From Rhodoferax sp. (GTDB lineage: Bacteria; Pseudomonadota; Gammaproteobacteria; Burkholderiales; Burkholderiaceae_C), in the NCBI GenBank assembly GCA_013791765.1, contig VMTC01000136.1, forward strand, positions 1-43,728: a stretch of 43,728 bases of DNA. The letters run 5' to 3'. Position 1 is the stretch's first letter, and the number at the start of each line of letters is the position of its first letter. The notes below the pieces were generated by a model. It was not told the DNA's origin. It ran no database searches and saw only the letters and a program-made list of their open reading frames with translations. Below, piece after piece: positions 1-43,728 of this stretch. Made by a program: the position numbers and the translations under genes.

Positions 1-1
1 A

Positions 2-235
2 TTGAACGTCTTGAAACCACACCTACAAACAACCCTATCGACTCTGCTGGAGTCCAACACCAGCCACCGCCAGATTGAACGTGTCACCGGAATTGATCGA
101 AAGACCATCCGCACCTATGCCAAACGCATGGAGGAGCGCAAGGTCAAGTCAAATTCCTCCGGGGTGGCCACCGGCACATCCGAGCCCACACCCGATCAAA
201 TTCCCCCACCCCGGCCACCGGCTCCGGCCAAGTTA
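2..235 (+). pseudogene. istA: IS21-family transposase IstA, N-terminal fragment
   Basis: The first ~75 codons match the N-terminus of IS21-family IstA: MNVLKPHLQTTLSTLLESN followed by a helix-turn-helix segment (RQIERVTGIDRKTIRTY) and the linker ending in IPPPRPPAPAK. The integrase catalytic core that should follow is absent, because from about position 235 the DNA is antisense to hsdM. The reading frame begins with TTG at the window edge, so the true start and the IS end may lie just outside. IstB is not seen. The remnant is inferred to be a relic of the rearrangement that removed the 3' end of hsdM. The junction is placed only approximately (215-245). Confidence 0.75.
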
Positions 236-1234
236 ACGACCTCCACCTTCGCCAAACAAGGTGCCATCGGGCAGCACCAGCGCGGCGCGGCCATTGACTT
301 TGAGAATGTGTTTGATCAGCACCAGAAACAAATCGGCCGTCTCTTTGGTGCGCACGTCGCTGGGGAAGCCCTGCTCGATGCCCGGCTCTTCGATGCCGCC
401 AAAGGGCGGGTTGGTGAGCACCACGTCCACCCGGTCGGCAGCGCCCACATCGCGCAGCGGGCGGCTCAGGGTGTTGCCGTGCAGGATGTTGCTGGGCACC
501 TCGACGCCGTGCAGCAGTAGGTTGGTGACGCACAGCATGTGCGGCAGCTGCTTCTTCTCGACGCCGCGAATGCTCATTTGCAGCACGGCCTCTTGCGCGG
601 TGTTGTTGACTTGGCTGCGCATGTGCTCGATGGTGCAGACCAGAAAACCGCCGGTGCCGGTGGCCGGGTCGAGCACCACTTCGCCCAGTTGCGGGTTGGC
701 CCTATCGACCATGAACTGGGTGACTGCGCGCGGGGTGTAGAACTCGCCCGCGTTGCCGGCGCTTTGCAAGTCTTTGAGAATCTTCTCGTACAGGTCGTTG
801 AACTGGTGCCGCTCAGCCTGGCGGTTGAAGTCGATGGCGTTGAGCTTGGTAATGACCTGGCGCAGCAGGTGGCCGCTTTTCATGTAGTTGTAGGCGTCTT
901 CAAACACGCCGCGCCCCACAAAGCCGCGCGGGTTGCGCTGGGCGTCACCGGGCAGGTTTTTGAGGCTGACGAAGAGCTGTTTGTCCACAAACTCCAGCAG
1001 CTCGTCGCCGGTGACGCCCTCGGCATCGGCCGCCCAGTGGCGCCAGCGCATGGCCTCCGGGATCGGGCTGGTGTAGTGGTCGCGGGTGAGTTCCAGCTCC
1101 TCCTCCAGCGCGTCAAACACTTTGAGGAACAAGAGCCAGGTGAGCTGCTAGATGCGCTGCGCGTCGCCGTCGAGCCCGCTGTCCTGGCGCATGACGTCTT
1201 GGATGGATTTGATAACGCCGGATAGGTTGGACAT
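233..1234 (-). pseudogene. hsdM: Type I restriction-modification DNA methyltransferase subunit HsdM, broken
   Basis: Reading on the minus strand from ATG at 1234 gives MSNLSGVIKSIQDVMRQDSG, then a TAG codon at 1150-1148 where the family normally has a residue before QLTWLLFLK. After it the frame continues uninterrupted as a good HsdM: SAM-binding motif DPATGTGGF and catalytic motif NPPFG are both present. The protein stops shortly after LPDGTLFGEG, where normal HsdM continues for well over 100 residues. The 3' part has been replaced by the istA fragment. A single-base change of GAG to TAG would explain the stop. The gene lies downstream of the hsdR remnant on the same strand, and no hsdS specificity gene is visible. 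The methylase is almost certainly non-functional. Confidence 0.88.
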
Positions 1235-1258
1235 GGAGATGCAGTTTTATATAAGAAA

Positions 1259-1303
1259 TTGGGCTCTAGCCCACGTCGATACTGCGGTAACAGCTATCAA
1301 TAT
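1259..1303 (+). repeat. Dispersed 45-nt element, copy A
   Basis: The head TTGGGCTCTAGCCC is at 1259-1272 and the tail AGCTATCAATAT starts at 1292. Exactly 25 nt run from the end of AGCCC to the end of AGCTAT, as in the seven other copies in this window. It lies between the hsdR and hsdM remnants. Confidence 0.8.
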
Positions 1304-1327
1304 GCGAGTATTTTGGCAAACGCGGCG

Positions 1328-2037
1328 TCAGCCACCGGCGGACCCGGGAGCATACAGGGCGCGCTCCAGCGCTTGCAGGGCGCCGAGGTACTGGGCGCGC
1401 CCGCCAAAGCTGTTGACGAGTTCGCTGGCGCTGCCCATATGGGTGAAGGGCTGCACCCGCAGCACGGCGTCACTCTCGATGGTGGCGATGCCTTCGTCGG
1501 CGTATTTGTCGAGCAGTGCGTCCATCACCTTGCGGGCTACCGGGCCGTACTGGGTGAAGATGTCGCGCCTTTTTAACGCGGCTGGCGCGCTCGCGCCGGG
1601 TCAGCGGCGGCTGGTTGTAGGCGCCACAACTCGGCGGGGCTGGGGAATTCGTCGAGCGTGAGGTTTTGCTCCAGCACGCCATCAGCCCGCGTGGCGTCAC
1701 GAAACACAAAGCCGTCGCCGTTGCTGGCGAAACTGAAGGGCACGTCCAGCAACTGGGCGTAGTGGATGGCCTGTTGAGTGCCTGCGCTCATGGAAAGCCG
1801 TGCTTTTTTGGCTTCCACCACGGCGATCGGGATGTTGGGTTTAAAGAACAGGGCGTAATCGGCAAACAGCACCGTGTTCTGGTCCCGCTGCGCACTTTTG
1901 CCCCGCACCACCACGCGGCCCGCGCGCAAGGGGTATTGGGCATAAATTTGATCCATGCCATTCCAGCCCGCCTTTTGCATGGCCGGCCGGATGAACTTGT
2001 CATAAATGTCGCTTTCAGACAGCTTATTTTTATTCAA
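1328..2037 (-). pseudogene. hsdR: Type I restriction endonuclease subunit HsdR, internally deleted
   Basis: The frame starts at TTG 2037, preceded by GGAGG six nt upstream, and encodes the N-terminal nuclease domain of EcoEI-type HsdR (MNKNKLSESDIYDKFIRPAM). The PD-(D/E)xK residues appear as ADYALFF and VVEAKK. After AELWR (about 1622) the sequence jumps to the extreme C-terminus (YNQPPLTRRERASRVK). The whole helicase/translocase part, normally several hundred residues, is gone. A further one-base insertion in a run of five T (1570-1574, plus strand) shifts the frame before DIFTQYGPVARKV and MDALLDKYADEG, which run to the stop at 1328. Without motor domains the product cannot restrict DNA. 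It is immediately upstream of the hsdM remnant. Confidence 0.87.
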
Positions 2038-2201
2038 CCGATGCCTCCAGCTTCAAGCGCATTATCCGGCAAGCTTTTGGGTGCACTTCATCGACTCGGC
2101 CACAGCTGACGCGTCAGAATGAGGGCCCAGGGGGTTCTTTTTCAGTGCAAAGGCACTGGTCTGCAACTGATTTGATGATGAAATTCGAGGCAAGCGACGC
2201 G

Positions 2202-3095
2202 CTACCCCGTAATGATGGGCCGCAGCGCATCGACCTCATCGACCAGAAAGTCAAACAGCGCCGCCACGCGCGGCGTGCGTCGTAACGCCGGTGTGGTGAG
2301 TACGCGCCAGATGCGGGCCAGTTCCGGGATCGGACCGAGCACCCGCACCAGGTCAGGCTCGGTATCACCCAGCGCGGTCGGCAAGGCCGCCAGGCCCACG
2401 CCTGCTCGCACCGAATAGATCAGGCCGAGCACACTGTTGTTGCGCGCCACGACATGCGCGCCGGGGGCCACTTGTTGCAGCCATTGGGTTGCACGGTGAT
2501 TGGGCATGGTGTCGTCAAAACCCACCCAGTCGTGGCGCTCCAAATCTTCCACGCGATCGGGCTGACCGCGCCGGGCAATGTACTTCGGGCTGGCGTAGAC
2601 CGCCCAAAGCGAATCCCCGACCTTGCGTCCGACCAGCGCGTTGTCCTGCGTGTCGCCCGAGCGCAGGGCGATGTCCACCTCCCCTTTGGCAAAGTCAAGG
2701 TACTTGTCACTCATCACAAATTCCACTTCCAGCCCAGGGTAGCGCGCCCGAAACCGCTCAAGCAGCGTCGAATTGGTGATGCGGTACATCAGCGGTTCCG
2801 GACAGGTCAGGCGCACCACCCCCGTGACCTCGCGGTGAAAGGTCTCGACATGCTGGGTCAATGCCGCCACCGATTGCTCAACCTGCTGAGCGAGGGGCAG
2901 CAATTGCTCTCCAAAAGTCGTCAGACGATATCCGCTGGGGTGGCGCTGTACCAGCGCCTGCCCCAAGCACCGTTCCAACTCGGCCAGCCGCCGTTGGACG
3001 GTGGACTGGTTGACCTGCAGCGCGCGGCTGGCCGCCGTGGTGCTTTTGTGACGCGCCACCGCCAGCAGGTATTTGAGGTCGTTCCAGTCGAACAT
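2202..3095 (-). CDS. LysR-family transcriptional regulator
   Basis: This is a 297-residue LysR-type regulator. Residues 1-60 form the winged HTH (MFDWNDLKYLLAVARHKST, then AASRALQVNQSTVQRRLAELE). The rest is a periplasmic-binding-protein-like effector domain with the usual segments TCPEPLMYRITN and GVGLAALPTALGD. I chose the ATG at 3095 because LysR proteins begin a few residues before the HTH; a longer frame upstream is out of family character. It is divergent from a SAM-dependent methyltransferase gene with a 131-bp shared intergenic region, the classical arrangement for a LysR regulator and its target. The effector is unknown. Confidence 0.9.
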   Translation of the reverse strand: MFDWNDLKYLLAVARHKSTTAASRALQVNQSTVQRRLAELERCLGQALVQRHPSGYRLTTFGEQLLPLAQQVEQSVAALTQHVETFHREVTGVVRLTCPEPLMYRITNSTLLERFRARYPGLEVEFVMSDKYLDFAKGEVDIALRSGDTQDNALVGRKVGDSLWAVYASPKYIARRGQPDRVEDLERHDWVGFDDTMPNHRATQWLQQVAPGAHVVARNNSVLGLIYSVRAGVGLAALPTALGDTEPDLVRVLGPIPELARIWRVLTTPALRRTPRVAALFDFLVDEVDALRPIITG

Positions 3096-3226
3096 GGCGG
3101 GCGATGGGGGTGAAGTTATGCGTTTGTGCGGCCCCATTATGCAAGGCTGCGGCTTGCGGCACCCACATGCACTGCCTAAACTGGCAGCGCCATATTGCAC
3201 GAACAAACACACCGAAGGAGCCCGCC

Positions 3227-4102
3227 ATGACAGCAGTTTCCACCGACACCGTCAGCCCCGATCGCCAGGATTTCAAGATCGCGGTGCGCGAGCAATGGGA
3301 CCGTTCGGCAGCAGGCTGGAACTCGCACACCCCGGAGATTCGCGCCTGGCTGCGCCAGGCCAGCGAGGCCATGCTGGACATGGCAGGCGTCAAGCCCGGT
3401 GCTGCGGTGCTGGATGTAGCCGCTGGTGCCGGTGACCAGACGCTCGACATTGCAAAGCGCGTAGGCCCGGCCGGCCGCGTGCTGGCCACCGACCTGTCTC
3501 CCGCGATATTGGCGCTGGCCGACATAAACGCCTGCCGCGCCGGCTTTGGCAACGTCCAGACGCTGGTCGCAGACGGCGAGGCGCTTGCCGTGCCTCCCAG
3601 CAGCTTTGATGCCGCCGTCTGCCGGCTGGGCCTGATGTTTTTTCCCGACCCGCTGCAAGGCCTGCACAGCATGTATCGGGCCTTGCGGCCGGGCGGGGGC
3701 ATCTGCACCCTGGTGTTTTCTCGGCCCGAGCGCAACCCCTGCTTGGGCATGCTGATGGGCACCGCGCTCAAACACGCGGGGCAAGCGCCACGCGATCCGT
3801 TCCAGCCGGGCGGCCTGTTGAGCCTGGGCAAACCGGGCCTGGCCGATGCGCTATTCCAGACGGCGGGCTTTCGCAACGTCGCGAGCACGGCCCTGGATGC
3901 ACCCTTTCAGCTGCCCTCGGCGCGCCATTACCTTGACTTCGTTCGTGCGTCGGCCAGCCCGATCCAGCAAATTTTGGGGCGACTCAGTGCCGAAGCGGCC
4001 GATGCCGCCTGGGCCGAGATGGAGCAACGACTGGGCGTCTTCACGACCGCCGACGGCTGGATTGGCCCGAACGAACTGCTGCTGACGGCGGCGCAGCGCT
4101 GA
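3227..4102 (+). CDS. Class I SAM-dependent methyltransferase (UbiE/Methyltransf_11-like)
   Basis: This is a 291-residue Rossmann-fold methyltransferase. Motif I (VLDVAAGAGDQT) is at residues 61-72, an acidic ribose-binding residue sits in VLATDLSPA, motif II/III is in LVADGEALAVPPSSFDAAVCR, and the post-motif LRPGGGICTLVF follows. The ATG at 3227 is preceded by AAGGAG with good spacing; an upstream in-frame extension has no ribosome-binding site. The substrate cannot be read from sequence. The fold resembles UbiE/ArsM-type small-molecule methyltransferases, but ArsM cysteines are not evident. The divergent LysR gene is its probable regulator (inference from position). Confidence 0.85.
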   Translation: MTAVSTDTVSPDRQDFKIAVREQWDRSAAGWNSHTPEIRAWLRQASEAMLDMAGVKPGAAVLDVAAGAGDQTLDIAKRVGPAGRVLATDLSPAILALADINACRAGFGNVQTLVADGEALAVPPSSFDAAVCRLGLMFFPDPLQGLHSMYRALRPGGGICTLVFSRPERNPCLGMLMGTALKHAGQAPRDPFQPGGLLSLGKPGLADALFQTAGFRNVASTALDAPFQLPSARHYLDFVRASASPIQQILGRLSAEAADAAWAEMEQRLGVFTTADGWIGPNELLLTAAQR

Positions 4103-4303
4103 CGCCTTAGCATTGACTGAGCCCGCCTTCAACCCTGGCTGGAGCACGGAGGCGCGTTGAAACCTAAAAGAGATGCGAGTGGTTCTGGCTTCTGGCAACT
4201 GCTGCCCCTGATCGCCCGCGAACCTGAGGGTGGATCAGGCCTGGCCGTTCCCGGCGCTGAAAGCCAGATGGCGCGACGTGGGCTGCTGACCGGCAGGCTT
4301 GAA

Positions 4304-4732
4304 CTAGCTGCTGATGTAATTGGTCAGCTGCGAAATCGTTTGCTGCTGCTCGGCGATGATGTCGTCCATCAGGTCGCGGATCGAGATCAGGCCCAAAACC
4401 TCATCGCCATCGAGCACCGGCAAGTGGCGAATCTTCTTCTGGCTCATCAACACCATGCAGGCACCGGCCTCGGTGCTGGGCGTGACTGTGATGACATCGC
4501 GGGTCATGATGTCGGCAACCACCGTTTCTTTGGAGTTCTTACCCTGCAGCGCTACCTTGCGGGTGTAGTCACGCTCGGAGACCACTCCGACTAGTTTGCC
4601 GTTCTCCATCACAGTCATCGCACCTACGCCATAGTCAGCCAACAACTGGAGTGCCTCAAAAACACTGACGGAAGGACTGACCTGGTAAATCGCTGTACTA
4701 CGATTTTTTAACAATTCCGAAACGGGCTTCAT
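4304..4732 (-). CDS. CBS-domain-pair protein
   Basis: This 142-residue protein consists essentially of two CBS motifs (Bateman module). The first is about residues 8-65 (VFEALQLLADYGVGAMTVME, GVVSERDYTRKV). The second is about 75-130 (DIMTRDVITVTPSTEA, IRHLPVLDGDEVLGLISIRDL). Both carry the [V/L]G(V/L)[V/I]S.RD signature that contacts adenosine ligands. There is no attached enzymatic or transport domain, so it is a stand-alone adenine-nucleotide sensor of unknown partner. The start at ATG 4732 is supported by GGAG in CTGGAGTTTTG upstream. It is divergent from the diguanylate cyclase gene across a 479-bp gap. Confidence 0.9.
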   Translation of the reverse strand: MKPVSELLKNRSTAIYQVSPSVSVFEALQLLADYGVGAMTVMENGKLVGVVSERDYTRKVALQGKNSKETVVADIMTRDVITVTPSTEAGACMVLMSQKKIRHLPVLDGDEVLGLISIRDLMDDIIAEQQQTISQLTNYISS

Positions 4733-5211
4733 CAAAACTCCAGTTAATTTGTTGACATGAGAATCGCAGTGTAAACAAACTGCTGTGCAAGGCAATAGAC
4801 AGCGACCCCAAGCGCGACAGCGCGCCTGGCCAGCAAGATGCCAGCGCCAGCGAACGCACACCAGGGCGAAGCAAACGCAAGCGATTGCGAACAGCAACGA
4901 GCAACGAGCGGGCATCAGGTAAGCTCTGTATTTGATAGCTATTCAGGCAATTTAGACGCGGGCTAGAGCCCAAAATAGCTCAAATTCTCTTGAATTTTCA
5001 GGCTTGGCGAAAAGGCGCTTTCAAGTGACTCCAAGGTTTGGAGCCCTGCTGAGGTCTTTGCCGGAGCTTTCCTTCGGACGATCGCATCCAAATGGCTGGC
5101 GCGTGGACTCACCTCAGATTGAGATGAACACGGCCATCATTCATGGTTACATTTAGGTCATGTTCCCGCTGACTCTAGTGAGACAGCCACTTTTGATGGC
5201 CCAAATACCTC
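4733..5211. other. Gene-free stretch between the CBS gene and the diguanylate cyclase gene
   Basis: No credible coding frame was found. It contains the dispersed repeat copy B (4929-4973) and otherwise presumably the divergent promoters. No riboswitch, tRNA or convincing terminator was recognised. Confidence 0.6.
4929..4973 (-). repeat. Dispersed 45-nt element, copy B
   Basis: On the minus strand the head TTGGGCTCTAGCCC (4973-4960) is identical to that of copy A. The tail AGCTATCAAATA ends the element, with the same 25-nt spacing from AGCCC to the end of AGCTAT. Confidence 0.8.
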
Positions 5212-6786
5212 ATGACTGCCAAGAAACCATTTGAAATCGCGCGCGAGACGCTCAAACAAATCACGGCGCGCAAGATGGCGCCAACGCCCATCAACTACCA
5301 GGCCATCTACAACGAAGTGGCGGGACTGGTCAGCGAGCCGCCCTTTCCCGCTGACCGCTTGCGTGACATTGCGCAGGCTCTGCCGATCAAAACACCGGGG
5401 CAACAAAGGCAGCGCGGTCTGCTGGACTCCGCCATCGGACAACTCAATTGGGATGGCGTGAAGAGCGCGCTGATGGCCTATGGGGGCTTCAGTCCGCCCG
5501 CCGCTGAACCCGCCAAGGTTGGCGCCGTGACTGGCTCGCCCGCCCACGCGCCCGCGCCGGTCGCCAGTGCGTCAGGCGACGCGGGCGCAATCGCGCTGAG
5601 CTTTGAATTCTTCCAGCAAATGGCGCGTCTGATCGAGTACGCGCTGCCTGCCCTGGGCACCGATGATGAACGCTTCAATGAGCAGACCCAGACCTTGCTC
5701 AAGGCCCTGCGCCAGCCCGGCGCTGATTTGCTGCTTCTTAAAGCGATGCTCGCCAGCTTCAGCGACCGACTCTCCTTTGCCGCCGAAGACCAAGCCGAGA
5801 TCAAGGTCACGCTGCTCAAGCTCTTGCACCTGATCATCGAGAACATAGGGGAGCTCAGCTTGGATGACCGCTGGCTCAAGGGCCAGATTGAGGCCTTGCT
5901 GACAGCCTCAACGCCACCACTGACCTTGCGCCGCCTTGACGATGTGGAGCGGCGCCTCAAAGACGTTATCTTCAAGCAGACCGAGGCCAAGGGCCGGGCC
6001 CTGGAGGCGCAGGAAGACATGCGCCAAATGCTGGCGACCTTCATTGAGCGGCTTTCGCAAATGACCGAGTCCACCAGCGCCTACCATGGCAAGCTGGAAG
6101 AAAATGCGCGCCTGATCGAACAGGCCAAGACCCTGGCTGAAATTGCACCGGTCTTGAAAGAGGTGGTCGGTGCGACCCGCACCATCGCGCACGACAGCTT
6201 GAGTGCGCGCGACGAGCTGCGCGGTATGCGCGAGAAGGCGCTAACTACAGAGGCAGAACTTGCCAAATTGCATCTGGAACTTGACCGCGTCAGCGCGCAG
6301 GCGCGCCACGACCCGCTCACCGGCGCCCTCAATCGCAAGGGGCTGGAAGAAGCGGTGGAGCGCGAGGTCTCCAGCGTGCGGCGCAAGGACACGCCGCTGT
6401 GCATGGCGCTGCTCGACATTGACAACTTCAAGGCGCTTAACGACCGGCTCGGTCACACCACCGGCGATGAAGCGCTCGCCCATTTGGCGGCGGTGACACG
6501 CGAAGTCATGCGCCCACAAGACACGCTGGCTCGCTATGGCGGCGAAGAATTTGTGGTTCTAATGCCTGACACCGCCCTGGGCAATGGCATTGAAGCCATG
6601 ACCCGCTTGCAACGCGAACTGACTAAACGTTTCTTTTTGGCTGGCACCGAGAAGGTTCTGATTACCTTCAGCGCTGGCGTGGCGCAGCTGGTCGCAGACG
6701 AAAGCGGTCAGAGCGCCATCAAGCGTGCCGACCAGGCCATGTACCTGGCCAAGCGTTCGGGCAAAAATCGCGTGTTGGCCGCCTAA
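5212..6786 (+). CDS. Diguanylate cyclase (GGDEF) with long helical N-terminal region
   Basis: This is a 524-residue cytoplasmic protein. Residues 1-90 form a conserved Burkholderiales N-terminal module (PFEIARETLKQITARKMAP). Residues ~120-370 are strongly helical with coiled-coil character (around 300-370). Residues ~375-524 form the GGDEF domain, beginning ARHDPLTGALNRKG. The active-site loop is GGEEF (443-447), a functional variant of GGDEF. An inhibitory I-site RPQD sits at 434-437, exactly five residues before it. It should therefore make cyclic di-GMP and be product-inhibited. No transmembrane segment or recognisable sensor domain is seen, so the input signal is unknown. The ATG at 5212 gives the family-typical N-terminus. 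Confidence 0.92.
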   Translation: MTAKKPFEIARETLKQITARKMAPTPINYQAIYNEVAGLVSEPPFPADRLRDIAQALPIKTPGQQRQRGLLDSAIGQLNWDGVKSALMAYGGFSPPAAEPAKVGAVTGSPAHAPAPVASASGDAGAIALSFEFFQQMARLIEYALPALGTDDERFNEQTQTLLKALRQPGADLLLLKAMLASFSDRLSFAAEDQAEIKVTLLKLLHLIIENIGELSLDDRWLKGQIEALLTASTPPLTLRRLDDVERRLKDVIFKQTEAKGRALEAQEDMRQMLATFIERLSQMTESTSAYHGKLEENARLIEQAKTLAEIAPVLKEVVGATRTIAHDSLSARDELRGMREKALTTEAELAKLHLELDRVSAQARHDPLTGALNRKGLEEAVEREVSSVRRKDTPLCMALLDIDNFKALNDRLGHTTGDEALAHLAAVTREVMRPQDTLARYGGEEFVVLMPDTALGNGIEAMTRLQRELTKRFFLAGTEKVLITFSAGVAQLVADESGQSAIKRADQAMYLAKRSGKNRVLAA

Positions 6787-6824
6787 CTATCATGGACGCA
6801 TGCCCACCTCCCGGACATGAAAGT

Positions 6825-6840
6825 TGTTTCACGTTAACCA
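6825..6840. other. parS: parS-like site (14 of 16 matches)
   Basis: The sequence TGTTTCACGTTAACCA differs from the parS consensus TGTTTCACGTGAAACA at two positions, both in the right half. It is intergenic, just before nnrU. It is weaker than the two sites in mnmG and may be fortuitous or a low-affinity ParB site. Confidence 0.4.
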
Positions 6841-6853
6841 GGACCAAGCTCTT

Positions 6854-7447
6854 ATGACCTACTTAATTCTCGGACTGTTCATATTTTTGGGGGTGCACTC
6901 GGTGCGCATCGTGGCCGAGGACTGGCGCACTCACACCCGAGCACGCATTGGTGCTATGCAGTGGAAGGGCTTGTACGCCCTCGCCTCACTGCTTGGGCTC
7001 GCCTTGATCGTGTGGGGCTTTGGCCTGGCGCGCCAACAACCGGTGCAGTTATGGAGCCCGCCCGTCGGGATACGCCACCTGGCTTCGCTCTTGACCCTGC
7101 TGTCCTTTGTCTTACTGGCGGCGGCCTATGTACCTGGCAATCGCATCAAGGAGCGCATTCACCATCCGATGGTGCTGGGGGTCATGGTCTGGGCGCTGGC
7201 GCATTTGCTGACCAATGGCACCCTGAGCCATATCGTGTTGTTTGGCTCATTTCTGGCCTGGGCGACTGTCGATTTCATCGCCTCACGTCGGCGTGACCGT
7301 CTGCTTGGCACGCGCTACCCCGGTGGCACTGCGGGCGCCACCGGCATCACGGTAGCGCTGGGTGTAGGCGCCTGGATGGCCTTTGCGCTCTGGCTGCACG
7401 GCCTGCTGATCGGCGTTCGCCCATTCGGCGCAGTCCTTTGGAGTTGA
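6854..7447 (+). CDS. nnrU: NnrU-family inner-membrane protein
   Basis: This 197-residue polytopic protein has about five or six hydrophobic segments (TYLILGLFIFLGVHS, LYALASLLGLALIVWGFGL, ASLLTLLSFVLLAAAYV, a central GVMVWALAHLLTNG, and a C-terminal pair). The HS near the N-terminus and the WALAHLLTNG segment are typical of the NnrU family, which is linked to denitrification and NO-related metabolism; its biochemical activity is unproven. The ATG at 6854 was preferred over an upstream in-frame start because the hydrophobic helix begins there. It is followed after 4 nt by the acyl-CoA synthetase gene, so the two are probably co-transcribed. Confidence 0.85.
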   Translation: MTYLILGLFIFLGVHSVRIVAEDWRTHTRARIGAMQWKGLYALASLLGLALIVWGFGLARQQPVQLWSPPVGIRHLASLLTLLSFVLLAAAYVPGNRIKERIHHPMVLGVMVWALAHLLTNGTLSHIVLFGSFLAWATVDFIASRRRDRLLGTRYPGGTAGATGITVALGVGAWMAFALWLHGLLIGVRPFGAVLWS

Positions 7448-7451
7448 AATC

Positions 7452-10127
7452 ATGAGTAGCCGTAACCTTGACTCATTGTTTAACCCCACCTCGATTGCGG
7501 TGTTCGGGGCCTCGCTGCGCGTCGGAACTGTAGGCACCACAGTCTGGCATAACCTGAGTCACGGCAACTACCAGGGCGCGTTGTACGCTGTCAACCCCAA
7601 GCACCGCAAGCTCGGCTCTCATCCGGTCGTGGCCAAGGCCGCTGATCTGCCTGAGGTCCCCGATCTGGCGGTGATCTGTACACCACCGGCCAGCGTGCCA
7701 GGCCTGATCGAGGCCCTGGGCCGCTTGGGCACGCGCGCCGCCGTGGTGATGACGGCAGGCATGACCGTCCAGCAAAAACAGGCCATGTTGAACGCCGCCA
7801 GCACCCATTTATTGCGTATTTTGGGGCCCAACTGCATCGGGCTGCTGGCACCGCACCAGGGCTTGAACGCCAGTTTTTCCCACATTGATACACAGCCCGG
7901 TGAGCTCGCCTTTGTGTCGCAGTCCGGCGCCTTGGTCACGGCTATGCTGGACTGGGCGCAGGGGCGCGGCATCGGCTTCTCGTACTTTGTCTCGCTGGGT
8001 GAACACGCGGATGTGGACTTTGGCGACATGCTGGACTACCTGGCCAGCGACGCCAAAACCCGTGCCATTCTGTTGTATGCCGAATCGATCGACTCGCCGC
8101 GCAAGTTCATGTCGGCGGCGCGCGCGGCGGCGCGCAACAAGCCGGTCATTGTGGTCAAAGCCGGGCGCTCGGCACCGGGCCAACTGGCCGCTGCCTCGCA
8201 CACCGGCGCGCTGGCCGGCTCCGACATGGTGTTTGAGGCGGCCATTGCGCGCGCCGGTATGTTGCGCGTCAACACCTTGCAAGAACTGTTTTTGGCAGCA
8301 GAGACGCTCTCGCGTTTCCGCACCAACAGCAGCGACAGCATGACCATTCTGACCAATGGCGGTGGGGCGGGGGTGATGGCGGCCGATGCGGCGGCCTATG
8401 CCGGCGTCAAACTGGCAGAGCTCAGCGACAGCACACGCCAGAAGCTCGACGCCGTACTGCCCGCCAACTGGTCGCACGCCAACCCGGTCGACATCATTGG
8501 CGACGCGCCGGTGGCACGCTATGCGCAGGCCTTAAAAATCCTAAAAGACGACGCCAGCAGCGGGGCGATTCTTTTCATTCACGCCCCCACGGCCATTGTG
8601 CCCAGTGCCGACATTGCCCGGGCCCTGGTGCCCATAGCCCAGCCTCAACCGGGTGCGGCGCCCCGGCTGATGAGCTGCTGGTTGGGTGACAAGGCGGTGG
8701 CGCAGGCGCGCCAGGTGTTTCAGGCCGCGGGCATTGCCACCTATGACACGCCCGAGCTGGCCATACGCGCGTTTTCCATGTTGCAGCGCTATCGGCGCAA
8801 CCAGGCTGAACTCATCGAGACGCCGCCAGCCTTGCTGGCCGACTTGCGTCCCGACACAGCGACCATCCGCAAGCTGGTGCTGGACGCCTTGGCCAGCGGG
8901 CGTGAACTCCTGACCGAACCCGAGGCAAAGGCAGTGCTCGATGCCTGCCACATTCCGGTGGTACCGACCCGGCGCATCCGTCCGACGGCGGCGGCGGCGG
9001 TCAAGGCCGCCGTGGCGATCGGTTTCCCGGTCGTGTTGAAGGTCTTGTCGGATGACATCTCACACAAGTCGGACGTGGGCGGGGTCGCGCTGAATTTACA
9101 CGACGAGGCCGACGTGCGCGCCGCCGCGCGGGCCATGCTCGCGCGCATCAAGCGCCAGCAGCCGGGCGCGCGTCTTCAGGGCTTCACGGTCCAGGCGATG
9201 GTGCAGCGTGAGCATGCGCAGGAGCTGATTGTGGGCAGCACCATCGACCCGGTGTTTGGTCCCGTCATCCTGTTTGGCCAGGGCGGCACGGCGGTTGAAG
9301 TCACCGCCGATCGCGCAGTCGCTTTGCCGCCGCTCAATGTGCCGCTGGCCAAAGCACTGGTGTCACGCACCCGGGTGGCGCGCCTGCTGGCCGGTTGGCG
9401 CGACACGCCCGCGGCAGACGAGGCGGCGCTGCATCAGGTGCTGGTCGCGGTGTCGCAGTTGCTCGCTGAGGTTCCCGAGATCGCCGAGCTCGACATCAAC
9501 CCTTTGATTGTCAACTTTGAGGGCGCGATGGCGCTTGATGCGCGTATCCGCCTGAGTGCCGCCACGCCGGCCGGGGCCAATAATTTCGCCATCCGGCCCT
9601 ATCCGGCGCAACTGGAAGAAACCGTCCAGTGGCAGGGGCGCGCGCTGCTCTTGCGCCCGATTCGGCCCGAGGACGAGACCTCACACATGGATTTTTTACA
9701 GCACCTGGACCCGGAAGACATTCGGATGCGGGTCTTTTACACCCGGCGCAGCATCGAGCGCTCAGAGCTGGCGCGGCTGGTGCAAATTGATTACGCGCGC
9801 GAAATGGCTTTTGTGGCGCAGGCGCCCGGCCCGGACGGCCAGTTGCAGACCCTGGGTGTGGCGCGCGCCATGGTGGACCCGGACAACGTGGACGCCGAGT
9901 TTGGCGTGATCGTGCGCTCGGAGCTCAAGGGCACGGGTCTGGGTCGCCTGTTGATGGACAAGCTGGTGGCCTACTTGCGTGCCCAGGGCACCCAGCGGCT
10001 GGTGGCCACGGTGCTTGACCATAACGAGCGCATGCTCAAGCTGGCCCGGGCCATGGGCTTTCAGGAAGACCCCACCAAGAAAGACGGGGGCGAGGGCACC
10101 AAAGGCATCTTCCTGCTGCTCACTTGA
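7452..10127 (+). CDS. NDP-forming acyl-CoA synthetase fused to GNAT acetyltransferase
   Basis: This is an 891-residue multidomain protein. The CoA-binding Rossmann domain (~1-130, NPTSIAVFGAS) is followed by a succinyl-CoA-ligase-like domain (~150-300) with the SHTGALAG segment; His250 is the expected phosphorylated residue. A second ligase-like domain follows, then an ATP-grasp domain (~480-700: FPVVLKVLSDDISHKSDVGG, ELIVGSTIDPVFGPVILFGQ). A C-terminal GNAT domain (~720-891) carries the acetyl-CoA loop LKGTGLG at ~825-831. The same architecture occurs in PatZ/Pat lysine acetyltransferases. Retention of His250 leaves true acyl-CoA synthetase activity possible. The gene overlaps the convergent DUF2788 gene by 8 nt at its 3' end. 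Confidence 0.9.
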   Translation: MSSRNLDSLFNPTSIAVFGASLRVGTVGTTVWHNLSHGNYQGALYAVNPKHRKLGSHPVVAKAADLPEVPDLAVICTPPASVPGLIEALGRLGTRAAVVMTAGMTVQQKQAMLNAASTHLLRILGPNCIGLLAPHQGLNASFSHIDTQPGELAFVSQSGALVTAMLDWAQGRGIGFSYFVSLGEHADVDFGDMLDYLASDAKTRAILLYAESIDSPRKFMSAARAAARNKPVIVVKAGRSAPGQLAAASHTGALAGSDMVFEAAIARAGMLRVNTLQELFLAAETLSRFRTNSSDSMTILTNGGGAGVMAADAAAYAGVKLAELSDSTRQKLDAVLPANWSHANPVDIIGDAPVARYAQALKILKDDASSGAILFIHAPTAIVPSADIARALVPIAQPQPGAAPRLMSCWLGDKAVAQARQVFQAAGIATYDTPELAIRAFSMLQRYRRNQAELIETPPALLADLRPDTATIRKLVLDALASGRELLTEPEAKAVLDACHIPVVPTRRIRPTAAAAVKAAVAIGFPVVLKVLSDDISHKSDVGGVALNLHDEADVRAAARAMLARIKRQQPGARLQGFTVQAMVQREHAQELIVGSTIDPVFGPVILFGQGGTAVEVTADRAVALPPLNVPLAKALVSRTRVARLLAGWRDTPAADEAALHQVLVAVSQLLAEVPEIAELDINPLIVNFEGAMALDARIRLSAATPAGANNFAIRPYPAQLEETVQWQGRALLLRPIRPEDETSHMDFLQHLDPEDIRMRVFYTRRSIERSELARLVQIDYAREMAFVAQAPGPDGQLQTLGVARAMVDPDNVDAEFGVIVRSELKGTGLGRLLMDKLVAYLRAQGTQRLVATVLDHNERMLKLARAMGFQEDPTKKDGGEGTKGIFLLLT

Positions 10128-10332
10128 TGCCGATCGCCCACTGAATCAAATACTTCGCCGCGAAGCCGGTCAGGCCGAAAGCCAGCCCCAGAAAGAGGAC
10201 GAAGGTGCCAAATTTGCCCGCCTTCGATTCCCAGGCCAGGTGGCCAATGATAAACAGCATGTAGAGCATGAAGGCACCCACGCCAAAGCTCAAGCCGAAC
10301 GCGGCAATTTGCTCTTCCGAATAGCCAAACAT
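10120..10332 (-). CDS. DUF2788 small membrane protein
   Basis: This 70-residue protein has two transmembrane helices (about residues 8-30 and 40-66: GLSFGVGAFMLYMLFIIGHLA in part, and GTFVLFLGLAFGLTGFAAKYL in part). Length and sequence match the DUF2788 family of beta- and gammaproteobacteria, whose function is unknown. Its ATG overlaps the stop codon of the upstream DUF2189 gene by one base (TGATG), which suggests translational coupling. The 3' end overlaps the convergent acyl-CoA synthetase gene. Confidence 0.82.
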   Translation of the reverse strand: MFGYSEEQIAAFGLSFGVGAFMLYMLFIIGHLAWESKAGKFGTFVLFLGLAFGLTGFAAKYLIQWAIGIK

Positions 10333-11177
10333 CAGCGCCGCTCCTGGTCAAGTGCATCGCGCCGGGGCAGGCCGGTGCAATCTACCAGATCGCGGTAGGC
10401 ATGCCAGCTGGCATGGCCCAGCAGCGGCATCAGCAACACCAGACCGAGCAGCGCCGTCGCCATGCCGAGCAGCGTTATGCCCATGATCAGCGCGGCCCAG
10501 AGGGCCATGGGCAAGGGATTGGCCAGCACCGCGCGCCAACTGGTCAGCACGGCCGGCAACAAGCCAAGCCGCCGATCCAGCAGCAAGGGAATGGTCACCA
10601 CCGTCGAGGCAAAAATAGGCCCTGCCAAGACGCCGCCCAGCAGCAGCCACAGCTCAAACAGAAAGCCACTGCGCGCCAGCATCACGTGCTGTACAAAGTC
10701 GCCGGGGTTGTTGATCGGCACTGGCGCCAGCCAGGTGATGAGCGCGGCCGAGGTCAGCACCCAGCCCGTTCCGGCCAGCGCCAGCAAGGCGCCGAACTGC
10801 ACCAGGCTCCAGTAGTCGTTGCCCCACTTGTTGAGGTGTTGGTTTTGCCAGTTCAGCCAGGTTTTCAGCACCACGCTGGCCTGGGCTGGCTCGCCGCGTT
10901 CCAGCGCCCGGCTCAAGGCATACAGGCTCGATGCCAGCACCGGCGCGACCACCAAAAAGCCCGACAGGGCACCAGCGAGCAACCAGAAGCGGTTGTGGGT
11001 GCCGGCCACAATGGCAGCGCCCACCAGCGCCAGCGCCAGCCCGTGCGCCAGACTGATCCAGCCGCAGCGGCGCAGGTCGCGCCAACCCAGTCGCAGCCAG
11101 TGCAGCGGTCGGTTCAATTGAATGCTGCGCACGGGGGGCAGCGCGAGGGAGGCAGGCGGCGGTGTGGAGGGATGCAT
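10332..11177 (-). CDS. DUF2189 integral membrane protein
   Basis: This 281-residue protein has about six transmembrane helices. A short cytoplasmic N-terminus (NRPLHWLRLGWRDLRRCGW) precedes SLAHGLALALVGAAIVAG and further hydrophobic pairs ending in MGITLLGMATALLGLVLLM. The WLRLGWRDL motif at the start and the late GHASWHAYRDLV are characteristic of DUF2189. The function is unknown. It is co-transcribed and translationally coupled with the DUF2788 gene downstream, and divergent from the glutaredoxin-like gene. Confidence 0.85.
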   Translation of the reverse strand: MHPSTPPPASLALPPVRSIQLNRPLHWLRLGWRDLRRCGWISLAHGLALALVGAAIVAGTHNRFWLLAGALSGFLVVAPVLASSLYALSRALERGEPAQASVVLKTWLNWQNQHLNKWGNDYWSLVQFGALLALAGTGWVLTSAALITWLAPVPINNPGDFVQHVMLARSGFLFELWLLLGGVLAGPIFASTVVTIPLLLDRRLGLLPAVLTSWRAVLANPLPMALWAALIMGITLLGMATALLGLVLLMPLLGHASWHAYRDLVDCTGLPRRDALDQERR

Positions 11178-11269
11178 GATTGTTGGCAGTTTAGTGCTCG
11201 GGTTCGGACAGCACCAGCGCTGGCAGCTGGCACAGCATAATGCCTGGCTTTTAGCCCCAGGAGATTGCC

Positions 11270-11635
11270 ATGCCGCGCCCGATACTTGTCGAAGCCAACA
11301 TCCACCCCGCCATTCGGGACAAAATTGCCAGCCACGAGCAAAGCATTGTGCGAGAGGTGCAAGCCGCCGTCGCGAAACACCCGGTCGTCGTTGTGGGTAT
11401 GGCCATGAACCCCTTCCCCAAGAAGGCGCGCAAAGCCCTGGCCGCAGCCGGCGTGGCCCATCACTATCTCGAATACGGCAATTACTTTAACCACTGGCGC
11501 CAGCGCAACGCCCTCAAACTGTGGACCGGCTGGCCCACCATGCCCATGATCTTCGTTAAGGGGGTGCTGGTCGGCGGCGCCGCTGATCTGCAAAAACTGA
11601 TTAACAGCGGCGAATTGAAGCAGCTGCTGGGCTAA
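11270..11635 (+). CDS. Glutaredoxin-like protein lacking the catalytic cysteine
   Basis: This 121-residue protein follows the monothiol glutaredoxin pattern. The strand VVVVGMAMNPFPKKARKAL occupies the place where Grx4-type proteins have the CGFS site; the conserved WPTMPMIFVKG cis-proline loop and GGAADLQKLINSGEL follow. The active-site region reads MNPF with no cysteine. The whole protein has no cysteine at all, so thiol redox or CGFS-type Fe-S ligation is impossible by the usual mechanism. Similar cysteine-less members exist in related bacteria as far as I recall. GSH-binding surfaces (WPT) are kept, so a binding or scaffold role is possible. A purine-rich AGGAGA lies before ATG 11270. Confidence 0.8.
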   Translation: MPRPILVEANIHPAIRDKIASHEQSIVREVQAAVAKHPVVVVGMAMNPFPKKARKALAAAGVAHHYLEYGNYFNHWRQRNALKLWTGWPTMPMIFVKGVLVGGAADLQKLINSGELKQLLG

Positions 11636-11643
11636 GTCGTCGA

Positions 11644-11686
11644 GAAAAAAAAGAAAGGCCGGCATCCGCACACGCGTACGCCGACC
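11644..11686 (-). terminator. Rho-independent terminator after the Spy-like gene
   Basis: On the minus strand, GGTCGGC (11686-11680) can pair with GCCGGCC (11663-11657) with one G.U pair. The stem is followed by TTTCTTTTTTTT. It lies 29 nt after the stop codon of the Spy-like gene. Confidence 0.65.
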
Positions 11687-11714
11687 GCTCTTTTGTTACC
11701 GGGCTTTTGCTGCG

Positions 11715-12269
11715 TTACAACTTTGGAGCCGGGGCGCCCAAGGGCATCTTGTGACCCCGATGGCCGCTCATGCGCCCTTCTTGGCTGAAGTGACGCGTGG
11801 TGCTGGCGTCAAACATTTTTTGCTGCTCGGGCGTCAACACGGCATAAAAGGCCTTGGTGGCTTCGCCGCGCTGCGCCATCGCGGCAGTCATGTCGGTCAT
11901 GCGTTTGGTGTGCAGGGCCTGCATGGTGTCAATGCGCTCGGGCGTCGACAGCTTGGCAAGTTGCTCACGGTCCGGGCGGTTGGCCAGCATGGCACCGGTG
12001 GGCTTCATGGCGGCGGCAAAAGTCGTCCAGGCGCCCTCTTGGGCCGCTGTGAGCTTGAGCTGCGTCTTGAGGGCAGCCGCGCGCTGTTCCATGCGGGCCT
12101 GCATCTTGGCAGGGTCCATTTTGCCCATGCGCTGATGCTGCATGCCGCCATGCATGCCGCCCTGGCCCATCATGCAGTCTTGGCCAGCGCCCGGCACTTG
12201 CGAAAAAGCGGCAAAGCCTGCTGTAGCCAAAGCGGCAGCGAGTAAAACAGGTTTGAAGAATGATTTCAT
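11715..12269 (-). CDS. Spy/CpxP-like periplasmic protein (LTXXQ family)
   Basis: This 184-residue protein has a Sec signal peptide (MKSFFKPVLLAAALATAGFAAFS, cleavage probably after the alanine/serine stretch). A Met/His/Gly/Gln-rich segment follows (MMGQGGMHGGMQHQRMGKM). The body is helical and contains the family motif twice, as LTAAQEGAWTTF and LTPEQQKMFD. Spy and CpxP relatives are periplasmic chaperones or stress sensors. The Met/His-rich segment suggests metal binding (inference), though there is no direct link to the copper genes 8 kb away. The ATG at 12269 has AAGGAGC upstream; a longer in-frame start would spoil the signal peptide. A terminator follows. Confidence 0.85.
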   Translation of the reverse strand: MKSFFKPVLLAAALATAGFAAFSQVPGAGQDCMMGQGGMHGGMQHQRMGKMDPAKMQARMEQRAAALKTQLKLTAAQEGAWTTFAAAMKPTGAMLANRPDREQLAKLSTPERIDTMQALHTKRMTDMTAAMAQRGEATKAFYAVLTPEQQKMFDASTTRHFSQEGRMSGHRGHKMPLGAPAPKL

Positions 12270-12344
12270 CAGAAGCTCCTTAAGGTTCAGTCTGATGCAC
12301 AAAACTCGGCATCAGGTGAAATTCAGTTTGCGCCCAGCGTGTAT

Positions 12345-12388
12345 CGGCGTCATGACGCCGGCTACTGCCTTTGTAAAGTTAAGTTACA
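12345..12388. promoter_or_regulatory. Two palindromes in the divergent spy-like / rdgC promoter region
   Basis: A perfect 16-nt palindrome CGGCGTCATGACGCCG lies at 12345-12360. A second dyad TGTAA-N7-TTACA lies at 12372-12388. Both lie between the divergent genes and look like operator sites. The binding proteins are unknown. Confidence 0.45.
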
Positions 12389-12457
12389 CGATTGATACCT
12401 CAATTGATGGGATGATGGACGCCTGTCAAGTTGAATCATTTATTGGAAAGAGTGCAA

Positions 12458-13354
12458 GTGTTCAAGAACATCATCGTGTATCGAATTGGGGCGGGCTGGT
12501 CTGCCACTGTGGCGCAAATGCAGGAGGGACTTGAACTCGACCGCTTCGTCGAATGTGGCGCCTCACAGGAAAAATCTGTCGGTTGGGTCGAGCCCCGGGG
12601 CGAGGCGCATGGTCCGCTGCTGGAGGCCGTGGCCGGTCAATTGATTTTGAAATTGATGGTCGAGTCCCGCGCCCTGCCGGGCTCGGTGGTCGCGCGCAAG
12701 GTCAAGGAACGCGTGGCACAGATCGAGGCCAGCACCGGGCGCAAACCCGGCAAGAAGGAAATCCGCGACCTGAAAGATGACATCCGGCTCGAACTCCTGC
12801 CGATGGCCTTCACCAAACAGGCTGCGACACTGGTCTGGCTGGACCCGCAGGACCGTTGGCTGGTGATTGACGCCTCCAGCCAGGCGCGCGCCGATGAAGT
12901 GGTCACGATGCTGGTGAAGTCGCTCCCCGGCCTGGCCGTGACGCTGCTCAACACCCAGGTCTCGCCCACAGCGGCCATGTCCGAGTGGCTGGTCAGCCAG
13001 GAGCCCCCAAGCGGCTTCACGGTGGACCGCGAGTGCGAACTCAAAGCCGCCGATGAATCCAAGGCGGTGGTGCGCTATGCGCGCCACCCCCTCGACAATG
13101 ACGAAGTCAAGCAGCACGTCATCGGTGGCAAGCTGCCAACTCGCCTGGCGCTCACCTGGGATAGCCGCGTGTCATTCGTCCTGACCGAGGGCCTGCAACT
13201 CAAGAAGCTGGCGTTTCTGGAGGTGGTGTTTGAAGGCGCCTCGGCCGGCAAAGACGATGGCTTTGACACCGATACCGCCATTGCCACCGGTGAACTGCGC
13301 AAACTGCTGCCTGATTTGCTTCAGGCGCTGGGCGGCGAGGTGGTGCTAGCCTGA
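12458..13354 (+). CDS. rdgC: Recombination-associated protein RdgC
   Basis: This is a 298-residue protein (E. coli RdgC is 303). It has the family start FKNIIVYRIG, then GWVEPRGEAHGPL, LLPMAFTKQAATLVWLDP and the C-terminal VVFEGASAGKDDGFDTD. RdgC forms a toroidal dimer that binds DNA non-specifically and restrains RecA-mediated recombination. I chose GTG 12458 because it gives the family-typical N-terminus and is preceded by GGAAAGAG; an upstream TTG at 12431 would add nine atypical residues. No operon partner is evident. Confidence 0.92.
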   Translation: MFKNIIVYRIGAGWSATVAQMQEGLELDRFVECGASQEKSVGWVEPRGEAHGPLLEAVAGQLILKLMVESRALPGSVVARKVKERVAQIEASTGRKPGKKEIRDLKDDIRLELLPMAFTKQAATLVWLDPQDRWLVIDASSQARADEVVTMLVKSLPGLAVTLLNTQVSPTAAMSEWLVSQEPPSGFTVDRECELKAADESKAVVRYARHPLDNDEVKQHVIGGKLPTRLALTWDSRVSFVLTEGLQLKKLAFLEVVFEGASAGKDDGFDTDTAIATGELRKLLPDLLQALGGEVVLA

Positions 13355-13525
13355 ACGGGCAGTCAAAGCAGGAGTGCCTGCAAGTGATCGCACAGCGCCT
13401 TAGCTGCCATATCTTGCACGGCGGCTTGTTGCGACAAGCCTGAGACCTGTTCGAGGTCGGGGCGATGCATGCGCCTTTTTGGCTCTTATAGCAAGCACAA
13501 CAGGTGGCGGTCCGTTTGAAATAGT

Positions 13526-13539
13526 TTGATCAGCGTCAA
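13526..13539. promoter_or_regulatory. FNR/ANR-type box
   Basis: TTGATCAGCGTCAA matches the FNR/ANR consensus TTGAT-N4-ATCAA with one mismatch. It lies 59 nt before the start codon of the haem lipoprotein gene, so oxygen-regulated expression is a reasonable inference. Confidence 0.6.
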
Positions 13540-13597
13540 AGAATGTTGCTATGCTGCGGTCTTCGTTGTCAACTAACGTTAAAAAAAGGAAGCCATC

Positions 13598-14671
13598 ATG
13601 AAGAAAACTTCTCGACTTTCCCTAAGTGCCGTGACCCTTGCGACGCTGGCCCTGGTTGGCTGTCAATCAGTGGAGGACAAGGTATCGCCAGACTCGCTGG
13701 TGGCCACGTTCACGGGTATGGCACCCAACCTGGCTGCCGGTGCCGCTGATCCGGTTTGGGCCAAGGCCAAACCACTGTCGGCAGAGTTGACGGGCGGTAT
13801 CAATTTTGGTGCCGCACCCGGCAAGAAAGGCGAGTCCGCCGTCACCCTCAAGGCGGCCTACACCACAGACATGCTGTACCTGCTGATTCAGTATAAGGAC
13901 CCGACCAATTCGGTTCGGCGCATGCCCTACCAAAAGCAGGCCGATGGCTCCTGGAAAAAGTTGAAAGACCCGGCAGACAAGGGTGGCGACGACAACATGT
14001 ACTACGAAGACAAGTGGTCCATGATCTGGCCGACCAATGAGGCGACTGCCAAACAATTTGACAAGGAAGGCTGTGCCATGGCCTGCCACGAAGGTCAAAC
14101 CAAACCTTATGGCAACAAGTACACCAACATGCCAGGGCAGTTGCTGGACATGTGGCACATGAAGGGCCAGCGCACCGGGCCGTTAGGCTTTGTGGATGAC
14201 CAGTACACCGACAGCACCCGGTACGACCCTAAAACGGCGCCCGGCGCCGGTCGCAAGGGCGACCCAGGGCCCGTTGGTGGTGAATACACCAACGTCCCAT
14301 TGGTCAATGGCGTTCCTCAGTTCATGGGACGTGACGCCAAGGCCGCCAACGCCGGTGGCACCTACTACATCAAGCGCGGTGAGGAAGTGGCGTTTGACGA
14401 CAGCAAATTCAAAGCTGGCGATGAGGTCTCGTCAATCCTCATCAACCCACTGACAGGCACCGATCGGGGTGATGTGCGCGTGGCCAACAGCTACGCCAAC
14501 GGCATGCACACCTCGGTGGTCAGCCGCAAGCTGGTAACGGGCAGCAAGTTTGACGTGCAGTTCACTGACATGGCCGCACGCTACGGCTTTGGCTTTGCTG
14601 CCTTTGACAACGCGCAGGTTCGCCACGCCACGTCGGATGATCCGATGTACCTGGTCTTCGGTAAGAAGTAA
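13598..14671 (+). CDS. Ethylbenzene-dehydrogenase-related (EB_dh) haem lipoprotein
   Basis: This 357-residue exported protein has a lipoprotein signal peptide ending in LALVGC, with lipidated Cys22. The body matches the EB_dh / cytochrome c-552 haem-binding fold (EbdC-like): LKAAYTTDMLYLLIQYKD, MWHMKGQRTGP and a terminal FGFAAFDNAQ. A haem-attachment-like motif C159-A-M-A-C163-H164 has three residues between the cysteines instead of two (CX3CH). It is probably a membrane-anchored periplasmic electron carrier whose haem would be attached by the Ccm system encoded further on. An FNR-type box lies upstream and a terminator downstream, so it is monocistronic. Confidence 0.75.
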   Translation: MKKTSRLSLSAVTLATLALVGCQSVEDKVSPDSLVATFTGMAPNLAAGAADPVWAKAKPLSAELTGGINFGAAPGKKGESAVTLKAAYTTDMLYLLIQYKDPTNSVRRMPYQKQADGSWKKLKDPADKGGDDNMYYEDKWSMIWPTNEATAKQFDKEGCAMACHEGQTKPYGNKYTNMPGQLLDMWHMKGQRTGPLGFVDDQYTDSTRYDPKTAPGAGRKGDPGPVGGEYTNVPLVNGVPQFMGRDAKAANAGGTYYIKRGEEVAFDDSKFKAGDEVSSILINPLTGTDRGDVRVANSYANGMHTSVVSRKLVTGSKFDVQFTDMAARYGFGFAAFDNAQVRHATSDDPMYLVFGKK

Positions 14672-14688
14672 GCACGTTGCTGGTTTAG

Positions 14689-14712
14689 CCCGGGACACCC
14701 GTCTCGGGTTTT
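14689..14712 (+). terminator. Rho-independent terminator after the haem lipoprotein gene
   Basis: CCCGGGA (14689-14695) pairs with TCTCGGG (14702-14708) with one G.U pair and a 6-nt loop, followed by TTTT. It starts 18 nt after the stop codon. Confidence 0.6.
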
Positions 14713-15024
14713 GAACAAAGGGCTGGCCTGCTTTGACCAGCCCCAGCGGGTCTTGGTAGGGGCATGCTGATCATTTACATTGTGCACTCGCCAAAGATAT
14801 TCACACAGCGTCACGTCGAACGGGCGGGGGCGGTGCCAATGGTCACCATTGGCATTGGCATTGGCATCGGCCAGGCGGGTGGTTTGCTTTAGCAAAATTG
14901 CCCAGCGTCTCGAAGTTGCCGTTGATTGAAGCATCCTGGGGACAGGCAATCGGCGAGGCAATCAGAAAAGGCACGTGCCACCTCCATTTATAGACGACTG
15001 GTCTACTTGTGACATAATCGGGCC
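14713..15024. other. Gene-free stretch before the TetR gene, with palindrome and hexamer repeats
   Basis: No credible gene was found. It holds a perfect 19-nt inverted repeat GCCAATGGTCACCATTGGC (14835-14853) that runs into two more copies of the hexamer ATTGGC, then ATCGGC. At the right end is the TetR operator (14991-15005). No RNA gene was recognised. Confidence 0.6.
14991..15005. promoter_or_regulatory. Probable TetR/NemR-type operator 1
   Basis: TAGACGACTGGTCTA is a TAGAC-N5-GTCTA dyad 20 nt before the TetR start codon. A near-identical site precedes yqhD at 15681. It resembles the NemR box (TAGACC-N4-GGTCTA) but with a spacing one base shorter. Confidence 0.7.
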
Positions 15025-15645
15025 ATGACTCTTGATCAATCTGGCGCCAAACACCACATCCTCGATTGCGGCGAGCGCCTGATTGCGAGCAAAGGCTTTG
15101 TCGGTGTCGGTCTGGCCGAGATCCTGAGCGTGGCCGGCGTGCCCAAAGGTTCTTTTTATCATTATTTCGGTTCGAAAGAGCGCTTTGGCGAAGAGTTGCT
15201 GGTGCGCTACATGGCGCGCTACCTGGGCCGCCTTGACGCCCTGCTCAAGGCCGACGGCACACCGGCACGGGCGCGCCTGATGCGCTACTGGTCTTATTGG
15301 AACGTCACCCAATGCGCCATCACGACAGAGGCTTGCAGCGCGTCCGAAGTGGGCGCCAAGTGCCTGATCGTCAAGCTCAGCGCCGAAGTGGCCGATATTT
15401 CGGAGGCCATGCGCCTGAGCCTGCGCGATGGCACCGACCGCGTGGTGCAGCGCATTGCCCAATGCCTGGAAGAGGCGCGCGTGGACGGCTCGGTCCCCAT
15501 CACGCTGGCGCCCGACACGACCGCCCTGACGCTGTACGAACTGTGGCTCGGCGCCAGTTTGCTGGCCAAGCTGCGCCGCGATGGCAGCGCCTTTAATCAC
15601 GCTTTGCTCAGCACCGAATCGCTGCTCGGTTCACCCGGCATTTAA
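15025..15645 (+). CDS. TetR-family regulator, NemR-like
   Basis: This is a 206-residue regulator. The TetR HTH is at residues ~8-55 (VGLAEILSVAGVPKGSFYHYF, given here only in part of its length). A helical ligand domain follows. Cysteines at 15, 97, 104 and 113 could sense electrophiles, as the NemR cysteines do in E. coli (inference). The gene lies 100 bp before yqhD and a DJ-1 gene, and TAGNC-GACTG-GTCTA sites stand before both this gene and yqhD. I infer autoregulation plus control of the downstream aldehyde-detoxification genes. The ATG at 15025 is the natural start because it directly precedes the HTH helix. Confidence 0.85.
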   Translation: MTLDQSGAKHHILDCGERLIASKGFVGVGLAEILSVAGVPKGSFYHYFGSKERFGEELLVRYMARYLGRLDALLKADGTPARARLMRYWSYWNVTQCAITTEACSASEVGAKCLIVKLSAEVADISEAMRLSLRDGTDRVVQRIAQCLEEARVDGSVPITLAPDTTALTLYELWLGASLLAKLRRDGSAFNHALLSTESLLGSPGI

Positions 15646-15680
15646 GCGCCTGTTGGAATCCATTTTTTTCACCCATTTAC

Positions 15681-15695
15681 TAGCCGACTGGTCTA
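15681..15695. promoter_or_regulatory. Probable TetR/NemR-type operator 2
   Basis: TAGCCGACTGGTCTA matches operator 1 in 14 of 15 positions and lies 50 nt before the yqhD start. The identical 11-mer CGACTGGTCTA plus ACTT follows in both, so shared recognition is likely. Confidence 0.7.
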
Positions 15696-15745
15696 CTTTA
15701 ACCTGTCATTTACCTCAACTCCCAAGTAACTCTGCAAGGATCCCC

Positions 15746-16906
15746 ATGCTCAATTTTGATTTTTACAACCCCACCCAGATCGTTTTCGGCAAAGACCGCA
15801 TCTTTGATCTCGCCAAACTGGTGCCCGGAGCAGCCAAAGTCCTGATTCTGGTCGGCGGCGCCAGCGCGGAAAAAACCGGCACCCTGGCCGAGGTCCGCCA
15901 GGCGCTGGGTACACGCCAGCACGACATCTTCAGCGGCATTGAGCCCAACCCGAGCTTTGATACCGCGATGCAGGCGGTGCAAAAAGTGCGTGACGGTGGC
16001 TTTGACTTTCTGCTGGCAGTCGGTGGTGGTTCGGTCATTGACGCCGCCAAATTCATCGCCGCGGCGGTACCGTTTGAAGGCGACGCCTGGGACATCCTGC
16101 TTCAGGGCGGGCGCAACATCAAGAGCGCCTTGCCCTTTGGCACGGTGCTGACCTTGCCCGCCACCGGCTCGGAGATGAACAACGGGTCCGTCATCACCCG
16201 GCGCGACATTGGCGCCAAGCTGCCGTTTCGCAGCCGGCATCTGTTCCCGCAGTTCTCGGTGCTGGACCCGACCAAGACCTACACCTTGCCGGCGCAGCAA
16301 CTCGCCAACGGCGTGGTCGACGCCTTTGTGCATACCGTCGAGCAGTACCTGACCTACCCGGTGAACGCGCCGCTGCAAGACCGTTTTGCCGAGAGCCTGC
16401 TGCAAACGCTGGTTGACATTGGGCCACGCCTGCTGGCGGCCCCCGAGCCCGACTACGACGACCGCGCCAGCCTGATGTGGTCGGCCACTCTCGCGCTGAA
16501 CGGCTTGATTGGCGCTGGTGTGCCGCAGGACTGGGCCACGCACATGATTGGCCACGAGCTCACCGCGCTGCACAACATCGACCACGCGCGCACGCTGGCG
16601 ATCGTGTTGCCGGCGATGCTCAGCGAGCGGCGCGTGCAAAAGCGCGCCAAGCTCTTGCAGTACGGCGAGCGCGTCTGGGGCATTCGCAGTGGCAGCGATG
16701 AGGAGCGCATCAGCGCCGCCATCGACCAGACCCGCGACTTCTTTGAGCGCATGGGCATTCCCACACGCCTGAGCGCCTATGGGCTCGGGGCTGAGGCCAT
16801 TGACGTGGTGATCCGCCAACTGGAGGCCCATGGCATGACCCAGCTCAGCGAACACCGCGACGTGACACCGGCAGTGAGCCGGCGCGTGCTCGAAGCCGCG
16901 CTCTGA
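15746..16906 (+). CDS. yqhD: NADPH-dependent aldehyde reductase, YqhD type (iron-containing ADH fold)
   Basis: This 386-residue protein is nearly collinear with E. coli YqhD (387). The nucleotide-binding GGGSVIDAAK starts at residue 93. Metal ligands are Asp192 and His196 (VVDAFVH) and histidines of the GHELTALHNIDH segment (~270-280). YqhD-specific stretches are NGLIGAGVPQDWATHM and GMTQLSEHRDVT. YqhD reduces short-chain and peroxidation-derived aldehydes, including glyoxal species, using NADPH. ATG 15746 gives the family N-terminus (MLNFDFYNPTQIVFGK); longer in-frame starts overlap the tetR gene. It is followed by a DJ-1 family gene, and expression is probably derepressed through the TetR operator at 15681. 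Confidence 0.92.
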   Translation: MLNFDFYNPTQIVFGKDRIFDLAKLVPGAAKVLILVGGASAEKTGTLAEVRQALGTRQHDIFSGIEPNPSFDTAMQAVQKVRDGGFDFLLAVGGGSVIDAAKFIAAAVPFEGDAWDILLQGGRNIKSALPFGTVLTLPATGSEMNNGSVITRRDIGAKLPFRSRHLFPQFSVLDPTKTYTLPAQQLANGVVDAFVHTVEQYLTYPVNAPLQDRFAESLLQTLVDIGPRLLAAPEPDYDDRASLMWSATLALNGLIGAGVPQDWATHMIGHELTALHNIDHARTLAIVLPAMLSERRVQKRAKLLQYGERVWGIRSGSDEERISAAIDQTRDFFERMGIPTRLSAYGLGAEAIDVVIRQLEAHGMTQLSEHRDVTPAVSRRVLEAAL

Positions 16907-16962
16907 AGCACCCGCACGCCAATCCCCCAACACCCCTTTACCCCAACACTGAAAGCAACAAC

Positions 16963-17655
16963 ATGAACAAGATTCTCATGGTTCTGACCTCGCACGACCA
17001 ACTCGGCAACACCGGCGCCAAAACCGGCTTCTGGCTGGAAGAGTTCGCCGCGCCCTATTACGTCTTCAAGGACGCGGGCGCCGCCATCACGCTGGCGTCT
17101 CCACTGGGTGGCCAGCCGCCGCTGGACCCCAAGAGTGACGATGCCGCCTCCCAGACTGAATCGACCCGGCGCTTCAAGGCCGACCCCGCCGCCCAGGCGC
17201 TGCTGGCCAGCACGAACAAGCTCAGCGAGATGAAGGCGGACGAGTTCGACGCTGTGTTCTACCCCGGTGGTCACGGTCCCTTGTGGGACCTGGCCGAAGA
17301 CGGCGCTTCGATTGCGCTGATTGAAGCCATGCTGGCCGCCGGCAAGCCGGTCGCAGCCGTCTGCCACGCACCTGCTGTGCTGCGCCACCCCAAGACGTCT
17401 GAGGGCAAGTCGGTGGTGCACGGCAAATCGGTGACCGGTTTCACCAACACTGAAGAAGCCGCGGTCGGATTGACCGACGTGGTGCCGTTCCTGGTGGAAG
17501 ACATGCTCAAGGCCAACGGCGGCGACTATTCCAAAGGGGCCGACTGGCAGCCCTATGTGCTCACCGCAGGCCTGTTGATCACGGGGCAAAACCCGGCCTC
17601 GTCAGCACCCGCTGCCCGGGCGATGTTGGAGAAGCTCGCAGCGTCATCGCGCTGA
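16963..17655 (+). CDS. DJ-1/PfpI family protein (HchA-like, possible glyoxalase III/deglycase)
   Basis: This 230-residue DJ-1/PfpI protein has an N-terminal MNKILMVLTSHDQLGNTGAK, the YPGGHGPLWDLAED loop and the nucleophile elbow AVCHAPAVL with Cys134-His135. These are typical of class I glutamine-amidotransferase-like proteins of the type annotated as HchA-like or type 1 GATase. Such proteins are reported to act on glyoxals or glycated substrates. Lying 56 bp after yqhD, it is likely co-transcribed and part of the same aldehyde-defence unit. A CACCCC/GGGGTG hairpin follows the stop but lacks a T-run. Confidence 0.85.
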   Translation: MNKILMVLTSHDQLGNTGAKTGFWLEEFAAPYYVFKDAGAAITLASPLGGQPPLDPKSDDAASQTESTRRFKADPAAQALLASTNKLSEMKADEFDAVFYPGGHGPLWDLAEDGASIALIEAMLAAGKPVAAVCHAPAVLRHPKTSEGKSVVHGKSVTGFTNTEEAAVGLTDVVPFLVEDMLKANGGDYSKGADWQPYVLTAGLLITGQNPASSAPAARAMLEKLAASSR

Positions 17656-17740
17656 GGACGGCACCCCAACACGACATCGGGGTGGGGCTTGAGGCTGTTA
17701 CGATGCGTGCGCCGATCCCGGCCTGCCTTCGAGAAAGCCC

Positions 17741-18817
17741 ATGACCCCCACCGACGAACAAGCCTCTGCGGCTTTTGCAAACCGCGCGCTGTTGCCGCTG
17801 ATGGTGGTGGTCACCCTGGCGCTCGGCTGGATCTTGCTGCCGTTCTATGGCGCCATCATGTGGGGCGCCATCATCGCGATGCTGTTCACGCCGGTGTATC
17901 GGCGCCTGCTGGCACGGCTCAAATGGCGGCGCACGCGAGCGGCGCTGGTGACCATGCTGCTCATCCTGCTGGTCCTGATTCTGCCCTTTGCGCTGCTCAC
18001 GGCAGCGCTGGCGCGCGAGGCGACCCAGGTCTACCAGCAGTTGCAATCGGGCGAGATGAATCCGTCGGTCTACTTTCAGGGCGTGTTCGACACCTTGCCG
18101 GACTGGCTGACGGCGCTGCTCGATCGTTTCGGGCTGGTCAACTTCGCCGCGCTGCAACGCCGCTTGGCAGACGGGCTGGCGCTGGGCAGCCAGTTTCTCG
18201 CCACCCAGGCGCTGGGCATTGGCCAGCTGACTTTTGAATTCGTCACCAGCCTGTTCATCACCTTGTACCTGTCGTTCTTTTTGATCCGCGATGGCGACAG
18301 TGTGGCACGTGCCCTGCGCGACGCGGTGCCGCTGGCGCCTGAACACAAGAAAGAACTGATCGGCAAGTTCACAACCGTGATCCGGGCCACGGTCAAGGGC
18401 AATTTGCTGGTGGCCCTGATCCAGGGCACCCTGGGCGGCCTGGCGTTCTGGGCGCTGGGTGTGGGCGGCGCGCTCTTGTGGGCGGTGTTGATGGCGTTTT
18501 TGTCGCTGCTGCCCGCGATTGGCGCCGGGCTAGTGTGGGTGCCGGTGGCGGCCTACTTCTTTGTCACCGGTTTCCTCTGGCAAGCCATTGCCCTGGTGGC
18601 CTGGGGCGTGCTGGTGATCGGTCTGATCGACAACCTGCTACGCCCTATTTTGGTTGGCAAGGACACGCGCATGCCCGACTACGTGGTGATGATCACCACG
18701 CTGGGTGGCATGGTGGTGTTTGGCATCAATGGTTTTGTCATCGGCCCAGCGATTGCGGCGATGTTCATGGCGGTCTGGCACATTTACGCCGTGACGCGCA
18801 TTGAAGCTGCGCCCTGA
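17741..18817 (+). CDS. AI-2E transporter family permease
   Basis: This is a 358-residue inner-membrane protein of the AI-2E/TqsA/YdiK (PF01594) family. Two N-terminal transmembrane helices are followed by a soluble helical stretch (~85-160). Then come SLFITLYLSFFLIRDGD and a C-terminal helix cluster with ALLWAVLMAFLSLLPAIGAG and the conserved IDNLLRPILVGKDTRMP. The substrate cannot be inferred; the family also includes Na+/H+ antiporter-like members. ATG 17741 follows the upstream DJ-1 gene by 85 bp. It converges on the DUF2892 gene, leaving only 3 nt between stop codons. Confidence 0.88.
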   Translation: MTPTDEQASAAFANRALLPLMVVVTLALGWILLPFYGAIMWGAIIAMLFTPVYRRLLARLKWRRTRAALVTMLLILLVLILPFALLTAALAREATQVYQQLQSGEMNPSVYFQGVFDTLPDWLTALLDRFGLVNFAALQRRLADGLALGSQFLATQALGIGQLTFEFVTSLFITLYLSFFLIRDGDSVARALRDAVPLAPEHKKELIGKFTTVIRATVKGNLLVALIQGTLGGLAFWALGVGGALLWAVLMAFLSLLPAIGAGLVWVPVAAYFFVTGFLWQAIALVAWGVLVIGLIDNLLRPILVGKDTRMPDYVVMITTLGGMVVFGINGFVIGPAIAAMFMAVWHIYAVTRIEAAP

Positions 18818-18820
18818 GCG

Positions 18821-19018
18821 TCAGCCTTTGCTTTTTATTGGGCAAGAATTCAAACCCAGCAAGCTATACAGCGGACACCAGCCCAGCGCGCCGGTGGCCA
18901 GCGGCACTACGCCAACCCAGCCCCAGACGCCAATATTGCCGTTTAATGTCAGGCCAATCAGTGCCAGGCCAGCGACGATGCGCAAGATGCGGTCAAGGCC
19001 GCCTTCGTTTGTTTTCAT
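18821..19018 (-). CDS. DUF2892 small membrane protein (YgaP C-terminal-like)
   Basis: This is a 65-residue protein. A short NEGGLDRILRIVAGL segment leads into two hydrophobic helices (~10-27 and ~31-48) and ends in GWCPLYSLLGLNSCP with two cysteines, the DUF2892 signature also found at the membrane end of YgaP rhodanese. Here there is no rhodanese domain. It is downstream of, and on the same strand as, a Crp/Fnr regulator 195 bp away with repeat copy C in between; this pairing suggests but does not prove co-regulation. The function is unknown. Confidence 0.85.
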   Translation of the reverse strand: MKTNEGGLDRILRIVAGLALIGLTLNGNIGVWGWVGVVPLATGALGWCPLYSLLGLNSCPIKSKG

Positions 19019-19136
19019 GAGGAACTCCTGTCAGGGTTAGGGAGCCTGCATTGGACGCCTGATGACACCCTTTGTCTGTGACAAAAGTCACGCACCATGC
19101 TGATCAAACGAAGCTCATCAAATGAAAAGTGCTACA

Positions 19137-19181
19137 TATTAAATAGCTGCAAACACATACAATACGAGGGCTACAGCCTAA
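19137..19181 (-). repeat. Dispersed 45-nt element, copy C
   Basis: On the minus strand, TTAGGCTGTAGCCC is followed by TCGT and, 25 nt after AGCCC, ends with AGCTAT, then TTAATA. It lies between the DUF2892 and Crp/Fnr genes. Confidence 0.75.
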
Positions 19182-19213
19182 TTTCTTATAAATTTAGGTC
19201 GATTGCCCGCGGT

Positions 19214-19876
19214 TCAGTTGCCCAGTGTTGCCGCCAAGGCGCGCAGAGCGGCGCCATCGACGATCTGAATCTGCTCGCGCCCCAGCGCCACCCAGCCCTC
19301 GCGCTCAAAGCGGCGCAGCAGGCGCGTCACGATCTCGCGCACGGTGCCCAGTTCATCGGCCAGCATCTGGTGTGTCACCCGGCGCTGCGGGCCGTGGCCG
19401 AGCAGCGCAGCGGCCAGGCGCCGGTCCAGCTTGTGGAAGGCCACCGCGTCGATCAGGCTGGTCAGGTCCGCCATGCGCTCGGCAAACAGGCCCAGCACGT
19501 CGTTGCGAAAGGCGGCGTTGTCAAGCCAGCGGCGAAAAATGTCAGGCGCAATCAACAGCAGCGTGCTGGGCTTGGTGGTGACGCCGTCGGCCGACAGGGG
19601 TTGGGCGCGAAACAGGCTGCTCGACGACACCAGGCACAGCTCACCCGGCACCACCCGGTACAGCTCCAGCGAACGGCCATCGCTTGAACTGCGCGAGACC
19701 TTGACCTCGCCGTCCAGCACCAGCGGAAAGCCCTGGCAGGCGTCGTTTTCGCTGAACAAAACCGTGCCCGCCGGCACGCTCATGGGCGCCACGAGCGGGC
19801 CCAATTCGGCCAGGGACGGCTGCACCTGTGCCAGCGCGGGATAGAGTTCGGCGGGACGCACCGCAGCGGCCGTCAT
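19214..19876 (-). CDS. Crp/Fnr-family transcriptional regulator
   Basis: This is a ~220-residue regulator. An N-terminal cyclic-nucleotide-binding-type beta barrel (~25-120: VPAGTVLFSENDACQGFPLV, VLDGEVKVSRSSSDGRSLEL) is joined by a dimer helix to a Crp HTH (~165-215). The recognition helix reads VREIVTRLLRRFE, keeping the Arg-Glu-x-x-x-Arg pattern of CRP rather than the Glu-x-x-Ser-Arg pattern of FNR. It lacks the N-terminal cysteine cluster of Fe-S FNR proteins. I chose ATG 19876; upstream in-frame extensions run through repeat copy D and are implausible. The ligand is unknown. A partial dyad at 19916 lies just upstream and may be autoregulatory. Confidence 0.82.
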   Translation of the reverse strand: MTAAAVRPAELYPALAQVQPSLAELGPLVAPMSVPAGTVLFSENDACQGFPLVLDGEVKVSRSSSDGRSLELYRVVPGELCLVSSSSLFRAQPLSADGVTTKPSTLLLIAPDIFRRWLDNAAFRNDVLGLFAERMADLTSLIDAVAFHKLDRRLAAALLGHGPQRRVTHQMLADELGTVREIVTRLLRRFEREGWVALGREQIQIVDGAALRALAATLGN

Positions 19877-19915
19877 GGCGCTGGCCGACGCGTTGGTTGC
19901 TCGCAAATCGAGCGT

Positions 19916-19929
19916 TTGATCATGATAAA
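19916..19929. promoter_or_regulatory. FNR/CRP-like dyad upstream of the Crp/Fnr gene
   Basis: TTGATCATGATAAA is a near-palindrome (TTGAT-N4-ATAAA) 40 nt before the chosen start codon. It resembles FNR-type boxes with one mismatch and is a candidate autoregulatory or oxygen-control site. Confidence 0.45.
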
Positions 19930-19931
19930 AA

Positions 19932-19976
19932 GTGGCTCTAGCCCACGTGGTACATAGAGAGTAAGCTCTGCAAATA
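19932..19976 (+). repeat. Dispersed 45-nt element, copy D
   Basis: GTGGCTCTAGCCC is followed by ACGT and, 25 nt after AGCCC, ends with AGCTCT, then GCAAAT. It directly abuts the 3' end of cueR and lies before the Crp/Fnr gene. Confidence 0.75.
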
Positions 19977-20432
19977 CTAGCAACATCTGCCCGCCAAATC
20001 GTCCAGTATCGGGCAATCGGGCCGCTCATCACCGTGGCAGTGCTGCAGCAGGGCGCTCAGGGTGCGCTGCATTGCCTGCATGGCTTCGATGCGGTGCGCC
20101 AGCTCGTTCACATGCTTTTGGGCGATGCGCTTGACGCTGGCGCTGGCGCGTTGGCGGTTATGCCACAGACCCACCAGTTCGGCAATCTCGGCCATCGAAA
20201 AGCCCAAATCGCGCCCGCGCTTGATGAACTGCAGGGTGCGCACGTCGGCCGCGTTGTATTGCCGATAGCCGCTGTCGGTACGCGCTACCGGCGCCAGCAG
20301 CCCAAGCGATTCATAGTGCCGCACCATCTTGGCCGACACGTTGGACAGGCGCGCCGCAACGCCAATGGCGACCGGCCAAAGCGTGCCATCCAGCGTCGCG
20401 ACCTGCAACGGCGCCGGGGCGGTCAATTTCAT
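19977..20432 (-). CDS. cueR: CueR-type copper-responsive MerR regulator
   Basis: This is a 151-residue MerR-family activator. The HTH and wing occupy ~20-70 (VAIGVAARLSNVSAKMVRHY, GYRQYNAADVRTLQFI). A long dimerisation helix follows, then the metal loop Cys132-x7-Cys140 (CHGDERPDCPIL) and a CC tail. Ser97 aligns with CueR Ser77, the residue associated with monovalent-metal (Cu+/Ag+) selectivity. The N-terminus is ~20 residues longer than in E. coli CueR; ATG 20432 is kept because no start codon occurs at the usual position. It overlaps the copZ stop (ATGA), so translation is coupled. It is divergent from copA, with CueR boxes between. Confidence 0.9.
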   Translation of the reverse strand: MKLTAPAPLQVATLDGTLWPVAIGVAARLSNVSAKMVRHYESLGLLAPVARTDSGYRQYNAADVRTLQFIKRGRDLGFSMAEIAELVGLWHNRQRASASVKRIAQKHVNELAHRIEAMQAMQRTLSALLQHCHGDERPDCPILDDLAGRCC

Positions 20433-20626
20433 GCGGCGACGCTGTAACCTTCTTCGGCAATGGCTTGAGCCAGCAGCTCGCGCGGTTGGTCTGACTGGAC
20501 TTCGACCTTGTTGGCGGCGCGGTCGATGCTGACCTCGGCCTGCGGGTCGGCCTGTTTCACGGCGCGGGTAACGGCTTTTTCGCAGTGGCCGCAGGTCATG
20601 CCGGTGACGGTAAATGTTTGGTTCAT
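20429..20626 (-). CDS. copZ: Copper chaperone CopZ (HMA domain)
   Basis: This is a 65-residue single heavy-metal-associated domain with the Cu(I)-binding motif MTCGHC (Cys12, Cys15) and a ferredoxin-like fold pattern (VTRAVKQADPQAEVSIDR, VEVQSDQPRELLAQAIAEEG). It would carry Cu(I) in the cytosol to the CopA ATPase encoded divergently. It is translated from ATG 20626, is first in a two-gene unit with cueR (4-nt overlap), and has a CueR box with a 19-bp-spaced promoter immediately upstream. Confidence 0.92.
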   Translation of the reverse strand: MNQTFTVTGMTCGHCEKAVTRAVKQADPQAEVSIDRAANKVEVQSDQPRELLAQAIAEEGYSVAA

Positions 20627-20663
20627 GGAAAAATTCCTTTAAATGGCAAAGAGCATAGTCTGA

Positions 20664-20684
20664 ACCCTGCCACCATGGGAAGGT
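20664..20684 (-). promoter_or_regulatory. CueR box and promoter for copZ-cueR
   Basis: On the minus strand the dyad ACCTTCC-N7-GCAGGGT lies between -35 TTGACC (20687-20682) and -10 CAGACT (20662-20657). The spacer is 19 bp, the elongated spacing diagnostic of MerR-type promoters. Confidence 0.78.
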
Positions 20685-20707
20685 CAACCCGCCAATTTTA
20701 GAGCTTG

Positions 20708-20728
20708 ACCTTGCCATGATGGGAAGGA
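20708..20728 (+). promoter_or_regulatory. CueR box and promoter for copA
   Basis: The dyad ACCTTGC-N7-GGAAGGA lies between -35 TTGACC (20705-20710) and -10 TACGCT (20730-20735). The spacer is 19 bp, as expected for CueR activation of copA. Confidence 0.8.
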
Positions 20729-20741
20729 TTACGCTCAGCGC

Positions 20742-23015
20742 ATGACTACTGCTACAAACCCCTCTATTTCCGCTGAATCCCTGGACATTGGCGTCAAGGG
20801 CATGACCTGCGCCTCCTGTGTCGGGCGCGTTGAGCGTGCCCTGAAAAAAGTGCCTGGCGTGCAAAGTGTGGCGGTCAATCTGGCGACCGAGTCGGCGCGC
20901 ATTGCCTACGAGCCCTCGGACAACATGCAGGCGCGCCTGCGTCGCGCGGTGCGTGATGCCGGCTACGAGCCGGTGGCCTTTGATGCCGCCATCGACGCGC
21001 CCGATGCCTCGCCCTGGGTCGGCTTCATGCCGGTGGCGATTGGCTTGGGCCTGTCAGCGCCGCTGGTGCTGCCGATGCTGGGCGGCCTGCTGGGCTGGCA
21101 CTGGATGCTGCCGGCTTGGGCGCAATTTGCGTTGGCGACGCCGGTGCAATTCATCCTGGGTGCGCGCTTTTACAAGGCCGGCTGGCACGCCGCCAAGAAT
21201 CTGGCTGGCAACATGGACTTGCTGGTGGCCCTGGGCACGACGGCGGGCTGGGTTCTGTCGGTGTGGCTGTGGCTCACCGCCGCCCCGGGTGTCATGCCGC
21301 ATTTGTACTTTGAGGGTTCGGCCGTGGTCATCACCATGGTGCTGCTGGGCAAGTGGCTGGAGGCCCGTGCCAAGCGCCAGACCACCTCGGCCATCCGCGC
21401 GCTGCATGGCCTGCGGCCCGACACGGCGCATTTGATCGGCCTGGACGGCGAGGTCGACGTGCCGGTGGCCGAGGTGCTGGTGGGCGACCGGCTGGTGGTC
21501 AAACCCGGCGAGCGCCTGCCCACCGACGGTGTGCTGCAAGAGGGCCAGACCCAGGTCGATGAGTCGATGCTGACCGGTGAGCCGCTGCCGGTGGTGAAAG
21601 ACCCGGGCGCGCTGCTGACCGGCGGCTCGATCAACGGTGACGGCCGCATCGTGATGCAGGTCAAGGCGGTGGGCGTTGATACGGTGCTGGCGCACATCAT
21701 CCGCCTGGTGGAGGACGCGCAGGCCGCCAAAGCGCCAATTCAGCGCCTGGTGGACCAGGTCAGCGCAGTGTTTGTGCCGGTGGTGCTGGTCATTGCCCTG
21801 CTCACACTGCTGGGCTGGTGGCTGACCGGGCATCCGTTTGAAGTGGCGGTGATCAACGCCGTGACGGTGCTGGTGATTGCCTGCCCGTGCGCACTCGGGC
21901 TGGCGACGCCGGCCGCGATCATGGCGGGCACCGGCGTGGCGGCCAAGTACGGCATCTTGATCAAGGACGCGCAGGCGCTGGAGCTGGCGCACAAGGTCGA
22001 CGTGGTCGCCTTTGACAAGACCGGCACCCTGACCGTGGGGCAGCCGCGCTTGACGGCCTTTCAAGCCGTGGCGGGTGCCGATGAAGCGAAGCTGCTGGCA
22101 GCGGCGGCGAGCCTGCAAAGCGGCAGCGAACACCCCTTAGCACGCGCCGTGGTGGCAGCGGCCAGCGAGCGCGGCCTGCGCATCCACCCGCCCGTGAACG
22201 TGCGGGCCGTGCCGGGGCGCGGCACCGAAGGCGAGGTGCGCGCAACCGATGGCAGCGAAGCAGCGCAGCCGGTCTATCTGATCGGCAGCCTGCGCTGGAT
22301 GATTGAGCTCGGGGTGGACTGGCGCGCGCTGAGCGCCCCGGCAGCCAAGCTGCAAGGCGAGGGCGCCACGGTGTCGCTACTGGCGCAGCGCTGGGCGGCC
22401 ACGGCATCTCTGGCCGAGCGCATCGAGGTGCTGGCGCTGCTGGCCTTTGCCGATGAACCCAAGCCCGATGCCCAGGCCGCGGTGGCGGCCTTGCGCGCAC
22501 GCGGCATCAAGACCGTGATGATTTCCGGCGACAACCAGGGTGCGGCTGAGGCCATGGCGCGGCGTCTCGGTTTGCGTCCCGAAGACGGCGAAGTGCGCGC
22601 AGAAGTGCTGCCCGGCGACAAGGCCGCGCAGGTGCTGGCACTCAAAAGCGGCGGCCATACGGTGGCGATGGTGGGTGACGGCGTCAACGATGCGCCCGCC
22701 TTGACCGCCGCTGATGTCGGCATGGCGATGGCCAACGTGGGCGGTGGCGGCTCGGACGTGGCGATGCACGCAGCCGGCATCACGCTGATGCGCGGCGACC
22801 CAGGCCTGGTGGCCGCGGCGCTGGATATATCCGACCGCACCGTGGCCAAAATCCGGCAAAACCTGTTCTGGGCTTTTGCCTACAACGTGGCCGGCATTCC
22901 GCTGGCCGCGCTGGGCTTCTTGAACCCGGTCGTGGCCGGGGCGGCGATGGCGATGAGTTCGGTCAGTGTGATGAGCAATGCGCTCTTGCTCAAGCGCTGG
23001 AAGCCGGGGAAGTAG
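20742..23015 (+). CDS. copA: Cu(I)-exporting P1B-type ATPase CopA
   Basis: This is a 757-residue P1B-1 ATPase. An N-terminal HMA domain with MTCASC (21-26) is followed by membrane helices. The A-domain has the TGE loop ([11 protein letters not shown]), the transport motif is CPC (381-383), and the phosphorylated Asp425 lies in DKTGTLT. The SEHPLA histidine-proline motif, the hinge GDGVNDAP, and the late transmembrane YN...MSS residues complete a copper exporter. It pumps Cu(I) from cytosol to periplasm. Only one HMA domain is present, with CopZ encoded separately and divergently. Transcription is expected to be CueR-activated from the adjacent box. Confidence 0.95.
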
Positions 23016-23103
23016 CTTTATTTGACCCCCGGCGACGGCTTGACACAGGTCCTGGCCCAGGGTCGGCCGAACCGGCAGTATCCATATAGAATTACAGACG
23101 AAA

Positions 23104-23149
23104 TTGGCCTTTAGCCCCCGTATCCATTGGGTTTATAGCTATATTTTTT
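23104..23149 (+). repeat. Dispersed 45-nt element, copy E
   Basis: TTGGCCTTTAGCCC is followed by CCGT and, 25 nt after AGCCC, by AGCTAT, then ATTTTTT. It lies between copA and ygbA in a 212-bp gap. Confidence 0.75.
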
Positions 23150-23227
23150 CATGAAAGATGTCCGGTGGCTTCCAGGGACTGAACTGCTTGGGCGTATCGG
23201 CACAGCAAGCCCCGCCAATGCAAGCGC

Positions 23228-23617
23228 TCAGTCGGTATCGGGTGTTTTCACCCCGCGCTTGCTCGGCAGCAGCGGCACCGGCCGACGATCGGCCAGCAAA
23301 TGCTGGATGCCCAGCACCGGGTGCCGCAGCAGCATGCGCGGCCCGGCCCAACGCATCACCACCCTGATCCTTTCGCGCATATCCTGGTTGTAGCAGTGCA
23401 CCACGCACTTGGCGCAGTTTGGTTTGGCGTCGCCAAACACGCAGCGTTGCAGGCGGCGCTGGGCGTAGTCGAACAGGTCCGCACACTCGGCGCACAGGGG
23501 GGTGCCGCCATGATGCCTCGCACAATACATGTTGATCATCACGCGGATCGTCTTGAGTTCGCGCACGCGCCGGATGAACTGCTTGTCGGTCGTGAATTCA
23601 ATGAACTGGTCTGACAT
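23228..23617 (-). CDS. ygbA: YgbA, nitrous-oxide-stimulated promoter family protein
   Basis: This is a 129-residue cytoplasmic protein with seven cysteines in the conserved N-terminal two-thirds (C32, C42, C45, C59, C68, C71, C75). The segments are MYCARHHGGTPLCAECADL, CVFGDAKPNCAKCVVHCY and MRWAGPRMLLRHPVLGIQH. This pattern defines the PF11756 YgbA family, whose E. coli member is NO-inducible and linked to growth under nitrosative stress. The cysteine spacing suggests metal or Fe-S ligation (inference). It lies downstream of frmAB on the same strand. Because FrmA-type enzymes also reduce S-nitrosoglutathione, the three may form a nitrosative/formaldehyde stress group. Confidence 0.87.
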   Translation of the reverse strand: MSDQFIEFTTDKQFIRRVRELKTIRVMINMYCARHHGGTPLCAECADLFDYAQRRLQRCVFGDAKPNCAKCVVHCYNQDMRERIRVVMRWAGPRMLLRHPVLGIQHLLADRRPVPLLPSKRGVKTPDTD

Positions 23618-23720
23618 TGCTTTGACTCGTTATCTTTCTTTTGGCGCGAGGCGATTAGAGGTCTTCCTGACGGACACCTCAAGAGGGCGCCGTGCAAGCC
23701 TTGGCCGGACTTGCGACACT

Positions 23721-24596
23721 TTATCCTGGCAGTGCCAAGGCCGCGGCATGGTGTGCCAGGTGATCGGCCATGAAGGTCGAGATGAAATAGTAGCCATGGT
23801 CGTAGCCGGCTCGCCGGTTCAACCGCAGCGGCTGGCCTACCGCCTGGCAGGCTGCTTCAAATACATCCGGGAACAACTGCGTCGGCAAGAACTTGTCGGC
23901 CAGCCCCTGGTCGATCAAGATGCCGTTCGGGAACGGCGCCGACGCCTGGGCCGCCATCAGCGCACTGCTGTCATGCGCCGCCCAGGTGTCTGTGTCGCCA
24001 CCGAGGTAATGGGTGAACGCCTTGTGCCCCCACGGACAAAGGCGAGGCGCACAGATGGGCGCAAAGGCGGACACGGACTTGAACAACGCCGGGTGTTTGA
24101 GCGCCAATGACAAAGCACCATGCCCACCCATGGAGTGGCCAAAAATACCCACCCGCTGCAGGTCGATTGGCAGCTCCTGCGCCACCAGCGCCAGCAACTC
24201 CGTGGTGATGTAGCGCTCCATGCGGTAGTGCCGGGACCATGGCGCCTGGGTCGCGTCAATATAAAACCCGGCACCGACGCCCAAGTCCCAGCTGTCGCTG
24301 TCGCCGGGCAGATCGGCGCCGCGCGGGCTGGTATCGGGCGTGATCAGCGCCAAGCCCAGCTCGGCGGCCACGCGCTGGGCGCCCGCCTTGGCCATGAAGG
24401 TTTCCTCGTTACAGGTCAGGCCTGCCAGGTACAGCAGGGCCGGCACTTTGGTCGGCGCAGCTTGGGCGGCCTGCGGCGGCAGGTAGACCGAAAAACGCAT
24501 GGGCAAGCCGATAACGCCAGATGCATGCTGGTAAAAGCGCTGCACACCGCCAAAACAGGCGTGCTCACTCAAAAGTTCCAGGGAGGTAGATGGCAT
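23721..24596 (-). CDS. frmB: S-formylglutathione hydrolase
   Basis: This is a 291-residue alpha/beta-hydrolase of the esterase D family. The nucleophile elbow GHSMGGHGA carries Ser155, and the oxyanion/substrate segments YLAGLTCNEETFMAKAG and DTSPRGADLPGDSDSWDLG are present. The acid is expected in the GILIDQGLADKFL region and the catalytic His in YDHGYYFISTF. It hydrolyses S-formylglutathione to formate and glutathione, the second step of glutathione-dependent formaldehyde oxidation. It follows frmA on the same strand, separated by 62 bp that contain repeat copy F. Length and motifs agree with an intact enzyme. Confidence 0.93.
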   Translation of the reverse strand: MPSTSLELLSEHACFGGVQRFYQHASGVIGLPMRFSVYLPPQAAQAAPTKVPALLYLAGLTCNEETFMAKAGAQRVAAELGLALITPDTSPRGADLPGDSDSWDLGVGAGFYIDATQAPWSRHYRMERYITTELLALVAQELPIDLQRVGIFGHSMGGHGALSLALKHPALFKSVSAFAPICAPRLCPWGHKAFTHYLGGDTDTWAAHDSSALMAAQASAPFPNGILIDQGLADKFLPTQLFPDVFEAACQAVGQPLRLNRRAGYDHGYYFISTFMADHLAHHAAALALPG

Positions 24597-24608
24597 ATTT
24601 TTACTATA

Positions 24609-24653
24609 TTTTTAATAGTTTCATGCGCTTATTTGACAAGGGCTGGAGGCCAA
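24609..24653 (-). repeat. Dispersed 45-nt element, copy F (inside the frm operon)
   Basis: On the minus strand, TTGGCCTCCAGCCC is followed by TTGT and, 25 nt after AGCCC, ends with AACTAT, then TAAAAAT. It fills most of the 62-bp gap between frmA and frmB. Confidence 0.75.
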
Positions 24654-24658
24654 TATCA

Positions 24659-25777
<1,119 letters not shown>

Positions 25778-26004
25778 AAGGTTCTCCGGGCGATGGGGCC
25801 AGTCGGGGGGTTGTGGTGCGTACAACTCTGATTGTAGGAATTCAATGTCATGCGAGCTGGGGGAAATATCAAAGCAGCTTGCTCTATGCCGTCAGCGCGT
25901 CGGGCCTCGCACGCCAGCACCCCTTGGCGCAGCAGCGCTTCCATAGCAACTCGCTTGGGCGAACACTCGAGGTCCGTGCTAGATCGGGTAAATATATACA
26001 AAAC

Positions 26005-26049
26005 AAGGCTGTAGCCCACGTGCAATATGGTTATGCCGCTATGAATGTA
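26005..26049 (+). repeat. Dispersed 45-nt element, copy G
   Basis: AAGGCTGTAGCCC is followed by ACGT and, 25 nt after AGCCC, by CGCTAT, then GAATGT. It lies in the gap between frmA and the end of eutC. Confidence 0.75.
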
Positions 26050-26069
26050 ATAGTTTGTTCTGACGCGAT

Positions 26070-26963
26070 TCAGCCCGGTCCGGGCAACAGAAAATTGCCG
26101 TGTGGCGCCGCTGTTGCCAGCCCGGTCAGCGGATCCGTCTCGTCCTTCAGCGCCACGCCCGAGCATTGGCGCAACCGGGCCTGCTCAAGCAGGTAATGCA
26201 GTTTGGTGGCGGCCGCATCGATCGACAAGCCAGCCGGGCGGATGTTGGAGATGCAGTTGCGGTTGGCGTCGCTCAGCCCGACGCGCGGCGCCCAGCTCAG
26301 GTAGGCGCCCAGGCTGTCGGGCGAGCTCAGGCCGGGGCGCTCGCCGATCAGCACGACCACCGCTTGTGCGCTCAGGGACTGGCCGATTGCATCGCCCACC
26401 GCGACGCGCCCTTGTTCGACCAGCGCGATCGGCGCCACCGTCCAGGCCGCGGCCACGTCTTGTCGCAGGCGTTGCATGGTGGCGGCCACCAGTGCCACGG
26501 CGTTTTGGTGCACGGCGTGGGCCGACAGGCCGTCGGCAATGACCCAGGCGAGGTCAAACGCCGGTGCTACGCCGCGGGCTGGGTGTGGCTGGCTGACCCA
26601 GCGCGCCAGCGTTTGGCGCGAGGCCGCATCAAGCTGGCGGCCCAGGTCGGGGCGTTGCAGGTAGGTGGCACGATCAAGCGCCGCGCTGTGCAGCAGCAGC
26701 GACTCAAGCCCCAGCGCCTGCAACTCAGCGTCGATGCCCATCAGATCGAAGGGCAAATGAACGGCGTCGCGCGCTTGCGCATGCGCCAGTTGAAACGCCA
26801 GGTGCGCGGCGGTCGGCAGGCTGTGGCCGGCACGACCCAGCGCCAGGCGCGCATCGGTGAACTGGCGCAAGGCGGCCCAGGGCGAGGCCGTCTCCGGGGC
26901 TGACGAAAACGGCGACGCCAGAGGCTGCAACAGAGGTGGCGACACGGGTGGCTCTGCGCTCAT
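26070..26963 (-). CDS. eutC: Ethanolamine ammonia-lyase small subunit
   Basis: This 297-residue protein matches Eut[84 protein letters not shown] in order, and a C-terminal [20 protein letters not shown]. With EutB it forms the adenosylcobalamin-dependent enzyme converting ethanolamine to acetaldehyde and ammonia. ATG 26963 overlaps the eutB stop by one base (TGATG); a GTG directly before it is an alternative. The ~30-residue Pro/Ser-rich N-terminal leader is variable in the family. Confidence 0.93.
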
Positions 26964-28375
26964 CACGCGCCGCCCAGTCGCTGACGTACGGCGTCAAAGC
27001 CGACCGGCAGTCCCGTCGCCAGACGAGATTGTTCGCCAGCCTCAAAAATGCCCATGGCTTGCAGCCAGGCTTCAAACTCGGGCGCGGCGCGCAAGCCCAT
27101 GATCTGGCGCATCGCCAGCGCATCGTGGAACGAAGTGCTCTGGTAGTTCAGCATGATGTCGTCGGCCCCCGGCACCCCCATGACGAAGTTGCAGCCCGCC
27201 GCGCACAGCATGGTCAAAAGCGCATCCATGTCATCGCCATCCGCCTCGGCGTGGTTGGTGTAACAGACGTCGCAGCCCATCGGCAGGCCCAACAGCTTGC
27301 CGCAAAAGTGGTCTTCCAGGCCGGCGCGCAGGATCTGCTTGCCGTCAAACAGGTACTCGGGGCCGATGAAGCCAACCACCGTGTTGACCAGCAGCGGTTT
27401 GAACTGCCGCGCCACGCCGTAGGCGCGCGCCTCCAAGGTTTGCTGGTCGCAGCCATGCTGCGCGCCAGCACTCAAGGCGCTGCCCTGGCCGGTTTCAAAG
27501 TACATCACATGCTCACCGCGCTGGCCATCGGCAAACAGCGTGCCGCGCTGCAGCGACAAGGCCGCCTCTTGTGCCTGGCGCAGCAGCGCCAGATCGATGC
27601 CAAAGCTGGTGTTCGTGGCCTGGGTGCCGCCAATCGATTGAAACACCAGGTCCACCGGCGCACCGCGCTCGATCGCCTGCAAGGTGTTGGTGACGTGGCT
27701 CAGCACGCAGGATTGCGTCGGAATCTGGTAGCGCTCAATTACCTCGGCCAGCATCTGCAGCAGCCGCACCGCCTGCGCCACGTTGTCGCTGGCCGGGTTG
27801 ATGCCGATCACGGCGTCGCCGCTGCCGAGCAACAGGCCGTCAAGTAGGCTGGCGGCGATGCCCGCTAGGTCATCGGTCGGGTGATTCGGTTGCAGCCGGG
27901 TCGCCAGGCGCGCGTTTAAACCCAGGGTGTTGCGAAAGCGGGTCACAACCCGGCATTTGCGCGCAATCAGGACCAGATCCTGCAGGCGACACAGCTTGCT
28001 GACGGCTGCCACCATCTCGGGCGTCAAGCCCGGCGCCAGCGCGGCCATCGTGTCGGTGCTGGCCGCGTCGCTGAGCAGCCAGTTGCGAAAGTCACCGACG
28101 CTGAGGTGGCTGACCGGCGCAAAGGCCGCCGCGTTGTGCGTGTCGATTATCAGGCGCGTGACTTCGTCGATCTCGTAGGGGATCAGTGCCTCGCTCAAAA
28201 AGCGCGTCAGCGGCAGCTCGGCCAGCGCCATTTGGGCCGCAACGCGCTCTTGTGCCGTGGCCGCCATGATGCCGGCCAGGCGGTCGCCCGAGCGCGCCGG
28301 GCTGGCACGCGCCAGCAAGGTACGCAGATCATCAAACTGGTAACGCCGCAGGCCGATGGTGTGGGCGTAAGGCAT
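26963..28375 (-). CDS. eutB: Ethanolamine ammonia-lyase large subunit
   Basis: This is a 470-residue TIM-barrel catalytic subunit. Recognisable EutB segments are [96 protein letters not shown] and [19 protein letters not shown]. Full length indicates a working AdoCbl enzyme when paired with EutC. No EutA reactivase, permease or microcompartment genes accompany it here, so this is the short (non-compartment) eut arrangement. The acetaldehyde produced could be handled by other dehydrogenases. It lies 69 bp after the minE stop on the same strand. Confidence 0.95.
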
Positions 28376-28443
28376 GGCAGGCGGCGCTGGGCGCGGATAG
28401 CGGCTTGGCTGGCGGCTTGCAGCGTGACAGGCGCTCGGCTCAG

Positions 28444-28704
28444 TCAGCGCTTGTCGGGCAGCTCAATCTTGACTTCGAGCACTTCCAGGTTGTCCTGGCG
28501 CTCCAGGTTGACTTTGATGTCGGCCAGATTGATCTTAACGTACTTGCTGATCACCGCCATCAGCTCGCGCTGTAAGGCCGGCAGGTAGTCAGGCTCGGCG
28601 GCGTTGCGACCGCTGCGCTCGTGCGCCAGAATGATCTGCAGCCGCTCCCGGGCAACGCTGGCCGATTTCTTTTTTTCACCGGCAAAAAATGAGAAAAAAG
28701 ACAT
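28444..28704 (-). CDS. minE: Cell division topological specificity factor MinE
   Basis: This is an 86-residue MinE. The N-terminal membrane-targeting and MinD-activating helix ([20 protein letters not shown]) is followed by [13 protein letters not shown] and the C-terminal dimerisation domain ([38 protein letters not shown]). It stimulates the MinD ATPase and drives pole-to-pole oscillation. It is third in the minC-minD-minE order, 4 nt after the minD stop. Confidence 0.95.
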
Positions 28705-28708
28705 GGTT

Positions 28709-29524
28709 CTATTTCCCCCCGAAGAGCCGCTTCAGAAACCCTTGTTTGGGTGGATCGATAAAGCGCATGGGCTTGTCTTCACCCAGAAAACGATCAATCA
28801 CGTCCTTGTAGGCTTCTGACACGTCGCTGCCCTTCATGTGCACCGCCGGCACACCTTGGTTGGAAGCCTGCAGCACTGCTTCACTTTCGGGAATGACGCC
28901 GATGAGCTTGATGCGCAGAATATCCTGAATGTCTTCCAGCGACAGCATGTGGCCTTGGTCAACCCGGGCCGGGTTGTAGCGGGTAATGAGCAGGTGCTCC
29001 TTGATCGGCTCCAAGCCCTGCATGGCACGGCGGGTCTTGCTCGACAGCATACCCAGAATGCGGTCGGAGTCGCGCACGGACGAGACTTCGGGATTGGTGA
29101 CCACCAGCGCTTCGTCGGCAAAGTGCATCGCCATCAGCGCACCAGTTTCAATGCCTGCGGGTGAATCGCAGATGATGTATTCAAAGTCCATCGCGGCCAG
29201 GCCATTAAGCACTTTCTCAACACCGTCTTGCGTCAACGCGTCTTTGTCGCGGGTTTGCGAGGCCGCCAGCACATAAAGGTTGTCGGACTGCTTGTCCTTG
29301 ATCAGCGCCTGGTTCAGGTTGGCTTCGCCGTGAATGACGTTGATCAGGTCGTACACCACGCGGCGCTCGCAACCCATGATCAGGTCCAGATTGCGCAGTC
29401 CCACGTCAAAGTCGATCACAGCCGTCTTGTGCCCACGCAAGGCCAAGCCCGCTGCGAAGCTGGCACTGGTAGTGGTCTTACCCACGCCACCCTTGCCGGA
29501 AGTCACCACAATAATTTTTGCCAT
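28709..29524 (-). CDS. minD: Septum site-determining ATPase MinD
   Basis: This is a 271-residue ParA/MinD-type ATPase with a deviant Walker [10 protein letters not shown] (10-18) carrying the signature lysine, switch residues [16 protein letters not shown] and [11 protein letters not shown], and a C-terminal amphipathic membrane-targeting helix ([11 protein letters not shown]). It recruits MinC to the membrane and is displaced by MinE. ATG 29524 gives the exact family start [13 protein letters not shown]; an upstream in-frame start at 29542 is less likely. It sits 70 bp after minC. Confidence 0.96.
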
Positions 29525-29594
29525 GGGAAAACTGTCTTTCACGTTAATTCAAAAAAATAGGAGCGCTGCGGTCACGCGGGTGGCGGCGCTGCTC

Positions 29595-30368
29595 TCAGGG
29601 GTTCAGTGCTTCAAACAGCAACTTATCCTGCCCATCATCGCTCAAGCGCACTTGCGCTGGCTTGCCCTGGATGTCAGCTGCCAGCGGATTTTCACTGGTG
29701 CGGTAGACGCCGGCAATCGAGATCAACTCGGGCTCCAGACACAAAGAAAAGATGCGGGCCTGGGTGTTGCCGCTGGCGCCTGCCATGGCTTTGCCCCGCA
29801 AAGGTGCATAGACATGAATATTGCCATCAGCGACGACTTCGGCGCCTTGATTGACCATGGCCAGCACCACCAGGTCAGCGCCGCGGGCATAAATTTTTTG
29901 ACCGGAGCGCAACGGCTTGTCAATCACCAGGGTCGCAGCACCTGGCAGGGCACGGCGTTCTTGCGTGGCAACCGGTTGCGGGAGGGCCTCCACCGGCACC
30001 GGGCGCACCCGAGGCAGATCAAGCGGCGCCTCAACCAAACCCACCGCCAACGCAGCTTGCATCCAGACGGCGCTGGCACCGCGCACCGCCACTGCCACCA
30101 GGCAACAGGCCCGAAGCGTCTGTAGCAGGGGTTTCAAGTCCTGCACGGGGCTGTCTGTGGGCAGGGGTGAGAAATCGAGCACCAGCGGGTCATGGTCAAA
30201 AAACGCCGGATTTTCACCCTCGGGGCCAAATTGCCTCAATAGGTCAGCCGCCAGCAAGTCCCAGTCAGTGGTCTTGAGCAGCAAGGCCACGAGCGGGAGC
30301 TGAGCGCTCTTTATTTCAAAAGACACCAGTGCTTGGTTGGACGGAGGGGCTGCAGGAGAAACAGACAT
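29595..30368 (-). CDS. minC: Septum site-determining protein MinC
   Basis: This is a 257-residue FtsZ assembly inhibitor. The N-terminal domain (~20-120: SFEIKSAQLPLVALLLKTTD) and a variable proline-rich linker (~125-150) precede the C-terminal beta-helix. The latter carries RSGQKIYARGADLVVLAMVN, GAEVVADGNIHVYAPLRGKA and a terminal PELISIAGVYRTSENPL. It is first in the minCDE operon. Upstream lies the origin-like gap, so the min promoter must be within ~30370-30550. Confidence 0.94.
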   Translation of the reverse strand: MSVSPAAPPSNQALVSFEIKSAQLPLVALLLKTTDWDLLAADLLRQFGPEGENPAFFDHDPLVLDFSPLPTDSPVQDLKPLLQTLRACCLVAVAVRGASAVWMQAALAVGLVEAPLDLPRVRPVPVEALPQPVATQERRALPGAATLVIDKPLRSGQKIYARGADLVVLAMVNQGAEVVADGNIHVYAPLRGKAMAGASGNTQARIFSLCLEPELISIAGVYRTSENPLAADIQGKPAQVRLSDDGQDKLLFEALNP

Positions 30369-31111
30369 GGAAAAAACAAAGGCTGAAGGACTAGAACTGT
30401 TAAAGCAAGGGAGAACGATTTCAAAAGCAGCTTGGGTAGCTCAGCGTTTGATTGAGAAACCGGGTGAGGCGCGGATGAATTTTACTTGATTGGTTTTTTT
30501 CGGCCTTTACTTCTTGCGCCGTGACGGCGGTGGCGCTGGATCAAGCCGGTTTTTTTTCAATGGCCGCAATTTTCTTCTTTCACTTTATCTTCTATCTTTC
30601 TACTGTTTATAAATAGTAGTAGTAGATAGAGGCGGCGTCGGTCTGTGGACAAGCCGATTTATATAAATTAAATCAATCACTTGAATCGCTTTGATAGATG
30701 TGCGTGACTGCGCTTTTGCGCTGTACCCAAAATCTGAACAACTCAAGCAAGGTGAAAAATGCTGTGGATAACTTGATCGTTATGCCAATATTGTGCACAG
30801 CTTTATCCTTTGACAGAACGTGCGAATGCCAGGCTGGTTGGTGTTGAAGATGAAAGGGATTTGTCGCGCGGCCTCAGACGACTAAAGTGGCTGCCCATTG
30901 CTTGATGTGCAATGACTGCGCGACGCCATGGGTGAATTGGCATCAAGGCCGGGTTGGCATGGCGCCAACCGACCTGTCGCCTTGAACTTATGGCGGCCAG
31001 CTTGGGCCTGGCGGCCAGGTTGCACCGCCATTTTTTTTAAGGATACTCATAGCCTGATCTGAATCGGCAGACGCTCGCCGCACAGCTCATCAGCTGTTGC
31101 TGGACGAGAAT
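30369..31111. other. Gene-free stretch between minC and ccmI
   Basis: No frame with convincing coding character on either strand. The middle holds the oriC-like elements. The left part (30369-30550) presumably contains the min promoter. The right part (30820-31100) contains GC-rich inverted segments such as GGCGCCAACC and GGCGGCCAG/CTGGCGGCC near 30990-31020, but nothing identified. Confidence 0.6.
30560..30815. other. oriC: Candidate chromosomal replication origin (oriC)
   Basis: Within an 807-bp gene-free stretch the order on the plus strand is: a pyrimidine-rich tract (30570-30603), AT-rich TGTTTATAAA, four TAG trinucleotides (30614-30625, the DnaA-trio pattern read 3'-GAT-5'), a GC-rich cluster GGCGGCGTCGG (30631-30641), and a DnaA box TGTGGACAA (30644-30652, one mismatch). 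An AT-rich segment (30658-30680) comes next, then a perfect DnaA box TGTGGATAA (30763-30771) and TTGTGCACA (30791-30799, one mismatch). This is the layout of the basal unwinding system described for bacterial oriC. parS sites lie ~12 kb away. No dnaA gene is in the window. Confidence 0.65.
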
Positions 31112-31159
31112 TAATAAAAAAAAAAGCTGCTAGCCCAGGTGCATCCTGGGCTAGCAGCT
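31112..31159 (-). terminator. Strong rho-independent terminator of the ccm operon
   Basis: A perfect 15-bp stem is formed by AGCTGCTAGCCCAGG (31125-31139) and CCTGGGCTAGCAGCT (31145-31159), with a 5-nt loop. On the minus strand it is followed by a run of ten T. It lies 17 nt after the ccmI stop. The arms are part of repeat copy H. Confidence 0.9.
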
Positions 31160-31168
31160 ACATTTTTT
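31123..31168 (+). repeat. Dispersed 45-nt element, copy H (serves as terminator stem)
   Basis: The head AGCTGCTAGCCC is followed by AGGT and, 25 nt after AGCCC, by AGCTAC, then ATTTTTT. The spacing is identical to the other copies. In this copy the internal sequence is fully self-complementary. Confidence 0.65.
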
Positions 31169-31175
31169 ATAGTGA

Positions 31176-32576
31176 TTAAGGTTTAGCTTGCAGGCCTAAC
31201 CCCCCTTTGGCCCGCGCGTCAGCAATTTCCGATTGCACCATTGCTGCATCATTGGACCCGGGTGGCAGCACGGTGAGTACCTTTTCCCAATGGGACACGG
31301 CTTGGGCGTAGTCGGCACGCCGGTACGCAGCGGTACCGGCCATCATCAGAGCGGTCGGGTGATTGGGGTCCAGTGCCAATGCCTTGTTCACCAAGGTCAG
31401 CGTACGGCCTTCAATCTTGTTATCAGCGCGCATGGCCAATACATCGGCGTACTGGGTTAACAGGTCGGGGTCGCCATCCACCAACTTGCCGGCCTTGGCA
31501 TACGCTTGCTCAGCCTCGACCAGACGCCCCTGTGTCTTGTATGTACGCGCCAGTCGAGCCCAACCCGTTAAGTCATCCGGTGTGCTCTTGAGACGTTCGG
31601 CGAGGCGGTCCACCATCTGGTTGACCATTTCCGGCGTCATGGCGGCGGCGGCGGCAGGATCGACGGGAGGCAGTTCGCCCGCTCGGGTATCTTGGGTGCC
31701 CGGGTTGGTGGCTGGCATTGGTGCGGATGTTTCTGCCGCGGGCAAACCGGCCCGCACCCGCGCTTCGGAGATGTCGGTGGCCACTTGCAACGCATCGGGT
31801 GAACCAGGCTCCAGTAGTGTTAGTAAGGTTTCCCAATACACGACGGCCTCTTTGTAGTCGAACCTGCGATAGGCGGCCACGCCGGCCATCATCAGACCCA
31901 TGGGGTGCTGCGGGTCCAGGCTCAAGGCTTTGTTGACGAGTTCAAGCGGTCTACCTTCTATGTTGTTGTTCGCTCGAACGGCCAACAGGTCGGCGTAGTC
32001 CACCATCAGATCTGGCTCCGTGTTGAGCAAGTCGCCGGCTTTCAAAAAGGCCTGCTCGGCCTCGGCAAAGCGGCCCATGACCTTGTAGGAGCGCGCTAGC
32101 ATGGCCCAACCCGTGGGGTTGTCAGGATTGGCCCTCAAGCGATCGGCCAGGATGTCGACCATCTTCATGGCCTGGTCTTCGTTGCTTTTTTGCGCGGCCA
32201 CCGGATCAATGGCCGCAGGTTCACCCAGCCACCAGTACATGCCGCCTGCCCCTATTGGCATCAGCAACACGATGACGGCTGCTGTAAATCGACCGGCCCA
32301 GAAACTGGCGCCGCTGGTGTGGTGCACTGGCGCGGGCGCCTCGGTGTCATCCAACAGGCGCAACTGTAGTTCGTCGCGGGTCGCCTCACAGTCCTCCTGA
32401 CTGATGGCGCCGCGTGCCAGGTCACGGTCCAGCGCTTCCAGTTGATCGCGGTAGATGGCTGCGTTCAGGCGCTGGCTCGAGACACCGGCTGGTGGCGGCG
32501 GGCGCAGCAACGGGCGCACCACCCATACCAATGCCAACAGTGTCAACAACACTGCGATGGAAATAAAGACGCTCAT
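31176..32576 (-). CDS. ccmI: Cytochrome c maturation protein CcmI with duplicated TPR module
   Basis: This is a 466-residue protein. The membrane-anchored N-terminus (SVFISIAVLLTLLALVWVV) is followed by a cytoplasmic loop with RLNAAIYRDQLEALDRDLARG and a second helix (~94-116). Then comes a periplasmic TPR region present twice: residues ~130-275 and ~310-460 are clearly homologous (VDILADRLRANPDNPTGWAM versus VDRLAERLKSTPDDLTGWAR). A Pro/Ala-rich linker joins the copies. CcmI binds the C-termini of apocytochromes and presents them for haem ligation. The usual protein has one such module. It is last in the ccm operon, overlaps ccmH by 4 nt and is followed by a strong terminator. Confidence 0.9.
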   Translation of the reverse strand: MSVFISIAVLLTLLALVWVVRPLLRPPPPAGVSSQRLNAAIYRDQLEALDRDLARGAISQEDCEATRDELQLRLLDDTEAPAPVHHTSGASFWAGRFTAAVIVLLMPIGAGGMYWWLGEPAAIDPVAAQKSNEDQAMKMVDILADRLRANPDNPTGWAMLARSYKVMGRFAEAEQAFLKAGDLLNTEPDLMVDYADLLAVRANNNIEGRPLELVNKALSLDPQHPMGLMMAGVAAYRRFDYKEAVVYWETLLTLLEPGSPDALQVATDISEARVRAGLPAAETSAPMPATNPGTQDTRAGELPPVDPAAAAAMTPEMVNQMVDRLAERLKSTPDDLTGWARLARTYKTQGRLVEAEQAYAKAGKLVDGDPDLLTQYADVLAMRADNKIEGRTLTLVNKALALDPNHPTALMMAGTAAYRRADYAQAVSHWEKVLTVLPPGSNDAAMVQSEIADARAKGGLGLQAKP

Positions 32577-33043
32577 GAGGGAAGTTCCGTATCTTTGAGA
32601 AGAGACTGTGCTTTGGCGCGCTGGGCTGGGTCAAGCGCCGCGGGCTGATTGCTGGCCTGGCTGCTGCGGCGCACCATGCGCACCACCACGACCAGAGCGC
32701 CAATGAGCAGCACGAAAGGACCGAACCACAGCAGCCAGGTGGTCGCGTTGACTGGCGGGCGGTAACGAACAAAGTCGCCGTAGCGGCTGACCATGAACTC
32801 CATGATTTCGGCGTCGGTCTTGCCGTCTTTGATCAGCGTACGGATTTCACGTCGCAAATCCAGCGCCAACTCAGCGCGCGAGCCGGCCAATGATTCATTC
32901 TGACAAACCAGACAACGCAATTCTTCCGAGATGCCAATCAGGCGTTGTTCGACCACCGGGTCTTCGGCCAGGGGTATCGCTTCGCCAGCGTAGGAGGACA
33001 GCGCACATTGCAGCGCCAGTAAAAATGCCAGCCAGAATTTCAT
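32573..33043 (-). CDS. ccmH: Cytochrome c maturation thioredoxin-like protein CcmH (CcmL)
   Basis: This is a 156-residue protein. A signal peptide (MKFWLAFLLALQCALSSYAG) precedes the redox motif LRCLVCQN (Cys44, Cys47), then DLRREIRTLIKDGKTDAEI, FMVSRYGDFVRYRPP and a C-terminal transmembrane helix (~103-123). It reduces or binds the apocytochrome CXXCH cysteines before haem attachment. Overlaps of 4 nt with ccmG upstream and ccmI downstream indicate tight translational coupling. Confidence 0.95.
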   Translation of the reverse strand: MKFWLAFLLALQCALSSYAGEAIPLAEDPVVEQRLIGISEELRCLVCQNESLAGSRAELALDLRREIRTLIKDGKTDAEIMEFMVSRYGDFVRYRPPVNATTWLLWFGPFVLLIGALVVVVRMVRRSSQASNQPAALDPAQRAKAQSLLKDTELPS

Positions 33044-33564
33044 TTTTGCAGTTCCTGTATCAGCGGCAGAATGGTGTCGCGCAAGGCTTCTTCGGTGACG
33101 GGACCGATCTGCTTGTGGCGAATCATTCCGGCCTTGTCGATCACAAAGGTCTCAGGCACGCCGTAGACGCCGAAGTCAATGCCGATGCGCCCGTCCCGGT
33201 CGGTCACCGAGAGGTCGTAGGGGTCGCCAAAGCGGGCCAGCCATTTCAGGCCATCGGCCATCTGGTCCTTGTAGTCCAGCCCGATCAGGGGAACGGTCTT
33301 GGTCTTGGCAAATTCCATCAGTATCGGATGCTCCTGCCGACAGGCCACGCACCAGGACGCCCATACATTGAGCAGCCAGACCTTACCCAGCATGTCCTTG
33401 GAAGAAAATTGCTGGCTTGCATCATGCAGACGAGGCGCTGTAAATATGGGAGCGGCTTTTCCGATCAGGGGAGAGGGAACCTGGCTTGGATCACGCGTCA
33501 AGCCAATGGCGAGAAACACCACCAGGACGATGAAAAGACCCAATGGAATAAGCGTCTTCTTCAT
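33040..33564 (-). CDS. ccmG: Thiol:disulfide interchange protein CcmG/DsbE
   Basis: This is a 174-residue membrane-anchored thioredoxin. One N-terminal helix (IPLGLFIVLVVFLAIGL) precedes the thioredoxin fold with active site WCVAC (Cys72, Cys75), the Glu of RQEHP typical of CcmG, and the cis-proline region GVYGVPETFVID. It supplies reducing power to CcmH/apocytochrome in the periplasm. The ATG overlaps the end of ccmF by 4 nt. Confidence 0.95.
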   Translation of the reverse strand: MKKTLIPLGLFIVLVVFLAIGLTRDPSQVPSPLIGKAAPIFTAPRLHDASQQFSSKDMLGKVWLLNVWASWCVACRQEHPILMEFAKTKTVPLIGLDYKDQMADGLKWLARFGDPYDLSVTDRDGRIGIDFGVYGVPETFVIDKAGMIRHKQIGPVTEEALRDTILPLIQELQK

Positions 33565-35528
33565 GCCGCAACACCCTTGCCGCCTACCGCTGCCTGGCGG
33601 GCCGTGACTCTTTTGCGATAGCGCCGGTCAAGGGCCGCCATGGTGCCGCCCAGGGCCATTAGCAGGCAGCCGCCCCAGATCCAGTTAATAAATGGTTTGT
33701 GATAGACGCGCATCGCCCAGGCCGGGCTGGTTCCACCTTCGAGCGCCTCACCCATGGCTACATAAACGTCGCGGGTGATACCGCTGTCAATGGCGGCTTC
33801 CGTCATCGGCATGGTGGACGAGAAATAGCTTCGCTTCTCCGGATGCAGGATCTTCAGGACCTTGTCGTCTTTGATCAGTTCTACATCGCCGACTTCGGCG
33901 TTGTAGTTGGGTCCTGGCGCGGCACGTATGCCAGTCAGGCGAAAGGTGTAGCCGCCGACCGATACCGTGTCGCCAATCACCATGCGCACGTCTTTTTCGG
34001 TCTCGTAACCATTGACCATGGTGATACCGACAACCGTGACGGCAATACCGATGTGCGCCACGTGCATGCCCCAGAATGACACCGGTGTAACTTTCCAGTT
34101 GACCGTGTCCTTGATCTGGCGATAAATCTGGGCAATCGACCCCAGGATAATCCAGAATGCCAGCGTCAGCCCCATCGCAACCAGTGGGAACCATTCACCG
34201 GCCAGCAGCGGTGCGCTGCAACCCAGCAGCACCGAAAGAATAGCCACCGGACGTAGTTTTTTGGTCAGTTCTGCGATGCTGTCGTTTTTCCAGCGCGCAT
34301 AGGAACCCAGCACCATAAAAAACAGGACCGGAACCATGATGGGTCCAAAGACGGCATTGAAATACGGTGGCCCGACCGATAACTTGCCTAAGCCGAGTGC
34401 ATCCACGATCAGCGGATACAGGGTGCCGAGCAAGACGCTGGCTGCGGCGGTTGCCAGCAACACGTTATTGATCAGCAGAAAAGTTTCACGCGACACCAGT
34501 GCAAAGGAGCCACCCGCACGCACCTTGCTGGCGCGCATGGCAAACAAGATCAGCGAACCACCGACGACCACGGATAGAAAAAGCAGGATGAACACGCCGC
34601 GCTTGGGGTCGGTCGCAAACGCATGCACCGAGGTCAGCACGCCTGAACGCACCAAAAATGTGCCCAGCAGGCTCAGAGAGAACGCGGTGATGGCCAGAAT
34701 GATGGTCCAGTTGCGAAACAGGCCACGCTTCTCCGTGACAGCGAGCGAGTGAATCAGCGCAGTGCCGACCAGCCAGGGAAGGAAGGAGGCGTTTTCCACC
34801 GGGTCCCAAAACCACCAGCCACCCCAGCCCAATTCGTAGTAAGCCCACCATGAGCCTAGTGCAATGCCCAGCGTCAAAAATATCCAGGCTGCAGTCGCCC
34901 AGGGCCGCGACCAGCGCGCCCACGCGGCATCGAGCCGACCGTTAAGCAGCGCCGCAATCGCGAAGGCAAAGGGCACGGCGAGACCGACATAGCCCATGTA
35001 CAGCAAAGGTGGGTGAAACACCAGACCGGGGTCCTGCAGCAGGGGATTCAATTCTTTGCCATCGAGCGGAATGTCACTCAGGCGCACGAAAGGATTCGAG
35101 GTGACCAGCATGAACAGCAGGAAACCGACCGCCACCAGCCCAAGAATCCCCAATACCCGCGACACCATCGCATCGGGCAACTGACGGGAAAAAATGGAGA
35201 CTGCCAGCATCCAGGAGGTCAACATCAGCAACCACAGCAGTAGTGAGCCTTCATGACCGCCCCAGACCCCGGCTATGCGGTAGATATCGGGCAAGCGGGA
35301 GTTGGAGTGTTGCGCCACATACATGACAGAGAAGTCATTGGTATAGAAGGCATAGGTCAGGCAGCCAAAGGAGAAGGCAGAGAGTAGCCACAGTGCCTGC
35401 GCACCGGGGCGCGCCAGCGCCATCCAGTTGGCTCGACCCTGTTGACCACCGACAACGCCCAGGATGCCCAGCGCCAGCGCGACAAACAGCGACAGGATGA
35501 GAGAGAAATGACCAATTTCTGGAATCAT
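33561..35528 (-). CDS. ccmF: Cytochrome c haem lyase subunit CcmF
   Basis: This 655-residue polytopic membrane protein has the haem-handling WWD signature WGGWWFWDPVENASFLPWL and the conserved GGHEGSLLLW region. External histidines lie in ALIHSLAVTEKRG and in the late AHIGIAVTVVG. A large periplasmic loop precedes the C-terminal helix. CcmF receives haem from CcmE and joins it to apocytochrome with CcmH and CcmI. Length is normal (~650). It starts 12 nt after ccmE. Confidence 0.96.
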   Translation of the reverse strand: MIPEIGHFSLILSLFVALALGILGVVGGQQGRANWMALARPGAQALWLLSAFSFGCLTYAFYTNDFSVMYVAQHSNSRLPDIYRIAGVWGGHEGSLLLWLLMLTSWMLAVSIFSRQLPDAMVSRVLGILGLVAVGFLLFMLVTSNPFVRLSDIPLDGKELNPLLQDPGLVFHPPLLYMGYVGLAVPFAFAIAALLNGRLDAAWARWSRPWATAAWIFLTLGIALGSWWAYYELGWGGWWFWDPVENASFLPWLVGTALIHSLAVTEKRGLFRNWTIILAITAFSLSLLGTFLVRSGVLTSVHAFATDPKRGVFILLFLSVVVGGSLILFAMRASKVRAGGSFALVSRETFLLINNVLLATAAASVLLGTLYPLIVDALGLGKLSVGPPYFNAVFGPIMVPVLFFMVLGSYARWKNDSIAELTKKLRPVAILSVLLGCSAPLLAGEWFPLVAMGLTLAFWIILGSIAQIYRQIKDTVNWKVTPVSFWGMHVAHIGIAVTVVGITMVNGYETEKDVRMVIGDTVSVGGYTFRLTGIRAAPGPNYNAEVGDVELIKDDKVLKILHPEKRSYFSSTMPMTEAAIDSGITRDVYVAMGEALEGGTSPAWAMRVYHKPFINWIWGGCLLMALGGTMAALDRRYRKRVTARQAAVGGKGVAA

Positions 35529-35539
35529 GATGGACCTCT

Positions 35540-35983
35540 TTACTTCAGCGTTTGTGCGGCTTTTTGCATCTGGGCCTGATCCATGGCCTGCTGGGCCTCG
35601 GGCGGCATGTAGTTCTCGTCATGTTTGGCCAGCACCTCGGAGGCGGTGAAGTGACCGTCCGCGCCCAACTTGCCCTGCGCGACCACGCCTTTGCCTTCGC
35701 GAAACAGGTCTGGCAGGATGCCGGTGTAGGACACGGGGATGTCCTGGGCCGAATCGGTAACCACAAAGGCCACGGTCAGGTTGTCGCGTTTGACGGAACC
35801 TTCCTTGACCAGACCACCCACCCGAAAGGTCCGGTCCTTGGGAGCCTCGCCGGCCGCCACCTGGGTAGGGGAGAAAAAGAAGACCAGATTACTCTGAAAG
35901 GCATTGAGCACGAGATAGGACGCCAGGCTTAAAGCGGCGAGCCCGCCCACAATAATGGCGGCGCGTTTGTGACGAGGTTTCAT
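35540..35983 (-). CDS. ccmE: Haem chaperone CcmE
   Basis: This is a 147-residue protein. A short cytoplasmic start (MKPRHKRAA) and one membrane anchor ([20 protein letters not shown]) precede an OB-fold periplasmic domain. The covalent haem-binding His121 and Tyr125 lie in [12 protein letters not shown], the proteobacterial H-type motif. It carries haem from CcmC to CcmF. The start overlaps the end of ccmD by 4 nt. Confidence 0.96.
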
Positions 35984-36159
35984 GAAGAAGCTCCTTCGGA
36001 AAGTAATTCGTTGCGAAGACTGCGCCGCATTTCCTGGCGCTGACGGCGGACATGAAGCATCTCAAGCAGCATCACGGCTGCCGTTGCCCCAAAACTGCCC
36101 CAGACATAGAAGGCGTAGCCTCCCATGGCGAAAAATTCGGAAACACTATTCCACTGCAT
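35980..36159 (-). CDS. ccmD: Haem exporter accessory protein CcmD
   Basis: This is a 59-residue small membrane protein with one transmembrane helix ([20 protein letters not shown]) preceded by [10 protein letters not shown], followed by a basic cytoplasmic tail ([14 protein letters not shown]), the standard CcmD pattern. It assists release of haem-loaded CcmE from CcmABC. ATG 36159 was chosen because it yields the usual length; it overlaps the 3' end of ccmC by 14 nt. Confidence 0.9.
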
Positions 36160-36886
36160 TTTTGACCCACTCCGTATGACGTTCACGATCGAGAATAATG
36201 GTGCGCACGCGTGCCAGCGTCACCGCAATGGTGTACATCCAGAACGCCACAACCATGATCAGCATGCCCCACAGCATCGGGGCTGCCATGGACGGCGATT
36301 TGGACAGAGACACCGAGGCCCCCTGGTGCAGGGTGTTCCACCAATTGACTGAAAAATAGATGATGGGCACGTTGACGACGCCCACCAGCGCCAGCACGGC
36401 GCAGGCTTTGTCGGCGCGACGCGCGTCGTCGATGCTCGATTGCAGCGCCAGAAAACCCAAATAGAGAAACAGCAGTATCAGGGTGGAGGTAAGACGTGCG
36501 TCCCACACCCACCAGGTGCCCCACATCGGCTTGCCCCACAAGGCCCCGGTCAGTAACGACAAGAACGCGAATAAGGCGCCCGTGGGCGCCAGCGCCGAGG
36601 CCATCATGCCCGACAGGCGGGTGTTGAAGGCCAGTCCAAACCCAGCCCAGGCGGCCATGACCAGGTAAATGAACATGGCCATTTGGGACGCTGGCACATG
36701 CACAAAAATGATGCGGTAGCCCTGACCCTGCTGCGCATCGATGGGGGCGACGAAGAACGCAATCCAGAGTCCTATCAGCGTCAGTGTGGCGGCAAGCGTG
36801 GCAAACCATGGCCACATGCGGCCAGCGAGCCAATAGAAGTTGGGTGGCGAGGAAAATTTGAACCAATGAATATCGGATGTTTTCAT
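36146..36886 (-). CDS. ccmC: Haem exporter protein CcmC
   Basis: This is a 246-residue protein with six transmembrane helices and the WWD-type motif WGTWWVWDARLTSTLILLF between conserved histidines (IFVHVPASQMAMFIY and the later WWNTLHQGASVS). CcmC presents haem to CcmE on the periplasmic face and is essential for CcmE loading. It overlaps ccmB upstream by 4 nt and ccmD downstream by 14 nt. Confidence 0.96.
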   Translation of the reverse strand: MKTSDIHWFKFSSPPNFYWLAGRMWPWFATLAATLTLIGLWIAFFVAPIDAQQGQGYRIIFVHVPASQMAMFIYLVMAAWAGFGLAFNTRLSGMMASALAPTGALFAFLSLLTGALWGKPMWGTWWVWDARLTSTLILLFLYLGFLALQSSIDDARRADKACAVLALVGVVNVPIIYFSVNWWNTLHQGASVSLSKSPSMAAPMLWGMLIMVVAFWMYTIAVTLARVRTIILDRERHTEWVKNAVE

Positions 36887-37566
36887 TCCAGGGAAATCCT
36901 CAAGGCAGTCGTGGTGGCGATGGGTGCAAAAAATATCGAGAGCACCAGCATTGCGGCCAGCAATGACAAGTGGCCGCCGGCACCCATGCCAGCAGCATCA
37001 GATTCCACTGCGCCGGCGCCAAATATAAGCACCGGAATGTACAGCGGCAAGATTAACAACGACAACAATACCCCTGCACCCCGCACGCCCAGGGTCAGGG
37101 CAGCACCAATGCTGCCAATCAGGCTCAGGGTGGGGGTGCCCAGCAAGAGAGTCAACATCAACAGGCCCAGCGCCCGTCCGTCCAGTCCGAACTGCAAGCC
37201 CAATACTGGTGCCATGAGCACCAGTGGAAGGCCCGAGAGCAGGAAGTGAGAAATAGCCTTGGCCACCACCAGCAGGCCCAGTGGCGTGCTTGAAAGGGCC
37301 ATTTGTTCGAGCGAGCCATCGGCGTAGTCGGTGGCAAACAAACGTTGCAGCGACAGCATGGCCGCCAGCAGTGCGCTGACCCAGAGAACCCCGGGTGCCA
37401 TGCGCTGCAGCAGCGCCGACTCCGGCCCGACACCCAGCGGGAACAGGCTGGCGATGACGACAAAGAACACCAGCGGTGTCAGCACTTCGCCTTTTTGCCG
37501 CAGCGCCAGAGAAACTTCACGCCGCAGCACCGCGAGCAGCACCGAGCCCAGACCAAGCGTCTTCAT
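36883..37566 (-). CDS. ccmB: Haem exporter membrane subunit CcmB
   Basis: This is a 227-residue, six-helix ABC membrane subunit. It has an N-terminal amphipathic region (LLAVLRREVSLALRQKGEVL), VFFVVIASLFPLGVGPE, ATDYADGSLEQMALSSTPL and the late LLILPLYIPVLIFGAGA. With CcmA (ATPase) and CcmC it forms the complex that releases holo-CcmE. It overlaps both ccmA and ccmC by 4 nt. Confidence 0.95.
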   Translation of the reverse strand: MKTLGLGSVLLAVLRREVSLALRQKGEVLTPLVFFVVIASLFPLGVGPESALLQRMAPGVLWVSALLAAMLSLQRLFATDYADGSLEQMALSSTPLGLLVVAKAISHFLLSGLPLVLMAPVLGLQFGLDGRALGLLMLTLLLGTPTLSLIGSIGAALTLGVRGAGVLLSLLILPLYIPVLIFGAGAVESDAAGMGAGGHLSLLAAMLVLSIFFAPIATTTALRISLE

Positions 37567-38195
37567 GCGCGCAGCTCCAACATCTGGGCCGGGATGGTGC
37601 CGATGTCCACTTGCTGGTGGCTGGTTAGTACGGCCAAGCCGCCTTGGGTCAAATGTGCCGCGATCAAGTCGGCCAGCATCCGCACGCCGGCCTCGTCCAT
37701 GGCGACAAAAGGCTCATCGAGCACCCACAAGCGAGCTGGGCTCAAAGCCAGCCGCGACAGCGCAACCCGCCGCTTCTGCCCTTGCGACAGATGCCGCACC
37801 AACTGGTGTTCGCGCCCAGGGACACCAAATTGCTTTAGCACTGCCCGGGTTTGTGCTGCATCCGGCGCCAAGCCGCCCAGCGCCGCGGTAAATACCAGAT
37901 TTTCCTGAACGGTCATCGACTCTTGCAGGGCGTTGAGGTGACCCAGATAGCACAGGTCTTGCCGGTAGGCATCGGCTTGGGCGTGAATGGGGGTGCCGTT
38001 CCAGAGAATGTCGCCGGCTTCGATCGGTGCCAGACCGCAGACCATGCGCAGCAGGCTGGTCTTGCCGACCCCGTTGGCCCCGGCCACATACAGCCAGCGT
38101 CCCGCTTCCAGCACGCAGTCAACATTTTGAAAGAGCTGGCGTCCACCCCGGTTGCAGCCGAGCTTGGAAAAGGACAGTGTCGATGCGGGTTTCAA
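37563..38195 (-). CDS. ccmA: Cytochrome c biogenesis ATP-binding protein CcmA
   Basis: This is an ABC ATPase with Walker A GANGVGKTS, signature LSQGQKRR and Walker B LWVLDEP followed by FVAMDEAG. The usual CcmA N-terminus should begin just before LSFSKLGCNRGG. No ATG or GTG exists there; TTG 38195 gives a normal 210-residue protein (MKPASTLSFSKLG) but has no clear ribosome-binding site. The open frame continues upstream to 38333 without an ATG. It is first in the nine-gene ccm unit. The 263-bp upstream gap includes an AT-rich segment with palindrome TAAAGAATTCTTTA (38341-38354), a possible promoter/operator area. Confidence 0.88.
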   Translation of the reverse strand: MKPASTLSFSKLGCNRGGRQLFQNVDCVLEAGRWLYVAGANGVGKTSLLRMVCGLAPIEAGDILWNGTPIHAQADAYRQDLCYLGHLNALQESMTVQENLVFTAALGGLAPDAAQTRAVLKQFGVPGREHQLVRHLSQGQKRRVALSRLALSPARLWVLDEPFVAMDEAGVRMLADLIAAHLTQGGLAVLTSHQQVDIGTIPAQMLELRA

Positions 38196-38458
38196 ATCGA
38201 AAGGTTGATTGAACGAATGGGCGGATATTACGTCACGCCATGTGCATAAGCGACTCCTTATAAAGCGAGCATGGTCCCTTGGAAAAAGCGTTTTCTCGAG
38301 TGGAAAGACGGTTTCAACCGGGAAACAAAACAAAAATTATTAAAGAATTCTTTATAAAACTTTACGGTCTATAAGGACATTCGATGGACTTAATAACGCA
38401 ACTCGGGTGGGCTGCCGGGCTACACCCGCATTGCGCGGGGGGGGCTCCTTGTTTTGCG

Positions 38459-39067
38459 TTATTTGAGCAGGCCTTCGGCACGCATGGCCGCCTGCACGCC
38501 GGGGCGGGCGCCAATCCGGGCCACGAAGGCGCTTAAGTTTGCCAGCCCCGCAATGTCAATGCCCACATGCTTGCCCCAACTGGCCACCACGAACAGGTAG
38601 GCATCGGCCACCGTGAAGGTGTCACCCAGCAAGTAGGTCTTAGCAGCGAGTTCGCCGTCTACCCAGTTCAGGCGCGAGATCAGTCGGGTCTTGGCCATTT
38701 CCTTGGCCTGTTCCGGCATGCCCGGCGTGAACAGCGGCGAAAAGCCTTTGTGCAGTTCGGTGCTAATGGTGTTGAGCCACTCTTGCAACTTGTAGCGTTC
38801 CCAACTGCCGTTGGCTGGTGCCAGCTCTTTTTCTGGCACCTGATCGGCAATGTACTGCACGATGGCCGGGCCCTCGTGCAGGGTGCGGCCGTCGTCAAGC
38901 ACCAGAAAAGGGACATAGCCCAGCGGGTTGATGGTGTAGTAGTCGGTGCCGTCCGCCAGCTTATGGGTTTTGGTCGGTGCGGCAATGGCTTCAAAAGCCA
39001 GGCCAGACTCCTTCAAGACAATGTGGGGCGAGAGGGAGCAGGCGCCGGGGGAGTAGTAAAGCTTCAT
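38459..39067 (-). CDS. gst: Glutathione S-transferase, beta class
   Basis: This is a 202-residue GST. The N-terminal thioredoxin-like domain (MKLYYSPGACSLSPHIVL) carries Cys10, the residue that marks bacterial beta-class enzymes, then NPLGYVPFLVLDDG and EGPAIVQYIAD of the glutathione site. The C-terminal helical domain contains LGDTFTVADAYLFVV. It conjugates glutathione to electrophiles or binds hydrophobic ligands. ATG 39067 has AAGGA upstream. It follows the aldehyde dehydrogenase gene on the same strand (165 bp gap), so co-expression is possible. Confidence 0.93.
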   Translation of the reverse strand: MKLYYSPGACSLSPHIVLKESGLAFEAIAAPTKTHKLADGTDYYTINPLGYVPFLVLDDGRTLHEGPAIVQYIADQVPEKELAPANGSWERYKLQEWLNTISTELHKGFSPLFTPGMPEQAKEMAKTRLISRLNWVDGELAAKTYLLGDTFTVADAYLFVVASWGKHVGIDIAGLANLSAFVARIGARPGVQAAMRAEGLLK

Positions 39068-39231
39068 GCAAGGTCCTTCTAGGTGCTTTGGGGGAATGGA
39101 TTGAAATGACGAGAAAGAAGCCGATGCTAGCCGCTCCAGCCCAGCGGCGCAGGCGGGGCTTATCTGACTCAAGCGCGGTATCAGTGCGGCGCGCGCAGTC
39201 GGATTTCGCCCGCGGCCCGAGCGAGGCTTGA

Positions 39232-40683
39232 TCAGCGGGTCAGGAATTCGAGGTAGGTACTGGCGAATTTGCCGTAAGGCGGCCACAGGAACTTGATCGC
39301 ACTGAACGGAGCCTGGTAGAACACGGGGCGCATTTTGGAGAAGGTGACGAAGCCCTCGTAGCCATGGTAATGGCCCATGCCGCTTTCACCGACGCCACCA
39401 AACGGCAGGTCATGCTGGCCAACATGCATCAAAGCATCATTGACGCTGACGCCGCCCGACATGACGCGCTCGATCAACATCTGGATCGTGTATTTGTCGT
39501 TGCTGAAGGGGTACAGAGCCAGCGGCCGCGGCCCCTGGTTGATGGCGGCGATCGGCTCCTCCAGCGAGCTGTATTCGATGATCGGCAGAATCGGCCCAAA
39601 TATTTCGCGGGTGCGCAAAATGCTGTCTGCCGGGGCATTGATAACCAGGTGCGGGGCGATCTTGCGCGTTGCAGCGTCCCATTTCTTGCCCGGGGTCAGT
39701 TTGATCAGCTTGGCGCCGGCGGCTTTGGCTTCTTCCAGGGCACTGGTGAGTCGCTTGAAGGCGCGCTCGTCGATGATGGCGGTGTAGTCGGGTGAAGTTA
39801 TCGAGGGGTAGCGCTCGGCCACAATTTGCTTGGCCGCCGCTACGAACTCGGCTGTCTTGCCTTCGGGCAGGTACAGGTGATCCACGGTAGTGCATATTTG
39901 GCCAGCGTTGAGCAGCTTGACGAACAACAGACGTTCGGCTGCCTTGTGCACCGGGTAGTCCTCGCACAAGATCGCAGGCGACTTGCCGCCGAGTTCCAGC
40001 GTGACCGGGCACAGATTGCGCGCCGCCGCCGCCATGACGGCGCGACCGGTTTGCCCTGAGCCGGTAAACAGCAGGTGGTCGAATTTGAGCTTGGAAAATT
40101 CAATGCCGACGCCGCCGGTTTCATCGAAAAAAGCCAGCTTGTCTGGCGGAAAGTAGGCAGGTATTTCATCGATCAGCAAACGCGCCAGGTGACGCGAGTT
40201 CTCCGACATTTTCACCATCGCGCGGTTGCCCGCGGCAAAAGTGTAGATCAGGCCAGTGAAACTGAGGTTGATGGGGAAGTTCCAGGGCACGATGGCGCCG
40301 ACCACACCCAGGGGTTGCGGGATGACGCGGTTGCTTGCGCCCAAAAAATTGCGCTTGTCCACGTCCCGACTCTGTGGCTCCATCCATTTTTTAAGGTGTT
40401 TGAGCACATGGTCGACGCCGTCCACCACTGGAAAAATTTCGGTGAACAGGGTCTCATGGCGCGAGCGGCTGCCGTAGTCGGCATTGACGGCCTGCACCAG
40501 CGCCTCGCGTTTGTCCCGGATGAAGGCTTGCAGCTGGCGCAGGTCGGCACGGCGCTCGTTGTAGCTGGGGTTAGGGTGGGCCAGGTAGGCCTCACGCTGC
40601 AACTCGAGCGTGGCCTCCAGTTCATTGTTAACGGCGCTGACCAAAGTGAGCGGCGCGCGGCTGCGCAGGGTATTGGCGTTCAT
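39232..40683 (-). CDS. Aldehyde dehydrogenase, coniferyl-aldehyde-dehydrogenase type
   Basis: This is a 483-residue NAD(P)-dependent aldehyde dehydrogenase of the class 3/CalB group. Catalytic Asn135 is in VPWNFP, general base Glu230 in LELGGKSP and nucleophile Cys264 in NAGQICTTVDHL. NAD-site FTGSGQTGRAV and the C-terminal DLPFGGVGESGMGHYHGYEG are present. The hydrophobic C-terminal tail (FLWPPYGKFASTYLEFL) resembles coniferyl aldehyde dehydrogenases, which oxidise aromatic or long-chain aldehydes. The physiological substrate is not readable. ATG 40683 gives a normal length. It is upstream of the GST gene and divergent from mnmG. Confidence 0.9.
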   Translation of the reverse strand: MNANTLRSRAPLTLVSAVNNELEATLELQREAYLAHPNPSYNERRADLRQLQAFIRDKREALVQAVNADYGSRSRHETLFTEIFPVVDGVDHVLKHLKKWMEPQSRDVDKRNFLGASNRVIPQPLGVVGAIVPWNFPINLSFTGLIYTFAAGNRAMVKMSENSRHLARLLIDEIPAYFPPDKLAFFDETGGVGIEFSKLKFDHLLFTGSGQTGRAVMAAAARNLCPVTLELGGKSPAILCEDYPVHKAAERLLFVKLLNAGQICTTVDHLYLPEGKTAEFVAAAKQIVAERYPSITSPDYTAIIDERAFKRLTSALEEAKAAGAKLIKLTPGKKWDAATRKIAPHLVINAPADSILRTREIFGPILPIIEYSSLEEPIAAINQGPRPLALYPFSNDKYTIQMLIERVMSGGVSVNDALMHVGQHDLPFGGVGESGMGHYHGYEGFVTFSKMRPVFYQAPFSAIKFLWPPYGKFASTYLEFLTR

Positions 40684-40960
40684 TCGAAGCTTTCTAAGAA
40701 GGGGTGGCGGGCGCGAAGGGTGTCAGCGCATTTCACAGGCATCAAGCGTACGCCATGATGGGCGTTGCAGTTGGAGAAACCGCAACTATTAAGGGTATTC
40801 ACTAGGCGCGAATAGGGAGAGCGTTCCAACTTGGCGGGTCAGGCCAGTTTCATGGTGTCGCGCCGTTTTTTTGGCTGGCCGGTAAAATGCCCGGCTGAGT
40901 TTCATCAGGCGTTAGGGCGCGCGCCATCTCTGTTTGCCCCCCTTTTTTTGAGTCATAGCC

Positions 40961-43006
40961 ATGCTTTATCCCCAATTTTTCGATGTGATTGTTGTCGGCG
41001 GCGGCCATGCCGGAACCGAGGCCGCGCTGGCGGCTGCTCGCATGGGTTGCAAGACGCTGCTGCTCAGTCACAACATTGAAACGCTGGGACAGATGAGTTG
41101 CAACCCGTCGATTGGCGGTATCGGAAAAGGCCATCTGGTCAAGGAGGTCGACGCTTTGGGCGGCGCGATGGCGGCGGCGACCGATGAGGCGGGCATCCAG
41201 TTCCGCATACTCAACTCCAGCAAAGGTCCGGCGGTGCGTGCCACGCGCGCGCAGGCGGATCGGGTGCTGTATAAGGCGGCGATTCGCCACCGGCTGGAAA
41301 ACCAGCCCAAGCTGTGGCTGTTCCAGCAGGCGGTGGATGACTTGATGGTTGAGGGTGATCGCGTGGTCGGTGCGGTGACGCAGGTCGGCATCAAGTTTCG
41401 CGCCAAAGCCGTGGTGCTCACTGCGGGCACCTTTCTGGACGGCAAGATCCATGTGGGCTTGAACAACTACGCGGCGGGGCGCGCAGGGGACCCCCCGGCA
41501 GTTTCTCTGAGCGCACGGCTGAAGGAGTTGAAGCTGCCGCAAGGGCGGCTGAAGACCGGTACGCCGCCACGTCTGGACGGCCGTTCGATTGACTTCACTC
41601 AATGTATTGAACAGCCCGGAGATGGCATGCCGGGCGGGATGAGCCCGGTGGTGCCGGTGTTCAGCTTCATGGGCCGGGTGGCGCAACACCCAGCGCAAAT
41701 GTCGTGCTGGATGACGCACACCAACGAGCGCACCCATGACATCATCCGCAGCGGCTTTGACCGCAGCCCGATGTTCACCGGAAAGATCGAAGGCGTGGGG
41801 CCGCGCTATTGCCCCAGCGTGGAAGACAAAATCAACCGCTTTGCCGACAAGGACAGCCACCAGATTTTTCTAGAACCCGAAGGGCTGACGACGAACGAGT
41901 ATTACCCCAACGGCATCTCCACCAGCTTGCCCTTTGACATTCAGTACGCGCTGGTGCGCTCCATGCCCGGGCTGCAGAACGCCCATATCCTGCGGCCCGG
42001 GTATGCCATCGAGTACGACTACTTCGATCCGCAGCAGCTCAAAAGCAGTTTCGAGACCAAGGCCATCAAGGGTCTGTTCTTTGCGGGTCAGATCAACGGA
42101 ACCACCGGCTATGAAGAAGCGGCGGCGCAAGGCTTGTTCGCGGGTGTCAATGCGGCGCTGCAGGCTGGTGCCAGGACCGCCTGGCAACAAGACACCTGGT
42201 TGCCGGCACGTGACGAGGCCTATCTGGGCGTGCTGGTGGACGACCTAATCACCAAAGGCGTGAGCGAGCCCTATCGCATGTTCACCAGCCGGGCCGAGTT
42301 CCGGCTGCAACTGCGCGAAGACAATGCCGATATGCGTTTGACCGAGATGGGGCGCCAACTGGGCTTGGTCGATGACCTGCGCTGGCAAGCCTTCAACCGC
42401 AAGCGCGACGCTGTTTCACGTGAAACAGAGCGTCTGCGCTCACTCTGGGTCAGCCCCAAGAATCTGGCGGCGCCTGAGTCGGAGCGGGTCTTGGGTAAGG
42501 TGATTGAGCATGAATACAGTCTGGCGGATTTGTTGCGCCGACCGGATGTGAACTACGCAGGCCTGATGTCGCTGGACGGTGGCAAGTATGTCAGTGCAGA
42601 GTTGAATGCGGCTGTTTCACGTGAAACACAGGCTTCTGCGCTGCCAGATGCCGAAGCTGTTTTTGCCGCCGTGGTGATTGAGCAGGTCGAGATTGTGGCC
42701 AAGTACTCGGGCTACATTGACCGACAAAAAGAAGAGGTCGGCCGAGCCGCACACTATGAAAATCTAAAATTGCCGCTGGAGCTGGACTATTTGCAGGTGT
42801 CGGCCTTAAGTTTTGAAGCTCGGCAAATGCTGAGCAAGTACCGGCCAGAAACACTGGGTCAGGCCTCGCGCATGTCGGGCATCACGCCTGCGGCAATCTC
42901 TTTGCTGCTGGTGCACTTGAAAAAGAGTAACTTCAAGGGCTTTGCTGAAGTGGGCCGAGTTGCCGCGACCGCTGTGTCGGGTTCAGTTGAGCAGGTGTCC
43001 ATCTGA
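40961..43006 (+). CDS. mnmG: tRNA uridine-5-carboxymethylaminomethyl modification enzyme MnmG (GidA)
   Basis: This is a 681-residue FAD enzyme. The dinucleotide-binding motif [10 protein letters not shown] starts at residue 13, followed by [18 protein letters not shown], the [12 protein letters not shown] loop, [13 protein letters not shown] and the second FAD motif [19 protein letters not shown]. The C-terminal MnmE-binding domain ends [17 protein letters not shown]. With MnmE it makes cmnm5U34 on tRNAs. It is ~50 residues longer than the E. coli protein (629). One extra stretch, around [19 protein letters not shown], contains a parS site. No strong Shine-Dalgarno precedes ATG 40961; a C6T7 tract does. 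It overlaps rsmG by one base. Confidence 0.96.
42412..42427. other. parS: parS site 1 (perfect palindrome) inside mnmG
   Basis: TGTTTCACGTGAAACA matches the ParB-binding consensus at all 16 positions. It is read in the mnmG frame as part of AVSRET. Confidence 0.9.
42613..42628. other. parS: parS site 2 (perfect palindrome) inside mnmG
   Basis: TGTTTCACGTGAAACA is a second perfect copy, 201 bp after the first and in the same codon phase, again encoding AVSRET. Confidence 0.9.
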
Positions 43007-43680
43007 TGCGTGAGCTGGAATCGGCTTTGCGCAATGGCTTGGCGGATCTTTCGCTGGCGTTGGACGATCGGCAAATTGGTCTGTTGCTCGACTATCTGGC
43101 GTTGATTGGAAAATGGACCCAAGTCTACAACCTGACATCGGTGCGTGACCCGGTTGAAATGCTGACGCACCACTTGCTGGACAGTCTGGCGGTGGTGCCT
43201 GCGCTGCGCCGGCAGTTGGCCGAGTTGCCAGTGCCGGCGCCGGGTGAGGATGCCGCCAAGTTGCGATTGCTCGATGTGGGTTCCGGCGCCGGCTTGCCTG
43301 GGGTGGTGATAGCCATTTGCTGCCCCGAGATCATGGTTGACTGTGTCGATACCGTGGCAAAGAAAGTAGCGTTTATTCGCCAGGCTGCGGCCACCCTGAG
43401 GCTGGCCAATCTGCACGGCCTGCATGCCCGGGTGGAAAGCTTGACGGAGCCGTACCAGGTGATCGGCGCGCGCGCCTTTGCGTCGCTGGTGGACTTCACC
43501 CGGCTGTCCATGGCTGCGCTGGCGCCGCAGGGCATCTGGTTGGCCATGAAGGCCAAGAACCCTGCGGATGAGATTGCTGGACTGCCCGCGCAGGTGCAGG
43601 TGTTTCACGTGGAACGGCTTTTGGTTCCCGGCCTGCATGCCGAGCGCTGCATTGTCTGGATGCGGGCTGTAGCGGCCTGA
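43006..43680 (+). CDS. rsmG: 16S rRNA (guanine-527-N7)-methyltransferase RsmG (GidB)
   Basis: This 224-residue SAM-dependent methyltransferase has an N-terminal helical region ending in WTQVYNLTSVRDP, then HHLLDSLAVVPAL, motif I LLDVGSGAGLPGVVIAI (~88-104), VDCVDTVAKKVAFIRQAA, and ARVESL and ARAFASLVDF in the catalytic half. It makes m7G527 in 16S rRNA; loss confers low-level streptomycin resistance in other bacteria. ATG 43006 overlaps the mnmG stop (TGATG). The 3' part contains a near-perfect parS (43601). parA-parB would be expected shortly after the window end (inference). Confidence 0.95.
   Translation: MRELESALRNGLADLSLALDDRQIGLLLDYLALIGKWTQVYNLTSVRDPVEMLTHHLLDSLAVVPALRRQLAELPVPAPGEDAAKLRLLDVGSGAGLPGVVIAICCPEIMVDCVDTVAKKVAFIRQAAATLRLANLHGLHARVESLTEPYQVIGARAFASLVDFTRLSMAALAPQGIWLAMKAKNPADEIAGLPAQVQVFHVERLLVPGLHAERCIVWMRAVAA
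43601..43616. other. parS: parS site 3 (14 of 16 matches) inside rsmG
   Basis: TGTTTCACGTGGAACG differs from the parS consensus at two right-arm positions. It is read in the rsmG frame as VFHVER. Confidence 0.7.
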
Positions 43681-43728
43681 TGGTTTTCGGGGGTGGTCGG
43701 GGTGCGATTCAAAATGATGTGGGCTTCA

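Follow-up and report, generated by a model that had tools for sequence, protein, structure and literature searches.

The intergenic region between minC and ccmI of a Rhodoferax-like bacterium was found to hold a conserved element of about 240 bp that is very probably the chromosomal replication origin (oriC), its binding by DnaA, unwinding and firing being predicted. A preliminary description of the DNA had already proposed an origin with a DnaA-trio module. This reading is upheld because the element is conserved within the genus and the family, because the same model that recognises it lands just past dnaA in other genera, and because it is collinear with the oriC of Escherichia coli. Established at the level of sequence are the elements with their order, orientation and conservation, their homology to E. 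coli oriC and to dnaA-adjacent elements of other genera, and the presence of a single copy in the draft genome. Judged from these features, the element is an oriC of known, ordinary architecture, in which a DnaA-trio module is combined with an E. coli-like R1-IHF-R4 layout. The start of replication has thus very probably been located for Rhodoferax and several related genera.

The window, i.e. the whole stretch of 43,728 nucleotides that was analysed, is a complete contig (C86, about 60% GC) of a draft genome of 136 contigs and 4.17 Mb that is rated 100% complete. Its genus label rests on named relatives, those of MinC being mostly Rhodoferax, other Burkholderiales and Comamonadaceae. The neighbours minC and ccmI, as named in the preliminary description, were recovered with TIGR01222 and TIGR03142 respectively (Table 1). 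Its mention of nearby parS sites and mnmG was equally borne out, since mnmG-rsmG and the parS-type sites are situated 10-13 kb from the element and the two perfect sites inside mnmG lie about 11.7 kb away, a closeness that speaks in favour of an origin. With up to three mismatches allowed, four parS-type sites were found in the window compared to 0.12 expected; those with two mismatches are located in rsmG (43601-43616) and far to the left in the window (6825-6840). An RNA element was also considered for the stretch and dropped, as neither an Rfam match at gathering score nor a tRNA was found in it.

Table 1. Features of the predicted origin and its neighbourhood, with positions in the window
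Feature	Position	Strand	Basis or remark
Whole conserved element, predicted oriC	30579..30816	+	model R1 match, E 9.2e-43 (this sequence is in the training set of model R1)
AT- and pyrimidine-rich stretch, probable DNA-unwinding element	30560..30613	+	30560-30612 70% AT
DnaA-trio tract, (TAG)x4 + ATAG	30614..30629	+	TAG core conserved in relatives
Spacer AGGCGGCGTCGGTC, 14 nt	30630..30643	+	GC-rich in the window, not GC-rich generally
DnaA box TTGTCCACA, reads TGTGGACAA on +	30644..30652	-	E. coli R1 counterpart by alignment
IHF-type site AATCAATCACTTG	30671..30683	+	perfect WATCAANNNNTTR
Weak DnaA-box-like TGTGCGTGA	30699..30707	-	TGT invariant in alignment
Conserved CTGAACAAC / CTGGATAAC motif	30734..30742	+	alignment; near E. 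coli ACAACTC, R2 region
Perfect DnaA box TTATCCACA, TGTGGATAA on +	30763..30771	-	found in 57/59 aligned elements (count biased upward, see text)
Inverted DnaA box TTGTGCACA, one mismatch	30791..30799	+	E. coli R4 counterpart by alignment
minC, left neighbour of element	29595..30368	-	TIGR01222, 173 bits vs cut-off 95
minD	28709..29542	-	TIGR01968 above cut-off
minE, putative, 86 aa	28444..28704	-	ORF, by position alone
ccmI, right neighbour of element	31176..32576	-	TIGR03142 above cut-off
mnmG	40961..43006	+	holds two perfect parS-type 16-mers, 42412-42427 and 42613-42628
Two-way terminator-like hairpin between predicted oriC and ccmI	31125..31159	.	15 pairs, symmetric, T-runs on both strands

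The element shows the hallmarks of an origin, i.e. a cluster of DnaA boxes adjacent to an AT-rich stretch, the predicted unwinding element. Of the 14 DnaA boxes with at most one mismatch in the window, four fall within 30604-30799: one perfect and two one-mismatch boxes within 200 bp, and in addition TTATAAACA at 30604. The perfect box (30763) and the one-mismatch box (30791) had been pointed out before and are both present, and the box at 30644 is one mismatch off the TTATNCACA family. A scan in 10-bp steps places the start of the AT-richest 256-bp segment of the contig at 30551; base composition changes from 76% AT at 30575-30628 to 25% AT at 30628-30643. Between the boxes at 30644 and 30763 lies the sequence at 30671, an IHF-type site by its fit to WATCAANNNNTTR, which we take to be the IHF consensus and of which the window holds two perfect occurrences, counting both strands. 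In the 59-row alignment described below, a match of this type was found in 34 elements and a loosened TTGTGCACA box pattern in 57, motif counts that are biased upward because the rows were picked by profile.

In the model of the basal origin unwinding system (BUS), DnaA bound to the box on the trio side nucleates a filament along the trio strand, by which the DNA is opened (PMC6669920, PMC8287927); trios have the consensus 3'-GAT-5' with a conserved middle A and are called where at least three of them occur near a DnaA box (PMC8287927). Here, four TAG trios and a subsequent ATAG precede the box at 30644, and trios (3'-GAT-5'), spacer and DnaA box follow each other in the same order as described for Bacillus subtilis (PMC6669920, PMC8287927). 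The preliminary description had claimed the exact BUS order of AT-rich DNA, TAG x4, a GC-rich cluster and a DnaA box; the AT-rich DNA, the trios and the box are indeed found in that order, but conservation does not extend to the GC-rich cluster: spacer GC averages 46% and reaches 85% at its richest (a spacer was recognised in 56 of the 59 aligned elements). The element further differs from the published system in its spacer, which is rather long at 14 nt from the last TAG (within ATAG, one base out of phase) or 18 nt from the in-phase tract, the published values being a peak at 10-13 and an upper limit of 16 for searches (PMC8287927), and in having one clear box beside the trios, whereas a tandem pair is described in B. 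subtilis (PMC6669920, PMC8287927). Moreover, on the far side of that box it carries an IHF-type site and an R4-like box, unlike the B. subtilis BUS as presented in those texts.

It is on this far side that the likeness to E. coli becomes apparent. When the element profile was compared with the annotated E. coli oriC (NC_000913.3, 3925744-3925975, extended with the R4 box just beyond), both were collinear over R1-IHF-R4 with a score of 15.2 bits (E 1.7e-5 in 7 kb, corresponding to about 0.01 when scaled to the whole genome); none of 500 dinucleotide shuffles scored as high and none exceeded 3.5 bits. The shared order is R1 (TGTGGATAA), IHF site, weak sites, TTTGGATAAC block and inverted R4, the IHF-type site of the window being aligned with the E. 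coli ATCAACAACCTGG stretch after R1. Thus, the E. coli-type succession of R1, IHF site and inverted R4 is found in the element. Both origins have mnmG nearby, which is adjacent to E. coli oriC (situated in the mnmG-mioC gap) and about 10 kb away from the element, and E. coli oriC likewise does not lie beside dnaA. They differ in their neighbours, which are minC and ccmI for the element, and in the four perfect TAG trios, which the compared E. coli stretch lacks. The presence of a DnaA-trio motif and an E. coli R1-IHF-R4 layout in one origin helps to link two models of origin opening.

In the E. coli model, bending by IHF between R1 and the right-hand boxes unites two groups of DnaA. By analogy, DnaA would bind the strong boxes at 30763 and 30791 together with the box at 30644, and IHF would bend the DNA at 30671 so that the left and right DnaA groups are brought together. 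An ATP-DnaA filament is then predicted to extend from the 30644 box over the TAG trios on one strand and to open the AT-rich stretch to their left, where the helicase would be loaded.

Taken singly, these motifs are short, and AT-rich DNA favours TAG and box-like words, such that a chance cluster in AT-rich intergenic DNA has to be weighed. We consider this hardly credible and in fact already refuted by the conservation of the element over genus and family. The run TAGTAGTAGTAG (30614-30625) is the sole match in 43.7 kb, even with one mismatch allowed, where shuffled sequences lead to expect 0.01. A profile built solely from 30 elements of other genera (from 19 of 20 loci at E<1e-10, chosen by similarity to the first profile) finds 30596-30808 with 116.6 bits (E 6.6e-34), compared to a best score of 9.7 bits on 50 shuffled windows.

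Conservation within the genus was mapped with a profile made from 55 element copies, which were gathered by a TAG x3 rule from the window and 79 loci fetched with MinC. This profile gave no match in 17 of the 100 loci L008-L107 (L017, L021, L024, L025, L026, L045, L067, L080-L086, L090, L091 and L101), of which L024, L067 and L101 carry little or no sequence upstream of minC. A 59-row alignment (A1) then yielded a sequence-only model (R1), which matches 84 of 89 genus genomes at E<=1e-5 and leaves five without a match at that threshold. MinC was matched in 65 of these 89 genomes. In 58 of the 65, the element lies upstream of minC at a distance of 69-295 bp, as measured between match edges, and without exception on the opposite strand. 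Five of the remaining seven have element and minC on separate contigs, one (G359) has them 119 kb apart and one (G377) lacks a match to model R1; a further 20 genomes have a model R1 match and no MinC match. In G359, a complete genome of 3.0 Mb, the sole match is weak (E 5.5e-10) and lies about 1 Mb from dnaA, and the origin of this genome may be of a quite different kind.

Beyond the genus, a model R1 match (E<=0.001) was obtained for 294 of 300 family genomes, covering all 115 sampled genera, with no match in the other six at that threshold. The chromosomal place of the element was measured in 40 near-complete family genomes (39 in a single contig, G348 in three contigs), each of which has a match at E<=1e-5 and one match to the DnaA C-terminal domain. 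In 12 of these 40, among them G123, G132 and G166, the best match is centred 286-496 bp beyond the centre of the DnaA C-terminal domain, just past the 3' end of dnaA, a classical location of origins at which dnaN would be expected. The same model thus finds the element of the window and those dnaA-adjacent elements of other genera, from which the former differs in its displaced chromosomal place. In 27 genomes the nearest match is 17-301 kb away from dnaA, and the remaining one, G010, has one copy just upstream of dnaA; among all these distances, that of G273 rests on an assumed chromosome length. Displacement from dnaA is therefore the rule in this family, and two earlier suppositions, that oriC adjoins dnaA in most Burkholderiales and that the present displacement is exceptional, do not hold for it. 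The element adjoins minC in eight of the 40 genomes, belonging to five genera (g1, g38, g83, g124 and g125), whereby the divergent minC of G072 and G251 was recognised with TIGR01222. Among the displaced genomes, no shared neighbour gene other than minC was found in the 20 regions inspected, whose neighbourhoods are diverse.

As had been remarked in the preliminary description, no dnaA was found in the window, and this holds because the contig ends; the gene is probably not far off. The dnaA of this genome is on a different contig (C80), followed by putative dnaN and gyrB as judged by sequence and gene order, so that adjacency to dnaA is not seen. The closest near-complete relative searched (G358; DnaA 93% and MinC 84% identical) carries on a contig of 4.71 Mb the DnaA match from base 4, minC at 39.7 kb and a single element at 40.7 kb, i.e. 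40.7 kb from the DnaA match. Its bases 2-5328 match contig C80, and from base 5396 onwards it matches the window from position 4303, so that dnaA-dnaN-gyrB joins on at about that position. By this synteny, dnaA probably lies past the contig end, about 37 kb to the left of the element plus the contig gap, or some 40 kb in all. If the contigs are joined alike, we infer that the junction holds at least 4.3 kb extra compared to G358. Positions 1-4302, which have no counterpart where gyrB meets the rest of the window sequence in G358, contain a partial HsdM-type N6 DNA methylase (233-1132, near the contig edge), a LysR regulator and a UbiE-like methyltransferase.

The position just upstream of minC, together with DnaA boxes and an IHF-type site, raises the question whether the element could be a site for DnaA titration, DnaA reactivation or minC regulation while the real origin lies by dnaA; datA and DARS2 also hold DnaA boxes and an IHF site. 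We regard such a role as very unlikely. Against it speak the trio tract and the AT-rich stretch, the homology both to E. coli oriC and to the element that follows dnaA in other genera, and the other displaced genomes, in which the element is kept beside unrelated genes. Moreover, the dnaA locus of this genome has no comparable element: two box-like words are present upstream of dnaA, and no profile match above chance was found there, on which grounds an origin at that place was dropped as a candidate.

Part of the GC skew does speak for the side of dnaA. As the genome of the window is a draft of 136 contigs, skew was followed over 400-kb regions of five relatives (G010, G032, G116, G251 and G276). 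The check on the skew minimum, as proposed in the preliminary description, favours the element over dnaA in two of them: the cumulative minimum of G116 falls at 5 kb from the nearer element, with dnaA at a distance of 255 kb, and that of G276, a genome of the minC type, is separated by 41 kb from the element and by 165 kb from dnaA, the latter sitting among mostly positive-skew bins. On the other hand, the steepest 50-kb step in G116 is at 260 kb, 134 kb from the element, and the step at the element of G276 is nil (0.001). The minimum of G010 falls at base 416, close to dnaA, and skew stays near zero for the following 20 kb, which hold both dnaA and the minC-side copy; the dnaA-side copy lies about 320 bp before base 1. 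This minimum fits either candidate, and the 50-kb step at the minC copy is in the 96th percentile. For G251, 145-155 kb separate the minimum from both candidates, favouring neither, and the 50-kb step at the element ranks in the 99th percentile; dnaA is too near the end for step comparison. G032, in which the minC element is 211 kb from dnaA, leans to dnaA by its steepest steps, found at 83.5 kb and, on the border of the range open to testing, at 90.0 kb, 4-10 kb from dnaA at 93.7 kb; its cumulative minimum is 77-113 kb from all three candidates and favours none. The skew is weak, mixed and partly contrary, and would by itself not settle the place of the origin.

A further question is whether the element is the sole origin unit of its chromosome. 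Only one model R1 match at E<=1 was found in the draft, and a second copy was therefore dropped as a candidate. Two or more matches do occur in 12 of the 89 genus genomes and two or three in 19 of the 40 near-complete family genomes, among which more than one copy was counted in 16 of the 20 displaced genomes that are not at minC, in two of the 12 dnaA-side genomes and in one of the eight minC-type genomes. In four of the 12 genus genomes, G014, G392, G398 and G407, the matches are on different contigs and may therefore reflect mixed bins. Near-complete minC-type genomes of the genus with several copies are G010 and, outside the 40, G357 and G378 with two each. It could thus be argued that the window holds one of at least two units and that the second is hidden in an assembly gap of the draft. 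This is improbable in view of the single match in a 136-contig draft rated complete, the single match in G358, likewise outside the 40, and the single copy in seven of the eight minC-type genomes.

Copies within one genome are 69-85% identical (seven pairs compared), whereas the median over all rows is 55.5%, a difference suggestive of homogenisation or of lineage-specific duplication. We consider it possible, without going so far as to call it probable, that the oriC of this family is a relocating and duplicating module of about 240 bp, which started on the dnaA side and is now found at several unrelated places, minC being one of them in five genera or more. About half of the near-complete chromosomes have two or three units at distances of 0.3-30 kb, and some of these may both fire or form one compound origin. 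The site in the window would then have been reached via duplication and loss of the dnaA-side copy, with G010 resembling an intermediate. This complete genome has two full oriC-like units that share 75% identity and are separated by about 15 kb; one lies immediately upstream of dnaA (C1:4,936,249-4,936,472) and the other beside minC (C1:14,538-14,765; L160 and L161). Two tandem units upstream of minC, about 0.4-1.2 kb apart and in the same orientation, were seen in L014, L018, L060, L077 and L105, and two units in opposite orientation, 20-29 kb apart, in G320 and G289. Genomes with several units are mostly those with the origin away from both dnaA and minC.

Chromosomes with predicted double origins have been described in other bacteria, in a report which noted that evidence for the use of two functional origins on one chromosome was lacking at that time (Gao 2015, PMC4403523). 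A Vibrio cholerae strain with two functional oriCs is mentioned in the paper on Ori-Finder 2022 (PMC10225481). The former cases are a parallel to the two-copy relatives and not to the window, and they differ in that they were predicted by skew, DnaA boxes and neighbour genes, whereas the copies in this family are copies of one conserved unit (PMC4403523). The relatives that carry two or three units provide a natural experiment on whether more than one oriC can be used by a bacterial chromosome.

Among the best matches listed in the open-access literature, neither an oriC beside minC nor a study of a Rhodoferax oriC was found; a DoriC prediction may exist. As far as these matches go, the place of a predicted oriC beside minC in Rhodoferax and four other genera appears to be new. 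Its consequences are practical: where an origin at dnaA is assumed, genome numbering, growth-rate estimates from coverage and skew analyses would deviate by 33-301 kb in those seven of the 40 genomes that are of the minC type with a single copy. Finally, on the ccmI side of the element, the strong hairpin at 31125-31159 may shield the origin against transcription from the ccm side; three terminator-like sites were counted in the stretch that holds it, compared to 1.7 in shuffles.
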